A stretch of DNA of 46,550 bases from Candidatus Kaiserbacteria bacterium CG10_big_fil_rev_8_21_14_0_10_49_17 (GTDB lineage Bacteria; Patescibacteriota; Minisyncoccia; Phycocordibacterales; JABMNX01). The notes below the pieces were generated by a model that saw only the letters and a program-made list of their open reading frames with translations, did no database searches and was not told where the DNA came from. Position 1 is the first letter of the stretch, and every line of letters begins with the position of its first letter. Below are positions 1 to 46,550 of the stretch, piece after piece. Position numbers and translations under genes: made by a program. The DNA is taken from contig PFBJ01000004.1 in assembly GCA_002778575.1 (NCBI GenBank), positions 1 to 46,550 on the forward strand, read 5' to 3'.

Positions 1-1234
1 CGAGTGAGAATGCACAGCCTGGCGCGAGCTCGTTGAGTTCAGCGAGCATCTCCGCCTCGCGCCGCTTCGTGTAGTGTTCAGTCGGTATGATACGCACGCG
101 GAATATATGCAGTGCTGTATGCACGATCTGGTACTGTCGCAGCGCAGCACTCCGGCGATTGAAGACACCAGTAAGCTGGTACGGCAGGATGGTCCGTCCG
201 TCACGAAGTGCGATCGGCGCTGCAGCAGACGCGCGGCCGACGATCGAGAATGATGGATACGTGCTGCCGCACGGACACGGATCGCTATGACGCACTCCAT
301 GATCCCCGATTTCGTAGCGGATGAATGGCGAAATCATACTATTGAGACCCGTGACGAGGATCCGCCCGCCGGCACCCGCCGGACACTCCTTCCCTGCCGC
401 ATCCACAACTTCGATGATGACGTCCTCACTATTTTCATGATATCGCCCGTGCGAGCATTCGTGCGCCATAACGGAGAGCTCGCGCGAACCATAGTATTGC
501 ACAGGTTTAACCGCAAATACTTCTTCAAATAGTGCTCGTGATTCACTGGTAAGTGGTTCACCGCTTGTAAGGAGTGCCTGTGGGCGCGCTACTATTTTCT
601 CTGCAGTAAAGACATTCGCAACGCAGTGGATTGAAGATGGCAGTCCGAGCACGAGAGTATCGGGCCGCGAGATGAGCGCACAGAGGTGTTCGTAATGCAT
701 ACGCGCTTCCTTAGCGGAGCGGATTGTAAAGAAGTGTCCTCTAAAAAGCGGATTTGGGTTGTGTGTCGGCCAAATAAGAACGAGAGACTTCCGCTGAAAA
801 TCGTGCATACCAGTTATCCGAGCAACGTGTGCTACGTGGCGCGCGCCAAGTCGTCGGTCAATAAAAAATGAGAGCGGCTCACCAGTTGAGCCTGACGTGC
901 TCGTGGGAATAGCGTGTTTCCGTACTGTCGAGATAGTTGCCCGTTCTTCAGGCGCAACCGCTTGCATATCCGCCTTTGTCACGACTGGGAGAGATTCGAG
1001 TCGCGTACTTTTCTCTTGGCCTATGCGATTACGCCAAAACGGAATACGCTGTGCGGATGATAGAAGATGAACGAGACGTCTCCTCTGGAGTGCTTCCCGC
1101 CACGCTGCTCCTGCCTTCTCACTCTCTTGGAGCGCTTGCATATGCAAACGTATAAAGTGTGATTCGAGACTGTGGTGTGGAGGCCTGAATATATGTGGCT
1201 CCTCAAGAATAAGAGATGCGAGTTTTCTGTTCAT
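1..1234 (-). CDS. PaaK/CapK-like adenylate-forming ligase (3' end off the window)
   Basis: Open minus-strand frame of about 411 codons running off the left edge. It is absent from the ORF track because no stop lies in the window. Translation starts MNRKLASLILEEPHIF. Residues about 111-120 carry the adenylate-forming P-loop TSTSGSTGEP, followed by the QYYGSREL acyl-adenylate motif, FIRYEIGD and the Cys pair PCPCG before a VGRAS hinge. This order is typical of phenylacetate-CoA ligase/CapK/F390-synthetase relatives, which activate a carboxylic acid as an acyl-AMP. The substrate cannot be read from sequence. The start codon overlaps the stop of the upstream CapA-like gene as ATGA, so the two are probably translationally coupled. 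A divergent paralogue lies at 5722-6990. Family call is firm; function beyond acyl activation is unknown. Confidence 0.85.
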   Translation of the reverse strand, partial: MNRKLASLILEEPHIFRPPHHSLESHFIRLHMQALQESEKAGAAWREALQRRRLVHLLSSAQRIPFWRNRIGQEKSTRLESLPVVTKADMQAVAPEERATISTVRKHAIPTSTSGSTGEPLSFFIDRRLGARHVAHVARITGMHDFQRKSLVLIWPTHNPNPLFRGHFFTIRSAKEARMHYEHLCALISRPDTLVLGLPSSIHCVANVFTAEKIVARPQALLTSGEPLTSESRALFEEVFAVKPVQYYGSRELSVMAHECSHGRYHENSEDVIIEVVDAAGKECPAGAGGRILVTGLNSMISPFIRYEIGDHGVRHSDPCPCGSTYPSFSIVGRASAAAPIALRDGRTILPYQLTGVFNRRSAALRQYQIVHTALHIFRVRIIPTEHYTKRREAEMLAELNELAPGCAFSL

Positions 1235-2316
1235 AAAGTAAATTGTCTAGCACGAATTGGCTGCCTCATGTCCTCTACTACCTGCAATCGTGGAGTATCT
1301 ACAACACGAGTCGGTGTCAGTGTGTAAGAGCGAATCCCTTCAACACAGACTGAAAGACTGAGGATACCACCACCATCAAAGCGCGTTCCAGCATACAGTG
1401 ACTCATCCGGTTTATATCGGCCCGCGACAGATGGATCATAGAGGAAAAGACCAAGACTGTGCGCTATAAGCGCACCGTTATACCACTCAACCGTCTGCAG
1501 TGTATGCGGATGTGAATTAACAACCACATCAGCGCCGAATTCAACGGCGCGCTGAGACAAACGTATTTGATGTGCATCCGGCGCATCTGTTGAAGTGCCT
1601 CCAACATGCTCGGCAGTATGGAGGGCGACAATGACAATATCGGCCATTTCTTGTGCCTGTTTAATACTCCTGGCAAGATTCTCTTCCGTCAATTTGGCAA
1701 TGCCGCGCTGATCTTCCCGAGCATAGTAGGTATATGGTAGTAAATCAGTGAAGCCAAGAAATGCGACCCGCACGCCACCGTGGCGTACAATACGTGGCTC
1801 AATGGCTTCCTTTTCATTTTCTCCAATGCCAACAAGAGAGATATTTGAATGAGTGAAGTGTGTGAGTGTCTCATCAATTCCTATAAATCCAAAATCGGCT
1901 GCATGGTTATTCGCAAAAGAAATCACCAGTCCTGGGAAAAAGGAGAGAAAATCCTCAATTGCTGGCGGTGTCCGTAGTGAAAAACTTTTTGGAAGCCCTT
2001 TTTCCCGGGCAACACCCCCGGAGGCAATAATGCCTTCGTAGTTCATAAAGGTTATATCACTTTGCGCAAATGCAGCTCTAAAGCGCCCGAGAATGGTTGG
2101 CGCAAAATCTTCGGATTCTATTTGTCGCCACGGAGCACCACTACCAATGAGCAAATCACCGAGCACAGTAATCCGTACAGGCGCTTCCCCATTTGGGCAC
2201 AGAAGAGAGGTAGTTTCAGTTTCAGCTGCCTTTATAAATGCAAATATACAAAGAACAAAAATGCCCACAGTAATATACGGCACAATTGAAGCGCGCGTGC
2301 TCGATGTCGTTTGCAT
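1231..2316 (-). CDS. CapA-family (PGA_cap) metallophosphoesterase-like membrane protein
   Basis: 361 aa with one N-terminal membrane anchor (residues about 12-30) and an extracytoplasmic domain. Motifs in order are VLGDLLIGSG (metal-binding GD), MNYEGIIASGG, SFANNHAADFG, VALHTAEH and VVNSHPHTLQ. These match the PGA_cap/CapA calcineurin-like fold found in poly-gamma-glutamate and capsule systems. CapB/CapC-type synthetase genes are not visible here, so poly-gamma-glutamate synthesis should not be assumed. The start is supported by an extended -10 TGGTATCCT ending 7 nt upstream (leaderless pattern). The next gene, a PaaK-like ligase, overlaps by 4 bases. Likely role is cell-surface polymer handling; substrate unknown. 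Confidence 0.85.
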   Translation of the reverse strand: MQTTSSTRASIVPYITVGIFVLCIFAFIKAAETETTSLLCPNGEAPVRITVLGDLLIGSGAPWRQIESEDFAPTILGRFRAAFAQSDITFMNYEGIIASGGVAREKGLPKSFSLRTPPAIEDFLSFFPGLVISFANNHAADFGFIGIDETLTHFTHSNISLVGIGENEKEAIEPRIVRHGGVRVAFLGFTDLLPYTYYAREDQRGIAKLTEENLARSIKQAQEMADIVIVALHTAEHVGGTSTDAPDAHQIRLSQRAVEFGADVVVNSHPHTLQTVEWYNGALIAHSLGLFLYDPSVAGRYKPDESLYAGTRFDGGGILSLSVCVEGIRSYTLTPTRVVDTPRLQVVEDMRQPIRARQFTL

Positions 2317-2323
2317 ATTGCAA

Positions 2324-2329
2324 AGGATA
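2324..2329 (-). promoter_or_regulatory. Class A -10 (TATCCT) of the CapA-like gene
   Basis: TGGTATCCT on the minus strand; 7 nt separate the hexamer from the ATG at 2316. No SD is present. Confidence 0.5.
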
Positions 2330-2352
2330 CCAGAGGTATGCGCTCTCAGCCT

Positions 2353-4665
2353 CTATTGGTGTGGGCTCGCCGGTTCACTACTCTCCCGACGGCGCATCCA
2401 ATGGTGGGCGCCGATGGCACCGAGCGCGACCAGTACGAGAATGCCGAGAAAGAGATTCCACGCAAGGAAGCGATTTGCACCGGCCTCCTCCCGACTCGCG
2501 TCGGTATACGCAACCTCCCCAGACGCATCAACAGTTGCAATAATTTCTCCCTCTAGAATGCCATTTTCACCGTGCCCGATTGTAATAACTTCAACAGTAT
2601 CGTTGCGCGTCGTGAGGTACCCATAGAGCGTCTTGGGATCATACGCAATCATATTGTACGGTCGTCGATCTGTTTCCCCCCAAAATGGCAGTACCCCAGA
2701 CCACGCGAGCGTGAATTCCCCCGAACTCTCATCTTGAATGAACACATCGACAACCTCTTCGCCGCGGTGATTTATGTATACAAACTCCGTACTCGGATCA
2801 AAAAAGATACGGTACGGCTTTCCGTCTATTGGAATTTCCTGCGCGATTTTTCGCGTGTCTGGATTGATAACAATTACTTTTTCACCTCGCTCAACGGTCA
2901 CAAGAATGCGATCGAGTTCAGATATGTAACGCACCCAGATAGGGTTTTCTCCAACCGGAATTGTACTAACAAGTTTTTGTGTCGCCGTATCAATAACTGC
3001 TACCACACCGCCCGCGTAAAGAGCTGTATAGAGCATACCCCGACGCTCATCAATAGTGTTCACTAGCGGATAGCTTCCATCAGGTACATCAACTGTCCCA
3101 ACCACCGTATCTGTCGCCCCGTCTATGACTGTAATTTTCCCTGCCGCCGCGTTCGAGTAATACAGAATGTTTTGTTCCTCAAAGATGACACCGCCGCGTG
3201 GTTGCTGTGCAAGCTGGAGTGTTTTTTGCGGGTATGTGTCATTTGTAATATCAATGACTGCAAGAGTACTGTCGGCAGGGCTCACTGCGTAAAGCTTTTG
3301 CGTTTTCTTATTTAAGAAAAGATTCTGAATAGCCCGCCCGCTTGGAATTTTCTCAATCGGTTTAAATGTTGTTGCGTCTAGTACAGTAATGAAATTGGCT
3401 CCAATGTTCGACACAAAGACGCGATTGCCAGGACTATCAATAACAATACTCTGTGGGCTGGAGAAAAATACCTCAGACGTATTTTGCGCAATCCTAATTG
3501 AACGAGCCTCAAGGGAGGTTACATCAACAACAATAATCTCCTCTCCTTGCCACGTTAAAATGTATGCCTCACTAGTCGTATCTGAGAATACAAGAGATTT
3601 CGCGGACATAACCACATCACGTCTGTCAATGATTTTATTTGCAGTCGTGTCGTAGACAATGTATTTCCCCTCTGTTCGATTCAGTATAAAAAGTCGCTTT
3701 AGGTTAGTCGCATACGCGATCTGTATGGGTGCTGTTTCAAAATACGCTGGCGAATTAATATCAATGGTCGTAGTAGTAAAATTCGGAGCGATAACGGTAA
3801 TTGTTCCTGAAGCATTATTTGCGACGAAGACATCGCCGGTTTGCTCATCATACGCAAGGTCGGTTGGGTCTGCACCGACCGAAACAATTGATACAACAGA
3901 GCCCGTATTTGGATCAATAACATACACATCATCTGAACCGGTATGAGAGATATACGCGTAGCCGGTCACATTATTAAGAAGGATATCCGTCGGGCTCAAA
4001 CCAACTGCCACCTCCTTGATTCCTGCAGATGTATCATCAGGGACAATACTCACCGTACCAGCCCCTTCATTGACGCTTACGACAGTGTGATCAGCTGTAA
4101 CGGCAAGGGCGGTCGGCAGTGCGCCAATACGCAGTTGCGCTTGCTGCTGTTCTGTAAGTGAAAGTCGGAAAAGGCTGTCAGCCCCATATCCCATGTATAA
4201 CGTGGTCCCGTCTGGTGAAAATGCAAACGACAGTCGCCCGCTTTCGAGACGGCCATTGAATGTGTAGGCCGGGCCACCCTCAAGAGATTTCGTACCAGCA
4301 TTGTATACCGCAACACTGAGGCGAAACATCCGATTGTCTGGATCATATTCAAGTACGACAATTCGGTCACCTGTTGACGATAGGAGTATCTGATACGGGA
4401 CACCCCTCAATTCCGGAATTTTCTCGCCTTTAAACACAAAAGAATCCTCCCGAATATTGTACCCAGATACTGTGCCGTCCTTATTAAGTATGTACAGGAG
4501 TGTACCATCTGTACTTACTGCTATATCTTGCGCTCCAGGAATTGAAAGCGCATCCTGCGCATGACTTACCATCGGAGCCATGCTTAAGAATGCGCCACAG
4601 CAAACAGTAATCGCTACGAGAACTGATACGAATCGACTATTGCACATTGGTGCGGAAAATAGCAT
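2353..4665 (-). CDS. YVTN/YncE-type beta-propeller surface protein with C-terminal anchor
   Basis: 770 aa from the ATG at 4665, 20 codons inside the ORF-track frame. That start has an AAGGA SD 8 nt upstream and directly precedes a signal peptide (hydrophobic SVLVAITVCC, cleavage near VSHAQ). The body is a series of about 40-residue blades of YVTN type, for example VFVANNASGTITVI, VFVSNIGANFITVLD and VVGTVDVPDGSYP, enough for one or two seven-bladed propellers. The C-terminus has one transmembrane helix (LFLGILVLVALGAIGAHHW) and a basic stop-transfer RRR. This indicates a surface-displayed, membrane-anchored propeller. Such proteins often bind ligands or polymers, but no catalytic residues can be assigned. 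The CapA-like gene follows after 36 nt. Confidence 0.8.
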   Translation of the reverse strand: MLFSAPMCNSRFVSVLVAITVCCGAFLSMAPMVSHAQDALSIPGAQDIAVSTDGTLLYILNKDGTVSGYNIREDSFVFKGEKIPELRGVPYQILLSSTGDRIVVLEYDPDNRMFRLSVAVYNAGTKSLEGGPAYTFNGRLESGRLSFAFSPDGTTLYMGYGADSLFRLSLTEQQQAQLRIGALPTALAVTADHTVVSVNEGAGTVSIVPDDTSAGIKEVAVGLSPTDILLNNVTGYAYISHTGSDDVYVIDPNTGSVVSIVSVGADPTDLAYDEQTGDVFVANNASGTITVIAPNFTTTTIDINSPAYFETAPIQIAYATNLKRLFILNRTEGKYIVYDTTANKIIDRRDVVMSAKSLVFSDTTSEAYILTWQGEEIIVVDVTSLEARSIRIAQNTSEVFFSSPQSIVIDSPGNRVFVSNIGANFITVLDATTFKPIEKIPSGRAIQNLFLNKKTQKLYAVSPADSTLAVIDITNDTYPQKTLQLAQQPRGGVIFEEQNILYYSNAAAGKITVIDGATDTVVGTVDVPDGSYPLVNTIDERRGMLYTALYAGGVVAVIDTATQKLVSTIPVGENPIWVRYISELDRILVTVERGEKVIVINPDTRKIAQEIPIDGKPYRIFFDPSTEFVYINHRGEEVVDVFIQDESSGEFTLAWSGVLPFWGETDRRPYNMIAYDPKTLYGYLTTRNDTVEVITIGHGENGILEGEIIATVDASGEVAYTDASREEAGANRFLAWNLFLGILVLVALGAIGAHHWMRRRESSEPASPHQ

Positions 4666-4680
4666 AGATGTATTCCTTTT

Positions 4681-4686
4681 AGTGTA
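4681..4686 (-). promoter_or_regulatory. -10 (TACACT) of the beta-propeller gene
   Basis: CGGTACACT on the minus strand, about 15 nt before the start codon at 4665, with the AAGGA SD between them. Confidence 0.4.
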
Positions 4687-4726
4687 CCGAAGCTTCAAAA
4701 AGGTTGCTACAACAGTTACCACCACC

Positions 4727-5677
4727 CTATTCTAAAGACAGCGAAACTATTGGGAACAGTCGTGCGTGCGGATAATCATCAGCAGTTTGTTTGTCAGAGA
4801 TGTGAAAATATTTTCCAATGAGCGCCGTGAGAGTCTCTTCATCCGACGGCGACCAGTTTCGATATGAATGTGCATCTGCGGCAAGTGACGCGCGAACATC
4901 CTCAAGAATCGGGTCACGCAGGTTCTCATCACGAATAAATGCATCAAACGCTGCAAGAGACTGAGGGCGATCATAGTGTCGCTTTGTCGTGTCAGCAAAA
5001 TACCAAACACTCTGAAGACGCAACAGTGCACTCTTTTCAACCTCTGTTACGGGAGAGGACAGTATTGAGATAGTCATATCCCTAAAGTTTTGCTCTTGAA
5101 AATAATCATCAATAAAAAAGAGTCGTGTAATTAATCGACCGTCGGGAGCTAAAAGTGATTGCATACGCTGTAGCAACGCTTCTTCACGAGCCGGTGAGAC
5201 TTGGTGAAGTGCAACATCGCCAAGAATCACATCAAAAAAGTGATCTGGAAATGGAAGCCGTGTCCAATCATCTTTTATCCATCGCTCTTTTTCAGGATCA
5301 ACTAATTCAGTAAATCGGAGCATTGCCGCAGGCATACTCGGAGCAAAATCAGCAACAAAGACATCCGCACCAGTTCGTGCCGCGCAATCTCGAAGCTCTG
5401 GTGTTGAACCGAGTATTAAAATACGTTGCGCAGAGCAGGCTGCGAGCATATCGCGGTAGATACGCAGTTCAGTTACGCTTGGCCGAATTGGAGGTGGGTA
5501 CCGCCCCCAGAGGCGTGCCATGCGTTCCCAGTATGCAAGGTGTGCAGTGCCGCGCATGTCTCGCCCGTTCCGCTTCATTAGTGCAGAGTGTACCGCTGTG
5601 TCAAGTTCATATAATCCAGCATCATCGAGGAGTCCGGGAATGCGGCGTATCCAGTATCGTAAAATGGAGTATTTCAT
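4727..5677 (-). CDS. Class I SAM-dependent methyltransferase
   Basis: 316 aa. Residues about 86-120 have the Rossmann SAM-binding start ILILGSTPELRDCAARTG followed by the acidic strand end VFVADFAPSM. Motif II/IV is FFDVILGDVALHQ and the post-core region is LLAPDGRLITRLFF, as in Methyltransf_11-type enzymes. The GxGxG of motif I is replaced by GSTPEL, a common variation. Substrate is unknown. It is divergent from the ligase at 5722 with only 44 bp between starts, and upstream of the beta-propeller gene, suggesting shared control within the envelope cluster. TACTAC lies 8 nt before the ATG, a weak class A signal. Confidence 0.75.
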   Translation of the reverse strand: MKYSILRYWIRRIPGLLDDAGLYELDTAVHSALMKRNGRDMRGTAHLAYWERMARLWGRYPPPIRPSVTELRIYRDMLAACSAQRILILGSTPELRDCAARTGADVFVADFAPSMPAAMLRFTELVDPEKERWIKDDWTRLPFPDHFFDVILGDVALHQVSPAREEALLQRMQSLLAPDGRLITRLFFIDDYFQEQNFRDMTISILSSPVTEVEKSALLRLQSVWYFADTTKRHYDRPQSLAAFDAFIRDENLRDPILEDVRASLAADAHSYRNWSPSDEETLTALIGKYFHISDKQTADDYPHARLFPIVSLSLE

Positions 5678-5685
5678 ATCTCTGG

Positions 5686-5691
5686 GTAGTA
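5686..5691 (-). promoter_or_regulatory. Possible class A -10 (TACTAC) of the methyltransferase gene
   Basis: The hexamer is 8 nt upstream of the ATG at 5677 in a 44-bp divergent promoter region. Confidence 0.35.
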
Positions 5692-5707
5692 CACATCGCT
5701 ATGGTAT

Positions 5708-5713
5708 CATACT
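5708..5713 (+). promoter_or_regulatory. Class A -10 (CATACT) of the second ligase gene
   Basis: Within TGGTATCATACT; 8 nt separate CATACT from the ATG at 5722. Confidence 0.4.
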
Positions 5714-5721
5714 GATTACCA

Positions 5722-6990
5722 ATGACGCCGATGAGCCTTGCGGAGATAATTCGCTACACATGGGAACATTCTTCATTTTATCGAGCATTTTGGGGTGAAC
5801 ATGGATTTTCCCCGGAGCAATTCGGTACTGTAGATGATCTCCACGCTATACCTATCCTAACCAAGGAAAGGCTTGCACAGGTACCGCTTTCTGAGCGGAC
5901 AATTAAAACTCCTGGGACTGCACACTATTTGGCCGATATTTCAAGCGGGACAACTCAAACCCCGCTTGTTGTCCTAAAATCTAACCACATTCCGTCTGCA
6001 CACTTTGCGTATGCACAAGCGAGAGCTGGTGCCTGTCAGTCAGCTATGGTGCTTCGCCCGGGTGTATTTGGAACTGCATTCCTCCACGGTGGTATGAATG
6101 CCGGCTACTTCCCACGCGGATCAACAGTGAGTATGGGAGACCCGCGCGATATCCCCTTCTCTGCTTACCTCGCAAAAGAGATTGCCATGGACTTCCTCGT
6201 TGCGCGCCCATCTGATGCAATTCGTCTCGCCCACGCCCTTACAGTTGTTGGCTATTCACCTGAGCGAGTCACAACAATCTGCTGTTCAGGAGAGCCTCTA
6301 ACCACGGCGAGCGCGTCGCTCTTATCAGACTTATACCCAACCGCAACAATTCTCTTTGCCTACGGAATGACTGAGTGTCCAGCATTCCTTGGTCTGCGTA
6401 CTTCAAACTGCACGACACTCAGCACGATTGGTCCTGGTACATATCACCTTGATACTGATGCGTTTTACTTTGAGGAGTATGACGGTCGAGCACTTATAAC
6501 GACACTGGTACCGCTACCGACACCACTTATCCGATATGACACCGGCGATCAAATACAAATGAGTAAAACTGTTTCGTGCGCGTGCGGGTATACATCGGGG
6601 CTCATCGGAAGTGTTGGGCCTCGCACGACGCATGCGTATAAAATAGGCGGATGTTCCTTTTCACTTACCGCAGTACGTCAAGCTTTAGCGACTTTAGAGG
6701 GTCTCGTTACAGACGATTTTCGATTAGAGATAGAGCAGGTGCGCACACCGGCAGACACTCTTGCGCTTGATATACGCCTTGCCATTCGGCCAGCAGGAGT
6801 AGCAACTCCGCTTCTCATTGAATCAGTACTGCAGGCGCTCAAACAGATGCCGGTACAGAAAACGCGCTCTCTCGGTGATGCTCTTGAAAGCACGCTCATC
6901 CGAAACCTTGAAATTATTCCTGAAAGTACAGTATCGGGCGCCGCATTAGTACCACCTCAGGAAATTACCAACGCATTTAAGCAAACCTAG
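5722..6990 (+). CDS. PaaK/CapK-like adenylate-forming ligase (second paralogue)
   Basis: 422 aa, about the usual length of PaaK/CapK proteins. The phosphate-binding loop is ISSGTTQTPLVV at about residues 75-86, where the usual Lys/Glu-rich end is replaced by QTPL. FAYGMTECPAFLG is the adenylate-binding motif and LIRYDTGDQIQ the ATP ribose-binding Asp motif; a CACG pair precedes the C-terminal lid. It is predicted to activate a carboxylic acid as an acyl-AMP. The two paralogues in this cluster share architecture but differ strongly in sequence, so they probably act on different acids or steps. The 3' end overlaps the convergent small membrane gene by 4 bases. An alternative start is the ATG at 5731. 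Confidence 0.83.
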   Translation: MTPMSLAEIIRYTWEHSSFYRAFWGEHGFSPEQFGTVDDLHAIPILTKERLAQVPLSERTIKTPGTAHYLADISSGTTQTPLVVLKSNHIPSAHFAYAQARAGACQSAMVLRPGVFGTAFLHGGMNAGYFPRGSTVSMGDPRDIPFSAYLAKEIAMDFLVARPSDAIRLAHALTVVGYSPERVTTICCSGEPLTTASASLLSDLYPTATILFAYGMTECPAFLGLRTSNCTTLSTIGPGTYHLDTDAFYFEEYDGRALITTLVPLPTPLIRYDTGDQIQMSKTVSCACGYTSGLIGSVGPRTTHAYKIGGCSFSLTAVRQALATLEGLVTDDFRLEIEQVRTPADTLALDIRLAIRPAGVATPLLIESVLQALKQMPVQKTRSLGDALESTLIRNLEIIPESTVSGAALVPPQEITNAFKQT

Positions 6991-7184
6991 TTTCGGTGTG
7001 CGCGCCACGCACGTGCCAGATGCACGATGAGTGTCAGCACGACCAAAACAAGGACGCCCCACCATACTGCCGTTGCAACATCAATATGCGCAATAATACA
7101 TTTCTGCGCAGGCGTAAGCGTGGTCGGCGATGCGCCTTCAAGACCGCGCAACACGATGAGTTGACTGCTTGTTGTGTTAGTCAT
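6987..7184 (-). CDS. Small single-pass membrane protein
   Basis: 65 aa with a polar N-terminus and one C-terminal helix (VWWGVLVLVVLTLIVHLA) ending in a basic ARAWRAHRN tail. No recognisable family. The start lies 8 bases inside the 3' end of the HTTM-like gene, so it is probably translated with it. It may be a small partner subunit of that membrane protein; this is inference from position only. The end is convergent with, and overlaps, the ligase gene. Confidence 0.6.
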   Translation of the reverse strand: MTNTTSSQLIVLRGLEGASPTTLTPAQKCIIAHIDVATAVWWGVLVLVVLTLIVHLARAWRAHRN

Positions 7185-8475
7185 AGATATTTTCTACTGG
7201 ATAGCCGACGACTTCCGGTTCATCTGAGTGAGTTTTAATCCAATCATTGTGTGTCAATGGACGGTATTGAAGAGCGCAAAGCTCGTCGGTGTCTACGATT
7301 CGCAAAAACGGCCCCCCGTTTATTGAGTGGTCGAATGTCCACGCGGCACTCTGAATATGTGCAGCGTTGCGTTTGCAAAATGCATTAAGACGGAACCAAT
7401 AGCGGTATGGCTCACACCGCGCTCGAGCATTCGCACTTTCATTGTATATAACCTGTTCACTACCGTCCGTAAATGTAATGCGTGCTGTCGAGATGCATTG
7501 ATGGTTCGATTCAAACATATACAAGCCGTATTTATTTCCCTCGAGGGTTAACTTTTCATCACCAGGAATAAAAAGTGGCAAAGACTGCATGCATACGAGA
7601 AGCCCTACAAGCACCCAACCAGCAATAGAACGACGATCAAATGGGATTGGTGTCTTTCGATAAAAAAGCCCGAATAGAATGATGAGCGTCGGAAGAACAA
7701 CTGACGGATAGTGATACTTCACCAAGATTCCGGAGTAGAGGTGGAATGCTATAAAAAATACGAGGACGAGGCGTTGCACTAGGCCCGGCCGAGAGAGGAG
7801 GAACCACGCGCCCACCATTTCCATAAAAATGACAAGATTTGTCCAGAATGGAATCGACCAATCAGGGAAAAGTGGCAATCCGGTTTGAAGCGCTGAGAAG
7901 TATGTCCCTGCCACCCAGGCTGGGTGAATTTTTGCCACCGTAGAGAGCGCATAAAATAAAACGAAACAGAGCTTCAAGAAAAACTCTTTATGGGGCAAGA
8001 ACAATAGAATGGTAGTTAATACAAAAAGGTAATAATCGTAATTGCCACCAAGCTGACCTGAGAGAATAAATGTCGCTAACGCATGCCAAAGGTACATAAG
8101 GACAATAGACATGTGCGCAAGGACCCACTCTTTGCGATACATAAGATAAACCGCAATAAGCATGAGGCCGAAAAGCCCCATATAGAGAACCGTCTGAGAG
8201 TATCCATTTGGTAGACCGTGCAAGAAGAGCCAGTCCGTACACCCCTGAAAGTACGGTCGGCATACAGCGTATCCTTTCTCAACAGCATCCGCAGTGAGAA
8301 CAGTGCTTGAAACCCAAAAGCTGAATGTCGTGAAGTATGAAAAAAGTGAAGCGCCGAAGACCCACTTCAATACGAGCTCTTTTTCAAGTTCTTGGATTGA
8401 AAAAAAGCGTTGGTATGCATGAATAATGCGTTGATCGAACGTCGTTGGGAACAGTTTCTTAAGGAGTTGCGTCAT
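7177..8475 (-). CDS. HTTM-like polytopic membrane protein
   Basis: 432 aa with about 8 transmembrane segments in the first 310 residues, followed by a soluble C-terminal domain of about 120 residues rich in Cys/His (NHQCISTARITF, ADGS-like turns). The segment LCFVLFYALSTVAKIHPAWVAG resembles the conserved core of HTTM (vitamin-K-carboxylase-like) proteins, where Lys and Trp residues sit near the membrane surface. Whether it is a carboxylase is not supported. The topology and cluster context fit envelope modification. CATAAT lies about 12 nt before the ATG. The next gene overlaps its 3' end. Confidence 0.6.
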   Translation of the reverse strand: MTQLLKKLFPTTFDQRIIHAYQRFFSIQELEKELVLKWVFGASLFSYFTTFSFWVSSTVLTADAVEKGYAVCRPYFQGCTDWLFLHGLPNGYSQTVLYMGLFGLMLIAVYLMYRKEWVLAHMSIVLMYLWHALATFILSGQLGGNYDYYLFVLTTILLFLPHKEFFLKLCFVLFYALSTVAKIHPAWVAGTYFSALQTGLPLFPDWSIPFWTNLVIFMEMVGAWFLLSRPGLVQRLVLVFFIAFHLYSGILVKYHYPSVVLPTLIILFGLFYRKTPIPFDRRSIAGWVLVGLLVCMQSLPLFIPGDEKLTLEGNKYGLYMFESNHQCISTARITFTDGSEQVIYNESANARARCEPYRYWFRLNAFCKRNAAHIQSAAWTFDHSINGGPFLRIVDTDELCALQYRPLTHNDWIKTHSDEPEVVGYPVENIYD

Positions 8476-8528
8476 ACGATTTCTTGCATTATGTCAGAAA
8501 ATGACACGAAGAGGGAGCGTGAAATAAA

Positions 8529-8554
8529 GCCGGTCGCATTCGCGACCGGCTTTT
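8529..8554 (-). terminator. Hairpin terminator after the GNAT-like gene
   Basis: 9-bp stem GCCGGTCGC / GCGACCGGC with a 4-nt loop, starting about 7 nt past the TAG stop of the 8557-9306 gene. T-rich sequence flanks both sides, so it may work in both directions. Confidence 0.75.
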
Positions 8555-8556
8555 CT

Positions 8557-9306
8557 CTATACCGCCTGCTCAAGCGCATCCGCCATAAACCGCTTGAGAT
8601 TCGGAAGATGCTCGGAAATGGTCACATGGAATGCGTTAAGCGATGTTGGGACATACCGATGTGTTTCTTCAATTATTCCCCACTGGAGGAAAAGCTCGAA
8701 TGGTTTACGCAGAGGCGGAAACGCGCGCCCGCGCGTTTCTGTTATGACAGCCTGAGGCAATCTAGAAAGTGGGATTGGTTCACGTGGCCATTTCTTCCAG
8801 ATTGTACGCTCCATTGTTCCGAACGGGTTCTCTAAAAGTGCTGCGTACGGAACTCCAGTTACTTCAGCACCAACGCGATTCCAAAAAAGTGGGTTACCAT
8901 CGGCGTCTTTGATTCCTGCCATACGCGCCCAGAGGCCACGGAGTGTTGCAGATGATTCGAATGTGTCCCACTCACGGAGAATAAGTCCAGCCAACTGCTT
9001 CAGTACACCAGAGCCGCGATACTTGGAATGGATGCACCACCCGCCAGTTCCGGTATACGGTCCATCATTATGAATCTGGAGGTGCTCGTCTTCAATCGTC
9101 AGGTACACGAAATCTGAAAAATGGGAAATCCATCCGAGCGCGACGAGACCGTCCGTATCACGAATGCTGGAAAGCACCATTTTCTTTTCAAGATGGTCGC
9201 ACAACTCTACAACAGTACGCGGGTACAGCAATAGACCGCCAGCGTTCTGAGCGTAGAAAGCTAAGGCCTCTTCTGCCTGATTCGCAGAGATACGACCCAA
9301 GAGCAT
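8557..9306 (-). CDS. GNAT-like N-acyltransferase
   Basis: 249 aa. The central strand-loop-helix GGWCIHSKYRGSGVLKQLAG (about residues 88-107) matches the acetyl-CoA pyrophosphate loop (Q/RxxGxG/A) of GNAT enzymes. The preceding DFVYLTIEDEHLQIH fits beta-4. The C-terminal third (IPLSRLPQAVITETRG) is not recognised. Start is supported by an AGGAGA SD 6-7 nt upstream. Given the adjacent adenylating ligases and aminotransferase, it might transfer an activated acyl group to an amino sugar or amino acid; that is inference. An N-acyl amino acid synthase-like role is an alternative. Confidence 0.6.
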   Translation of the reverse strand: MLLGRISANQAEEALAFYAQNAGGLLLYPRTVVELCDHLEKKMVLSSIRDTDGLVALGWISHFSDFVYLTIEDEHLQIHNDGPYTGTGGWCIHSKYRGSGVLKQLAGLILREWDTFESSATLRGLWARMAGIKDADGNPLFWNRVGAEVTGVPYAALLENPFGTMERTIWKKWPREPIPLSRLPQAVITETRGRAFPPLRKPFELFLQWGIIEETHRYVPTSLNAFHVTISEHLPNLKRFMADALEQAV

Positions 9307-9365
9307 CGAACTGTCTCCTTTTAATCACTTCTCTGGGCGAATACTAGTACCGCAACGCGACTGCG

Positions 9366-10508
9366 TCAATCACGCCTGCCGTAAAATGACCGAATAGCAC
9401 CCGCCACCCTACTGACATCCCGCAATGACATCGAGTCAAAAAGTGGGAGCGAGAGAATACTTTCTGTGGCATTCTCTGCAACTGGAAAACTTCCCGCGTC
9501 CCAATGACCACCAAAAGCCTCGAAATATGGCAATGGAATTGGATAGTGCACAACTGGCTGTAGTCTCGGTATATGAGTAAACTCCCTCTTAAGATGGGTT
9601 AGCAGTGCGTCACGCTCCGCCGCCTGCACAGTATATCGGTACCAGCTCCGCACAGTTCCTTCAGCTTCAGTCGGTAGAGTAATTTCTTTGATGTCTCGGA
9701 GTCTGTCAGTGTAGCAACTGGCAAGAGTGCGGCGATACGACAACCAGAAGGGTAAGAATGGGAGTTTGGCGTGAAGAATCGCAGCGTGCAACTCATCGAG
9801 CTTCCCATTTGTCCCGACATGTGGATACTCGTAAAACAGACGTGACGAACCATACTTCCGCAAGCGAGCCGCCAAATCCCGCTGTGAAGGATCGCGCACA
9901 AAAAGAGCGCCGGCTGCTCCTGGGCTTGAGAGGAGTTTCGTTCCTGAAAAACTAAAGCACCCAAAATCGCCAATAGTACCAACCGGGCGTTGACTGCCAG
10001 AACTGTCAATCGAAGCACCGAGTGCTTGGGCAGCATCTTCGATTACCGGCACCTTATGCGCTCGGGCAATATGTACTACGCGTTCTATTTCACGCGAGGG
10101 TTGGCCAAAGAGGTGCGCGATAAGTATGGCACGTGTGTGTTTTGTAATTGCTCTCTGAAGCTGATGAGGGTCAAGTGACAGATCATCTGATTGCACATCA
10201 ATAAAAATGGGAGTTGCACCGAGCCATACAATTGGAGCAACGAGTGCCATGCATCCAAATGCCGGCACGATAACCTCATCACCACGCCCTACACCGAGTA
10301 CTTTAAGTGATAGTTCTATTGCATCACTACCACCACCAACACCAAGTACAGGGGCGCGCAAAAATGCAGAGAAATCCTGCTCGAAGCGACGAGTTTCAGT
10401 TACTTCATACCCATATTCAGCGCCACGAGAGAGCACGGCGCATGCTGCGTAAAACGTTAAGATGTGTTGCCGAACAGCAGTACCTCGGCGACCAAAGACA
10501 TACACCAT
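9366..10508 (-). CDS. DegT/DnrJ/EryC1/StrS-family PLP aminotransferase
   Basis: 380 aa, the usual size for this family. Visible motifs are GGGSDAIELSLKVLGVGRGDEVIVPAF (N-terminal), VPVIEDAAQALGA (Asp binding the PLP ring nitrogen) and CFSFSGTKLLSSPGAAGAL, where Lys in SGTK is the expected Schiff-base lysine. GTNGKLDELHAAIL follows. These enzymes aminate keto-sugars bound to nucleotides, feeding amino-sugar synthesis for surface glycans. It therefore supports an envelope-glycan role for the cluster. TATCAT ends 7 nt before the ATG (class A). The GNAT-like gene follows after 59 nt with its own SD. Confidence 0.9.
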   Translation of the reverse strand: MVYVFGRRGTAVRQHILTFYAACAVLSRGAEYGYEVTETRRFEQDFSAFLRAPVLGVGGGSDAIELSLKVLGVGRGDEVIVPAFGCMALVAPIVWLGATPIFIDVQSDDLSLDPHQLQRAITKHTRAILIAHLFGQPSREIERVVHIARAHKVPVIEDAAQALGASIDSSGSQRPVGTIGDFGCFSFSGTKLLSSPGAAGALFVRDPSQRDLAARLRKYGSSRLFYEYPHVGTNGKLDELHAAILHAKLPFLPFWLSYRRTLASCYTDRLRDIKEITLPTEAEGTVRSWYRYTVQAAERDALLTHLKREFTHIPRLQPVVHYPIPLPYFEAFGGHWDAGSFPVAENATESILSLPLFDSMSLRDVSRVAGAIRSFYGRRD

Positions 10509-10515
10509 TACCGGT

Positions 10516-10521
10516 ATGATA
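10516..10521 (-). promoter_or_regulatory. Class A -10 (TATCAT) of the aminotransferase gene
   Basis: 7 nt upstream of the ATG at 10508; no SD. Confidence 0.45.
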
Positions 10522-10562
10522 GTCTACCGCTTAAAAAAGAACCAGAGGATCAGGAGAGTGAG

Positions 10563-10862
10563 CTAACTGTCGCCGTCGCCGCTACCGTCGCCACCACCAC
10601 CGTCGCCGTCGCCACCCCACCCGTACCATCCGTACCATCCTTGAGAATAGTAATTATTTTGAGAGTAGTAGTTGCCTTGTGAGTAGTAGTTGCCTTGTGA
10701 GTAATAGGAACTTTGATTGTATGGAACATCGGCATGCGCTTCCTCAATGAATCGCGGATGTTCACCATCCTTAAAAAGTTTCTGCCCCAGGGCAATAACT
10801 GAAACAACAATAAGCGCACCGCCGAGTAAAAGAAATCGAGGTGTGTCTCTTAGGAGTTTCAT
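10563..10862 (-). CDS. Membrane-anchored low-complexity YYSQGN-repeat protein
   Basis: 99 aa with three parts: an N-terminal membrane helix (FLLLGGALIVVSVIALG), a short linker, then four tandem six-residue units of YYSQGN type (SYYSQGN, YYSQGN, YYSQNN, YYSQGW), a WYGWYGWGG segment and an acidic Gly-Asp tail. No known family. The Tyr/Gln/Gly/Asn-rich composition resembles self-associating, prion-like or adhesive sequences, but function is unknown. The start is divergent from the TPR gene. A TAGGT lies just before the ATG, a weak SD. DNA repeats in the coding region suggest length variation between strains. Confidence 0.65.
   Translation of the reverse strand: MKLLRDTPRFLLLGGALIVVSVIALGQKLFKDGEHPRFIEEAHADVPYNQSSYYSQGNYYSQGNYYSQNNYYSQGWYGWYGWGGDGDGGGGDGSGDGDS
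10645..10716. repeat. 18-bp tandem repeat, about four copies
   Basis: GAGTAGTAGTTGCCTTGT occurs exactly twice in a row (10663-10680, 10681-10698), with degenerate copies on both sides. It encodes the YYSQGN units. A separate 10-bp direct repeat CCGTACCATC lies at about 10620-10639. Confidence 0.85.
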
Positions 10863-10893
10863 TACCTATATTGAAGCACAGAAATGGCTTTGG

Positions 10894-10899
10894 TAAAAT
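10894..10899 (+). promoter_or_regulatory. Class A -10 (TAAAAT) of the TPR gene
   Basis: TGGTAAAAT followed by 7 nt and then GTG at 10907. The more upstream ATG at 10898 lies inside the hexamer and so is an unlikely start. Confidence 0.5.
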
Positions 10900-10906
10900 G
10901 ACAGAT

Positions 10907-11713
10907 GTGAGTAATCAAATTTCGCTCCTCTTACCGCGATACGCAGGAATCGCATTCGCGCTCTTTATTGCTGTATGTGTTTTTCTGTACACAGCTCCCG
11001 GGCACGCTGCGACAATTGCCCTTCATTACCTCCACACACCTCGCCTCGCTTTCATGATTGATACGAATGCTGCGCGAGCTTTTGAAATTGGCGACTATTA
11101 CTTTGAGAACCCGGCCGGCCCATATAGGCCAGATGCGGCAGCTAAGTATTTTGCCCGTACGCTATCTCTCGATCCAACACATCCACATGCCCACCACCAA
11201 CTCGCGCGCATCTTTTTCTTGCGTGGCAATTTTGACAAGGCACTTGCAGAGATAAACGTACAGATTGAATTACATGGCGAATCGAGCATATCCTCTTATT
11301 ACGTTCGAGGCCTTATTCTTGGCTATATGGGCCAGCCTGAGCAAGCCGAACAAGACTTCCGCCACTACCTCTCTAAACGAGAGCGAAACTGGGGTGCGTA
11401 CAATGATATAGCATGGATTTACTTTCAGCTGGGAAACTTTGAGCAAATGCGGGAAGAAGCAGTGTACGGACTTCGTATTGCACCAAATAATCCCTGGCTC
11501 TTAACAACGTATGGAGTTGCTGAAATGAATTTAGGCAATAAAGCGGCAGCAAGAGATAGTTTTGAAGCCGCACTTTCTGCTATTGTTACTACTACGCCAG
11601 AGGAATGGTCCCGGGTAAATCCAGGTAACGACCCAGCAATTGCCGAGCGCGGGTTGGAAGAAATGCGTCGAACTATTGAGAAAAATATCGATTTACTTAT
11701 CACCACCTCCTAA
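10907..11713 (+). CDS. Membrane-anchored TPR-repeat protein
   Basis: About 268 aa from GTG 10907; the ORF track starts further upstream at 10841, and an ATG at 10898 is in the same frame. An N-terminal transmembrane helix (YAGIAFALFIAVCVFLYTA) is followed by at least three TPR units: AAKYFARTLSLDPTHPHAHHQLARIFFL, QAEQDFRHYL...WGAYNDIAWIYFQLGNFEQM and ITPNNPW-like WLLTTYGVAEMNLGNKAAARDSFEAAL. TPR arrays are protein-interaction scaffolds; the partner is unknown. The protein is probably extracytoplasmic. Divergent from the repeat-protein gene; the Ig-like secreted protein follows after 37 nt with its own -10. Confidence 0.8.
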   Translation: MSNQISLLLPRYAGIAFALFIAVCVFLYTAPGHAATIALHYLHTPRLAFMIDTNAARAFEIGDYYFENPAGPYRPDAAAKYFARTLSLDPTHPHAHHQLARIFFLRGNFDKALAEINVQIELHGESSISSYYVRGLILGYMGQPEQAEQDFRHYLSKRERNWGAYNDIAWIYFQLGNFEQMREEAVYGLRIAPNNPWLLTTYGVAEMNLGNKAAARDSFEAALSAIVTTTPEEWSRVNPGNDPAIAERGLEEMRRTIEKNIDLLITTS

Positions 11714-11735
11714 CTGTCAGGCAACCTTAATCCGT

Positions 11736-11741
11736 TATACT
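11736..11741 (+). promoter_or_regulatory. Class A -10 (TATACT) of the Ig-like gene
   Basis: GTTATACT with 9 nt to the ATG at 11751. Confidence 0.5.
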
Positions 11742-11750
11742 AACATTGTC

Positions 11751-12425
11751 ATGGCATTACGACCATTAATGACTCTATTCGCACTTGGTGCGCTTGTCAT
11801 AGCTCTATCAGTTGCAATTGACACGGGCACTACAGGTAGCATGCGTGAAGCGGGACAAACGTCTGTTGAAGTTGGTGTCGCGGCCACGTCTCCACACGGA
11901 GATGGATATGTTATTCCTGCTTCGTGCGGCTCTCCACATACTGGTGATTTGTGTACACCTCCAACATTTAACTGCTCCCCTGACGCTATAAACGAAGGCG
12001 CGGCCATCACGTGCTCGTGGCAGTGTGATAGCTCCACATCAAGCGCCGGGGTAAACTTTTCAACCGGTGGCGCCACCTCTGGCTCAGTAAATCTCACACC
12101 AAACACTAGCACCACATACACTGTTCAGTGCTCAAATGGCGGACAAGCGTCAGAGAGTGTCACAGTTCTTAATCCCGACCTCTCAATTACTGCAACTCCA
12201 GTACAAGTACGCTTCGGTGACACATCGACTATTGTCTGGGAAGCGACTGAAGTAAACAGTTGTTCGGTAACTGGTCCGAATTTCAGTGCATCTGGAACCT
12301 CTGGCAGTCAAGGTACTGGCTCAGTGACTCAAGAGAGCACGTATACGCTTTCCTGCTCAACCGACGGTGGTACGGTTTCAGAATCAGTAACCATACGACT
12401 TATTCCGGCATTTGAAGAATTTTAG
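11751..12425 (+). CDS. Secreted protein with two Ig-like/Cys-containing repeats
   Basis: 224 aa from the ATG at 11751; the ORF-track frame begins 37 codons upstream inside the previous gene. The N-terminal hydrophobic segment LMTLFALGALVIALSVAI is a signal peptide or anchor. Two related beta-rich repeats follow: about residues 65-130 (FNCSPDAINEGAAITCSW ... TTYTVQCSNGG) and 135-215 (ATPVQVRFGDTSTIVWEA ... STYTLSCSTDGG), each with paired Cys. This repeat style is common in predicted secreted Parcubacteria proteins. It probably acts as a surface or adhesion module; the ligand is unknown. A strong terminator follows. Confidence 0.75.
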   Translation: MALRPLMTLFALGALVIALSVAIDTGTTGSMREAGQTSVEVGVAATSPHGDGYVIPASCGSPHTGDLCTPPTFNCSPDAINEGAAITCSWQCDSSTSSAGVNFSTGGATSGSVNLTPNTSTTYTVQCSNGGQASESVTVLNPDLSITATPVQVRFGDTSTIVWEATEVNSCSVTGPNFSASGTSGSQGTGSVTQESTYTLSCSTDGGTVSESVTIRLIPAFEEF

Positions 12426-12474
12426 AAATCTCCTAAAGGAGCGCGGGTAAAAATTTCCGCGGCAAGAATGCATG

Positions 12475-12506
12475 GAGGCGCCTTCTGAAAAGGCGCCTCT
12501 TTTTTT
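12475..12506 (+). terminator. Intrinsic terminator of the Ig-like gene
   Basis: 10-bp perfect stem GAGGCGCCTT / AAGGCGCCTC, 5-nt loop, then seven T. It lies between convergent genes, so it may also end the 12505-12816 transcript. Confidence 0.9.
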
Positions 12507-12816
12507 ATCGGTGCCGGCGGTGATGCCGACCACGCCTGTGATGATGTCGCCAATAGTGACGGCGGCGATTCTGCCATTGGTATTGCTGAATGATACCTGG
12601 CACGACACGCAGGAACATGTCGAGTGCTGGGTTGTACTCGTCGTTGCGGTAGCGATACCCGTGCCAGCGCCGGTAACACCGGCGTACCCACCCGTAGTAG
12701 CTGTGGTAGGTGTTGTAGCACCGCATGTAGTAGCCGGCATTAGCCGGAGTGGCTGTCACTGGAGCAAAAACAAGCAAGCCAGCAACAATAGCGCACGCAC
12801 TGAGAATCCGCTTCAT
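12505..12816 (-). CDS. Small secreted Tyr/Arg/His-rich cationic protein
   Basis: 103 aa. Signal peptide MKRILSACAIVAGLLVFAPV with a likely cleavage after ATPANA. The mature part has five aromatic/basic blocks (YYMRCYNTYHSYYGWVRRC), a Pro/Val-rich middle (LRVVPGIIQQYQ), and a C-terminal run of Arg and His (RRHYWRHHHRRGRHHRRHR). No family recognised. The tail could bind nucleic acid, polyanionic glycans or metal; this is inference. Start is supported by a GGAGGA SD. Convergent with the Ig-like gene. Confidence 0.7.
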   Translation of the reverse strand: MKRILSACAIVAGLLVFAPVTATPANAGYYMRCYNTYHSYYGWVRRCYRRWHGYRYRNDEYNPALDMFLRVVPGIIQQYQWQNRRRHYWRHHHRRGRHHRRHR

Positions 12817-12890
12817 CTCATTCCTCCTTCAATCTCAGCTCTTTGTTAATCGTACCTTTTTAGGAAACTTGTGGTAGTTATTTATAAACA

Positions 12891-12919
12891 TTGACCTCGA
12901 TACATTTCTCAACTACAGT
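12891..12919 (+). promoter_or_regulatory. Class B promoter TTGACC-17-TACAGT
   Basis: -35 at 12891-12896 and -10 at 12914-12919 give a short leader to the SD of the 12947 gene. Confidence 0.65.
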
Positions 12920-12946
12920 TGCCCGAGGTTAATTAGGGAGTGAAAA

Positions 12947-13201
12947 ATGAGCGTTTCCCCTTGCGCGGGGCACCCGTGCGATTGCAATTCCTGCGTCTTT
13001 TCAAGTACTGGCATCACGAAACCGGCGCACAGCACAGTGGTAGTTGCGCGCGAAGTGTACGGTTGTGTTAAGGGTTTCGGTGATGTACTCCACAATGGCA
13101 GTACCCTCGGGCAGATGCGAGGCAAGGCATTTCACCCCATCTCGCCTGAAGGTGCAGCATTTCTGCGAGAGAGTAAGAATCCGCTTGCCAGACACGCATA
13201 A
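12947..13201 (+). CDS. Small Cys-containing protein of unknown function
   Basis: 84 aa. The N-terminus has a cluster of four Cys (CAGHPCDCNSC), followed by mixed hydrophobic/charged sequence and a fifth Cys in VYGCVKGF. No signal peptide and no known family. It is a real gene by context: it has a class B promoter, an SD (AGGGAG) 6 nt upstream of the ATG, and a perfect terminator 6 nt after its stop. The Cys cluster might bind metal. GC-rich codon use differs from most neighbours. Confidence 0.65.
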   Translation: MSVSPCAGHPCDCNSCVFSSTGITKPAHSTVVVAREVYGCVKGFGDVLHNGSTLGQMRGKAFHPISPEGAAFLRESKNPLARHA

Positions 13202-13206
13202 GTAAT

Positions 13207-13235
13207 ACGGCGACCCCTTAGGGTCGCCGTTTTTT
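13207..13235. terminator. Bidirectional terminator
   Basis: 10-bp perfect stem ACGGCGACCC / GGGTCGCCGT, loop CTTA, then a T run on plus. It sits between the convergent 12947 gene and L,D-transpeptidase; the transpeptidase stop overlaps its T run. Confidence 0.9.
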
Positions 13236-13773
13236 ATGAATTATTCGCCACAGTATCACTTCGGGGGAACTTCCCGAGAATCACACGAATTCGTGATCCG
13301 CGAATTCGTGCCTCCAGTTTTTTCCAGTCCGCATTGTGCATGCGAATACACCCAGAGGAGACACGTTTGCCAATCTTGCTTGGCTGATTGGTGCCATGGA
13401 TGCCAACCATATTATCCCCACGTCCCGAGAACCGGAGAACGAAGAAACCGACTCCGAGCGGATTTGCCGGCCCAGGCGGCACTGCTCTGCAGTGGCCGGT
13501 GCGCCGGCAGATATTGGCAGTTGGCACCCACGTCGGCCGGTACAGTGTGCGCACAACGCGCCCCACGGCCGGTAAGTAGCTTGGCATATAGTACGGAAGC
13601 GCCACCGGATAGCGGGCAACTTGCTGCCCATCGCTGTCATGAAGTGTGAGGAAACCCTCCGGCCCCTCATAGTGCACGCGAATCGTATAATCCCAAGAAT
13701 CGGCAATCACAATCTGTGGGAAGAGCACAAAAAGGAAAATTGCTGCAACAAAAAGTACGATTCGACGCATCAT
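13234..13773 (-). CDS. L,D-transpeptidase (YkuD family), secreted
   Basis: 179 aa. Signal peptide MMRRIVLFVAAIFLFVLFPQIVIA. The catalytic signature GIHGTNQPSKIGKRVSSGCIRM (about residues 128-149) contains the conserved His and the nucleophilic Cys of YkuD enzymes. The usual SHGC is SSGC here, a known variation. The preceding HDSDGQQVARYPVALP corresponds to the beta-sheet of the fold. It is predicted to form 3-3 cross-links in peptidoglycan or to attach proteins to it, outside the membrane. A GAGGAGGAG SD precedes two consecutive ATG codons; either may be used. Confidence 0.9.
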   Translation of the reverse strand: MMRRIVLFVAAIFLFVLFPQIVIADSWDYTIRVHYEGPEGFLTLHDSDGQQVARYPVALPYYMPSYLPAVGRVVRTLYRPTWVPTANICRRTGHCRAVPPGPANPLGVGFFVLRFSGRGDNMVGIHGTNQPSKIGKRVSSGCIRMHNADWKKLEARIRGSRIRVILGKFPRSDTVANNS

Positions 13774-13878
13774 CTCCTCCTCTATTGATGGTCTGTATCG
13801 ACCCTACCAATAGAGAGGCCTCGTGTCGAGTGATATACTCTCACTATTGTAAGTAAAACCTATAGCGTAGGACTATTT

Positions 13879-14328
13879 ATGTACACAAAGCAAGGCATCG
13901 CATTGTTTCTTTTCTCTCTTGCCGGAACCCTTTTTGCAGGCTACCTCTCTATTGGCAAGTTAATCTCTTCCCGGTGTGTCATTGACTCGGGGTGCTCATA
14001 TTTCCTTGGCTATCCTACGTGCTACTACGGCTTTGCACTGTTTTTTACGCTTTTTATCCTCTCTTTCATTACCCTTATGAACGGTGCGCGCGCCTCACAA
14101 AACCTTCTAAAGTGTATCGTTATTATCGCGGGTATTGGTATTCTCTTCTCTGGGTACTTTAGCGCGATCGAAGTCACTCCAATGATTACTGAGGGTATTC
14201 GCTACAGCCTCTTCTTCCCAACGTGTGTGTACGGATTAGTCTTCTACATACTCATTGCTTGCACAGCGTGGCAAAGAAAGAGCACGAAGAAAGCAGAGAA
14301 TCCTCAGCCTGTTCAGGACGAGGTTTAA
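13879..14328 (+). CDS. Four-helix membrane protein, possibly VKOR-like
   Basis: 149 aa with four predicted transmembrane helices. CVIDSGC sits in the first extracytoplasmic loop, and PTCYYG and PTCVYG motifs open helices 2 and 4. The layout (four helices, a loop Cys pair, Cys at a helix start) recalls bacterial vitamin-K epoxide reductase-like proteins, but the CxxC active site in the last helix is not seen. It may be a degenerate relative, or an unrelated thiol-containing membrane protein. A DsbA-like gene occurs at 20305. The leader has TGATATACT at 13831-13839 and AGGA 7 nt before the ATG. Confidence 0.5.
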   Translation: MYTKQGIALFLFSLAGTLFAGYLSIGKLISSRCVIDSGCSYFLGYPTCYYGFALFFTLFILSFITLMNGARASQNLLKCIVIIAGIGILFSGYFSAIEVTPMITEGIRYSLFFPTCVYGLVFYILIACTAWQRKSTKKAENPQPVQDEV

Positions 14329-14338
14329 GCACACCACC

Positions 14339-14368
14339 TTGACACAATAGGGGCGATTGTGTTAGGGT
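14339..14368 (+). promoter_or_regulatory. Class B promoter of the cold-shock gene with internal inverted repeat
   Basis: TTGACA (14339-14344), 18-bp spacer, TAGGGT (14363-14368). ACACAAT...ATTGTGT arms (14342-14362, 7-nt loop) span the -35/-10 interval. This could be an operator, or the terminator hairpin of the upstream gene. Confidence 0.5.
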
Positions 14369-14372
14369 ACAC

Positions 14373-14445
14373 GAGTATCAAAGACGCGTGGATGAGGTCG
14401 TATCCTTCCTGACGCTTTGATTTTATTGAAAAGCAATTCGACACA
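14373..14445 (+). promoter_or_regulatory. Structured 5' leader of the cold-shock gene
   Basis: ATCAAAG and CGT upstream can pair with ACGCTTTGAT about 25 nt downstream (10 bp with a 3-nt bulge). A long structured leader is typical of cspA-type genes controlled by temperature-dependent folding; the function here is inferred. Confidence 0.4.
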
Positions 14446-14652
14446 ATGACTCAAGGAAAGATTGCACGACTCACTGACCGTGGGTACGGCTTCATCACTC
14501 CAGAAGGAGGAGACAAGGATCTCTTCTTTCACGCAAATGAGCTTCAGAATGTACGATTTGACGAACTGCACGAAGGTGACGCTGTTACTTTCGAGATTGC
14601 TGAGAGCGACAAAGGCCCTCAAGCACAGAACGTCTCTCGTGCTGAAGCGTAA
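14446..14652 (+). CDS. csp: Cold-shock domain protein (CspA family)
   Basis: 68 aa, the full length of the CSD family. RNP1 is GYGFITPE and RNP2 is LFFHANEL, followed by VTFEIAESDKGPQAQNVS. It binds single-stranded RNA/DNA as an RNA chaperone in the cytoplasm. Aromatic residues of the binding face (Y, F, F, F) are present. It has its own class B promoter, a long structured leader and a terminator, as expected for strong independent expression. Confidence 0.95.
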   Translation: MTQGKIARLTDRGYGFITPEGGDKDLFFHANELQNVRFDELHEGDAVTFEIAESDKGPQAQNVSRAEA

Positions 14653-14672
14653 GGCATAGCGAGAATGAAAAG

Positions 14673-14707
14673 AAACACCCGGCCTAAAAGGCCGGGTGTT
14701 TCTTTTT
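14673..14707 (+). terminator. Terminator of csp
   Basis: 12-bp perfect stem AAACACCCGGCC / GGCCGGGTGTTT, loop TAAAA, then TCTTTTT. Confidence 0.92.
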
Positions 14708-14711
14708 GGTC

Positions 14712-14740
14712 TTGACATAAAACTGGGGATTGTTTTAATT
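14712..14740 (+). promoter_or_regulatory. Class B promoter TTGACA - TTAATT
   Basis: -35 at 14712-14717, 16-17 bp spacer, AT-rich -10 at about 14734-14740. It drives the DUF4189-like gene. Confidence 0.6.
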
Positions 14741-14769
14741 GCTGTGGTCTCACGAAAGAGGAGGAAATC

Positions 14770-15165
14770 GTGACCATTCGGAAGCTATTCTTTGGAGCGA
14801 TTGGCGCCATGGCAATCGTTCTCTCCACCCTGACAGCAACCGCAACACCGGCGCGTGCCGACTGCTACCGTCCCAACTGCTGGGGCGCAATCGCGTTTAA
14901 CCGCTACACGCATTCGTGGGGACGGGCGCTCAACTACCCCAACATGTGGAGTGCCCGCAATGCGGCCAACTACCGCTGTTCTGGGAGCTGCATCGTCATT
15001 CACTTCCGCAATGCGTGCGGGGCGGTGTACGTCTCCGGAAATGGTTACGGATGGGCTACCCGCGCTTACCACAACTCGGCCAAAAGCGCCGCGTACTGGT
15101 CCTGCCGGCAGCGCAACGGCTACTGCAGTTTCCTGCTTTCCGGATGCACCGCACGGCAATTCTGA
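14770..15165 (+). CDS. Secreted DUF4189-like protein
   Basis: 131 aa with a GTG start preceded by an AGGAGG SD. Signal peptide FFGAIGAMAIVLSTLTATAT, cleavage near PARA. The mature domain has the pattern CWGAIAFNRYTHSWGRALN ... CIVIHFRNACGAVYV ... GWATRAYHNSAKSAAYWSC, followed by more Cys. Regularly spaced Cys and the GAIA/CGAV/GWA motifs match the DUF4189 pattern. At least eight Cys suggest several disulfides. Function is unknown for the family. GC-rich relative to the core genes. Own promoter and terminator. Confidence 0.72.
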   Translation: MTIRKLFFGAIGAMAIVLSTLTATATPARADCYRPNCWGAIAFNRYTHSWGRALNYPNMWSARNAANYRCSGSCIVIHFRNACGAVYVSGNGYGWATRAYHNSAKSAAYWSCRQRNGYCSFLLSGCTARQF

Positions 15166-15181
15166 CCCCGTGTGGCATTGG

Positions 15182-15210
15182 CGGCCGTCTCGCATGAGAC
15201 GGCCGTTTTC
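15182..15210 (+). terminator. Terminator of the DUF4189-like gene
   Basis: Perfect stem CGGCCGTCTC / GAGACGGCCG, loop GCAT, then TTTTC. Confidence 0.9.
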
Positions 15211-15251
15211 TTTAACCACCCGAGTCACCGTAGAATCAGCTCAATTCATTT

Positions 15252-15710
15252 TTACTTTTGTTTTTTGGTTTTTGTTTTTGTCTTCTGTTTTCGTTTTTTA
15301 AGCTTTCCCTTCCCGTCACAGTGCCCGCAACTGCAGTGCGGAAAGACGTACTCCTTACAGTATTCCTTCCCGTAATCATACGAGAGCTCCTCCCCCGCTT
15401 CAATCGTTCGTTTCGCGTAGATAAAGACCCGCCTGCCGTCTATCTCTGCCTCGCAATTGGGTTTGCAGGAATGGTTAATGTAGCGCGCCTTGTTGTAGCG
15501 CGGTGCACCGTCTATCGTCCACTTTTTATCTATATCGAAAAGGTACTTTGTGCCTCGTTCATCTGCTTCTTCTGTCGTAATACGCTCGCCGCCGTACTCA
15601 ATAACGAATGCGTCTTTTTTGATTGGTACACTCGTAAAAAGCCCGAGACCAGCGGGTGGTTGTGAGCGCTTTGTGTGCAATCCTTTATGCTCCTTCCGGA
15701 ATTTTTTCAT
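15252..15710 (-). CDS. SET-domain protein (putative lysine methyltransferase)
   Basis: 152 aa. SET motifs in order are AGLGLFTSVPIKKDAFVIEYGGE (about residues 20-42), ARYINHSCKPNCEAEID (SAM-binding NHS core, about 75-91) and GEELSYDYG (catalytic Tyr, about 106-114). A post-SET-like Cys cluster CSCGHC follows. The C-terminal tail is almost pure Lys/Thr/Gln (KKRKQKTKTKTKKQK). The family transfers methyl from SAM to lysine, mostly in eukaryotes but also in some bacteria. A possible target is a Lys-rich protein such as the RpoD tail, or its own tail; that is speculation. The start overlaps the ceramidase-like gene by 26 bases. Confidence 0.88.
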   Translation of the reverse strand: MKKFRKEHKGLHTKRSQPPAGLGLFTSVPIKKDAFVIEYGGERITTEEADERGTKYLFDIDKKWTIDGAPRYNKARYINHSCKPNCEAEIDGRRVFIYAKRTIEAGEELSYDYGKEYCKEYVFPHCSCGHCDGKGKLKKRKQKTKTKTKKQK

Positions 15711-16368
15711 TATTCTGAAATCGCTTTATGTGCACGATAAGCATAATAGCAGTAAATGCTGAGGCTCCAAGAGTAATGTGCCACAGAAGATGCGTACCAA
15801 ATGGCACATACTGGCACACCAGAAAATCAATCGTACGCATCGCCGCTGCGAAAAGTGCAAGCGTGACGGCGCAAAGACCAATTACAGCGGCGCGCTTCCC
15901 GTACTTCCGCAACGTACCCCACAAGAGAAGAATGCTAAAGAAAAGAATAGAGCCGTAGAGGACGACGAATGGAGAGACTGTGCCAGTAAATGAGAGGGAT
16001 GAAAATGCAAAAGCCTGAATGCCGAGAAGAATGAGTGGCGCCAAGAAGCCGATGAGCCGCCCCGAAACGAGCGCACCCCAACAGAACACGAGAAAGAGCA
16101 GGAAAAGCACCCCAGGAAATACATCAAAAGACAGCGCCCAGCCGCTACGAAGCCCGTGCCAGAGCGTACTGCCAATGCCGGTAGCTAAGAGAAGGAAAGA
16201 GAGGATCCAAAGCTCCCACGCGCGTGGGGACGTGCGCCAAACAATGTAAAGCGCCAAGAGGCCGAGGAACATTGTCGGAAAATTTGAAATAGTATTTATG
16301 AATTCCACAGGAAATGAATACACTCCCGTAAGCGGCGTCTCGCAATACTGCGGTCCAGTATGTGGCAT
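15685..16368 (-). CDS. Ceramidase-like CREST-superfamily membrane hydrolase
   Basis: 227 aa with about seven transmembrane helices. Opening CETPLTGVYSFPVEFINTISNF, then GIGSTLWHGLRSGWALSFDVFP (Ser, His, Asp) and the late GTHLLWHI (His-x4-His) match the metal-binding residues of alkaline ceramidase/CREST proteins. The predicted activity is hydrolysis of an amide or related bond within the membrane; no sphingolipid genes are visible, so the substrate is unknown. TGCTATACT ends exactly 7 nt before the ATG (class A). The SET gene overlaps its 3' end, so they are co-transcribed. Confidence 0.8.
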   Translation of the reverse strand: MPHTGPQYCETPLTGVYSFPVEFINTISNFPTMFLGLLALYIVWRTSPRAWELWILSFLLLATGIGSTLWHGLRSGWALSFDVFPGVLFLLFLVFCWGALVSGRLIGFLAPLILLGIQAFAFSSLSFTGTVSPFVVLYGSILFFSILLLWGTLRKYGKRAAVIGLCAVTLALFAAAMRTIDFLVCQYVPFGTHLLWHITLGASAFTAIMLIVHIKRFQNNEKIPEGA

Positions 16369-16375
16369 ACGGTGC

Positions 16376-16381
16376 AGTATA
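16376..16381 (-). promoter_or_regulatory. Class A -10 (TATACT) of the ceramidase-like gene
   Basis: TGCTATACT followed by 7 nt and ATG at 16368. The divergent class B promoter of the 16448 gene starts 9 bp away. Confidence 0.6.
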
Positions 16382-16389
16382 GCAGGAAG

Positions 16390-16417
16390 TTGACCAGTAC
16401 TTCTTCCGTGCTACTAT
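16390..16417 (+). promoter_or_regulatory. Class B promoter TTGACC-16-TACTAT
   Basis: -35 at 16390-16395, -10 at 16412-16417; drives the 16448 gene. Confidence 0.65.
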
Positions 16418-16447
16418 CGTCAAAGGTAGTAATCGAGGGAGGTACCT

Positions 16448-16756
16448 GTGTCCAAACCGTTTCCACACTCCGTGCTCGATATCATCGAGTCACTCTGTTC
16501 CGGCAGTGAAATCGAATTTGCCGCTTACGGCGAATTACTCTCGAGAACCGAGCTTACCGACGAAGAGCTGCTCGAGGCCCGAGAAGTTGTTGTCAAAAAG
16601 GCCGAGGAGAACAACTGGTCGCTTGATCCGTACGCCGGCTTTCTCGCCCACTGCGAACGGGCAGACGGTGAGAAGGTCACATACCGTGGCTCGCGTGGAG
16701 GCTGGGCCGATGCTCCGCTTTTGGAGAGCCTTTCTCCACCGCGCGTGACGGAATAA
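16448..16756 (+). CDS. Small acidic protein of unknown function
   Basis: 102 aa, GTG start with a GGGAGGT SD 5 nt upstream. Helical, Glu-rich middle (ELTDEELLEAREVVVKKAEE) and a Gly/Arg-rich patch (RGSRGGWADAP). No signal peptide, membrane segment or known family. It has its own class B promoter and terminator. GC-rich codon use differs from flanking core genes. Confidence 0.65.
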   Translation: MSKPFPHSVLDIIESLCSGSEIEFAAYGELLSRTELTDEELLEAREVVVKKAEENNWSLDPYAGFLAHCERADGEKVTYRGSRGGWADAPLLESLSPPRVTE

Positions 16757-16766
16757 TTTTTTTGAG

Positions 16767-16795
16767 GGGCGAGCACGGCTCGCCCTTTCGTTTTG
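16767..16795 (+). terminator. Terminator of the 16448 gene
   Basis: 8-bp stem GGGCGAGC / GCTCGCCC, loop ACG, then TTTCGTTTT. Confidence 0.85.
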
Positions 16796-16830
16796 CCCTT
16801 TCACTCCTTCTCACAAGTAGAAAAGTGTGT

Positions 16831-16836
16831 GAAAAT
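16831..16836 (+). promoter_or_regulatory. Possible class A -10 (GAAAAT)
   Basis: GTGTGTGAAAAT with 6 nt to the ATG at 16843. Confidence 0.3.
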
Positions 16837-16842
16837 ATGCGT

Positions 16843-17070
16843 ATGGAAGCATTTCTCGCGGCATTTTCTCTGAGTATAGAAGCACTCTGGTACGTCTTTT
16901 TTGCAGTGATCCTTTTTTATGCCATTTACTCCGCCATACTGCTCTACCACTGGGTACGCTATAGCATGAGCGCGTCCGGCTCGCTTATCGCCACTTTTGT
17001 GTACTTCGGGGTAAGTCTGCCACTCATATTCACTCTCTTGATTGCGACAGTAAATCTCACCGCCGTATGA
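16843..17070 (+). CDS. Small two-helix membrane protein
   Basis: 75 aa from the ATG at 16843 (ATG 16837 is also possible; the ORF track begins further upstream in the terminator). Two hydrophobic helices, ALWYVFFAVILFYAIYSAILL and FVYFGVSLPLIFTLLIATV, are joined by a short basic loop. The stop overlaps the start of the bPH2 gene (ATGA), so the two products are probably translationally coupled and may form a complex. No known family. Confidence 0.65.
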   Translation: MEAFLAAFSLSIEALWYVFFAVILFYAIYSAILLYHWVRYSMSASGSLIATFVYFGVSLPLIFTLLIATVNLTAV

Positions 17071-17618
17071 TACACCTGCAAGAAAATGAGGAGGTGCTCC
17101 TGCGGTGCCGCAAGCACTGGTTTATACTCCTGCGCGACTCTCTTTTGCCGTGTATTGTATACATTCTCCCTTTTATTTTTATTGAAGTATTCCCGACAAT
17201 ATATACGAACGGTTTCCGCACCTCTCTCCCTGAAATTCCGGCAACGACCGCTGCATTTCTCGTCTCGCTCTGGTCGCTCCTCCTGTTTATGAAGCTCGCA
17301 GGTATTTGGACAAATTACTATCTTGATATTTGGATAATTACCGACAGACGCATCATAGACATTGACCAACGAACGTTCTTTAGCCGGGAAGTTGCGACGC
17401 TGCGAATGGAGCGAGTCCAGGATGTGACGTATGAGATCCACGGCTTTATCGCCACCATGCTAAACTTCGGGAACATTCATGTCCAAACAGCCGGCGAAGA
17501 ATCCGAATTTATCGCGCGCAATATCCCGAATCCTGAGAAGGTAAAACAGAAAATTCTCGAGAAAGTAGACGCAATTACTGAAGATTCGATTACCCGTGCC
17601 AGACAGACGCGCGCCTGA
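17067..17618 (+). CDS. Membrane protein with bacterial PH domain (bPH2, YdbT-like)
   Basis: 183 aa. A short cytoplasmic N-terminus (MIHLQENEEVLLRCRKHWFIL) has the typical lead-in E-x-V-L-x-x-x-R-x-H-W. Two transmembrane helices follow, then the bPH2 core YYLDIWIITDRRIIDIDQRTFFSREVATLRMERVQDVTYE and FGNIHVQTAGEESEF. bPH2 proteins are membrane-associated and of unresolved role. The gene is coupled to the small membrane protein upstream, with hisS downstream on its own -10. Confidence 0.82.
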   Translation: MIHLQENEEVLLRCRKHWFILLRDSLLPCIVYILPFIFIEVFPTIYTNGFRTSLPEIPATTAAFLVSLWSLLLFMKLAGIWTNYYLDIWIITDRRIIDIDQRTFFSREVATLRMERVQDVTYEIHGFIATMLNFGNIHVQTAGEESEFIARNIPNPEKVKQKILEKVDAITEDSITRARQTRA

Positions 17619-17627
17619 TTTTTCTGG

Positions 17628-17633
17628 TATAGT
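17628..17633 (+). promoter_or_regulatory. Class A -10 (TATAGT) of hisS
   Basis: TGGTATAGT and 7 nt to the ATG at 17641. Confidence 0.55.
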
Positions 17634-17640
17634 ACTGCCA

Positions 17641-18888
17641 ATGAGCGAAAAGCTTTCCACAGAACCATACAAAGGGGTGCGCGACTTTTACCCAGAGGAG
17701 CAGTTTGTGCACAACTACATACGTGAGACGATGGCCGCGGTTGCGGAGAGTTTCGGCTACAGTGAATACTCGGCGTCCATCCTCGAACCCTCTGAACTGT
17801 ACAGCTCAAAAGGTGCGGCGAATGAGGAAATCGTCAATGAGCAGACATACACATTTACTGACCGAGGCAAGCGGCAAGTGACTCTGCGCCCCGAGATGAC
17901 ACCAACTGTTGCTCGCATGCTTGCCGCGAAACGCCGGGAACTTGCTTTCCCGCTTCGGTGGTACTCAGTGCCGAATGTATTTCGCTACGAGCGCCCGCAA
18001 CGCGGACGGTTGCGAGAGCACTGGCAGTTAAATTGCGATATATTTGGCGTCACTGAAGTTACTGCAGAAGCTGAAATTATTTCACTCGCCTCAGCGCTCA
18101 TGCATGCATTCGGCGCAACAAGTGAAGATTTCGAAATACGAATAAGCGACCGAGCGCTCCTTGAATCTATTTTTACGGAGCTTTCAGTTACGGGTGACGA
18201 GAAGGCCACTGTGATGCGCCTCCTTGATAAGCGGGCAAAAACCGAAAACTTTATGAATGCCCTCACTGAAGTGCTCGGCGAGAGGGCACGCGAGCTTGAT
18301 GACCGCCTCTCTCGCGCAAGCTCAAGCACGGCACTCGAGTCCCTCCTCTCTACCCTCAATGAGCGCGGCATCCACAATGTGTCTATAGACACCTCTATTG
18401 TGCGGGGCTTTGACTACTACACCGGTATTGTTTTTGAAGTTTTTGACACTGCCAGCGAGAATAACCGCTCTCTGTTCGGCGGGGGGAGGTACGACAACCT
18501 CACTTCACTTTTTGATACTGAACCCTTGCCGGCGGTCGGTTTCGGTATGGGTGACGTGACCGTGCGCGACTTTCTTGAAACGCACAACCTCCTGCCTGAG
18601 TACTCCTCGTCAACTGATCTCTACCTTTGCTCCGCAAGCGACGACGTTGCGGAGTACATCGAGGAAGTCGCGAGAGAGCTTCGCAGCGAAGGTCTTAATG
18701 TCGAGGTAAATCTGTTGGATAAAAAAGTCGGCGAGCAGATAAAGTTAGCCGACAAAAAGAAAATTCCATTCGTTATGTGTATTGGAAAAGATGAGGCAGA
18801 AAGCGGTACCTTTTCTTTAAAACACCTTGCAAGCGGAGAGGAAAAAGAAGTGGGACTCAAAGAAATCGCCACCGCCATTTTCTCTTAA
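17641..18888 (+). CDS. hisS: Histidyl-tRNA synthetase
   Basis: 415 aa from ATG 17641 (the ORF track's extra 15 codons lie within the bPH2 gene and the promoter). Class II motifs: KGVRDFYPEE start; motif 2 RYERPQRGRLREHWQLNCDIFG; histidine-specific RGFDYYTGIVFEVFD and GGGRYDNL; motif 3 GFGMGDV. The C-terminal anticodon-binding domain (TDLYLCSASDDVAEYIEEVARELRSEGLNVEVNLLDKK) is present. It charges tRNA-His in the cytoplasm. Near the usual length. Confidence 0.96.
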   Translation: MSEKLSTEPYKGVRDFYPEEQFVHNYIRETMAAVAESFGYSEYSASILEPSELYSSKGAANEEIVNEQTYTFTDRGKRQVTLRPEMTPTVARMLAAKRRELAFPLRWYSVPNVFRYERPQRGRLREHWQLNCDIFGVTEVTAEAEIISLASALMHAFGATSEDFEIRISDRALLESIFTELSVTGDEKATVMRLLDKRAKTENFMNALTEVLGERARELDDRLSRASSSTALESLLSTLNERGIHNVSIDTSIVRGFDYYTGIVFEVFDTASENNRSLFGGGRYDNLTSLFDTEPLPAVGFGMGDVTVRDFLETHNLLPEYSSSTDLYLCSASDDVAEYIEEVARELRSEGLNVEVNLLDKKVGEQIKLADKKKIPFVMCIGKDEAESGTFSLKHLASGEEKEVGLKEIATAIFS

Positions 18889-18903
18889 CAAAGCCACGTT
18901 TTT

Positions 18904-19479
18904 ATGCGCACTATTGTTTTTGATATTGAGACCTCAAATGAGTTTAGCGATGTCGGGTCATTCGACCCCTCGGCGCTTGATATCTCTGTCGTGGGGGTCT
19001 ATGACTCGAAAACCGACTCGTACCGAGCGTACCTTCTTGATGAACTCCCAGATCTGTGGCCGGTGCTTGAGAGTGCAGACGTGCTTGTCGGCTACAATTC
19101 TGACCACTTCGACGTGCCGCTTCTCAACAAGTACTACACCGGTGATTTAACACGTATTAAGAGCGTCGATTTGCTTCGCGAAATCAAGAATTCACTCGGA
19201 CGACGATTGAAGCTCGACTCGGTAGCTGAAGCGACACTTGGTGTGAATAAGAGCGGCCACGGCCTTGAAGCATTGAAGTGGTGGCGAAATGGCGAAGTAG
19301 AGAAAGTAAAGCAGTACTGTCTTGATGATGTGCGAATTACGAAAGACCTGTACGAGTATGCGCTAAAGCACGGTCACTTAAAGTTTAAAGACTGGGATAA
19401 AGTCCAAGAGATACCGCTTGATACCTCACACTGGGAGACAGGAGGTGACAGCAAAATGACGCACACACTGCCCTTTTAA
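18904..19479 (+). CDS. DEDD 3'-5' exonuclease, YprB/RNase H-like
   Basis: 191 aa. Exo I FDIETSN, Exo II VGYNSDHFDVPLLNKYY, Exo III YCLDDVRITKDLYEYA give the catalytic acidic residues of a DnaQ-fold nuclease (RNase_H_2/YprB type). It lies 15 nt after hisS, so probably in the same transcript. Ends convergent with uppP with a 4-base overlap. Substrate (RNA or DNA) cannot be told from sequence. Confidence 0.85.
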   Translation: MRTIVFDIETSNEFSDVGSFDPSALDISVVGVYDSKTDSYRAYLLDELPDLWPVLESADVLVGYNSDHFDVPLLNKYYTGDLTRIKSVDLLREIKNSLGRRLKLDSVAEATLGVNKSGHGLEALKWWRNGEVEKVKQYCLDDVRITKDLYEYALKHGHLKFKDWDKVQEIPLDTSHWETGGDSKMTHTLPF

Positions 19480-20267
19480 AGAATAAGAAGGACGACTGCC
19501 GCAAGGGCGAGCCGATAGAGAATAAAAATACCGAGAGTGTTGGTGCGCAAAAAGCGCAGGAGGAAGTGGATAGCAAAAAGACCGGTGATAAACGCGGCAC
19601 TCATGCCAAGTGCAATCGGCAGAAACTCCGCAAAAAGTGCTCCGCCCCAAAACAAATCAAGTGCTTTTTTGGCTCCTGCGCCGATAAGGAGTGGTGCTCC
19701 GAGCATAAAGGCAAAACGTGCCGCTTCTTCCCGCGAGAGCCCGAAAAATAAACCGCCTGAGATTGCCATACCTGAGCGACTCATTCCCGGAATGAGTGCA
19801 AGCGACTGGAAAAGCCCAATACGAAAACCACTTTTTGCAGAAAGCTCCTGCTCCTTTCTGGCAAACCGCTCTGCACTGTACATAACCGCCGACCCGGCAA
19901 TAAGCGTCCCCGCGACGAGCGCAGGGTTTCGGAAAATCGTTTCCATTTCCCTTTCAAGCAAAAGACCGAGCAGTACCGCTGGAATGGTTCCAAGGATGAG
20001 CGCGTAGATGTACGCTCTCTGGAGGCGCGCAACCTCTCGTCTCTGCAGAAGATTCCACGATGACTGCAGTAGTCGCCAGAAATCAGTTCTGAAATAGATA
20101 ATAATTGCCGCCGCAGTTGCAAAATGAAGGAGCGCATCGAATGCAAGGTCATACGGGGTCGCGGGAAGCCAGAGCCGAGCCAAAACGAGGTGTCCTGATG
20201 AAGAAATGGGGAGGAATTCGGTCAAACCCTGGACTGTCCCAAGAATGATTGCAGATAGAAAATCCAT
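19476..20267 (-). CDS. uppP: Undecaprenyl-diphosphatase
   Basis: 263 aa from ATG 20267; this start matches the family N-terminus (MDFLSAIILGTVQGLTEFLPISSSGHLVL) and drops 8 codons of the ORF-track frame. The second signature PGMSRSGMAISGGLFFGLSREEAARFAFML is complete. An eight-helix membrane enzyme that recycles undecaprenyl pyrophosphate to the monophosphate, needed for peptidoglycan and surface glycans. Divergent from the DsbA-like gene. Confidence 0.95.
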   Translation of the reverse strand: MDFLSAIILGTVQGLTEFLPISSSGHLVLARLWLPATPYDLAFDALLHFATAAAIIIYFRTDFWRLLQSSWNLLQRREVARLQRAYIYALILGTIPAVLLGLLLEREMETIFRNPALVAGTLIAGSAVMYSAERFARKEQELSAKSGFRIGLFQSLALIPGMSRSGMAISGGLFFGLSREEAARFAFMLGAPLLIGAGAKKALDLFWGGALFAEFLPIALGMSAAFITGLFAIHFLLRFLRTNTLGIFILYRLALAAVVLLIL

Positions 20268-20269
20268 GG

Positions 20270-20275
20270 TAGAAT
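20270..20275 (+). promoter_or_regulatory. Extended -10 (TAGAAT) of the DsbA-like gene
   Basis: TGGTAGAAT, with a leader carrying an AGAGGAG SD before ATG 20305. It overlaps the uppP start. Confidence 0.4.
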
Positions 20276-20304
20276 GTGCACACATTAGCACCTAACAGAG
20301 GAGC

Positions 20305-21021
20305 ATGCCACAAAAAAGCAAGTACACACTACCCATTGCCATCGTTGTCGCAGGAGTGCTTATCGCAACTGCGCTTTACTTTACCAGCAACCGTACCGAC
20401 ACACCGACAACCACTACGGACGGTCAAACCGCACTGGTGCGGAGCGTGCAACCAGACGACCACATTCTTGGTAATCCGAATGCGCGCATTGTGATTGTTG
20501 AGTACTCAGATTTTGAATGCCCATTCTGTAAATCATTCCACGAAACCATGCATCAGGTTATTGACGTGTATGGACCGACAGGAGACGTCGCGTGGGTATT
20601 TCGCCAATTCCCTCTTGCGCAGCTTCACTCAAAAGCGCCTCGCGAGGCACAGGCTTCAGAGTGCGCGGCACAGCTTGGCGGGAATGAGGCGTTCTGGAAA
20701 TATGCAGATCGCATCTATGAAATAACGCCATCGAATAACGGACTCGACCTCTCAAAACTTCCGGAGATCGCTGCCCAAATCGGACTCTCGGTGGACGCAT
20801 TTAATGCCTGTATGGAAGGTAGTGACGCAAAAAATGCGGTTGATGAGGACGTGGCTGAGGCATTCTCTGCCGGTGGCCGCGGCACGCCGCATAATGTAAT
20901 TATTGTCGGTGACCAGCAAGTGGTGCTTGAAGGAGCCCAGCCATTTGCCGCAATGAAGAATGTTATCGACTCAATCCTTGCTCCAGACTCGGAAGTAGGA
21001 ATCCCAGCAGTGACGCAATAA
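20305..21021 (+). CDS. DsbA-family thiol oxidoreductase, membrane-anchored
   Basis: 238 aa. N-terminal anchor LPIAIVVAGVLIATALYF, linker, then a thioredoxin fold: VIVEYSDFECPFCKSF contains the CPFC active site, and GGRGTPHNVIIVG carries the cis-Pro loop. An inserted helical domain lies between. It resembles the DsbA-like/thioredoxin_4 group of secreted oxidoreductases. It is likely to form disulfides in exported proteins, and this window encodes several Cys-rich secreted proteins (14770, 11751). SD AGAGGAG. Confidence 0.92.
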   Translation: MPQKSKYTLPIAIVVAGVLIATALYFTSNRTDTPTTTTDGQTALVRSVQPDDHILGNPNARIVIVEYSDFECPFCKSFHETMHQVIDVYGPTGDVAWVFRQFPLAQLHSKAPREAQASECAAQLGGNEAFWKYADRIYEITPSNNGLDLSKLPEIAAQIGLSVDAFNACMEGSDAKNAVDEDVAEAFSAGGRGTPHNVIIVGDQQVVLEGAQPFAAMKNVIDSILAPDSEVGIPAVTQ

Positions 21022-21054
21022 ATCCTCGGTTGAGCCATTTTTGGCTGTGACATA

Positions 21055-21080
21055 TCGACCCAATCATATGATTGGGTCGA
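21055..21080. terminator. Perfect 26-bp palindrome between convergent genes
   Basis: Arms TCGACCCAATCAT and its complement, no loop. It probably ends transcription from both the DsbA-like and nuclease genes. A second small hairpin AGCCATTTTTGGCT lies at 21033-21046. Confidence 0.6.
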
Positions 21081-21086
21081 TTGCAT

Positions 21087-21896
21087 TTACAGGAGCTCAA
21101 GACGATAAATATCGACAGAGTTCTCCCCGTCAAACATATCTGACGGATTGGGCAGATACCGCCGTGGGCGGCTAATCTCCTCGGTGGCGTCGCGTATGAG
21201 CCGATGGAAAAGTGCAAATTCTTCTTCACACTCTTTAAAATCAATAGCATATCGGCGCAACTGCGACTTTCCGTCAGCATTCTTTCTTTTTTTGCACTCT
21301 TGCACAATAAAACGCCGGATTGGCTGTTTGTAAAGGTCGCGGACAGTGTAGTAATTGAATATCGCTTGAATAGTAAAGAGCGTCTTTTGCCCCTTAAGCG
21401 AGCTAAATGAATCGACAAATTTATGGTCAACAATATCAAGCGCTCCCTTCTCAACTCGCGACTTCACAACAAGGTCAGAAATTGCCTTTACTGGTAGCGG
21501 AAGTCCTTCAACAGTGGCAGTGTGTGCCACCTCAACTCCCACAACAAAGTGGCGCGGCGGACGAGCAAAATAAAAGTCCATTGCCTGCGTATACTCACGC
21601 TCCATGCGCTCCCGTTTCTTTTTTCGTGCCAGAGTACTTGTTGCTTTGCCGAAATTAATTTCAAAATCAGCAACATTTTTAATATACAAAAGCCCCAATG
21701 CTCGCGCCTCGTCTCTCTCAACACCATTGTAGAAATGCTCAAGTGCCAGATGTCCGGCACGTCCTACAATAGCAGACGGGCTCGACGGCGTATCACGGAC
21801 CTGCTCAACATAGTGCTTGTACCAAATAATCGGATTGCGCAAGAAAGCCATTAGTGATGAGTAACTCCAGTACGAAATGAGAGAGGCGTTTTTCAT
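21087..21896 (-). CDS. PD-(D/E)XK nuclease (RecB/Cas4-like fold)
   Basis: 269 aa. YSSLMAFLRNP begins the domain; GRAGHLALEHFY carries the His motif; GVEVAHTATVEGLPLPVKAISDLVV supplies the Asp; ALDIVDHKF supplies the D-x-K; and TIQAIFNYYTV is the QxxxY motif. These match the PDDEXK_1 group. The C-terminal iron-sulfur Cys of Cas4/AddB types are not visible. No CRISPR or helicase gene is adjacent, so it is a stand-alone nuclease, probably for DNA repair. TGGTATAGT lies 6 nt before the ATG (class A). Confidence 0.82.
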   Translation of the reverse strand: MKNASLISYWSYSSLMAFLRNPIIWYKHYVEQVRDTPSSPSAIVGRAGHLALEHFYNGVERDEARALGLLYIKNVADFEINFGKATSTLARKKKRERMEREYTQAMDFYFARPPRHFVVGVEVAHTATVEGLPLPVKAISDLVVKSRVEKGALDIVDHKFVDSFSSLKGQKTLFTIQAIFNYYTVRDLYKQPIRRFIVQECKKRKNADGKSQLRRYAIDFKECEEEFALFHRLIRDATEEISRPRRYLPNPSDMFDGENSVDIYRLELL

Positions 21897-21902
21897 ACCA
21901 CC

Positions 21903-21908
21903 ACTATA
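21903..21908 (-). promoter_or_regulatory. Class A -10 (TATAGT) of the nuclease gene
   Basis: TGGTATAGT with 6 nt to ATG 21896. Confidence 0.5.
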
Positions 21909-21939
21909 CCATCTCCCCTTTCACGACATATGGTTACTA

Positions 21940-21968
21940 TTGACATACACAGATATTTATGCTAGCAT
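21940..21968 (+). promoter_or_regulatory. Class B promoter TTGACA-17-TAGCAT
   Basis: -35 at 21940-21945, -10 at 21963-21968. The leader has a hairpin CCGTAGG-TTATT-CCTATGG (7 bp including one G-U) before the SD. Confidence 0.7.
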
Positions 21969-22038
21969 TAGAGCAGTTTTCCGTAGGTTATTCCTATGGT
22001 TTTTACGTACCGTACAACTTTTCTAGAGTGAGGGAAAA

Positions 22039-22791
22039 ATGACGACTGAGACGCATCACAAACCTGCTACCGTGAACCTCCTGGACGCCGCTGGCGTCAG
22101 CCCCAATGCCCTTCTTTCGCCCTGTACGAAGAAGGCAAGCGGCGCCAAGGTGCCGAAATCGACCAAGGCCGGAAAAACGACCGCGAAGGCGGCCGAGAAG
22201 CCGGAACGGAAGGTGCGCCGCAAGACGCCGATGAAGGCGGCCAAAAAACCTGTGGACCTCGACGATGCCGGCCGCGAAGGCGAACTGAGAGGCACGGCCG
22301 CTGAGGAGTTCAGCGAGCTCGTGCAGGCCATCCAGCCCGCCAATCTCGCGCCAACCGCGGTTAAGGAGGCGTCGGAGCGCCCGAGTATCGAGCTCGTCGA
22401 CGGGCTCGTGTGGATCACGATCCCGCGGGAGGCGGAAGTGAGCAATCACTTCCACCGCTTCGAGTGGCAGGTGCCGGTCGACGGCAAGAGAAGCATCAAG
22501 GTGCTCCTCAATGCCGAGCGACAGCTCCCGCTCGGAGGTGCCGTGGGAGCCCAAGTTCGGGTCGTCACGGAAAAGCACAAGGGCAAGCCGCGAATGCGGC
22601 TTGCCGTGGGGTGGGACTTCACTCCCACCCCCATCATACGGCGTGACTGCCGGATGATGCGTCCCTTCTCGCCGTCCGAGCGGACGGCGAGCCTCGAGAA
22701 CGCTATCGAGGAGGGACTCGCCTCCGAGTTCCCCATCCCGGGGACCGAGGGCTACTCCCTCATCGTCGGGCCGGTCGGCTGCGGCATCTAG
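22039..22791 (+). CDS. GC-rich protein with Lys/Ala-rich N-terminus, unknown function
   Basis: 250 aa. Residues about 30-75 are histone-like: KKASGAKVPKSTKAGKTTAKAA then PERKVRRKTPMKAAKKP. The rest is a mixed globular region (LVWITIPREAEVSNHFHRFEW ... GKPRMRLAVGWDFTPTPII) with no recognised family. SD GAGGG before the ATG; class B promoter and strong terminator. Third codon positions are strongly G/C, clearly unlike rpoD next to it, which suggests recent acquisition or unusual expression. Lys-rich tails can bind DNA or RNA, but no more can be said. Confidence 0.7.
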   Translation: MTTETHHKPATVNLLDAAGVSPNALLSPCTKKASGAKVPKSTKAGKTTAKAAEKPERKVRRKTPMKAAKKPVDLDDAGREGELRGTAAEEFSELVQAIQPANLAPTAVKEASERPSIELVDGLVWITIPREAEVSNHFHRFEWQVPVDGKRSIKVLLNAERQLPLGGAVGAQVRVVTEKHKGKPRMRLAVGWDFTPTPIIRRDCRMMRPFSPSERTASLENAIEEGLASEFPIPGTEGYSLIVGPVGCGI

Positions 22792-22811
22792 ACGATCAAG
22801 ACCACGTACAA

Positions 22812-22845
22812 AAGGCCGGTGCGCACGCGCACCGGCCTTTTTCTT
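22812..22845. terminator. Bidirectional terminator of the 22039 gene and rpoD
   Basis: 12-bp perfect stem AAGGCCGGTGCG / CGCACCGGCCTT, loop CACG, then TTTTTCTTTT on plus. It lies between convergent genes. Confidence 0.92.
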
Positions 22846-22851
22846 TTACTT

Positions 22852-24144
22852 TTAATAATTCTTCAATTGTTGGGAGCGTTCGTGCGTTCGGATTTTCTCA
22901 AGTGCTTTTGCTTCGATTTGCCGGATTCGTTCACGCGTAACGCCAAATTCCTTCCCCACTTCTTCAAGGGTATGGTAAATACCATCCTCAAGACCGTGGC
23001 GCATTTCAAGAATTTTTCGCTCCTTTGGCGAGAGTTCGTGAAGAATCTCTCCTATTTGATCTGCCAGAATACGCTGTGCTGACTCTTGGTCGGGAGAGAG
23101 TATGCGGTCATCAGCAATAAAGTCGCCGAGTGTTGATTGTCCGTCGTCACTGTCGCTTCCAACCGGACTTTCAAGCGAAACAGTATCCTGATTAATTTTT
23201 TTAATATTGTGGATCTTCTCGACATCAACTCCCATTTCCGTTGCAATTTCCTCCGGTAGTGGATCCCGTCCAAGGTCTTGGCTGAGGCGTCGTACTACCT
23301 GCTTGTACTTGGCAATCGTTTCAACCATGTGGACCGGAATACGAATGGTGCGACTCTGGTCGGCAAGCGCGCGGGTTATCGCCTGGCGAATCCACCACGT
23401 CGCATAAGTCGAGAATTTATACCCTTTTGTATAATCGAATTTATCAACCGCTTTAAAGAGTCCGAGGTTCCCTTCTTGGATAAGGTCAAGGAGAGTAAGG
23501 TCCGGAGAGCGCCCAACGTACTTCTTTGCAATTGAAACCACGAGACGCAGGTTTGCGCGCGCAAGGAGATTTCGCGCCTCGTCATCTCCTTCCGTAATCC
23601 GCTTTGCCAACTCACGCTCTTCAAGCGCGGTTAAGAGCGGGTACTGTCCAATTTCCCGCAAGTACATTTGAATCGAGTCGTAGGTTGAATCGCTTCCGCG
23701 CTTATAGAGATTGCGTTTATCGAGAAGCTCCTCAGAGGCCGCCTCCTCAAGAATACCGCCGCCTTCAAGCACATCGATATTTGCAGTGCTCATCTTGTCG
23801 TACATTTCCTCGAGAAACAGCACATCCTCTTCAATGGTTGGAAATTCGCGGAGAATTTCATCATACGTTACGTACCCCCTCTCACGTCCGCGCGCCAAGA
23901 GACGGCTCGCTTTTTCATTGCGCTCCTTTTCTTTTTTTGTTGCGGCTTTCTTCGGCGCTTTCTTTTTTAAGGCCTTCTTTGGCGTGCTCTTGCGGGTGCT
24001 CTTTTGTGGAGTCTTCTTTTTTGTAGATTTTTTTGCGCCTTTCCTCTTTGTGACATTCTTTCTTGCTGTTTTTTTTGGCGTCTTCTTCTTAATTGCGCGT
24101 TTTGTAACCTTTCTCTTTGTAGTGGTTTTTTTCTTTGGTGCCAT
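22852..24144 (-). CDS. rpoD: RNA polymerase primary sigma factor (RpoD, sigma-70) with Lys-rich N-terminal tail
   Basis: 430 aa. Residues 1-75 are a Lys/Thr/Arg/Pro tail (e.g. [20 protein letters not shown]) resembling a histone H1 C-terminus. A region 1.1-like segment follows ([15 protein letters not shown]), then region 1.2 ([15 protein letters not shown]), region 2 ([15 protein letters not shown]...[38 protein letters not shown]), region 3 and region 4 ([21 protein letters not shown]). All core-binding and -10/-35 recognition parts are present. It begins 4 nt after the dnaG stop, with a TAAAAT 6 nt before its ATG, so it may also have its own leaderless transcript. The tail is Lys-rich, not a standard part of bacterial sigma factors. 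Confidence 0.96.
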
Positions 24145-24148
24145 ACTT

Positions 24149-25864
24149 TTATTTTACTTCACTTTCTTCTAATTGTTGAATTCGTTTAGACAATTCACTG
24201 CTTTCCTTTTGAAGCGCCTGCGCTCGCTTACTATCTCCGCTGCTCTCTGCTTTCCGATGCTCCTCATTTACCCACTGCCGGCGGGCTTTCATATATTCCT
24301 TTGCAAGCCCTCGCAGGAGCTCATCTACCTCACGCTCTATCTTCCCCTCGTCCTGAATATAGAGTTCCGCTCGAAATGACAGTTCTTGTGATTCCTCATT
24401 CGGTATATCTTTAAGCTTATTAAATCGCTCTTCCCCGGTAATACCCACGATTGATTTTGTGAGCTCTGCAATATTTATATGCGGGTCTTTGAGCGATTCC
24501 TGCCAAAACAGTATGCCCATTAACGCTTCCTCGAGACGTTTTCTGCGACTGACCGGCCTTGCATTTCTGTACTGGTCGTCTCTTGGCACTACGCCCCGCT
24601 CACCAAGAGCGGCAATGCGTGATACTTCAGTGCGCACCGACTCCTCTGGAACACCTATTCGCTTTGCCACCACGGTAATAAAGTGTTCCCGATCTATCAT
24701 ACTCGTGATGCGCGCAAGGAATGGCAGCACATACTCTTCGACTCGCCGCTTGTATGTCCGGTCATCAAGGTTAAGTTCCGCAAGGTATGCAAGATAAAAG
24801 TCGACAATGTGCACACTTTCGCGGAGTGCCGCCCGCCACGCTTCTTTATCCGTAAGAATGAGGTCGGCCGGATCAACCCCAAGAGGCAGCCGTGCTACTT
24901 TTACATCCATGCCAAGTGAGAGCGCAAGTGCGGCACTTTTGCCAGCCGAGGCAACCCCAGCCCGATCAGCATCAAGCGCAAGGACAACATTGTTTGAGAG
25001 GCGCTTGAGCAGTGTCAGCTGTTCCTCTGTAAGGGCCGTCCCAGATATGGCAACAGTGTTAAGAAATCCCGCCTGCTGGCTAAGCAGTACATCCATTTGC
25101 CCTTCAACGACAATCGAAAAATCGTATTTCCCAATAGCTGATTTTGCGCTGTCATACCCGAAAAGTATGCGGGATTTGTGGTAGAGCGGTGTTTCTGGTG
25201 AATTAATGTACTTGGCTGAATCCTCGGACCCTTCGAAATGCCGTGCTGAAAATGCGACAGTACGTCCCGCTGAATCACGGATCGGGAAGATTATACGCCC
25301 TCGGAAACGGTCATAGTAGCCCTTCTCAGTTTTCTTTATGAGTCCTGCTTTCTCAATCAACGCATCACTGTGCCCCGTAATTTTAAGGGCGTCATAGAGG
25401 TCGCGCCACTCATTTCTTGCGTATCCAATGCGAAAGAGTGTAATGCTCTTCTCTGTTAATCCTCTTTTTTTGAGGTATGCAAGCGCTTCTGCGTTCCCTT
25501 TCAGGTTACTCTCAAAGTGCTTTGTCGCGTCAGCAACAATCTGGTAGAGCTTTTCGTTTTCGTTCTTATTTCTCCCTGGTTCATGCGCAAGTACTACGCC
25601 TGCCCGGTCAGCGAGAATGCGCAGTGCCCCCTGAAAATCCACCCCCTCAAGTTTTTCAACAAAGGTGAACATGTCACCCCCTTGATTAGTGGAAAAACAG
25701 TAAAAGAGCCCCCTGTCCGGCGAGACATAAAATGAGGCAGTTTTCTCATTTGAAAAAGGTGATTTTGCCTTATGGTACTTGCCTGCCTTCTCAAGCTTTA
25801 TGTACGAAGAAACCACATCAATTATTGAGAGTTTCTCTTTAATTTGCTCGACGGCGCTGCGCAT
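24149..25864 (-). CDS. dnaG: DNA primase, zinc ligands lost
   Basis: 571 aa. The N-terminal CHC2-like domain is clear ([43 protein letters not shown]), but the zinc ligands CxxH...CxxC read S, S, C, T, so only one Cys remains. TOPRIM follows: [12 protein letters not shown] (Glu) and [11 protein letters not shown] (DxD). A C-terminal helical region probably contacts the DnaB helicase. It makes RNA primers at the fork. The gene starts 35 nt after rpoC and rpoD follows 4 nt after its end. TACAAT lies 6 nt before the ATG. Confidence 0.94.
24151..24156 (-). promoter_or_regulatory. Possible class A -10 (TAAAAT) of rpoD
   Basis: TAAAAT at the extreme 3' end of dnaG, overlapping its stop, 6 nt before ATG 24144. 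Confidence 0.3.
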
Positions 25865-25870
25865 GTGTGT

Positions 25871-25876
25871 ATTGTA
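25871..25876 (-). promoter_or_regulatory. Possible class A -10 (TACAAT) of dnaG
   Basis: TACAAT with 6 nt to ATG 25864, in the rpoC-dnaG gap. Confidence 0.35.
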
Positions 25877-25899
25877 AGTGCGTACGCCTTCCTCGCAAG

Positions 25900-28800
25900 C
25901 TACTCGCTTGCACGCTCGTCCTCCTCCTCGTGCGAGTTAAAGCTCTCCTGAAGTTCAGCAATACGAGTATACTTTGGACTATTTTCAAAGCCCGTTCCTG
26001 CAGGAATGAGTCGCCCGATAATAACATTCTCCTTAAGTCCTCGAAGGTTGTCTGCTCCGCCGCGTACAGCTGCATTAATGAGTACTCTGGTGGTGTTCTG
26101 GAATGACGCAGCAGAGAGGAAGCTCTTACGCGAAAGCGAGACTTCCATAATGCCGAGAATGAGCGGTTCGACAACTGCTGGAGTCCCGCCACTTTCTTTT
26201 ACGCGCGCATTTTCATCTGCAACATCTGCTTCACTCGCTGTCTCGCCGACGGTAAATTCAGTGTCGCCCGCCTGCTTAATGCGTCGACGTGAGAACATTT
26301 GCCGAATGATGACTTCGATGTGTTTCCGCGCGATGGTGACACCTTGCAACTCGTAGATGCGATTCACTTCATTGACGATGTACTCTTGTGTTGCTTCACG
26401 TCCTGCGTACTTAAAGAGCTCCTCTAGATTTGCCGATCCGTCAGTTAGGAACTGCCCCTTTACTACTTTCTCGCCCACCTTTACCAGCGGCATGCGTAGG
26501 AAGTGAACTGAATACTCGGTATCTTTTTTCTTTACCGTCTTACTTGCTTCATCTGGAGTAAGAATAATGATTTTCTCCTTCCCTTCATCGCGGATCTCCG
26601 ACACTTCACCGTCAACACGAGCAACGACAGCGGCATTTTTTGGAATTCGTCGCTCAAAGATTTCCTCAACGCGAGGAAGTCCTTGTGTAATATCACCGCC
26701 AACAGATGCGGTACCGCCGGTATGGAATGTACGCATTGTAAGCTGTGTTCCCGGCTCACCAATTGCCTGCGCCGCAACTGTGCCGATTGCCTCACCGAGG
26801 TCAATGAGTTCATTTGTCGCAATGTCAGCGCCATAGCACTGCTGGCAGATGCCGTAGTGCGTTTTGCAGGTAACTGGTGAGCGGACTATTACCTTCTCTA
26901 CGTCAGACTCTTCAACGACGCTCGCGTCTGCGCCTGAAAGCAAATGCCCCTTCTTAAAGAGTGTGTTGCCGTTACTGTCGACTATATCCTCTGCGACCAC
27001 GCGACCTTTAATGCTTCGGGCAAATGAGACCTCGATACCGGATGCGCTAAACCGAGTAATTTCAACACCCTCTTTTGTGCCGCAATTTGCCTCAGTAATA
27101 ATGACATCCTGCGCAACGTCAAAGAGCCGCCGGGTAAGGTACCCTGCTTTTGCGGTTTGAAGCGCAGTGTCAGTGAGACCTTTTCGAGCGCCGTGAGTCG
27201 ACGCAAAGTATTCAATGGGGGTTAGACCCTCCTTCATTGAAGCAATAATTGGGAATTCGATAGCCTCTCCCTTCGTATTCTGGACAAGTCCTTTCATGCC
27301 GGCCATTTGGTTGAGCTGCCGCACCGAGCCGCGCGCGCCGGAGAGAAGCATATCTGCAACCGGACCATTCGGGTCAAGCGCGCCCTTAAGGTACTTTTCA
27401 ATCTCGCCACTTGTCCCCTGCCACAACTCAATCAAAAGTCGTCGCTTTTCAGTCCGTGAAAGGAGCCCGTCGTTGAACTGCTTGTGAATTTCCTGTGCGC
27501 GCTTTTGTGCTTCCTCGATAATCTGTGCTTTTTCCTCAGGAATGCGGACATCTGAGAGACTCCAGGTAATACCTGCTCGCGTCGCGTACGTAAATCCAAA
27601 TTCTTTTATTCGATTGAGAATTCCGGGGAGTTCATCAAGGCCGTACGCAATAATGAGGTCATCGACGAGAGCGCTCATCTTCTTATTCGTCATTTCGTCG
27701 TTGATGTACGCGAAGTCACGCGGGAGTACCGAGTTAAAAAGGAGACGCCCAATCGAAGTCTCGAATGCTTCACCGTTAAATCCAGCGTATTTCGGAGAAT
27801 CTGTCGGAAGCACTTTGATTTTTGCTCGGAATCCGACCGCATCGAAGTCATACGCGGTGATCGCGTCATTCGGTGATGCGTAAAAATTCCCCTCTCCCTT
27901 TTCCCCTTCAACAATCTTTGTCATCCAGTAACAGCCGAGAATAATGTCTTGTCGCGCGCTCGTGACCACCTCGCCGCTTCCCGGCTTCAGCACATTCTTA
28001 TTTGCAGACATAATCGTGCGTGCCTCGTGCTGCGCTTCATCTGAAAGCGGTACGTGGACTGCCATTTGGTCACCATCGAAGTCAGCATTGAATGCCTGAC
28101 AGACAAGCGGGTGCAACTGGATAGCGTTTCCTTCAATGAGAATCGGTCGGAACGCTTGGATACCCTGACGGTGAAGCGTTGGAGCACGGTTTAGAAGCAC
28201 GTGCTTGTCCTTAATGACATCTTCAAGGATTGCCCACACTTCCGGAATTCCCTCTTCGATGAGGCGGCCGGCGCCGCGGATGTTATACGCGAGCTCTTTT
28301 TCAAGAAGTTGCGCGATCACAAACGGACGGAAAAGTTCGAGTGCCATGTGTTTTGGCAGACCGCACTGATCAAGCACAAGGTCCGGACCAACCACAATAA
28401 CTGATCGGCCGGAGTAATCGACTCGTTTACCGAGAAGATTTCCTCGGAAGTATCCCTGTTTTCCTTTGAGGTAGTCAGAGAGCGATTTAAGTGGTCGACG
28501 CTGGCTCTGGCTCATAGCCGAGAACATCGTATTGCCGTGGCGGATTGAATTGTCAAGGAGCGCGTCAACTGCTTCCTGGAGAATTCGTTTTTCGTTGCGC
28601 TGAATCACTTCAGGCGCGTTAATGTCTTTCAGTTTCTTCAGTCGGTTATTTCGGTTGATGACGCGGCGGTACAGGTCGTTTACATCAGATGATGCGTGAC
28701 GGCCTCCTTCAAGGGCAACCATAGGACGCAGCGCCGGCGGAATAACCGGAATGCGAACCATAAACATCCACTCGGGGCGAACCCCCGCCTTGCGCATTCC

Positions 28801-29580
28801 TTTTAAGAGCGAGAGACGTTTATTGAGCTTTGCCCGCTCAACAGCACCGGCGCTCTCGCGTGCCTCCTCGAGTTTTGAAATGAGCGTATCGAGGTTAATG
28901 TTTTTGAAAATATTGTATACAGCCTCAGCGCCAATTTCAGCTTCAAAGAGCCCTCCGTATTTGATTGAAAACTTGTGATAGGAAACCTCGTCAACAACGG
29001 CCATTTCCTGAATGCTCTGGATTTCCTGTTTCGTTGCCGTGAGCAGCTCTTTGAGTTTCGTTTTTGTCTTGGAGTCCTGCGCTGACGCAACCTTACTCTT
29101 GTATTCTTGGTCGAGCTCCTTAAGGAGCCGTGCGCGCTCATCCTCGTGCACTTTCGTAATAATGTAGCCCGCAAAGTAAATAACCTTCTCAACCTCACTT
29201 GCAGAAAGACCGAGAATAAGTGCGATACGAGACGGAATGCCGCGCAAGAACCAGATGTGCGAGACTGGCGTTGCAAGCTCAATGTGTCCCATCCGCTCGC
29301 GGCGTACAATTGAGCGCGTTACCTCGACACCGCACTTGTCGCACACTATCCCCTTAAAGCGGATACCGCGGTACTTACCGCAGTAGCACTCGTAGTCCTT
29401 CTCCGGACCGAAGATTTTTTCATCAAAGAGGCCGTTTTTCTCTGCACGTTGTGTTCGATAGTTGATGGTCTCAGGTTTTGTAACCTCTCCGTGTGACCAA
29501 TCAATAATACGCTCGGGAGAAGCGAGCTTTAGTGTTATCGCATCAAAGTCTTGGATAGTGTGATCGTCGTGTTTTTGCAT
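25900..29580 (-). CDS. rpoC: RNA polymerase beta' subunit
   Basis: 1226 aa from ATG 29580; the ORF track adds 16 codons overlapping rpoB. The N-terminal zinc ribbon is CYCGKYRGIRFKGIVCDKCGVEV. The active-site loop is NADFDGDQMAVH. The bridge helix/trigger loop region (MAGMKGLVQNTKGEAIEFPI ... MRTFHTGGTAS) is complete, and a C-terminal Cys motif CKTHYGICQQCYG is present. It ends in an acidic HEEEDERASE tail. Starts 4 nt after rpoB, so translationally linked. Confidence 0.98.
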   Translation of the reverse strand: MQKHDDHTIQDFDAITLKLASPERIIDWSHGEVTKPETINYRTQRAEKNGLFDEKIFGPEKDYECYCGKYRGIRFKGIVCDKCGVEVTRSIVRRERMGHIELATPVSHIWFLRGIPSRIALILGLSASEVEKVIYFAGYIITKVHEDERARLLKELDQEYKSKVASAQDSKTKTKLKELLTATKQEIQSIQEMAVVDEVSYHKFSIKYGGLFEAEIGAEAVYNIFKNINLDTLISKLEEARESAGAVERAKLNKRLSLLKGMRKAGVRPEWMFMVRIPVIPPALRPMVALEGGRHASSDVNDLYRRVINRNNRLKKLKDINAPEVIQRNEKRILQEAVDALLDNSIRHGNTMFSAMSQSQRRPLKSLSDYLKGKQGYFRGNLLGKRVDYSGRSVIVVGPDLVLDQCGLPKHMALELFRPFVIAQLLEKELAYNIRGAGRLIEEGIPEVWAILEDVIKDKHVLLNRAPTLHRQGIQAFRPILIEGNAIQLHPLVCQAFNADFDGDQMAVHVPLSDEAQHEARTIMSANKNVLKPGSGEVVTSARQDIILGCYWMTKIVEGEKGEGNFYASPNDAITAYDFDAVGFRAKIKVLPTDSPKYAGFNGEAFETSIGRLLFNSVLPRDFAYINDEMTNKKMSALVDDLIIAYGLDELPGILNRIKEFGFTYATRAGITWSLSDVRIPEEKAQIIEEAQKRAQEIHKQFNDGLLSRTEKRRLLIELWQGTSGEIEKYLKGALDPNGPVADMLLSGARGSVRQLNQMAGMKGLVQNTKGEAIEFPIIASMKEGLTPIEYFASTHGARKGLTDTALQTAKAGYLTRRLFDVAQDVIITEANCGTKEGVEITRFSASGIEVSFARSIKGRVVAEDIVDSNGNTLFKKGHLLSGADASVVEESDVEKVIVRSPVTCKTHYGICQQCYGADIATNELIDLGEAIGTVAAQAIGEPGTQLTMRTFHTGGTASVGGDITQGLPRVEEIFERRIPKNAAVVARVDGEVSEIRDEGKEKIIILTPDEASKTVKKKDTEYSVHFLRMPLVKVGEKVVKGQFLTDGSANLEELFKYAGREATQEYIVNEVNRIYELQGVTIARKHIEVIIRQMFSRRRIKQAGDTEFTVGETASEADVADENARVKESGGTPAVVEPLILGIMEVSLSRKSFLSAASFQNTTRVLINAAVRGGADNLRGLKENVIIGRLIPAGTGFENSPKYTRIAELQESFNSHEEEDERASE

Positions 29581-29584
29581 ACTA

Positions 29585-32500
29585 CTAGTGTTCAAGTTCG
29601 TCCTCAGCACGCTCCAGCCGCACATCAAGTGCGAGACCTCGGAGGTGTTTTAGAAGAACATTAAATGATGCCGGGGTGTGCGGGTGGCTTATGCGCTCGC
29701 CGCGAACAATTGAATCAAAGGCTGCGGAACGGCCGACGATATCATCTGATTTGATTGTGAGTACCTCTCGGAGGGTATACGCCACGCCATAGCCAAGGAG
29801 TCCCCAGACTTCCATTTCCCCGAATCGCTGGCCGCCATTTTGCGCCTTACCACCGAGCGGCTGTTGAGTAATAAGCGAGTACGGACCGATTGAGCGCATG
29901 TGGATCTTATCTTCAACCATGTGGTGAAGTTTAAGGATATACATATACCCGACAGCGACATCCTGATCGAACTTCTCGCCAGTTCGCCCGTCGTAGAGTT
30001 TAACTTTTCCGTTTCGTGGGAATCCTGCTTTCTCTAGCTCGTCCTCGATCTCTTTCTCTGACGCACCGGCAAATGGAGGAACAATAGCTTGGTAGCCAAG
30101 CGAATTAGCCGCAAGACCGAGGTGAAATTCAAGAATCTGTCCGAGGTTCATACGGCTCGGTACGCCAAGCGGAGTAAGGATAAGGTCGATTGGCTGTCCG
30201 TCTTCCGTATACGGCATGTCTTCCTCTGGGAGCACCTTTGAAATAACTCCTTTGTTTCCGTGGCGTCCCGCAAGCTTGTCCCCAACTGAGACATTTCGAA
30301 GCTGCGCAACTTCAATATGGATACGCTTAATAATGCCTGAGTCGAGCTGGTCGCCACTCTCACGAGAAAAGACCTTCACGCCAACGACGCGTCCGCGCTT
30401 TCCGCCTTCCATACGCAGGCTGGTATCTTTTACATCTTTTGCTTTCTCGCCAAAAATAGAACGGAGGAGTCGCTCTTCAGGAGTCAGTTGCGTCTCGCCT
30501 TTCGGCGTTACCTTTCCGACGAGAATGTCGCCGGAGCGCACTTCAGCACCAATGCGGACAATACCGTCTTCATCAAGATTGCGGAGCTTCATTTCTCCGA
30601 CATTTGGAATATCGTGCGTGGTTACCTCAGGGCCAAGTTTTGTGTCGCGAACAACGCACTCAAATTCTTCAATATGAATAGAAGTGAATTTACTGTCTTT
30701 CACAAGACGCTCAGATATAATGATGGCGTCTTCATAGTTTGCTCCTGACCACGACATAAATGCGACACGGACATTCTGCCCGAGCGCAACCTGACCGCGG
30801 TCACTTGATGAATTGTCAGCAAGGAGCTCCCCTCTCTTCACCTTTTGCCCCAGTGAGACGACTGGCCGGTGGTGAAATGCTGACATGTCATTCGTTCGCG
30901 AAAATGAGTGGAGTGTGTACGTCTGCTCGCCGGATGCGCCGGCTACTACCACTTTACGGGCATCAACATACGTAACCTCTCCCGCTTCTTTTGCGTACAC
31001 CAACCGCCCGGAGTCGCGCGCAACTGTCTCTTCAATGCCTGTTGCCACAAGCGGTGCTTCTGGCACGATACACGGCGTCGCTTGTTTCTGCATATTTGAT
31101 CCCATCAATGCGCGGCTGGCGTCATCGTGATCAAGGAACGGAATCATTGAGGTTGCAATAGAAAATGCCTGATTACTAGCAACATCGATATAGTTAATAT
31201 CGTTTTTATGCACCAGTCCTGGCTCTCCCTTTACGCGCGCTTCAACATACTCGTGTTCAATCACGCCACTCTCATCGCGCTTCACCAGTGCGTGCGCTAT
31301 TTTTACTCGCTCTTCTTCAAGTGCATTGAGATACTCAATCTCTCCTGTCATTTTTCCATCAACCACTTTTGCGTACGGCGTTTCTATGATGCCAAATTCA
31401 TTAATGCGCGCGTGGACTGCGAGGTTAAGGATAAGACCGATGTTCGGGCCTTCCGGCGTATGAATCGGACAGAGACGTCCGTAGTGGCTCGGGTGCACAT
31501 CGCGCACTTCAAACCCTGCACGTTCTCGCGTCAGTCCTCCCGGCCCGAGTGCCGAGAGTCGGCGGAGGTGCTCCACCTCAGCGAGAATATTCTGCTGGCT
31601 CATAAACTGCGAGAGCTGGTTGGTCGTGAAGAATTCTTTGATGGCGGCCTGGAACGGACGTGGATTAATAAATGAGATTGGCAGTGTCGTTTCGGCTTCA
31701 ACAGTCGACATTCGGTCTTGGATGTTTCGCTTCATACGGCTCATGCCGACACGAATCTTCTGCTGAAGCATCTCGCCGACGTAGCGAACGCGGCGAAAGC
31801 CGAGATGATCGATATCATCCGGCTGTGCATTCGGCGTCGCGTTAAGCGTCATAATATTTCCGACTATCTTCACGAGGTCATCGAGGGAAATCGTGCGTCG
31901 CTCCAACTCCTTCTCATCAGTCGACATATCGAAGCGCATATTGAAGTGGCGGCGACCAACTCGAGAGAGATCATAGCGCTCTGTTGAGAAAATAGAATCA
32001 ATGTACTCGCGCGCATTCTCAGCAGTCGCCAAGTCACCGTCGCGAAGTTTCTTGTGAATTTCTATATACGCTTCCTCGACGCTGGTTGCGGTATCCTTTT
32101 CAAGACACGTTTCAATTATTTCTTTCCCATTTGGAAAGCTCTTGAAAAGGTCAAACATGTCCTTATCAAACCGAGCTCCCAAAATGCGGAGCAGTGACGT
32201 GACAGGGAACTTCCGCTTGCGGTCAATTCGTACATAGATACACCCGTCTGCCTCAGACTCAAGCTCAACCCACGCTCCGCGCATCGGGATAATTTTGGCG
32301 CCAAAGTATGTCTTTCCTTTTTGCTCGTGTGTCGTAAAGAAAACGCCGAAAGAACGCGCGAGCTGCGGCACAATAACGCGCTCGACACCGTTAATGATGA
32401 ACGTGCCGTGCTCGGTCATTTGCGGAAAATCGGCAAGGAAAATCTCCTGCTCTTTTACATCACCTGTCGTTTTATTTTTAAGACGCGCCACAGTACGAAG

Positions 32501-32761
32501 CGGCGCTTCGTACGTAAGCATCATCTTCTTTGCGTAGTACTCGTCGTACTTTGGCGCCCCGAATTCAAAATTCGTAAATTCGAGATCAAATTTCTTTTCT
32601 GAATAGTCGCGAATAGGAGAAAATTCCTTGAAAATCTCCTTAATGCCGTCTTTCATCGCCCACGCGAAAGAATCCGTCTGCGCTTCAATAAAATTGGGCA
32701 GTGGCGTGAGGGCCTCTTGGTATCGGCCGAAATGTTTTTGTTCGAATTGTTTACTTGCCAT
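29585..32761 (-). CDS. rpoB: RNA polymerase beta subunit
   Basis: 1058 aa, short for RpoB (E. coli 1342), as in other bacteria lacking the lineage-specific inserts. Start at ATG 32761 gives MASKQFEQKHFGRYQEALTPLPNF; the ORF-track GTG start lies in the leader palindrome. Conserved blocks: IKEFFTTNQLSQFMSQQNILAEV (rifampicin region), RVVGVKVFSRESGDQLDSG, GRHGNKGVISKVLPEEDMPY and the C-terminal VEDKIHMRSIGPYSLITQQPLGGKAQNGGQRFGEMEVWGLLGYG. Promoter and structured leader upstream. Confidence 0.98.
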   Translation of the reverse strand: MASKQFEQKHFGRYQEALTPLPNFIEAQTDSFAWAMKDGIKEIFKEFSPIRDYSEKKFDLEFTNFEFGAPKYDEYYAKKMMLTYEAPLRTVARLKNKTTGDVKEQEIFLADFPQMTEHGTFIINGVERVIVPQLARSFGVFFTTHEQKGKTYFGAKIIPMRGAWVELESEADGCIYVRIDRKRKFPVTSLLRILGARFDKDMFDLFKSFPNGKEIIETCLEKDTATSVEEAYIEIHKKLRDGDLATAENAREYIDSIFSTERYDLSRVGRRHFNMRFDMSTDEKELERRTISLDDLVKIVGNIMTLNATPNAQPDDIDHLGFRRVRYVGEMLQQKIRVGMSRMKRNIQDRMSTVEAETTLPISFINPRPFQAAIKEFFTTNQLSQFMSQQNILAEVEHLRRLSALGPGGLTRERAGFEVRDVHPSHYGRLCPIHTPEGPNIGLILNLAVHARINEFGIIETPYAKVVDGKMTGEIEYLNALEEERVKIAHALVKRDESGVIEHEYVEARVKGEPGLVHKNDINYIDVASNQAFSIATSMIPFLDHDDASRALMGSNMQKQATPCIVPEAPLVATGIEETVARDSGRLVYAKEAGEVTYVDARKVVVAGASGEQTYTLHSFSRTNDMSAFHHRPVVSLGQKVKRGELLADNSSSDRGQVALGQNVRVAFMSWSGANYEDAIIISERLVKDSKFTSIHIEEFECVVRDTKLGPEVTTHDIPNVGEMKLRNLDEDGIVRIGAEVRSGDILVGKVTPKGETQLTPEERLLRSIFGEKAKDVKDTSLRMEGGKRGRVVGVKVFSRESGDQLDSGIIKRIHIEVAQLRNVSVGDKLAGRHGNKGVISKVLPEEDMPYTEDGQPIDLILTPLGVPSRMNLGQILEFHLGLAANSLGYQAIVPPFAGASEKEIEDELEKAGFPRNGKVKLYDGRTGEKFDQDVAVGYMYILKLHHMVEDKIHMRSIGPYSLITQQPLGGKAQNGGQRFGEMEVWGLLGYGVAYTLREVLTIKSDDIVGRSAAFDSIVRGERISHPHTPASFNVLLKHLRGLALDVRLERAEDELEH

Positions 32762-32781
32762 GTGGCGGGCAAAACACAGTG

Positions 32782-32809
32782 ACACAACGAGAAAGCTTTC
32801 TCGTTGTGT
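32782..32809. promoter_or_regulatory. Perfect 28-bp palindrome in the rpoB leader
   Basis: Arms ACACAACGAGAAAG and CTTTCTCGTTGTGT with no loop, centred on AAGCTT, 20 nt before the rpoB ATG. Another inverted repeat AGTAGCA / TGCTACT (32815-32848 region) lies just upstream. As RNA they form one or two hairpins; as DNA the palindrome could bind a dimeric protein. Confidence 0.55.
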
Positions 32810-32918
32810 GCAGGAGTAGCATTATTTTTATTAAAACAATCTGCTACTTCCCCCTAATAAGCTGTACGCAATAAAAAATTCAGAAGCCCCCAGTACTCAT
32901 TCATTCAGATGTACGGAG

Positions 32919-32947
32919 AGTGTATATAATTGCTGTTTCCTTGTCAA
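32919..32947 (-). promoter_or_regulatory. Promoter of rpoBC-dnaG-rpoD, TTGACA-17-TACACT
   Basis: -35 complement at 32942-32947 and -10 complement at 32919-32924, AT-rich spacer. It gives a leader of about 150 nt to rpoB. Confidence 0.75.
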
Positions 32948-32984
32948 GCCGACCCGTTGTGGACATATTACACCATACACAGTA

Positions 32985-33008
32985 GGGCCGCCGATTCCTC
33001 GGCGGCCC
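32985..33008 (-). terminator. GC hairpin after the 33030 gene
   Basis: 10-bp perfect stem GGGCCGCCGA / TCGGCGGCCC, loop TTCC. There is no T run on the minus strand, so termination strength is uncertain. Confidence 0.55.
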
Positions 33009-33029
33009 CTTCCCTCGCATGATATGGCC

Positions 33030-33212
33030 TCAGTGGCCTTTGCCGGGGAAATCCATCACGTCGGTTTTCCCTTCGGCCGGTTTTTCGAGCCCTTGCGCCG
33101 CACTGTCGCGGTCGCTACGATCCTCCGAGTTCTGGTTCTGGCAGGATTCCGCCTTTTGGCGCTCCCGGTGCCGGAAATTCGTGAGAACCGAATTGTAGTT
33201 CGAGAGGCTCAT
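33030..33212 (-). CDS. Small hydrophilic protein of unknown function
   Basis: 60 aa, polar and rich in Arg, Glu, Gln and Ser (RHRERQKAESCQNQNSEDRSDRDS), with a short Lys/Gly/Asp end. Probably disordered. Supported mainly by context: an AGGGGG SD upstream of ATG and a GC hairpin after the stop. It follows trmD by 104 bp on the same strand. No family recognised. Confidence 0.45.
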   Translation of the reverse strand: MSLSNYNSVLTNFRHRERQKAESCQNQNSEDRSDRDSAAQGLEKPAEGKTDVMDFPGKGH

Positions 33213-33316
33213 ACTGCACCCCCTAGTGCATGTGGTCCGTACGTCCCTCGGACCTGTTAACAGAAATGCAGGGTTGTTACCCTACAAAAATACCATACTC
33301 CTTGGCCGCGCACTCG

Positions 33317-33955
33317 TCAACGATTTTTTTTCCACTCCTCTATTTTTTTGTGGTCGCCGGAGAGAAGCACCTTCGGCACGCGGTACTTTTTCCCTTTCCA
33401 CACAAACACTTCCGGACGAGTGTACACATCAGAGCTCGCCGTACGTTCGCCCTCAAGAGAATCATATGTACCAAGCACGCCCGGGATAAAGCGCGAAACA
33501 GCATCAATTAAAACTGCTGCCGGCAATTCGCCGCCGGTCAATACAAATGGGCCGATTGAAATCTCTGTTGCCTTTAAAATGCCACGTACCCGTTCATCGA
33601 CGCCCTCATAGTGCCCGCAAATACACACAATGTGCGTGTATTTTTGTGCGTACCTTTTTGCCATGTCAGTATCAAACTGCTTTCCGGCAGGGGTAAAGAA
33701 CACGACGCATACGTCTTTCTTCCGTCCAATTGCCGCCTGTGCCGCCCTGAGCACCGCCTCAGCTTCAAGCACCATGCCGGGACCTCCTCCGTATGGCTTT
33801 TGATCAACCCGCCTGTGAGCGTTTTTGGTGTAATCACGCGGATTATAAAAACTAATTTTAATTTTTTTATCCTTTTGCGCACGTCCAAGAATCGACGAAT
33901 TGAGATACCCGTCAATGCTCTCTGGGAACAGTGTCACTATGTGAAAGTGAATCAT
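33317..33955 (-). CDS. trmD: tRNA (guanine-N1)-methyltransferase
   Basis: 212 aa, slightly short. MIHFHIVTLFPESIDGYLNSSILGRA start; substrate loop PYGGGPGMVLE; the SPOUT knot motifs ICGHYEGVDERV and SIGPFVLTGGELPAAVLIDA; and the C-terminal YTRPEVFVWKGKKYRVPKVLLSGDH. It methylates G37 of tRNA to prevent frameshifting. Usual SIGDYVLTGGE reads SIGPFVLTGGE. Third gene of rpsP-khpA-trmD. Confidence 0.96.
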   Translation of the reverse strand: MIHFHIVTLFPESIDGYLNSSILGRAQKDKKIKISFYNPRDYTKNAHRRVDQKPYGGGPGMVLEAEAVLRAAQAAIGRKKDVCVVFFTPAGKQFDTDMAKRYAQKYTHIVCICGHYEGVDERVRGILKATEISIGPFVLTGGELPAAVLIDAVSRFIPGVLGTYDSLEGERTASSDVYTRPEVFVWKGKKYRVPKVLLSGDHKKIEEWKKNR

Positions 33956-33978
33956 ACTACTCAGGTTATTAGCTTTTC

Positions 33979-34050
33979 AGCTTTTAAGCCCAAAGGCAAG
34001 TCCGCAAAATGCCCGACCTATGAGGCCGGGCATTTTGTTGCTTAAAAGCT
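33979..34050. terminator. Nested inverted repeats between khpA and trmD
   Basis: Outer arms AGCTTTTAAGC (33979-33989) and GCTTAAAAGCT (34040-34050) enclose an inner stem CAAAATGCCCG / CGGGCATTTTG (34005-34037). On the minus strand the inner stem ends in TTTTG, so it may be a partial terminator lowering trmD expression. Confidence 0.6.
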
Positions 34051-34060
34051 TGGAAGTTAA

Positions 34061-34381
34061 CTAGAGGTCGAGACCCTCCATGGCCTCATCAACGCTGCGC
34101 GTTACCTCGCTTGGCCGTTCTGCGGCTCCAGAGCCGCCGTCTGGCTCATTGATCTTGAGGTTCACTCGTGCGTCATTCTTCATGCCAACGACGCGAAGAA
34201 GGGTTCGAATAGCCTTTGCGGTATTACCCGATCGGCCAATAATCTTGCCCATATCTTGCTGGTCGACTGTGAGTGTCAGGAGGACTCCCATTTCATCCAC
34301 AGTACGGTCAATGCTGACTTTCTCTGGATTATCTACGAGGCCCTTCACGACATACTCAAGAAATGCCTGATCCTGCTCCAT
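34061..34381 (-). CDS. khpA: KH-domain RNA-binding protein (KhpA/YlqC-like)
   Basis: 106 aa. The single KH domain has LEYVVKGLVDNPEKVSIDRT, LLTLTVDQQDMGKIIGRSGNTAKAIRTLLRVVG (GxxG loop GRSG) and RVNLKINEP. It is longer than the usual 75-80 aa because of a C-terminal Gly/Ala/Glu segment. Cytoplasmic RNA-binding protein, typically encoded between rpsP and rimM/trmD, as here. 110 bp after rpsP, a gap that holds a small hairpin (CCTGCC-AAG-GGCAGG). Confidence 0.93.
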   Translation of the reverse strand: MEQDQAFLEYVVKGLVDNPEKVSIDRTVDEMGVLLTLTVDQQDMGKIIGRSGNTAKAIRTLLRVVGMKNDARVNLKINEPDGGSGAAERPSEVTRSVDEAMEGLDL

Positions 34382-34492
34382 AATAGTCGTACTGAATTTC
34401 TAATCGTCAAACTACAATCGGCGCCTGCCCTTGGCAGGTTCGACCCTATGGCCGTATGAAAACTTTCGCACAACTTAAACCGCAGGTCAATA

Positions 34493-34978
34493 TTATGCCT
34501 CTTTACTCTCTTCCTCTACCGGCGCGTCCTCTGCCTGTACCGAGGGATCAGCAGGCGCCTCTGGTGCGGTGTCTTCTGAAGCTGGGGCATCTTCAGAAGC
34601 TGTCTCCGGTGTTTCTGACACTGTTGCCTCACCCGATGCCGGAGCAGCTTCTGCTGTTTCGGTTTCTGCTCCCTGCGCCTGCCCTTCCTCTTTTTCTTGT
34701 ACTATAGGGGATTTTTTTGGGAGCGGGTTTCGCTTAGCACCATCAACAACCTTTTCATTGACTAGAATATTGTGCACAGTATCCGATGTCTGCGCTCCCT
34801 GCCCGATCCAATATTTTGCGCGCTCGCCGTCAACGACTACTCTGTCCTCCTTTGGTGAGTATGAACCGAGGAGCTCAACGAACTTGCCGCTCTTTGGCCC
34901 TTGCTTGGAATCAACAACGACGACCCGGTAGGAAGGGTCGTTTTTTCGTCCGACGCGCTGTAGGCGAATCTTCAACAT
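34493..34978 (-). CDS. rpsP: Ribosomal protein bS16 with long acidic C-terminal tail
   Basis: 161 aa. Residues 1-80 are standard bS16 (MLKIRLQRVGRKNDPSYRVVVVD ... ELLGSYSP). From about residue 90 an Ala/Pro/Glu/Thr-rich tail follows (TAEAAPASGEATVSETPE), ending EEESKEA, about twice the family length. A structural component of the small subunit; the tail is likely flexible and its role unknown. First gene of the operon, from a class B promoter with a leader of about 113 nt. Confidence 0.95.
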   Translation of the reverse strand: MLKIRLQRVGRKNDPSYRVVVVDSKQGPKSGKFVELLGSYSPKEDRVVVDGERAKYWIGQGAQTSDTVHNILVNEKVVDGAKRNPLPKKSPIVQEKEEGQAQGAETETAEAAPASGEATVSETPETASEDAPASEDTAPEAPADPSVQAEDAPVEEESKEA

Positions 34979-35098
34979 CCCAGTAGTAAATTCTTTACAT
35001 TAGTTACGTTAATTCTTTTTCTTTGCGTGCCACACTGCCCGTTATACCTTCTTCTATATATGTAATCAAAAAATTACTACGGGACAGGTGTGGTGGCA

Positions 35099-35127
35099 AA
35101 TCTACCAGAACTCTGGCAAAAGGTCAA
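35099..35127 (-). promoter_or_regulatory. Promoter of the rpsP operon, TTGACC-17-TAGATT
   Basis: -35 complement at 35122-35127 and -10 complement at 35099-35104. Confidence 0.65.
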
Positions 35128-35299
35128 CAAATGGGGAGGCCGCGTCCAGTGGGCGCGGCCTATGAGGCATAAGAGACCACAGTCTCCGTAAAATATCCCT
35201 CCGCAAACACCATCCAATTAAAGAGCGCGATGCTCTGGGCATCTCACCATGAGAGTACCCGCCTAAAAAAATAACACAGTAAAATCCTACCGTAAATGC

Positions 35300-35305
35300 T
35301 ATACT
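35300..35305 (+). promoter_or_regulatory. Class A -10 (TATACT) of rnr
   Basis: TGCTATACT followed by 8 nt and ATG 35314. The ORF-track ATG at 35296 overlaps the promoter. Confidence 0.6.
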
Positions 35306-35313
35306 GTGCCGCA

Positions 35314-37221
35314 ATGACCAATGAGTTTGAAGGAATAATAAGCGTCACCGCGCGTGGCACCGGCTATGTGCCCTTTGAGGGGCACGAACAAGATATAGAG
35401 ATTGCGACAGAGAACCTTAATACAGCACTCAATAAAGATTTGGTGTCGGTCCGTCTCTTGCCGCAAAAAAAGAACGGGAGGGTGCAGGGCGAGGTAACTG
35501 CCATCCTCTCTCGCTCAAAAGACGCATTTGTGGGAGTCCTCGAAAAGCGTAAAGAGGGCTACTTCCTTTCCGCGGATGACAACCGTATGTATGCGGATAT
35601 TCATATCGCCGACATCGACGGCGCGAAAGAAGGCGACAAACTCTATGTCCGCATTACTTCATGGGAGACACAAGACGCATACCCTGAAGGTGAAATTCTC
35701 CGAGTCATTGGACGGCATGGCGAACACAATGTCGAAATGGAGGCTATCGTTCTCGAGCACAACTTTGACACTCGCTTTCCAGAATCCGTGACACAAGAAG
35801 CAGAGGCGCTTGCAAAAAAGCGCGCCATTACTAAAGACGATATAGAAAGCCGAAGGGATTTTCGAGACACACTGACCCTAACCATTGATCCGGTAGATGC
35901 GAAAGATTTTGACGACGCGCTCTCTTTCAAACAATTAGATAACGGAAACATCGAGGTCGGCATCCATATCGCTGACGTTACCCACTACGTAGAGCCGGGT
36001 AGTGCTATCGACGAAGAGGCACAGCGTCGTGGCACTTCAATTTACCTTGTTGACCGCACCATTCCCATGCTGCCTGAAATTCTTAGTAACGATATATGCT
36101 CCCTCCGTGAGGGCGAAGACCGTCTCGCATTTGCGGCAGTCTTCACCTTCAACGAAAAGCATGAAGTGGTAACCCGGTGGTTTGGGCGCACGGTGATTCA
36201 CTCGAATAAGCGCTTCTCATACGAAGAGGCACAGAGCGTGCTTAACACGAACGAAGGGCCGTACGCACACGAACTCAAGACACTAAACACAATTGCCTAT
36301 GCGCTTCGTGAAAAACGGCGGCGGGAAGGCTCAATTGGATTTGAGCAGGACGAGGTGAAATTTACCCTCGATGAGAAAGGAAATCCGACCGGCGTCTACG
36401 TAAAAGAACGCACCAATACAAACCTTCTTATTGAGGATTTTATGCTCCTTGCAAATAAAGCAGTGGCCGAGTACATACACGAACTCGGGAAGGGTAAAAA
36501 AGAACTTCTCTTTATCTACCGAATCCATGATGTTCCGAAGGAGGAGAAAATCGACGAACTCGGCGTTTTTGTACGCGCTATGGGCTATGACTTCGAAACA
36601 AAGAAAGGCAGCGTCACGCCTGAAGCAATTAACAGTCTTTTAAAACAGATTGAAGGCGCTCCCGAGGAGAAACTTATTCAGCTTGCTACCATTCGCTCTA
36701 TGGCAAAGGCGGTGTACTCAACGAAGAACATCGGACACTTTTCCCTCTCCTTCAAGCACTACACGCACTTCACCTCGCCTATTCGCCGGTACCCAGATAT
36801 TATGGTACATCGCATTCTCTGGAGTCACCTCGACGGCTCGCCAATACCGCAGGACGAGTTGCGCCGCTACCAGCGCCTTGCTATTGAAAGCTCACAACGC
36901 GAGATAGAGGCTGTTGAAGCAGAACGCGACAGCACGAAGTACATGCAGGTAAAGTTCATGCTTGGAAAAATTGGGCAGGAATTTGACGCGACAATTTCAG
37001 GGCTAACCGACTTTGGTATGTTTGTTGAGGAAAATGAAAGCAAAGCAGAAGGGCTCATCCGCTTTGCCGATATGGATGACTACTACACGCTGAAAGACGG
37101 CGGCTATGTCATCTCGGGCGAAAAGAAAGGGAAAGAGTTCACCCTCGGGGATAGCGTGCGAGTAAAACTCATCGCCGCAGATCTCGAAAGCAAGCGCCTC
37201 TCATTTGCACTTCTGAAATAA
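35314..37221 (+). CDS. rnr: Ribonuclease R
   Basis: 635 aa from ATG 35314. Cold-shock-like domains at the N-terminus (SVTARGTGYVPFEG; EKRKEGYFLSADDNRMYADIHI) are followed by the RNB catalytic core: LTIDPVDAKDFDDALSF, with the Asp residues that hold metal, VGIHIADVTHYVEPGS, and SFKHYTHFTSPIRRYPDIMVHRIL. An S1 domain ends the protein (FDATISGLTDFGMFVEENESKAEGLI). It degrades structured RNA 3' to 5' and takes part in rRNA quality control and trans-translation. Converges on smc at a shared hairpin. Confidence 0.96.
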   Translation: MTNEFEGIISVTARGTGYVPFEGHEQDIEIATENLNTALNKDLVSVRLLPQKKNGRVQGEVTAILSRSKDAFVGVLEKRKEGYFLSADDNRMYADIHIADIDGAKEGDKLYVRITSWETQDAYPEGEILRVIGRHGEHNVEMEAIVLEHNFDTRFPESVTQEAEALAKKRAITKDDIESRRDFRDTLTLTIDPVDAKDFDDALSFKQLDNGNIEVGIHIADVTHYVEPGSAIDEEAQRRGTSIYLVDRTIPMLPEILSNDICSLREGEDRLAFAAVFTFNEKHEVVTRWFGRTVIHSNKRFSYEEAQSVLNTNEGPYAHELKTLNTIAYALREKRRREGSIGFEQDEVKFTLDEKGNPTGVYVKERTNTNLLIEDFMLLANKAVAEYIHELGKGKKELLFIYRIHDVPKEEKIDELGVFVRAMGYDFETKKGSVTPEAINSLLKQIEGAPEEKLIQLATIRSMAKAVYSTKNIGHFSLSFKHYTHFTSPIRRYPDIMVHRILWSHLDGSPIPQDELRRYQRLAIESSQREIEAVEAERDSTKYMQVKFMLGKIGQEFDATISGLTDFGMFVEENESKAEGLIRFADMDDYYTLKDGGYVISGEKKGKEFTLGDSVRVKLIAADLESKRLSFALLK

Positions 37222-37251
37222 TCAACTCACACGGGGTGTGAGTTGATTATT
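37217..37251. terminator. Bidirectional 16-bp stem carrying both stop codons
   Basis: AATAATCAACTCACAC / GTGTGAGTTGATTATT, loop GGG. The TAA of rnr lies in one arm and the TAA of smc in the other. Confidence 0.8.
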
Positions 37252-39460
37252 TGGCTACTTTCACGGCTTCCTCAAACTTAACTGACAGCAACTTGCTGAC
37301 CCCGTCAGCCCCCATCGTGACACCGTAGAGTACGCCTGCGGTGCTCATTGTTTCGCGGTTATGCGTAATGAGGATGAGCTGGGTTTTCTTTGCAAGTTCG
37401 CGAATCATCTGCCCGTATTTGCGGGAGTTCGCCTCATCGAGCGCCGCGTCAGTCTCATCGAGAATAAGAAACGGTGGCGGATTCACCTGACTCATTGCAA
37501 AGAGAAGCGCAATTGAAGTAAGTGCTCGCTCGCCTCCGGAGAGCATTTCAAGACCTTTCACTTTTTTTCGAGGAAGGGAAATAGAGATATCAATACCCGT
37601 CTCGCTTTCTTCTTCTGGCACTTCTTCTAAAATAGCTGCATCACTGCGTCGGCGCTTTGGGGTGGCGCGTACGACCGAAAGCGACGCCGTACCCCCGCCA
37701 AAGAGGATTTCAAAAAAATGCTGGAACTCTGAATTTATTTTTGCGATGCCGTCTTTAAACTGCGTCTCGAGTTCATCGGTGAGCGTCGTGATAAGTTCTT
37801 GCAGCGACTCAGCCGATTTCTCTAAATCTTCAATTTCCCGTACTAAAAACGCGTCGCGCTCTGTCGCCTCTTCATACTCCTTCATTACATCCTCCCCAGA
37901 ACCAGAGCAGTACTCCTCGAGGCGAATCTTTAGCCGCTCAATATCGCGCCGCCGCTCTTCCTGAATGTGCCGATCCTCTGCCTCGACGCTTTCATTTGAA
38001 ATATGTTCATCAGTATACGAGAGGATATCTCTGCCGACAAGCACGACTCCCTCTTCCCTGTCGCGCTTAAACTCATCTACGAGACGCGTAAGCTCTGATT
38101 CTTGCCGCTCGAGGTCACGCAGTACACTCTCTACCTCCTGTTTGCGGGTTGTGATACGAAACACTTCCCGCTCCGCCACTCGCTCTTCGTCTTTCCCTGC
38201 CTCAATTTCCTCTTTCAGTTCTGAATACGTCTTTGAAAGCTCGCCTTCTTTTTTTGAAAGACTCTCCAGTTTTTCTTCAATCGCGCTCTTTTCCTCTTGT
38301 AGCGCGGCGACTTCTGTGTCACCTTCAACACCTGCACCTCCACTTCGTCTCTCAGAGAGGAATGCCGCGACGCGCTCCTTAATACGGACAAGAAGCGAGC
38401 GGACAGTTGTAATCTCTGTCGCTGATTGCGCTTCAGAGAGTTCCGCTGAGACGCTTTCCATAAATGATTCGAGTTCTGAAAACGGAACAGCGGAGATTGC
38501 AACTTTCTCCGCATGCCGTTTCGCAAAAGAGAGCTGCCCTTCGATGCGTCCAAGCTCTCGCGATAACGCATCACGCGAATTGCGTACCTCGGAGAGGGCG
38601 CGCTCAATCGAAAGCACTTCTTTGCTCTTTTCGTCTTCACCGCTACTGCTCTCAAGCACACGTCGAGCAGTGCTAAGTTCCCGCGTGAGCGATGCCAATT
38701 CATTTACTGGCTCGTTCTTTTCGGTTTTAATACGCTTTTCAAAAAGTGTGAGAAATATTTCTTCTCGCTTTAAATATTCACGGAGTTTACCCTTTAGCTC
38801 TTCGCGCATTTCGCGAGCTTTCTCGAGCTTCTTTACCTGATTGCTTAAAAATTTAATATGCGGCGCTATCTCTCGACGCAGTGATTGCACCTGGGATATG
38901 TTTTCATTGGTCCGCTCGAGTTTCCGCTCGCTCTGTGCCAATTTGTAGTGGTACACCGTAAGTCCAAGAGCATCTTCAACGGCTTCACGCCGCTCTCGGA
39001 GGTTTGCGTTGAGAATCTTATCCGCCTCTCCTTGAGAGATGATGTGATGCCCTGAAGCGCCTATGTGTGCGCCGGCGAGGAGCTCGACCACATCCTTGAG
39101 GCGCACCGGCGAGCCATTGATGCGATACTCATTGCCGCCGTCACGGTGCACAATGCGCTCAATAGACACTTCGTCAAAATCGACATCAAGGAGTCGTTTA
39201 GTATTATCAAACACTACTTTCACCGAACCGCGATTCATTCGTGCGATTGAGTGCGACCCTCCCCATATCAAATCCTCGCCTCTTTTGCTTCGCATGCTCT
39301 TCATGCTCTGCTCGCCGAGCACAAAGCGAAACCCTTCCGCCACATTACTTTTGCCTGACCCGTTTGGTCCCACAACAGCTGTAATGGGCGCACTGAATTC
39401 CAATTCGCCTTTTTTTGCGAATGATTTAAAACCTGAAAGCTCGATACTCTTTAAATACAT
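37247..39460 (-). CDS. smc: Chromosome segregation protein SMC, shortened and without visible hinge
   Basis: 737 aa from ATG 39460; typical SMC has 1150-1200. N-terminal Walker A VVGPNGSGKSN in MYLKSIELSGFKSFAKKG. C-terminal ABC signature KGLEMLSGGERALTSIALLF, Walker B FLILDETDAALDEANS and D/H loops are complete. The coiled coil between is short, and in its middle I see only a Gly/Arg linker (LSERRSGGAGVEGDTEVAAL), not the SMC hinge fold with its conserved glycines. RecN or RecF-like alternatives are less likely, since the heads are SMC-type. Compacts and segregates the chromosome. TGGTACAAT is 7 nt before the ATG (class A). Confidence 0.9.
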   Translation of the reverse strand: MYLKSIELSGFKSFAKKGELEFSAPITAVVGPNGSGKSNVAEGFRFVLGEQSMKSMRSKRGEDLIWGGSHSIARMNRGSVKVVFDNTKRLLDVDFDEVSIERIVHRDGGNEYRINGSPVRLKDVVELLAGAHIGASGHHIISQGEADKILNANLRERREAVEDALGLTVYHYKLAQSERKLERTNENISQVQSLRREIAPHIKFLSNQVKKLEKAREMREELKGKLREYLKREEIFLTLFEKRIKTEKNEPVNELASLTRELSTARRVLESSSGEDEKSKEVLSIERALSEVRNSRDALSRELGRIEGQLSFAKRHAEKVAISAVPFSELESFMESVSAELSEAQSATEITTVRSLLVRIKERVAAFLSERRSGGAGVEGDTEVAALQEEKSAIEEKLESLSKKEGELSKTYSELKEEIEAGKDEERVAEREVFRITTRKQEVESVLRDLERQESELTRLVDEFKRDREEGVVLVGRDILSYTDEHISNESVEAEDRHIQEERRRDIERLKIRLEEYCSGSGEDVMKEYEEATERDAFLVREIEDLEKSAESLQELITTLTDELETQFKDGIAKINSEFQHFFEILFGGGTASLSVVRATPKRRRSDAAILEEVPEEESETGIDISISLPRKKVKGLEMLSGGERALTSIALLFAMSQVNPPPFLILDETDAALDEANSRKYGQMIRELAKKTQLILITHNRETMSTAGVLYGVTMGADGVSKLLSVKFEEAVKVAK

Positions 39461-39467
39461 TGTCCGT

Positions 39468-39473
39468 ATTGTA
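39468..39473 (-). promoter_or_regulatory. Class A -10 (TACAAT) of smc
   Basis: TGGTACAAT with 7 nt to ATG 39460. Confidence 0.55.
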
Positions 39474-39480
39474 CCAAAGA

Positions 39481-39507
39481 AAAAGACCCGCGCCGGAAGG
39501 CGCGGGC
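39481..39507 (-). terminator. Terminator between rnc and smc
   Basis: 8-bp stem CCCGCGCC / GGCGCGGG, loop of 4, then TCTTTTTCTTT on minus. smc thus depends on its own promoter just downstream. Confidence 0.8.
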
Positions 39508-39587
39508 AAGGAGCAGGGAGAGTCACTTACGGGAGGTTGCGGGCAATCGTCTGGGAAATCGCCTGCACATACAGCATACCACACACA

Positions 39588-40280
39588 CTACTGCCAGCCC
39601 TTCTTTTCTATCCCCGCCTCAGCGGCGGCCTGCTCGGCTTCTTGTTTGCTCTTCCCGCCACCGCGAGCAACTTCCTCACGACCGAGAAATACGCCGATAA
39701 CAAATTCCTTATCGTGATCCGGCCCACTTTCTCGGATAACACGATACTCTGGTGTTGTATTCTCTTGTTCTTGTGCTTTTTCTTGGAACCTGCTCTTCGC
39801 GTCCTGCCAGAGCCGCCCCTCCACAATTTCTTCCGTGCGACCAACGAGGGTCCGTGTTATGAATCCTGCGGCAGCATCGTAGCCTTGATCTATGTAAATT
39901 GCACCGATAACCGCCTCAAATGCATTTGCTAAAATATACTGCCGTGCGCGTCCAGTGTCGCGCGCCTCGCCTTTTGAGAGTAAGAGATGTTCATTGATGT
40001 TTATCTCCTGAGCCGCTGTAGCAAGGGAAATAGTATTGACCAACGCGGCGCGTACCGCTGTAAGTTCCCCCTCGGTCTTCTCGGGATATTTTCTAAACAG
40101 ATAGTCCGTTACCGCCAATTCAAGTACCGCGTCTCCGAGAAATTCGAGGCGCTCGTTATGCTCGAGGTTCGCGTCACGGTGCTCATTGATGTACGAGCGG
40201 TGTGTGAGCGCGGTGCGCAAAAGTGAGGCGTCATCAAACGTGACACCTATGGAAGATTCGAAGTCATTTTTCTCGTTCAT
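39588..40280 (-). CDS. rnc: Ribonuclease III
   Basis: 230 aa. Signature HNERLEFLGDAVLELAVTDYLF at residues about 40-62, and the second acidic cluster ANAFEAVIGAIYIDQGYDAA. C-terminal dsRNA-binding domain (AQEQENTTPEYRVI ... GGGKSKQEAEQAAAEAGIE). Cleaves double-stranded RNA, including rRNA precursors. Its ATG overlaps the nusB-nudix stop (ATGA), so they are co-translated. Confidence 0.96.
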   Translation of the reverse strand: MNEKNDFESSIGVTFDDASLLRTALTHRSYINEHRDANLEHNERLEFLGDAVLELAVTDYLFRKYPEKTEGELTAVRAALVNTISLATAAQEININEHLLLSKGEARDTGRARQYILANAFEAVIGAIYIDQGYDAAAGFITRTLVGRTEEIVEGRLWQDAKSRFQEKAQEQENTTPEYRVIRESGPDHDKEFVIGVFLGREEVARGGGKSKQEAEQAAAEAGIEKKGWQ

Positions 40281-41197
40281 TTCTCCGGTTTAGAATTCGT
40301 TACCAGTATATTAATTGCTTTTGTGATGATGGGGAGAATATCATCATAGAAATTAAGTTCAAGAATATCAGAAAGCTTGAACCATTTTGCGTCATCGAGG
40401 CCGCCTTTATCTTCCGCAAGGTGAAGCTCAACAAACGGCGCCTCTGCGAGGTGGTAAATGACTTGCTTGCGCACCTTGCCTTCCTCAGGCTTTGTCGCAA
40501 TGTACTCATTCTTACCGAGTCGTTCACCGACAGTAGCCTCAACCCCTATTTCATCCTTAAGCGAACGGGCAATACCTTCCTTGATATCCTCCTTTTCATC
40601 AATATGTCCTTTCGAGAGTGTCCAGTGTCCGAAAACGTCGTGGACAAGCGCAAGAAAAACATCCTCGCCGTCTCGGGCAAAAACGACAGCGCCGCCGAGC
40701 CGCTCAATTGGCATTTTCTCGTACGACACTTCTTCTTTTTTTCGTTTCGAGATTTCGTTTTTCCCCGGCTCGCCTATTTCTTTGTACACTGCCCCCAAGA
40801 CGCCATTAACGAACCGACCGCTGTTCTCCCCTCCGAATGTCTTCGCAAGTTCGATCGCCTCATTAATAGCTACTTTTGCTGGTACCTCTTTCCTGTCCGC
40901 AAATAACAACTCCGAGAGTCCGAGCCGAAGGATATTCCTGTCGACGACAGATATTTTATCTACCGGCCACTCGGGAGCGGCCTTTTCTATGATTGCATCA
41001 AGCTCTGCGCGCTTGCTGAGCACCGTCTCAAGAAGCTGCTTCATAAATGAAATATCACTCATACCAGGAGCAAACTCCTGGACATTCCGGATGAGAGTCT
41101 CATCTAGCTCCGTACCTTTTGCGTCAAATTTCTCGTCAAAGTCCAACTCGAAAAGGGTCTGGAGCACAATTGATCGTGAAAGGTGCCTATTGGCCAT
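40277..41197 (-). CDS. nusB: NusB-Nudix fusion protein
   Basis: 306 aa. Residues 1-about 145 are NusB: MANRHLSRSIVLQTLFELDF, ISVVDRNILRLGLSELLF, VPAKVAINEAIELAKTFGGENSGRFVNGVLGAVYKE. A charged linker (ISKRKKEEVSYEKM) leads to a Nudix domain from about 165: IERLGGAVVFARDG, then GHIDEKEDIKEGIARSLKDE. The canonical GX5EX7REUXEEXGU reads with R-S-L-K-D-E instead of R-E-U-x-E-E, so one catalytic Glu is Ser and one is Asp. NusB binds boxA RNA for antitermination of rRNA; Nudix enzymes cut nucleoside diphosphate derivatives. It sits between rpmF and rnc. Confidence 0.9.
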   Translation of the reverse strand: MANRHLSRSIVLQTLFELDFDEKFDAKGTELDETLIRNVQEFAPGMSDISFMKQLLETVLSKRAELDAIIEKAAPEWPVDKISVVDRNILRLGLSELLFADRKEVPAKVAINEAIELAKTFGGENSGRFVNGVLGAVYKEIGEPGKNEISKRKKEEVSYEKMPIERLGGAVVFARDGEDVFLALVHDVFGHWTLSKGHIDEKEDIKEGIARSLKDEIGVEATVGERLGKNEYIATKPEEGKVRKQVIYHLAEAPFVELHLAEDKGGLDDAKWFKLSDILELNFYDDILPIITKAINILVTNSKPEK

Positions 41198-41222
41198 GTG
41201 TAATGTGCTTTTTTTTTACGCG

Positions 41223-41516
41223 CTACTTTTCCTGCGAAGCTTTTACCTCCTCTTCTGGTGCCGGGGTTTTGCTGTCCTCTATCCCCGCTTCACGGAGAGC
41301 TTCTTTGCGCGCCTCTGCCTTCGCAGCTTTTTTCTCTGCGGCAGCGGCTACATCGACAACAATGCGTCCACGGTACTGCCCACAATTGCCGCACACACGG
41401 TGCCGCAGGTGCGTAGCGTTACAATTGCCGCACACCGAGAGCCGCGCATCAACGAGCGCGTGGTGTGAACGGCGATTATTGCGATGTGAGCGCGTTACGC
41501 GCATTCGACTCGACAT
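41223..41516 (-). CDS. rpmF: Ribosomal protein bL32 with C-terminal extension
   Basis: 97 aa from ATG 41516; the ORF track adds 106 unrelated codons. MSSRMRVTRSHRNNRRSHHALVDARLS leads to a zinc ribbon CGNC...CGNC, then an Ala/Lys/Glu-rich tail (AAAAEKKAAKAEARKEAL). A large-subunit protein; the tail exceeds the family length of about 57-60. TATACT ends 6 nt before the ATG (class A). nusB-nudix follows after 25 nt. Confidence 0.93.
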   Translation of the reverse strand: MSSRMRVTRSHRNNRRSHHALVDARLSVCGNCNATHLRHRVCGNCGQYRGRIVVDVAAAAEKKAAKAEARKEALREAGIEDSKTPAPEEEVKASQEK

Positions 41517-41522
41517 GGCCCA

Positions 41523-41528
41523 AGTATA
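41523..41528 (-). promoter_or_regulatory. Class A -10 (TATACT) of rpmF
   Basis: TTGTATACT with 6 nt to ATG 41516. Confidence 0.5.
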
Positions 41529-41559
41529 CAAATAATTCCAAAATTGGCAACAAATAAAG

Positions 41560-41605
41560 GTTCCTCGGGGCGAGCCTCGAGATAGTGAACCTGTATTAGC
41601 TCCTC
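41560..41605 (-). terminator. Bulged hairpin upstream of rpmF
   Basis: On minus AGGTTC ... CTCG-AGGCTCGCCC-CGAG ... GAACCT followed by TTATTTG. It probably ends the transcript of the Cys-rich gene upstream of rpmF. Confidence 0.5.
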
Positions 41606-41661
41606 GGCTCGGAAATATAAAACTTCGCTTTTGTATTTCACTCGCACTACGTCGCAAATAA

Positions 41662-41681
41662 GCGCCGGCTATAGCCGGCGC
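41662..41681. terminator. Perfect 20-bp palindrome at the end of the Cys-rich ORF
   Basis: GCGCCGGCTATAGCCGGCGC overlaps the last codons of the 41669-41902 gene. Confidence 0.5.
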
Positions 41682-41902
41682 CTTCGAATTTGAGGTTTCT
41701 TCTTCTTTCGCTCCCAGTGTTCGCATGCGCTCGTATCGTTTGAGTATGGGCGCCCCTTCGGACATCCGGGAAATATACACTCCACTCGTGCAGTTGATTC
41801 GGTGCCGATTCCATTGAAACGACAGTTCTCGCACGATGGGTTTGAGTCTAGCGCTGGCTTCAGTTTCGCCTCACGCCGATGGTAGAGTCCTGCTAAGGAC
41901 AT
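41669..41902 (-). CDS. Small Cys-rich (possible zinc-binding) protein
   Basis: 77 aa with CENCRFNG, CIFPGCPKG and ACEHWERKKKK: six Cys and basic ends, suggesting a small metal-binding nucleic-acid protein. No family recognised. A GGGGGA SD-like sequence lies 6 nt before the ATG; rnhB ends 53 nt upstream on the same strand, so it may be co-transcribed. Confidence 0.5.
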   Translation of the reverse strand: MSLAGLYHRREAKLKPALDSNPSCENCRFNGIGTESTARVECIFPGCPKGRPYSNDTSACEHWERKKKKPQIRRRRL

Positions 41903-41955
41903 GCGTTTCCCCCAATTCTTTCTTTTTGAACAACTAGTGACAAAATGTACTGTAT

Positions 41956-42543
41956 TTATTTGTTCATGTCAAAATGACAAAAGCTCTTTCGGTGGATAGC
42001 ACAGAGTCCATACCGCTCAATTGCTTTTCGATGTGCCGCTGTCCCGTACCCTTTATGCCTTTCAAATCCATACTCAGGGTACTGCACAGCAACGCGAGTC
42101 ATTTTTCTGTCGCGCATAACTTTCGCCACAACACTTGCAGCCGCAATGACCGCTTCCCTGTCTTCCCCCCGCACAATTGTCTCCTGTTTTTTATACTGTT
42201 CGGGTGCATAGAGGCCCCCATCAAGATACACATTGCATTCCTCTTTACTGTGCGCAACTTTTTTCAGCGCCCGCATGAGTGCGGTTTGAATAGACGGCAC
42301 AATGCCGTTTGTATCAATCTGCTTTGAACCCACAAATGCGACGTGCCACTCTACCTCTCCCTGATTGCGCAAGAGAGTGAGTGCTTCTAGCCACTCTTCT
42401 CGCTTCTTAGCTGTCAGTTTTTTCGAGTCTTTAATTCCAGCCAAAAGCGGCTCATTTTTCTCTGGTATGGCAAATACGCACACTGCGACAGGTCCTGCCA
42501 AAGGGCCACGTCCCACTTCATCTATGCCGATTCGATACTGCAT
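41956..42543 (-). CDS. rnhB: Ribonuclease HII
   Basis: 195 aa from ATG 42543. The active-site signature YRIGIDEVGRGPLAGPV begins at residue 3; VYLDGGLYAPEQY and AAASVVAKVMRDR supply further acidic and conserved residues. Removes ribonucleotides from RNA-DNA hybrids. TATAAT ends 7 nt before the chosen ATG; the ORF-track starts fall in or before this promoter. Divergent from dnaE, 55 bp between starts. Confidence 0.95.
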   Translation of the reverse strand: MQYRIGIDEVGRGPLAGPVAVCVFAIPEKNEPLLAGIKDSKKLTAKKREEWLEALTLLRNQGEVEWHVAFVGSKQIDTNGIVPSIQTALMRALKKVAHSKEECNVYLDGGLYAPEQYKKQETIVRGEDREAVIAAASVVAKVMRDRKMTRVAVQYPEYGFERHKGYGTAAHRKAIERYGLCAIHRKSFCHFDMNK

Positions 42544-42550
42544 CATCCCT

Positions 42551-42556
42551 ATTATA
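42551..42556 (-). promoter_or_regulatory. Class A -10 (TATAAT) of rnhB
   Basis: TATAAT with 7 nt to ATG 42543. Confidence 0.55.
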
Positions 42557-42583
42557 CGCATCAAGGCGCATTCTCGATTCTGC

Positions 42584-42589
42584 TATACT
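42584..42589 (+). promoter_or_regulatory. Class A -10 (TATACT) of dnaE
   Basis: TGCTATACT, 9 nt, ATG 42599. Supports an N-terminal extension relative to the common MTKFIHLHTHSH start at 42680. Confidence 0.5.
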
Positions 42590-42598
42590 AGAGGGGCC

Positions 42599-45500
42599 AT
42601 GGCTGCGAAATTCGTACACCCCAGTACCATTCCCTCACTGTACTCGGGAAGCTACGGGGCAGGCCTCACACCCCACACTATGACTAAGTTTATACACCTA
42701 CACACACATAGTCATTATTCTCTCCTTAATGCACTTCCGAAAATTCCGGAGCTTATTGAAGCGGCTGTAAAAGACGAGATGCCGGCGCTTGCGCTTACTG
42801 ACAACGGCAATCTCTACGGCGCAATCGAGTTTTACCAGAAATGCCAGAAGGCGGGTATCAAACCAATTATTGGAATTGATGCGTATGTGGCGCCGCGCAC
42901 CCGCTTTGATAAAGAAAATAGAATAGATAATCGCTGGAGCAGGCTCGTACTCCTCGCTGAAAATGGGGCAGGGTACAAGAACCTCATTAAACTCGTAACC
43001 GATAGCCACCTTGAAGGCTTTTACTACAAACCGAGAGTGGACCGGGAACTGCTTGAGAAATACAAAGACGGACTCATCGCCATACTCCCTTCCTTTGCAA
43101 GTGAAATCTCCCGCGCTCTTAAAGATAGTGAGCAGGAACGAGCGCAAGAAGCGCTTGCGTGGTATCAAAAAAATTACGGAAAGGAAAATCTCTTTGCAGA
43201 AATTACCCACCACCCGGAAGTCGACGGACATGAAGAGCTCATGCAGAAAATACGTGCTCTCTACGAAGAAAACGGCATTCCTCTTGTTGCCGCACACGAC
43301 ACGTACTATCTCAAACCGGAAGACAGGCTTGCGAGAGAGACCATGGTCCGCATTCAAAGCAATGCCGGCACTCCGACAGACCGAAACGAAGACTTCTCAT
43401 TTATTACGCAGAAGGAAGCGTGCAAACGATTTAAAGGAGATGAAAAACTGCTTGCACGGACACTCGAAATTGCAGAGCGCTGCAATGTGGAAATTGAAAT
43501 GAAGTGGCAATTTCCAAACTACATTATTGAAAGCCGCAGAACTCCCGATGAAGAATTGCGCCACCATGCATGTGAAGGAGTAACGCGCCGTTCTCTCTCG
43601 CTCGCTGACCCGGTTATTAAGGAGCGCCTTGAGTACGAACTAGAAGTGATTAAGCAGAAAGGCTACGCCACCTATTTTTTGGTTGTTGGCGATCTCCTGC
43701 GCGAAGCGCACGAACGGGGCATACTCACCACTATTCGCGGATCGGTCGCGGGCTCCTTAACGACATACGTGCTTGGTATCACAAATGTAAACCCGATTGA
43801 ATACAAATTACCGTTTGAGCGGTTCCTCAACCCGGAACGCCCATCGGCACCGGATATCGATATGGACTTTGCCGATAATCGTCGCGATGAGATTATCCAG
43901 TACGCGCGGGAGAAGTATGGCGAAGACAAGGTGGCGCAGATTGGAACATTCGGAACAATGATGGCACGCGGCTCGGTGCGCGATGTCGCCCGCGCTCTCG
44001 GGCACGCGTACGGCCTTGGGGATAGGATTGCAAAAATGATTCCATTCGGCTCACAAGGGTTTCCGATGACTATTAGCAAGGCGCTTGAAATGGTGCCGGA
44101 GTTGAAACAGGCATACCGCGCCGACGATGAAGTGAAGGAGGTGCTTGATCTGGCGATGAAGATTGAAGGGTGTGCGCGCCACATCGGGGTGCACGCCGCA
44201 GGCGTCGTCATTTCCCCCACACCACTTACTGATTACGTGCCGCTGCAGTACGACCCGAAGGGCGGAAAGCTTGTCACGCAGTACAACATGCACTCCGTGG
44301 GCGAGGACGGAGTTGGCCTTTTGAAATTCGACTTTCTCGGCATCACAAATCTCGCTATCCTCGCTGATGCAGTTGAGCGCGTCGAGGCTATTCAGGGAAT
44401 AGCAGTTGATATTGAAAACATTCCGCTTGATGACACCAAGACATTTGAAATGCTCGCGCGGGGGGAGACAATGGGTCTCTTCCAACTAAACGGCTCGGGT
44501 ATGACACACTTCCTTAAGGAGCTTAAACCCTCAAGCATCCACGACATTAATGCCATGGTTGCCCTCTACCGTCCGGGACCGATGGACGTGATACCCGAGT
44601 ACATTGCACGTAAAAATAATCCCGCGCTCGTTAATTACCCAGACCCTCGCATGGAGCCGTACTTGCAGGAATCCTACGGCCTCATTGTCTACCAGGATGA
44701 CCTCCTCTTCTCTGCTATTGAACTTGCGGGCTACACGTGGCTTGAAGCAGATAAGTTCAGAAAGGCAGTGGGGAAGAAAATTCCTGAAGAGATGGCGGCT
44801 CAGAAGGAAAAATTTATAGAAGGAGTTATTGAGCACGGGCGCGATAAAACGTTCGCTGAGAAAATGTGGAAACTTTTCGAACCGTTCCAGGCGTACGGAT
44901 TCAATAAGGCGCACGCGGCAAGTTATGGGAAGGTGGCGTACCAGACAGCGTATATGAAAGCGAATTTTCCGCTTGAGTACATGTCTGCGGTCTTGACCGC
45001 CGACGGGGGCGACGTTGATAAAATTGCAGAGGGGATTTCCGAATGTACACGGATGGGCATTGAGGTACTGCCGCCGGATGTCAATGAAAGCTTCGGAGAC
45101 TTCTCCGTGGTTCCCAATGCCAAGAGCCCGACAATTCGATTTGGTCTCTACTCAATAAAAAACTTCGGTACCGGTATTGCTGATAGCATCATTGCTGAGA
45201 GGAAGAAAAACGGCAAGTTCACGTCTTTGGCAAACTTTCTGGAGCGCGTACATGACAAGAACATTAATCGTAAGTCGCTTGAATCCCTGATTAAGAGCGG
45301 CGCACTTGATCACTTTGGCGAGCGCGGAGTCATGCTTGCCGGCATTGAACGTGCCCTCTCTTATGCACGCGAGTTTGCGCAACAGCCTGATAATCAGGAT
45401 TCGCTCTTTGGCTCCCTTCCTGAAACAGGCGTGGAATCAAATCTCGAACTTCCCAAGGTAGAGCCAATATCCATGCGCGAACAGCTTGCATGGGAGAGAG

Positions 45501-45850
45501 AGCTCCTCGGCCTCTATGTCTCAGGACATCCGCTTGATGAGCATAAAGAGAAACTAAATCGCTTAAAGGCAGACATAAAAAAGACGAAAGAAAGTGTTCG
45601 CGAAGGGGTTGAAACTGTGATTGGTGGTATTGTCGAAGACTCAAAAGTTATCCTCACAAAAAGCGGCGAGCAAATGGCATTCCTGCGCATTGCTGACTTT
45701 TCCGACACATTGGAAGTCGTTATCTTTCCGAGACTCTTTACTGCGCATAAAGACCTCTTTGCGCTGGAGAAATGTATTGCTATCAAAGGGCGCCTCAGTA
45801 ATAGGAATGGCGAGCAGAGCATGGTCGCCGAGGCAGTGAAGGCGCTCTAA
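42599..45850 (+). CDS. dnaE: DNA polymerase III alpha subunit
   Basis: 1083 aa from ATG 42599 (27 codons before the conserved MTKFIHLHTHSHYSLLNALPK; the ORF track adds 78 further codons). PHP domain HLHTHSHYS; palm with PDIDMDFADNRRDEII and the catalytic Asp residues; fingers RPGPMDVIPEYIARKNN; helix-hairpin-helix; C-terminal OB fold GGIVEDSKVILTKSGEQMAFLRIAD. The replicative polymerase. Ends before a tandem palindrome region. The start remains uncertain. Confidence 0.96.
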   Translation: MAAKFVHPSTIPSLYSGSYGAGLTPHTMTKFIHLHTHSHYSLLNALPKIPELIEAAVKDEMPALALTDNGNLYGAIEFYQKCQKAGIKPIIGIDAYVAPRTRFDKENRIDNRWSRLVLLAENGAGYKNLIKLVTDSHLEGFYYKPRVDRELLEKYKDGLIAILPSFASEISRALKDSEQERAQEALAWYQKNYGKENLFAEITHHPEVDGHEELMQKIRALYEENGIPLVAAHDTYYLKPEDRLARETMVRIQSNAGTPTDRNEDFSFITQKEACKRFKGDEKLLARTLEIAERCNVEIEMKWQFPNYIIESRRTPDEELRHHACEGVTRRSLSLADPVIKERLEYELEVIKQKGYATYFLVVGDLLREAHERGILTTIRGSVAGSLTTYVLGITNVNPIEYKLPFERFLNPERPSAPDIDMDFADNRRDEIIQYAREKYGEDKVAQIGTFGTMMARGSVRDVARALGHAYGLGDRIAKMIPFGSQGFPMTISKALEMVPELKQAYRADDEVKEVLDLAMKIEGCARHIGVHAAGVVISPTPLTDYVPLQYDPKGGKLVTQYNMHSVGEDGVGLLKFDFLGITNLAILADAVERVEAIQGIAVDIENIPLDDTKTFEMLARGETMGLFQLNGSGMTHFLKELKPSSIHDINAMVALYRPGPMDVIPEYIARKNNPALVNYPDPRMEPYLQESYGLIVYQDDLLFSAIELAGYTWLEADKFRKAVGKKIPEEMAAQKEKFIEGVIEHGRDKTFAEKMWKLFEPFQAYGFNKAHAASYGKVAYQTAYMKANFPLEYMSAVLTADGGDVDKIAEGISECTRMGIEVLPPDVNESFGDFSVVPNAKSPTIRFGLYSIKNFGTGIADSIIAERKKNGKFTSLANFLERVHDKNINRKSLESLIKSGALDHFGERGVMLAGIERALSYAREFAQQPDNQDSLFGSLPETGVESNLELPKVEPISMREQLAWERELLGLYVSGHPLDEHKEKLNRLKADIKKTKESVREGVETVIGGIVEDSKVILTKSGEQMAFLRIADFSDTLEVVIFPRLFTAHKDLFALEKCIAIKGRLSNRNGEQSMVAEAVKAL

Positions 45851-45905
45851 CTTAAATAGTAATCAACTCAATCACATGACCGAGTCGATCTTTAACTACA
45901 AATAC

Positions 45906-45946
45906 TCCAATATATTGGATAGTTTGTTCAATATATTGAACAAACT
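45906..45946. repeat. Two adjoining palindromes sharing CAATATATTG
   Basis: TCCAATATATTGGA (45906-45919) and a 26-bp palindrome with arms AGTTTGTTCAATA (45921-45946). The shared cores are 21 bp apart centre to centre. May be an operator pair, or the second may end dnaE transcription. Confidence 0.55.
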
Positions 45947-45978
45947 GGTTTTACCCCCGCTAAGCCACTACTAATGAC

Positions 45979-46006
45979 TTGACATTTTTGAATATTTTAC
46001 TATACT
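45979..46006 (+). promoter_or_regulatory. Class B promoter TTGACA-16-TATACT
   Basis: -35 at 45979-45984, -10 at 46001-46006; upstream of the leader ORF and thrS. Confidence 0.75.
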
Positions 46007-46038
46007 TCGTGTAGTCAATTTAACCATGGAGGGCAGAG

Positions 46039-46239
46039 ATGCTCGACCCCTCAGCTATTCTCCCGACCGAGGAGCGTTGCGAGGAGTTGCTCGCAATCTA
46101 CGAGGAGCACTTCCTCAACGCTCCGATCCCGTCCGGTCCGCCGAAACCGCCGCCTCCCCCGCCAAAGACCCGCGCACCACGCGGGTCTTCTCTTTTATAT
46201 TTTTTGTATTTTTGCCGAATTCCCCGTATTATTCCTTTC
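46039..46239 (+). CDS. Leader ORF with hexaproline, in frame with thrS and without its own stop
   Basis: SD GGAGGG, 5-nt spacer, ATG 46039. Reads [27 protein letters not shown], then [13 protein letters not shown], and then enters the terminator. No stop occurs before the terminator in this frame, and the frame continues into the thrS ATG at 46240. The first 35 residues look like a real acidic helical protein. It could be a leader peptide, an N-terminal part of a longer ThrS, or a small gene that lost its stop. The ORF-track frame at 46026 is Arg-rich and less protein-like. Confidence 0.45.
46165..46205 (+). terminator. Intrinsic terminator upstream of thrS
   Basis: 10-bp perfect stem AAGACCCGCG / CGCGGGTCTT, loop CACCA, then a long T-rich tail. 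It starts right after the proline run of the leader ORF. Confidence 0.9.
46227..46232 (+). promoter_or_regulatory. Class A -10 (TATTAT) of thrS
   Basis: TATTAT with 7 nt to ATG 46240. Confidence 0.4.
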
Positions 46240-46550
46240 ATGGAGAATGAACACGAACACAATGAAATGAAAGAGCAAGACCACAAAAAGCTTGGTCCGC
46301 AGCTTGACCTTTTTTATATTGATCCAGTCGTCGGCAAAGGGCTCCCAATGTTCTTGCCAAAAGGCGCAACAATACGCCGCGAACTTGAGCGCTTCATAGT
46401 AGACGAAGAAATTCGACGTGGGTACCAACACGTCTATACGCCAGATATTGCAAAACTCGACCTCTATCGAAAATCTGGTCACTACCCGCACTACAAAGAC
46501 TCAATGTACGCACCGATTGTAATCGACGACGAGGAGTTTATGCTCCGCCG
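46240..46550 (+). CDS. thrS: Threonyl-tRNA synthetase (3' end off the window)
   Basis: At least 103 codons, cut by the right edge; the ORF track does not list it. After a short charged start ([15 protein letters not shown]), LDLFYI leads into the class II core: [22 protein letters not shown] and [23 protein letters not shown]. The TGS and editing (N2) domains of standard ThrS (about 240 residues) are absent, so this begins at the catalytic domain. Charges tRNA-Thr; Ser-mischarging correction would need another factor. Confidence 0.93.

Follow-up and report, generated by a model that had tools for sequence, protein, structure and literature searches.

The window, i.e. the whole 46,550-nucleotide stretch that was analysed, contains a complete DNA primase gene, dnaG, at positions 24149–25864 of the minus strand, encoding a protein of 571 amino acids in which CHC2-type, RNA polymerase (Toprim) and putative C-terminal helicase-binding regions follow one another in order. 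Its neighbours are transcribed from the same strand: rpoC lies upstream (25900–29628, minus strand; assigned from its translated sequence), its translation containing both cysteine zinc sites, and a gene for an rpoD-type sigma factor lies downstream (22852–24144, minus strand). The protein matches TIGR01391 with 381.9 bits (cut-off 283.6) and covers the whole domain; among profile matches to its separate domains are PF01807 (89 bits), DNAG_N (134 bits), Toprim and a weak DnaB_bind. The match to the helicase-binding profile PF10410 (residues 355–408) is barely above its cut-off (21.5 versus 20.6 bits), and is followed in the AlphaFold model by about 140 helical residues. The Toprim catalytic acids (motifs EGxxD and DxD) are E254, D258, D298, D300 and D331, and they are invariant in the 124 relatives, of both types, that are described below. 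A scan of the complete host genome (643 kb in 20 contigs, rated 100% complete) gives one CHC2 match, the window DnaG, and this is probably the working primase of the organism.

We also note two other genes in the window. The first (37247–39526, minus strand) encodes a 759-residue protein of SMC-like sequence, with matches to the SMC profile over two stretches; it is far below the 1181 positions of the family model and may be a shortened SMC. The second (20305–21021, plus strand) encodes a thioredoxin-like lipoprotein similar to members of the Rcas_1661 (seleno)lipoprotein family, with a score (100.5 bits) below the cut-off of 190.

The ligand positions of the CHC2 domain

The N-terminal zinc-binding-type domain of DnaG (residues 1–95; 25580–25864, minus strand), of which residues 3–93 match PF01807, is without the four-ligand zinc site. 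When the protein is aligned to the solved primases 2AU3 and 1D0Q, the CHC2 ligand columns, C, H, C and C, read S35, S38, C56 and T59. Ser35 (TCA, 25760–25762) takes the place of the first ligand (Cys), Ser38 (TCA, 25751–25753) that of the second (His) and Thr59 (ACT, 25688–25690) that of the fourth (Cys), and the third is kept as Cys56 (TGT, 25697–25699); Ser58 (TCC, 25691–25693) stands where zinc-type relatives have Gly, and segregates with the ligand loss (all codons on the minus strand). A CHC2 zinc finger considered as a metal site has the four ligands C, H, C and C, and the window DnaG, with S, S, C and T, falls outside this definition. The statement of the earlier note that three of four zinc ligands have been lost is thus borne out, with its wording tightened slightly: Cys35, His38 and the last Cys (59) are gone, and the third ligand is retained.

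The same S, S, C, T set is present in six of six genomes of the family with varied codons, the five besides the window being separately assembled, and each replacement codon can be reached from a codon for the ancestral-type ligand only by two or more base substitutions (TGY to TCA or ACT, CAY to TCA). A sequencing or assembly error, entertained in the earlier note as something that resequencing might reveal, is rejected with a probability close to nil, because multi-base codon differences occur at three sites and five independent assemblies share the residues in different codons. The pattern of the zinc-free combination, S-x-[C/D]-[S/T] at the four positions and S-type hereafter, has a single match in the window and none in 100 shuffles, and the match is not due to chance. 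Gene decay and a second DnaG were also rejected, since the catalytic residues are intact, there is a single CHC2 DnaG, and conservation is undiminished.

Distribution and origins of the two forms

An alignment of CPR DnaGs at the ligand positions, as the earlier note had suggested, was made for the Patescibacteria (CPR) order to which the window belongs, and several patterns emerge. First, 83 of 124 DnaGs are CHCC (C-types), 41 are S-type, and none is intermediate; the set was picked for family coverage and includes most of the S-types found, so that the ratio of 41 to 83 is not a frequency. Secondly, position 58 is Gly in 83 of 83 C-types and Ser or Ala in 41 of 41 S-types, and there are strong but incomplete shifts between the types at positions 53 (S/T to M/L/V/F) and 72 (F/I to M). 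Thirdly, the remaining ligand positions of the S-types differ in their constraint: C56 is retained in 37 of 41, some have Asp there and hence no ligand of the classical set, and position 38 is free (T, S, N, K, Q or G). In a tree-corrected test of coupling there are two independent pairs on starred branches and 13 on the best tree; strongly supported switches are too few to establish that residues outside the ligand site are coupled.

The rarity implied by the earlier note proved to be wrong, as zinc-free DnaG is recurrent and widespread. With group counts made by matched letters and read by eye from the match tables, S-types are found in 40 of 294 genomes of the order, representing ten of about 90 families (the pattern used skips a few S-types, e.g. 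L286), and in 16 of 240 genomes of a sample of the phylum, where two further matches (in G322 and G490) have C, H, C and C kept together with Ser58. Beyond these, the sampled Alphaproteobacteria have the S-type at 13 of 98 sites (∼13%) and the sampled Bacteroidia at 12 of 62 (19%), with near-intermediates rare: one C,H,C,A in addition to the former and one S,H,D,T among the latter. In Corynebacterium the S-type occupies all of 81 sites, in 80 of 80 matching genomes, and it is also seen in Chlorobiaceae, Calditrichota and one Nevskia MAG. No CHC2 match other than the S-type DnaG is present in the S-type Asticcacaulis, Corynebacterium and Chlorobium genomes or in the Patescibacteria genome G533; an S-type Empedobacter genome has one additional CHC2 match, below the cut-off. 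Taken singly, the window gene is unremarkable; the variant to which it belongs is more widespread than expected, and the interest lies there.

A scan of genomes with the S-type pattern, restricted to TCN serines, gives at least 119 stretches, and there are matches in 95 viral contigs. The translated matches are mostly primases following the rule S-P-F-x-x-E-K-T-x-S-F ... [C/D]-F-[S/A]-[S/T], and the remainder are further proteins resembling primases, along with a small number of chance matches. Proteins of about 300 residues, both viral (e.g. L032, L068, L105) and in genomes (L159, L223, L243), also match; these have SPFR.EKTPSF ... DHG or DFG, lack the zinc site too, and are probably a separate mobile-element family.

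A tree built from the catalytic core alone (residues 100–420) has 14 changes of state, outgroup rows included, and constraining the S-types of the order to be monophyletic is rejected (lnL lower by 323, p-AU 3.9e-57), with strongly supported branches alone forcing only two changes. It is fair to put the number of switches at two or more, with roughly a dozen in the best tree. When the tree is built from the domain with the ligand and linked columns masked there are 7 changes instead of 14, in a tree of few columns, few supported branches and poor resolution, and this lower number is compatible with lineages having exchanged the domain. CHCC and zinc-free DnaGs occur together in the genus g107 (family f62), inside a group with 100% support (L277, L278, L279 and L282 versus the S-types L266, L267 and L370). 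The CHCC rows of this genus are nested within S-types in the masked-domain tree, and a return to zinc is possible there. One g107 genome, G176, has two different S-type DnaGs, L267/L383 and L370, on contigs C11 and C35, with 67% core identity; the second sits at a contig start and could be a contaminant.

That the S-type domain was gained by transfer or domain exchange, and not changed in place, we regard as possible but rather unlikely. The smaller number of changes in the masked-domain tree and the presence of both forms within g107 favour it; however, the few columns and few supported branches of that tree argue against exchange, and transfer is countered by the core tree, where complete S-type genes from Patescibacteria cluster with C-types of that phylum and not with Alphaproteobacteria or Bacteroidota. 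Transfer of the whole gene from Alphaproteobacteria is unsupported for the same reason. The codons of Ser35 are TCN in the S-types of the order and AGY in other Patescibacteria S-types; codon class was dropped as proof of independent origins because Corynebacterium mixes TCN and AGY within one genus. Transfer or exchange concerns the origin of the domain and is compatible with the explanation of its function given below. We put forward, tentatively and in the knowledge that it may well prove otherwise, that the template-reading domain of DnaG has two interchangeable states, switched repeatedly as a unit of about five coupled positions and nearly always without intermediates, and that the switch may run both ways or involve domain exchange.

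Function of the domain in S-type primases

In the S-types no other part of the protein is conserved as well as the N-terminal domain: the mean pairwise identity of the zinc-domain region is 0.63 within the S-types and 0.64 within the C-types, compared to 0.41 and 0.45 for the core. Because of these values we consider from the alignments that the S-type domain is not decaying. AlphaFold (58-row alignment, mean pLDDT 92.5, with blocks of 81–96 in the N-terminal domain) predicts a zinc-ribbon fold 1.1 Å from the solved zinc domain 1D0Q over 89 columns, which indicates compatibility with the fold and is weak evidence, since this fold is what AlphaFold is apt to predict with or without metal. No solved structure of an S-type domain was found, the clear structure matches being only 1D0Q and 2AU3.

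The best explanation, to which we give a probability of about 75%, is a zinc-free but working DNA-recognition domain. The domain would keep the zinc-ribbon fold and its role in reading the template, with zinc no longer bound. The metal site (C35, H38, C56 and C59, with G58) would have been replaced as a unit by the small polar set S-x-[C/D]-S-[S/T], which probably joins the two loops through hydrogen bonds and packing, and at the replication fork the domain would go on handing single-stranded DNA over to the RNA polymerase domain, which is intact. The absence of metal, its substitution by hydrogen bonds and the normal recognition of template are what we infer for S-type DnaG. The proposal in the earlier note that template recognition may work without zinc gains indirect support from the single copy, the conserved domain, the invariant acids and the persistence of the form across Corynebacterium; the help of another protein, which it offered as an alternative, is so far unsupported, with no clear co-varying site found in the order alignment of DnaG outside the N-terminal domain.

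An improbable alternative is that the domain is degenerating, with specific template recognition lost and primers either started with low specificity or placed by DnaB, SSB or a helper yet to be named. Three ligands are gone, template recognition by phage T7 primase reportedly depends on its zinc motif (as cited in the review PMC6163395), and the helicase of Clostridium difficile broadens the specificity of its primase (PMC5204125). However, a degenerating domain would not be expected to stay better conserved than the rest of the protein, and the replacements obey a strict rule without scatter. A further point against degeneration comes from position 55: in the C. difficile primase a lysine before the third ligand affects trinucleotide preference (PMC5204125), and this specificity-affecting position is Y or H in 41 of 41 S-types.

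Two further alternatives concern zinc itself, and both are very unlikely. A metal could still be bound, through C56 and non-classical ligands, by a second chain, or as a different ion, and the Cys at position 56 of most S-types of the order, which speaks for this, may reflect a metal that is shared between chains or bound weakly. However, the Asp56 S-types have zero classical ligands, position 38 varies freely, and Ser and Thr, the residues at 35 and 59, coordinate zinc poorly. Alternatively, the organism could avoid zinc generally, DnaG being one of many proteins changed for zinc economy, for which zinc-free forms of ribosomal proteins are a known parallel (PMC3087516) and the S4 of the host genome, which is without the N-terminal cysteines, would be an example. 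General avoidance is unsupported for the host and is not the explanation, because L36 keeps C, C, C and H in the host genome and its family, the RpoC encoded in the window retains both zinc sites, and the state of S4 is uncoupled from that of DnaG within genus g107. We note that in a genome of another family with a zinc-free DnaG (G256, family f42) L36 (L414) is apparently of the cysteine-free form, with C, C, C and H kept in the window's family.

Relation to known systems

No published description of a zinc-free DnaG was found in the open-access literature that was searched. A review of DnaG describes three cysteines and one histidine as highly conserved, the exact role of the zinc motif as unresolved, and primase as a drug target (PMC6163395). 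Bacteria with zinc-free DnaG would presumably escape compounds directed at the zinc site of primase. A recurrent natural zinc-free DnaG, present in a genus as tractable as Corynebacterium, offers a direct test of whether zinc serves template reading or folding only; if there are indeed two interchangeable states, zinc is not mechanistically needed in template recognition by DnaG.

The window protein is the same as DnaG in general (TIGR01391; PF01807, PF08275 and Toprim) in its apparent domain order, catalytic acids, predicted domain folds and rpoD neighbour, and differs in that three of the four CHC2 zinc ligands are replaced. Ribosomal protein S4 is a close evolutionary parallel, being an essential protein that also either has its zinc site or lacks it in an all-or-none manner, with both forms occurring here and there across the bacterial tree (PMC3087516). 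In contrast to S4, the metal site of DnaG is in a domain thought to read the DNA template, and the genomes checked generally have one DnaG and not a pair of zinc and zinc-free paralogues. The mitochondrial helicase TWINKLE also has a primase-derived zinc domain that has lost three of four conserved cysteines, and has lost priming too (PMC7231222); by analogy, TWINKLE and the T7 primase would count against a zinc-free DnaG still reading its template. However, unlike TWINKLE, whose priming has been taken over by POLRMT, the window DnaG has intact catalytic residues and no other CHC2 DnaG beside it.
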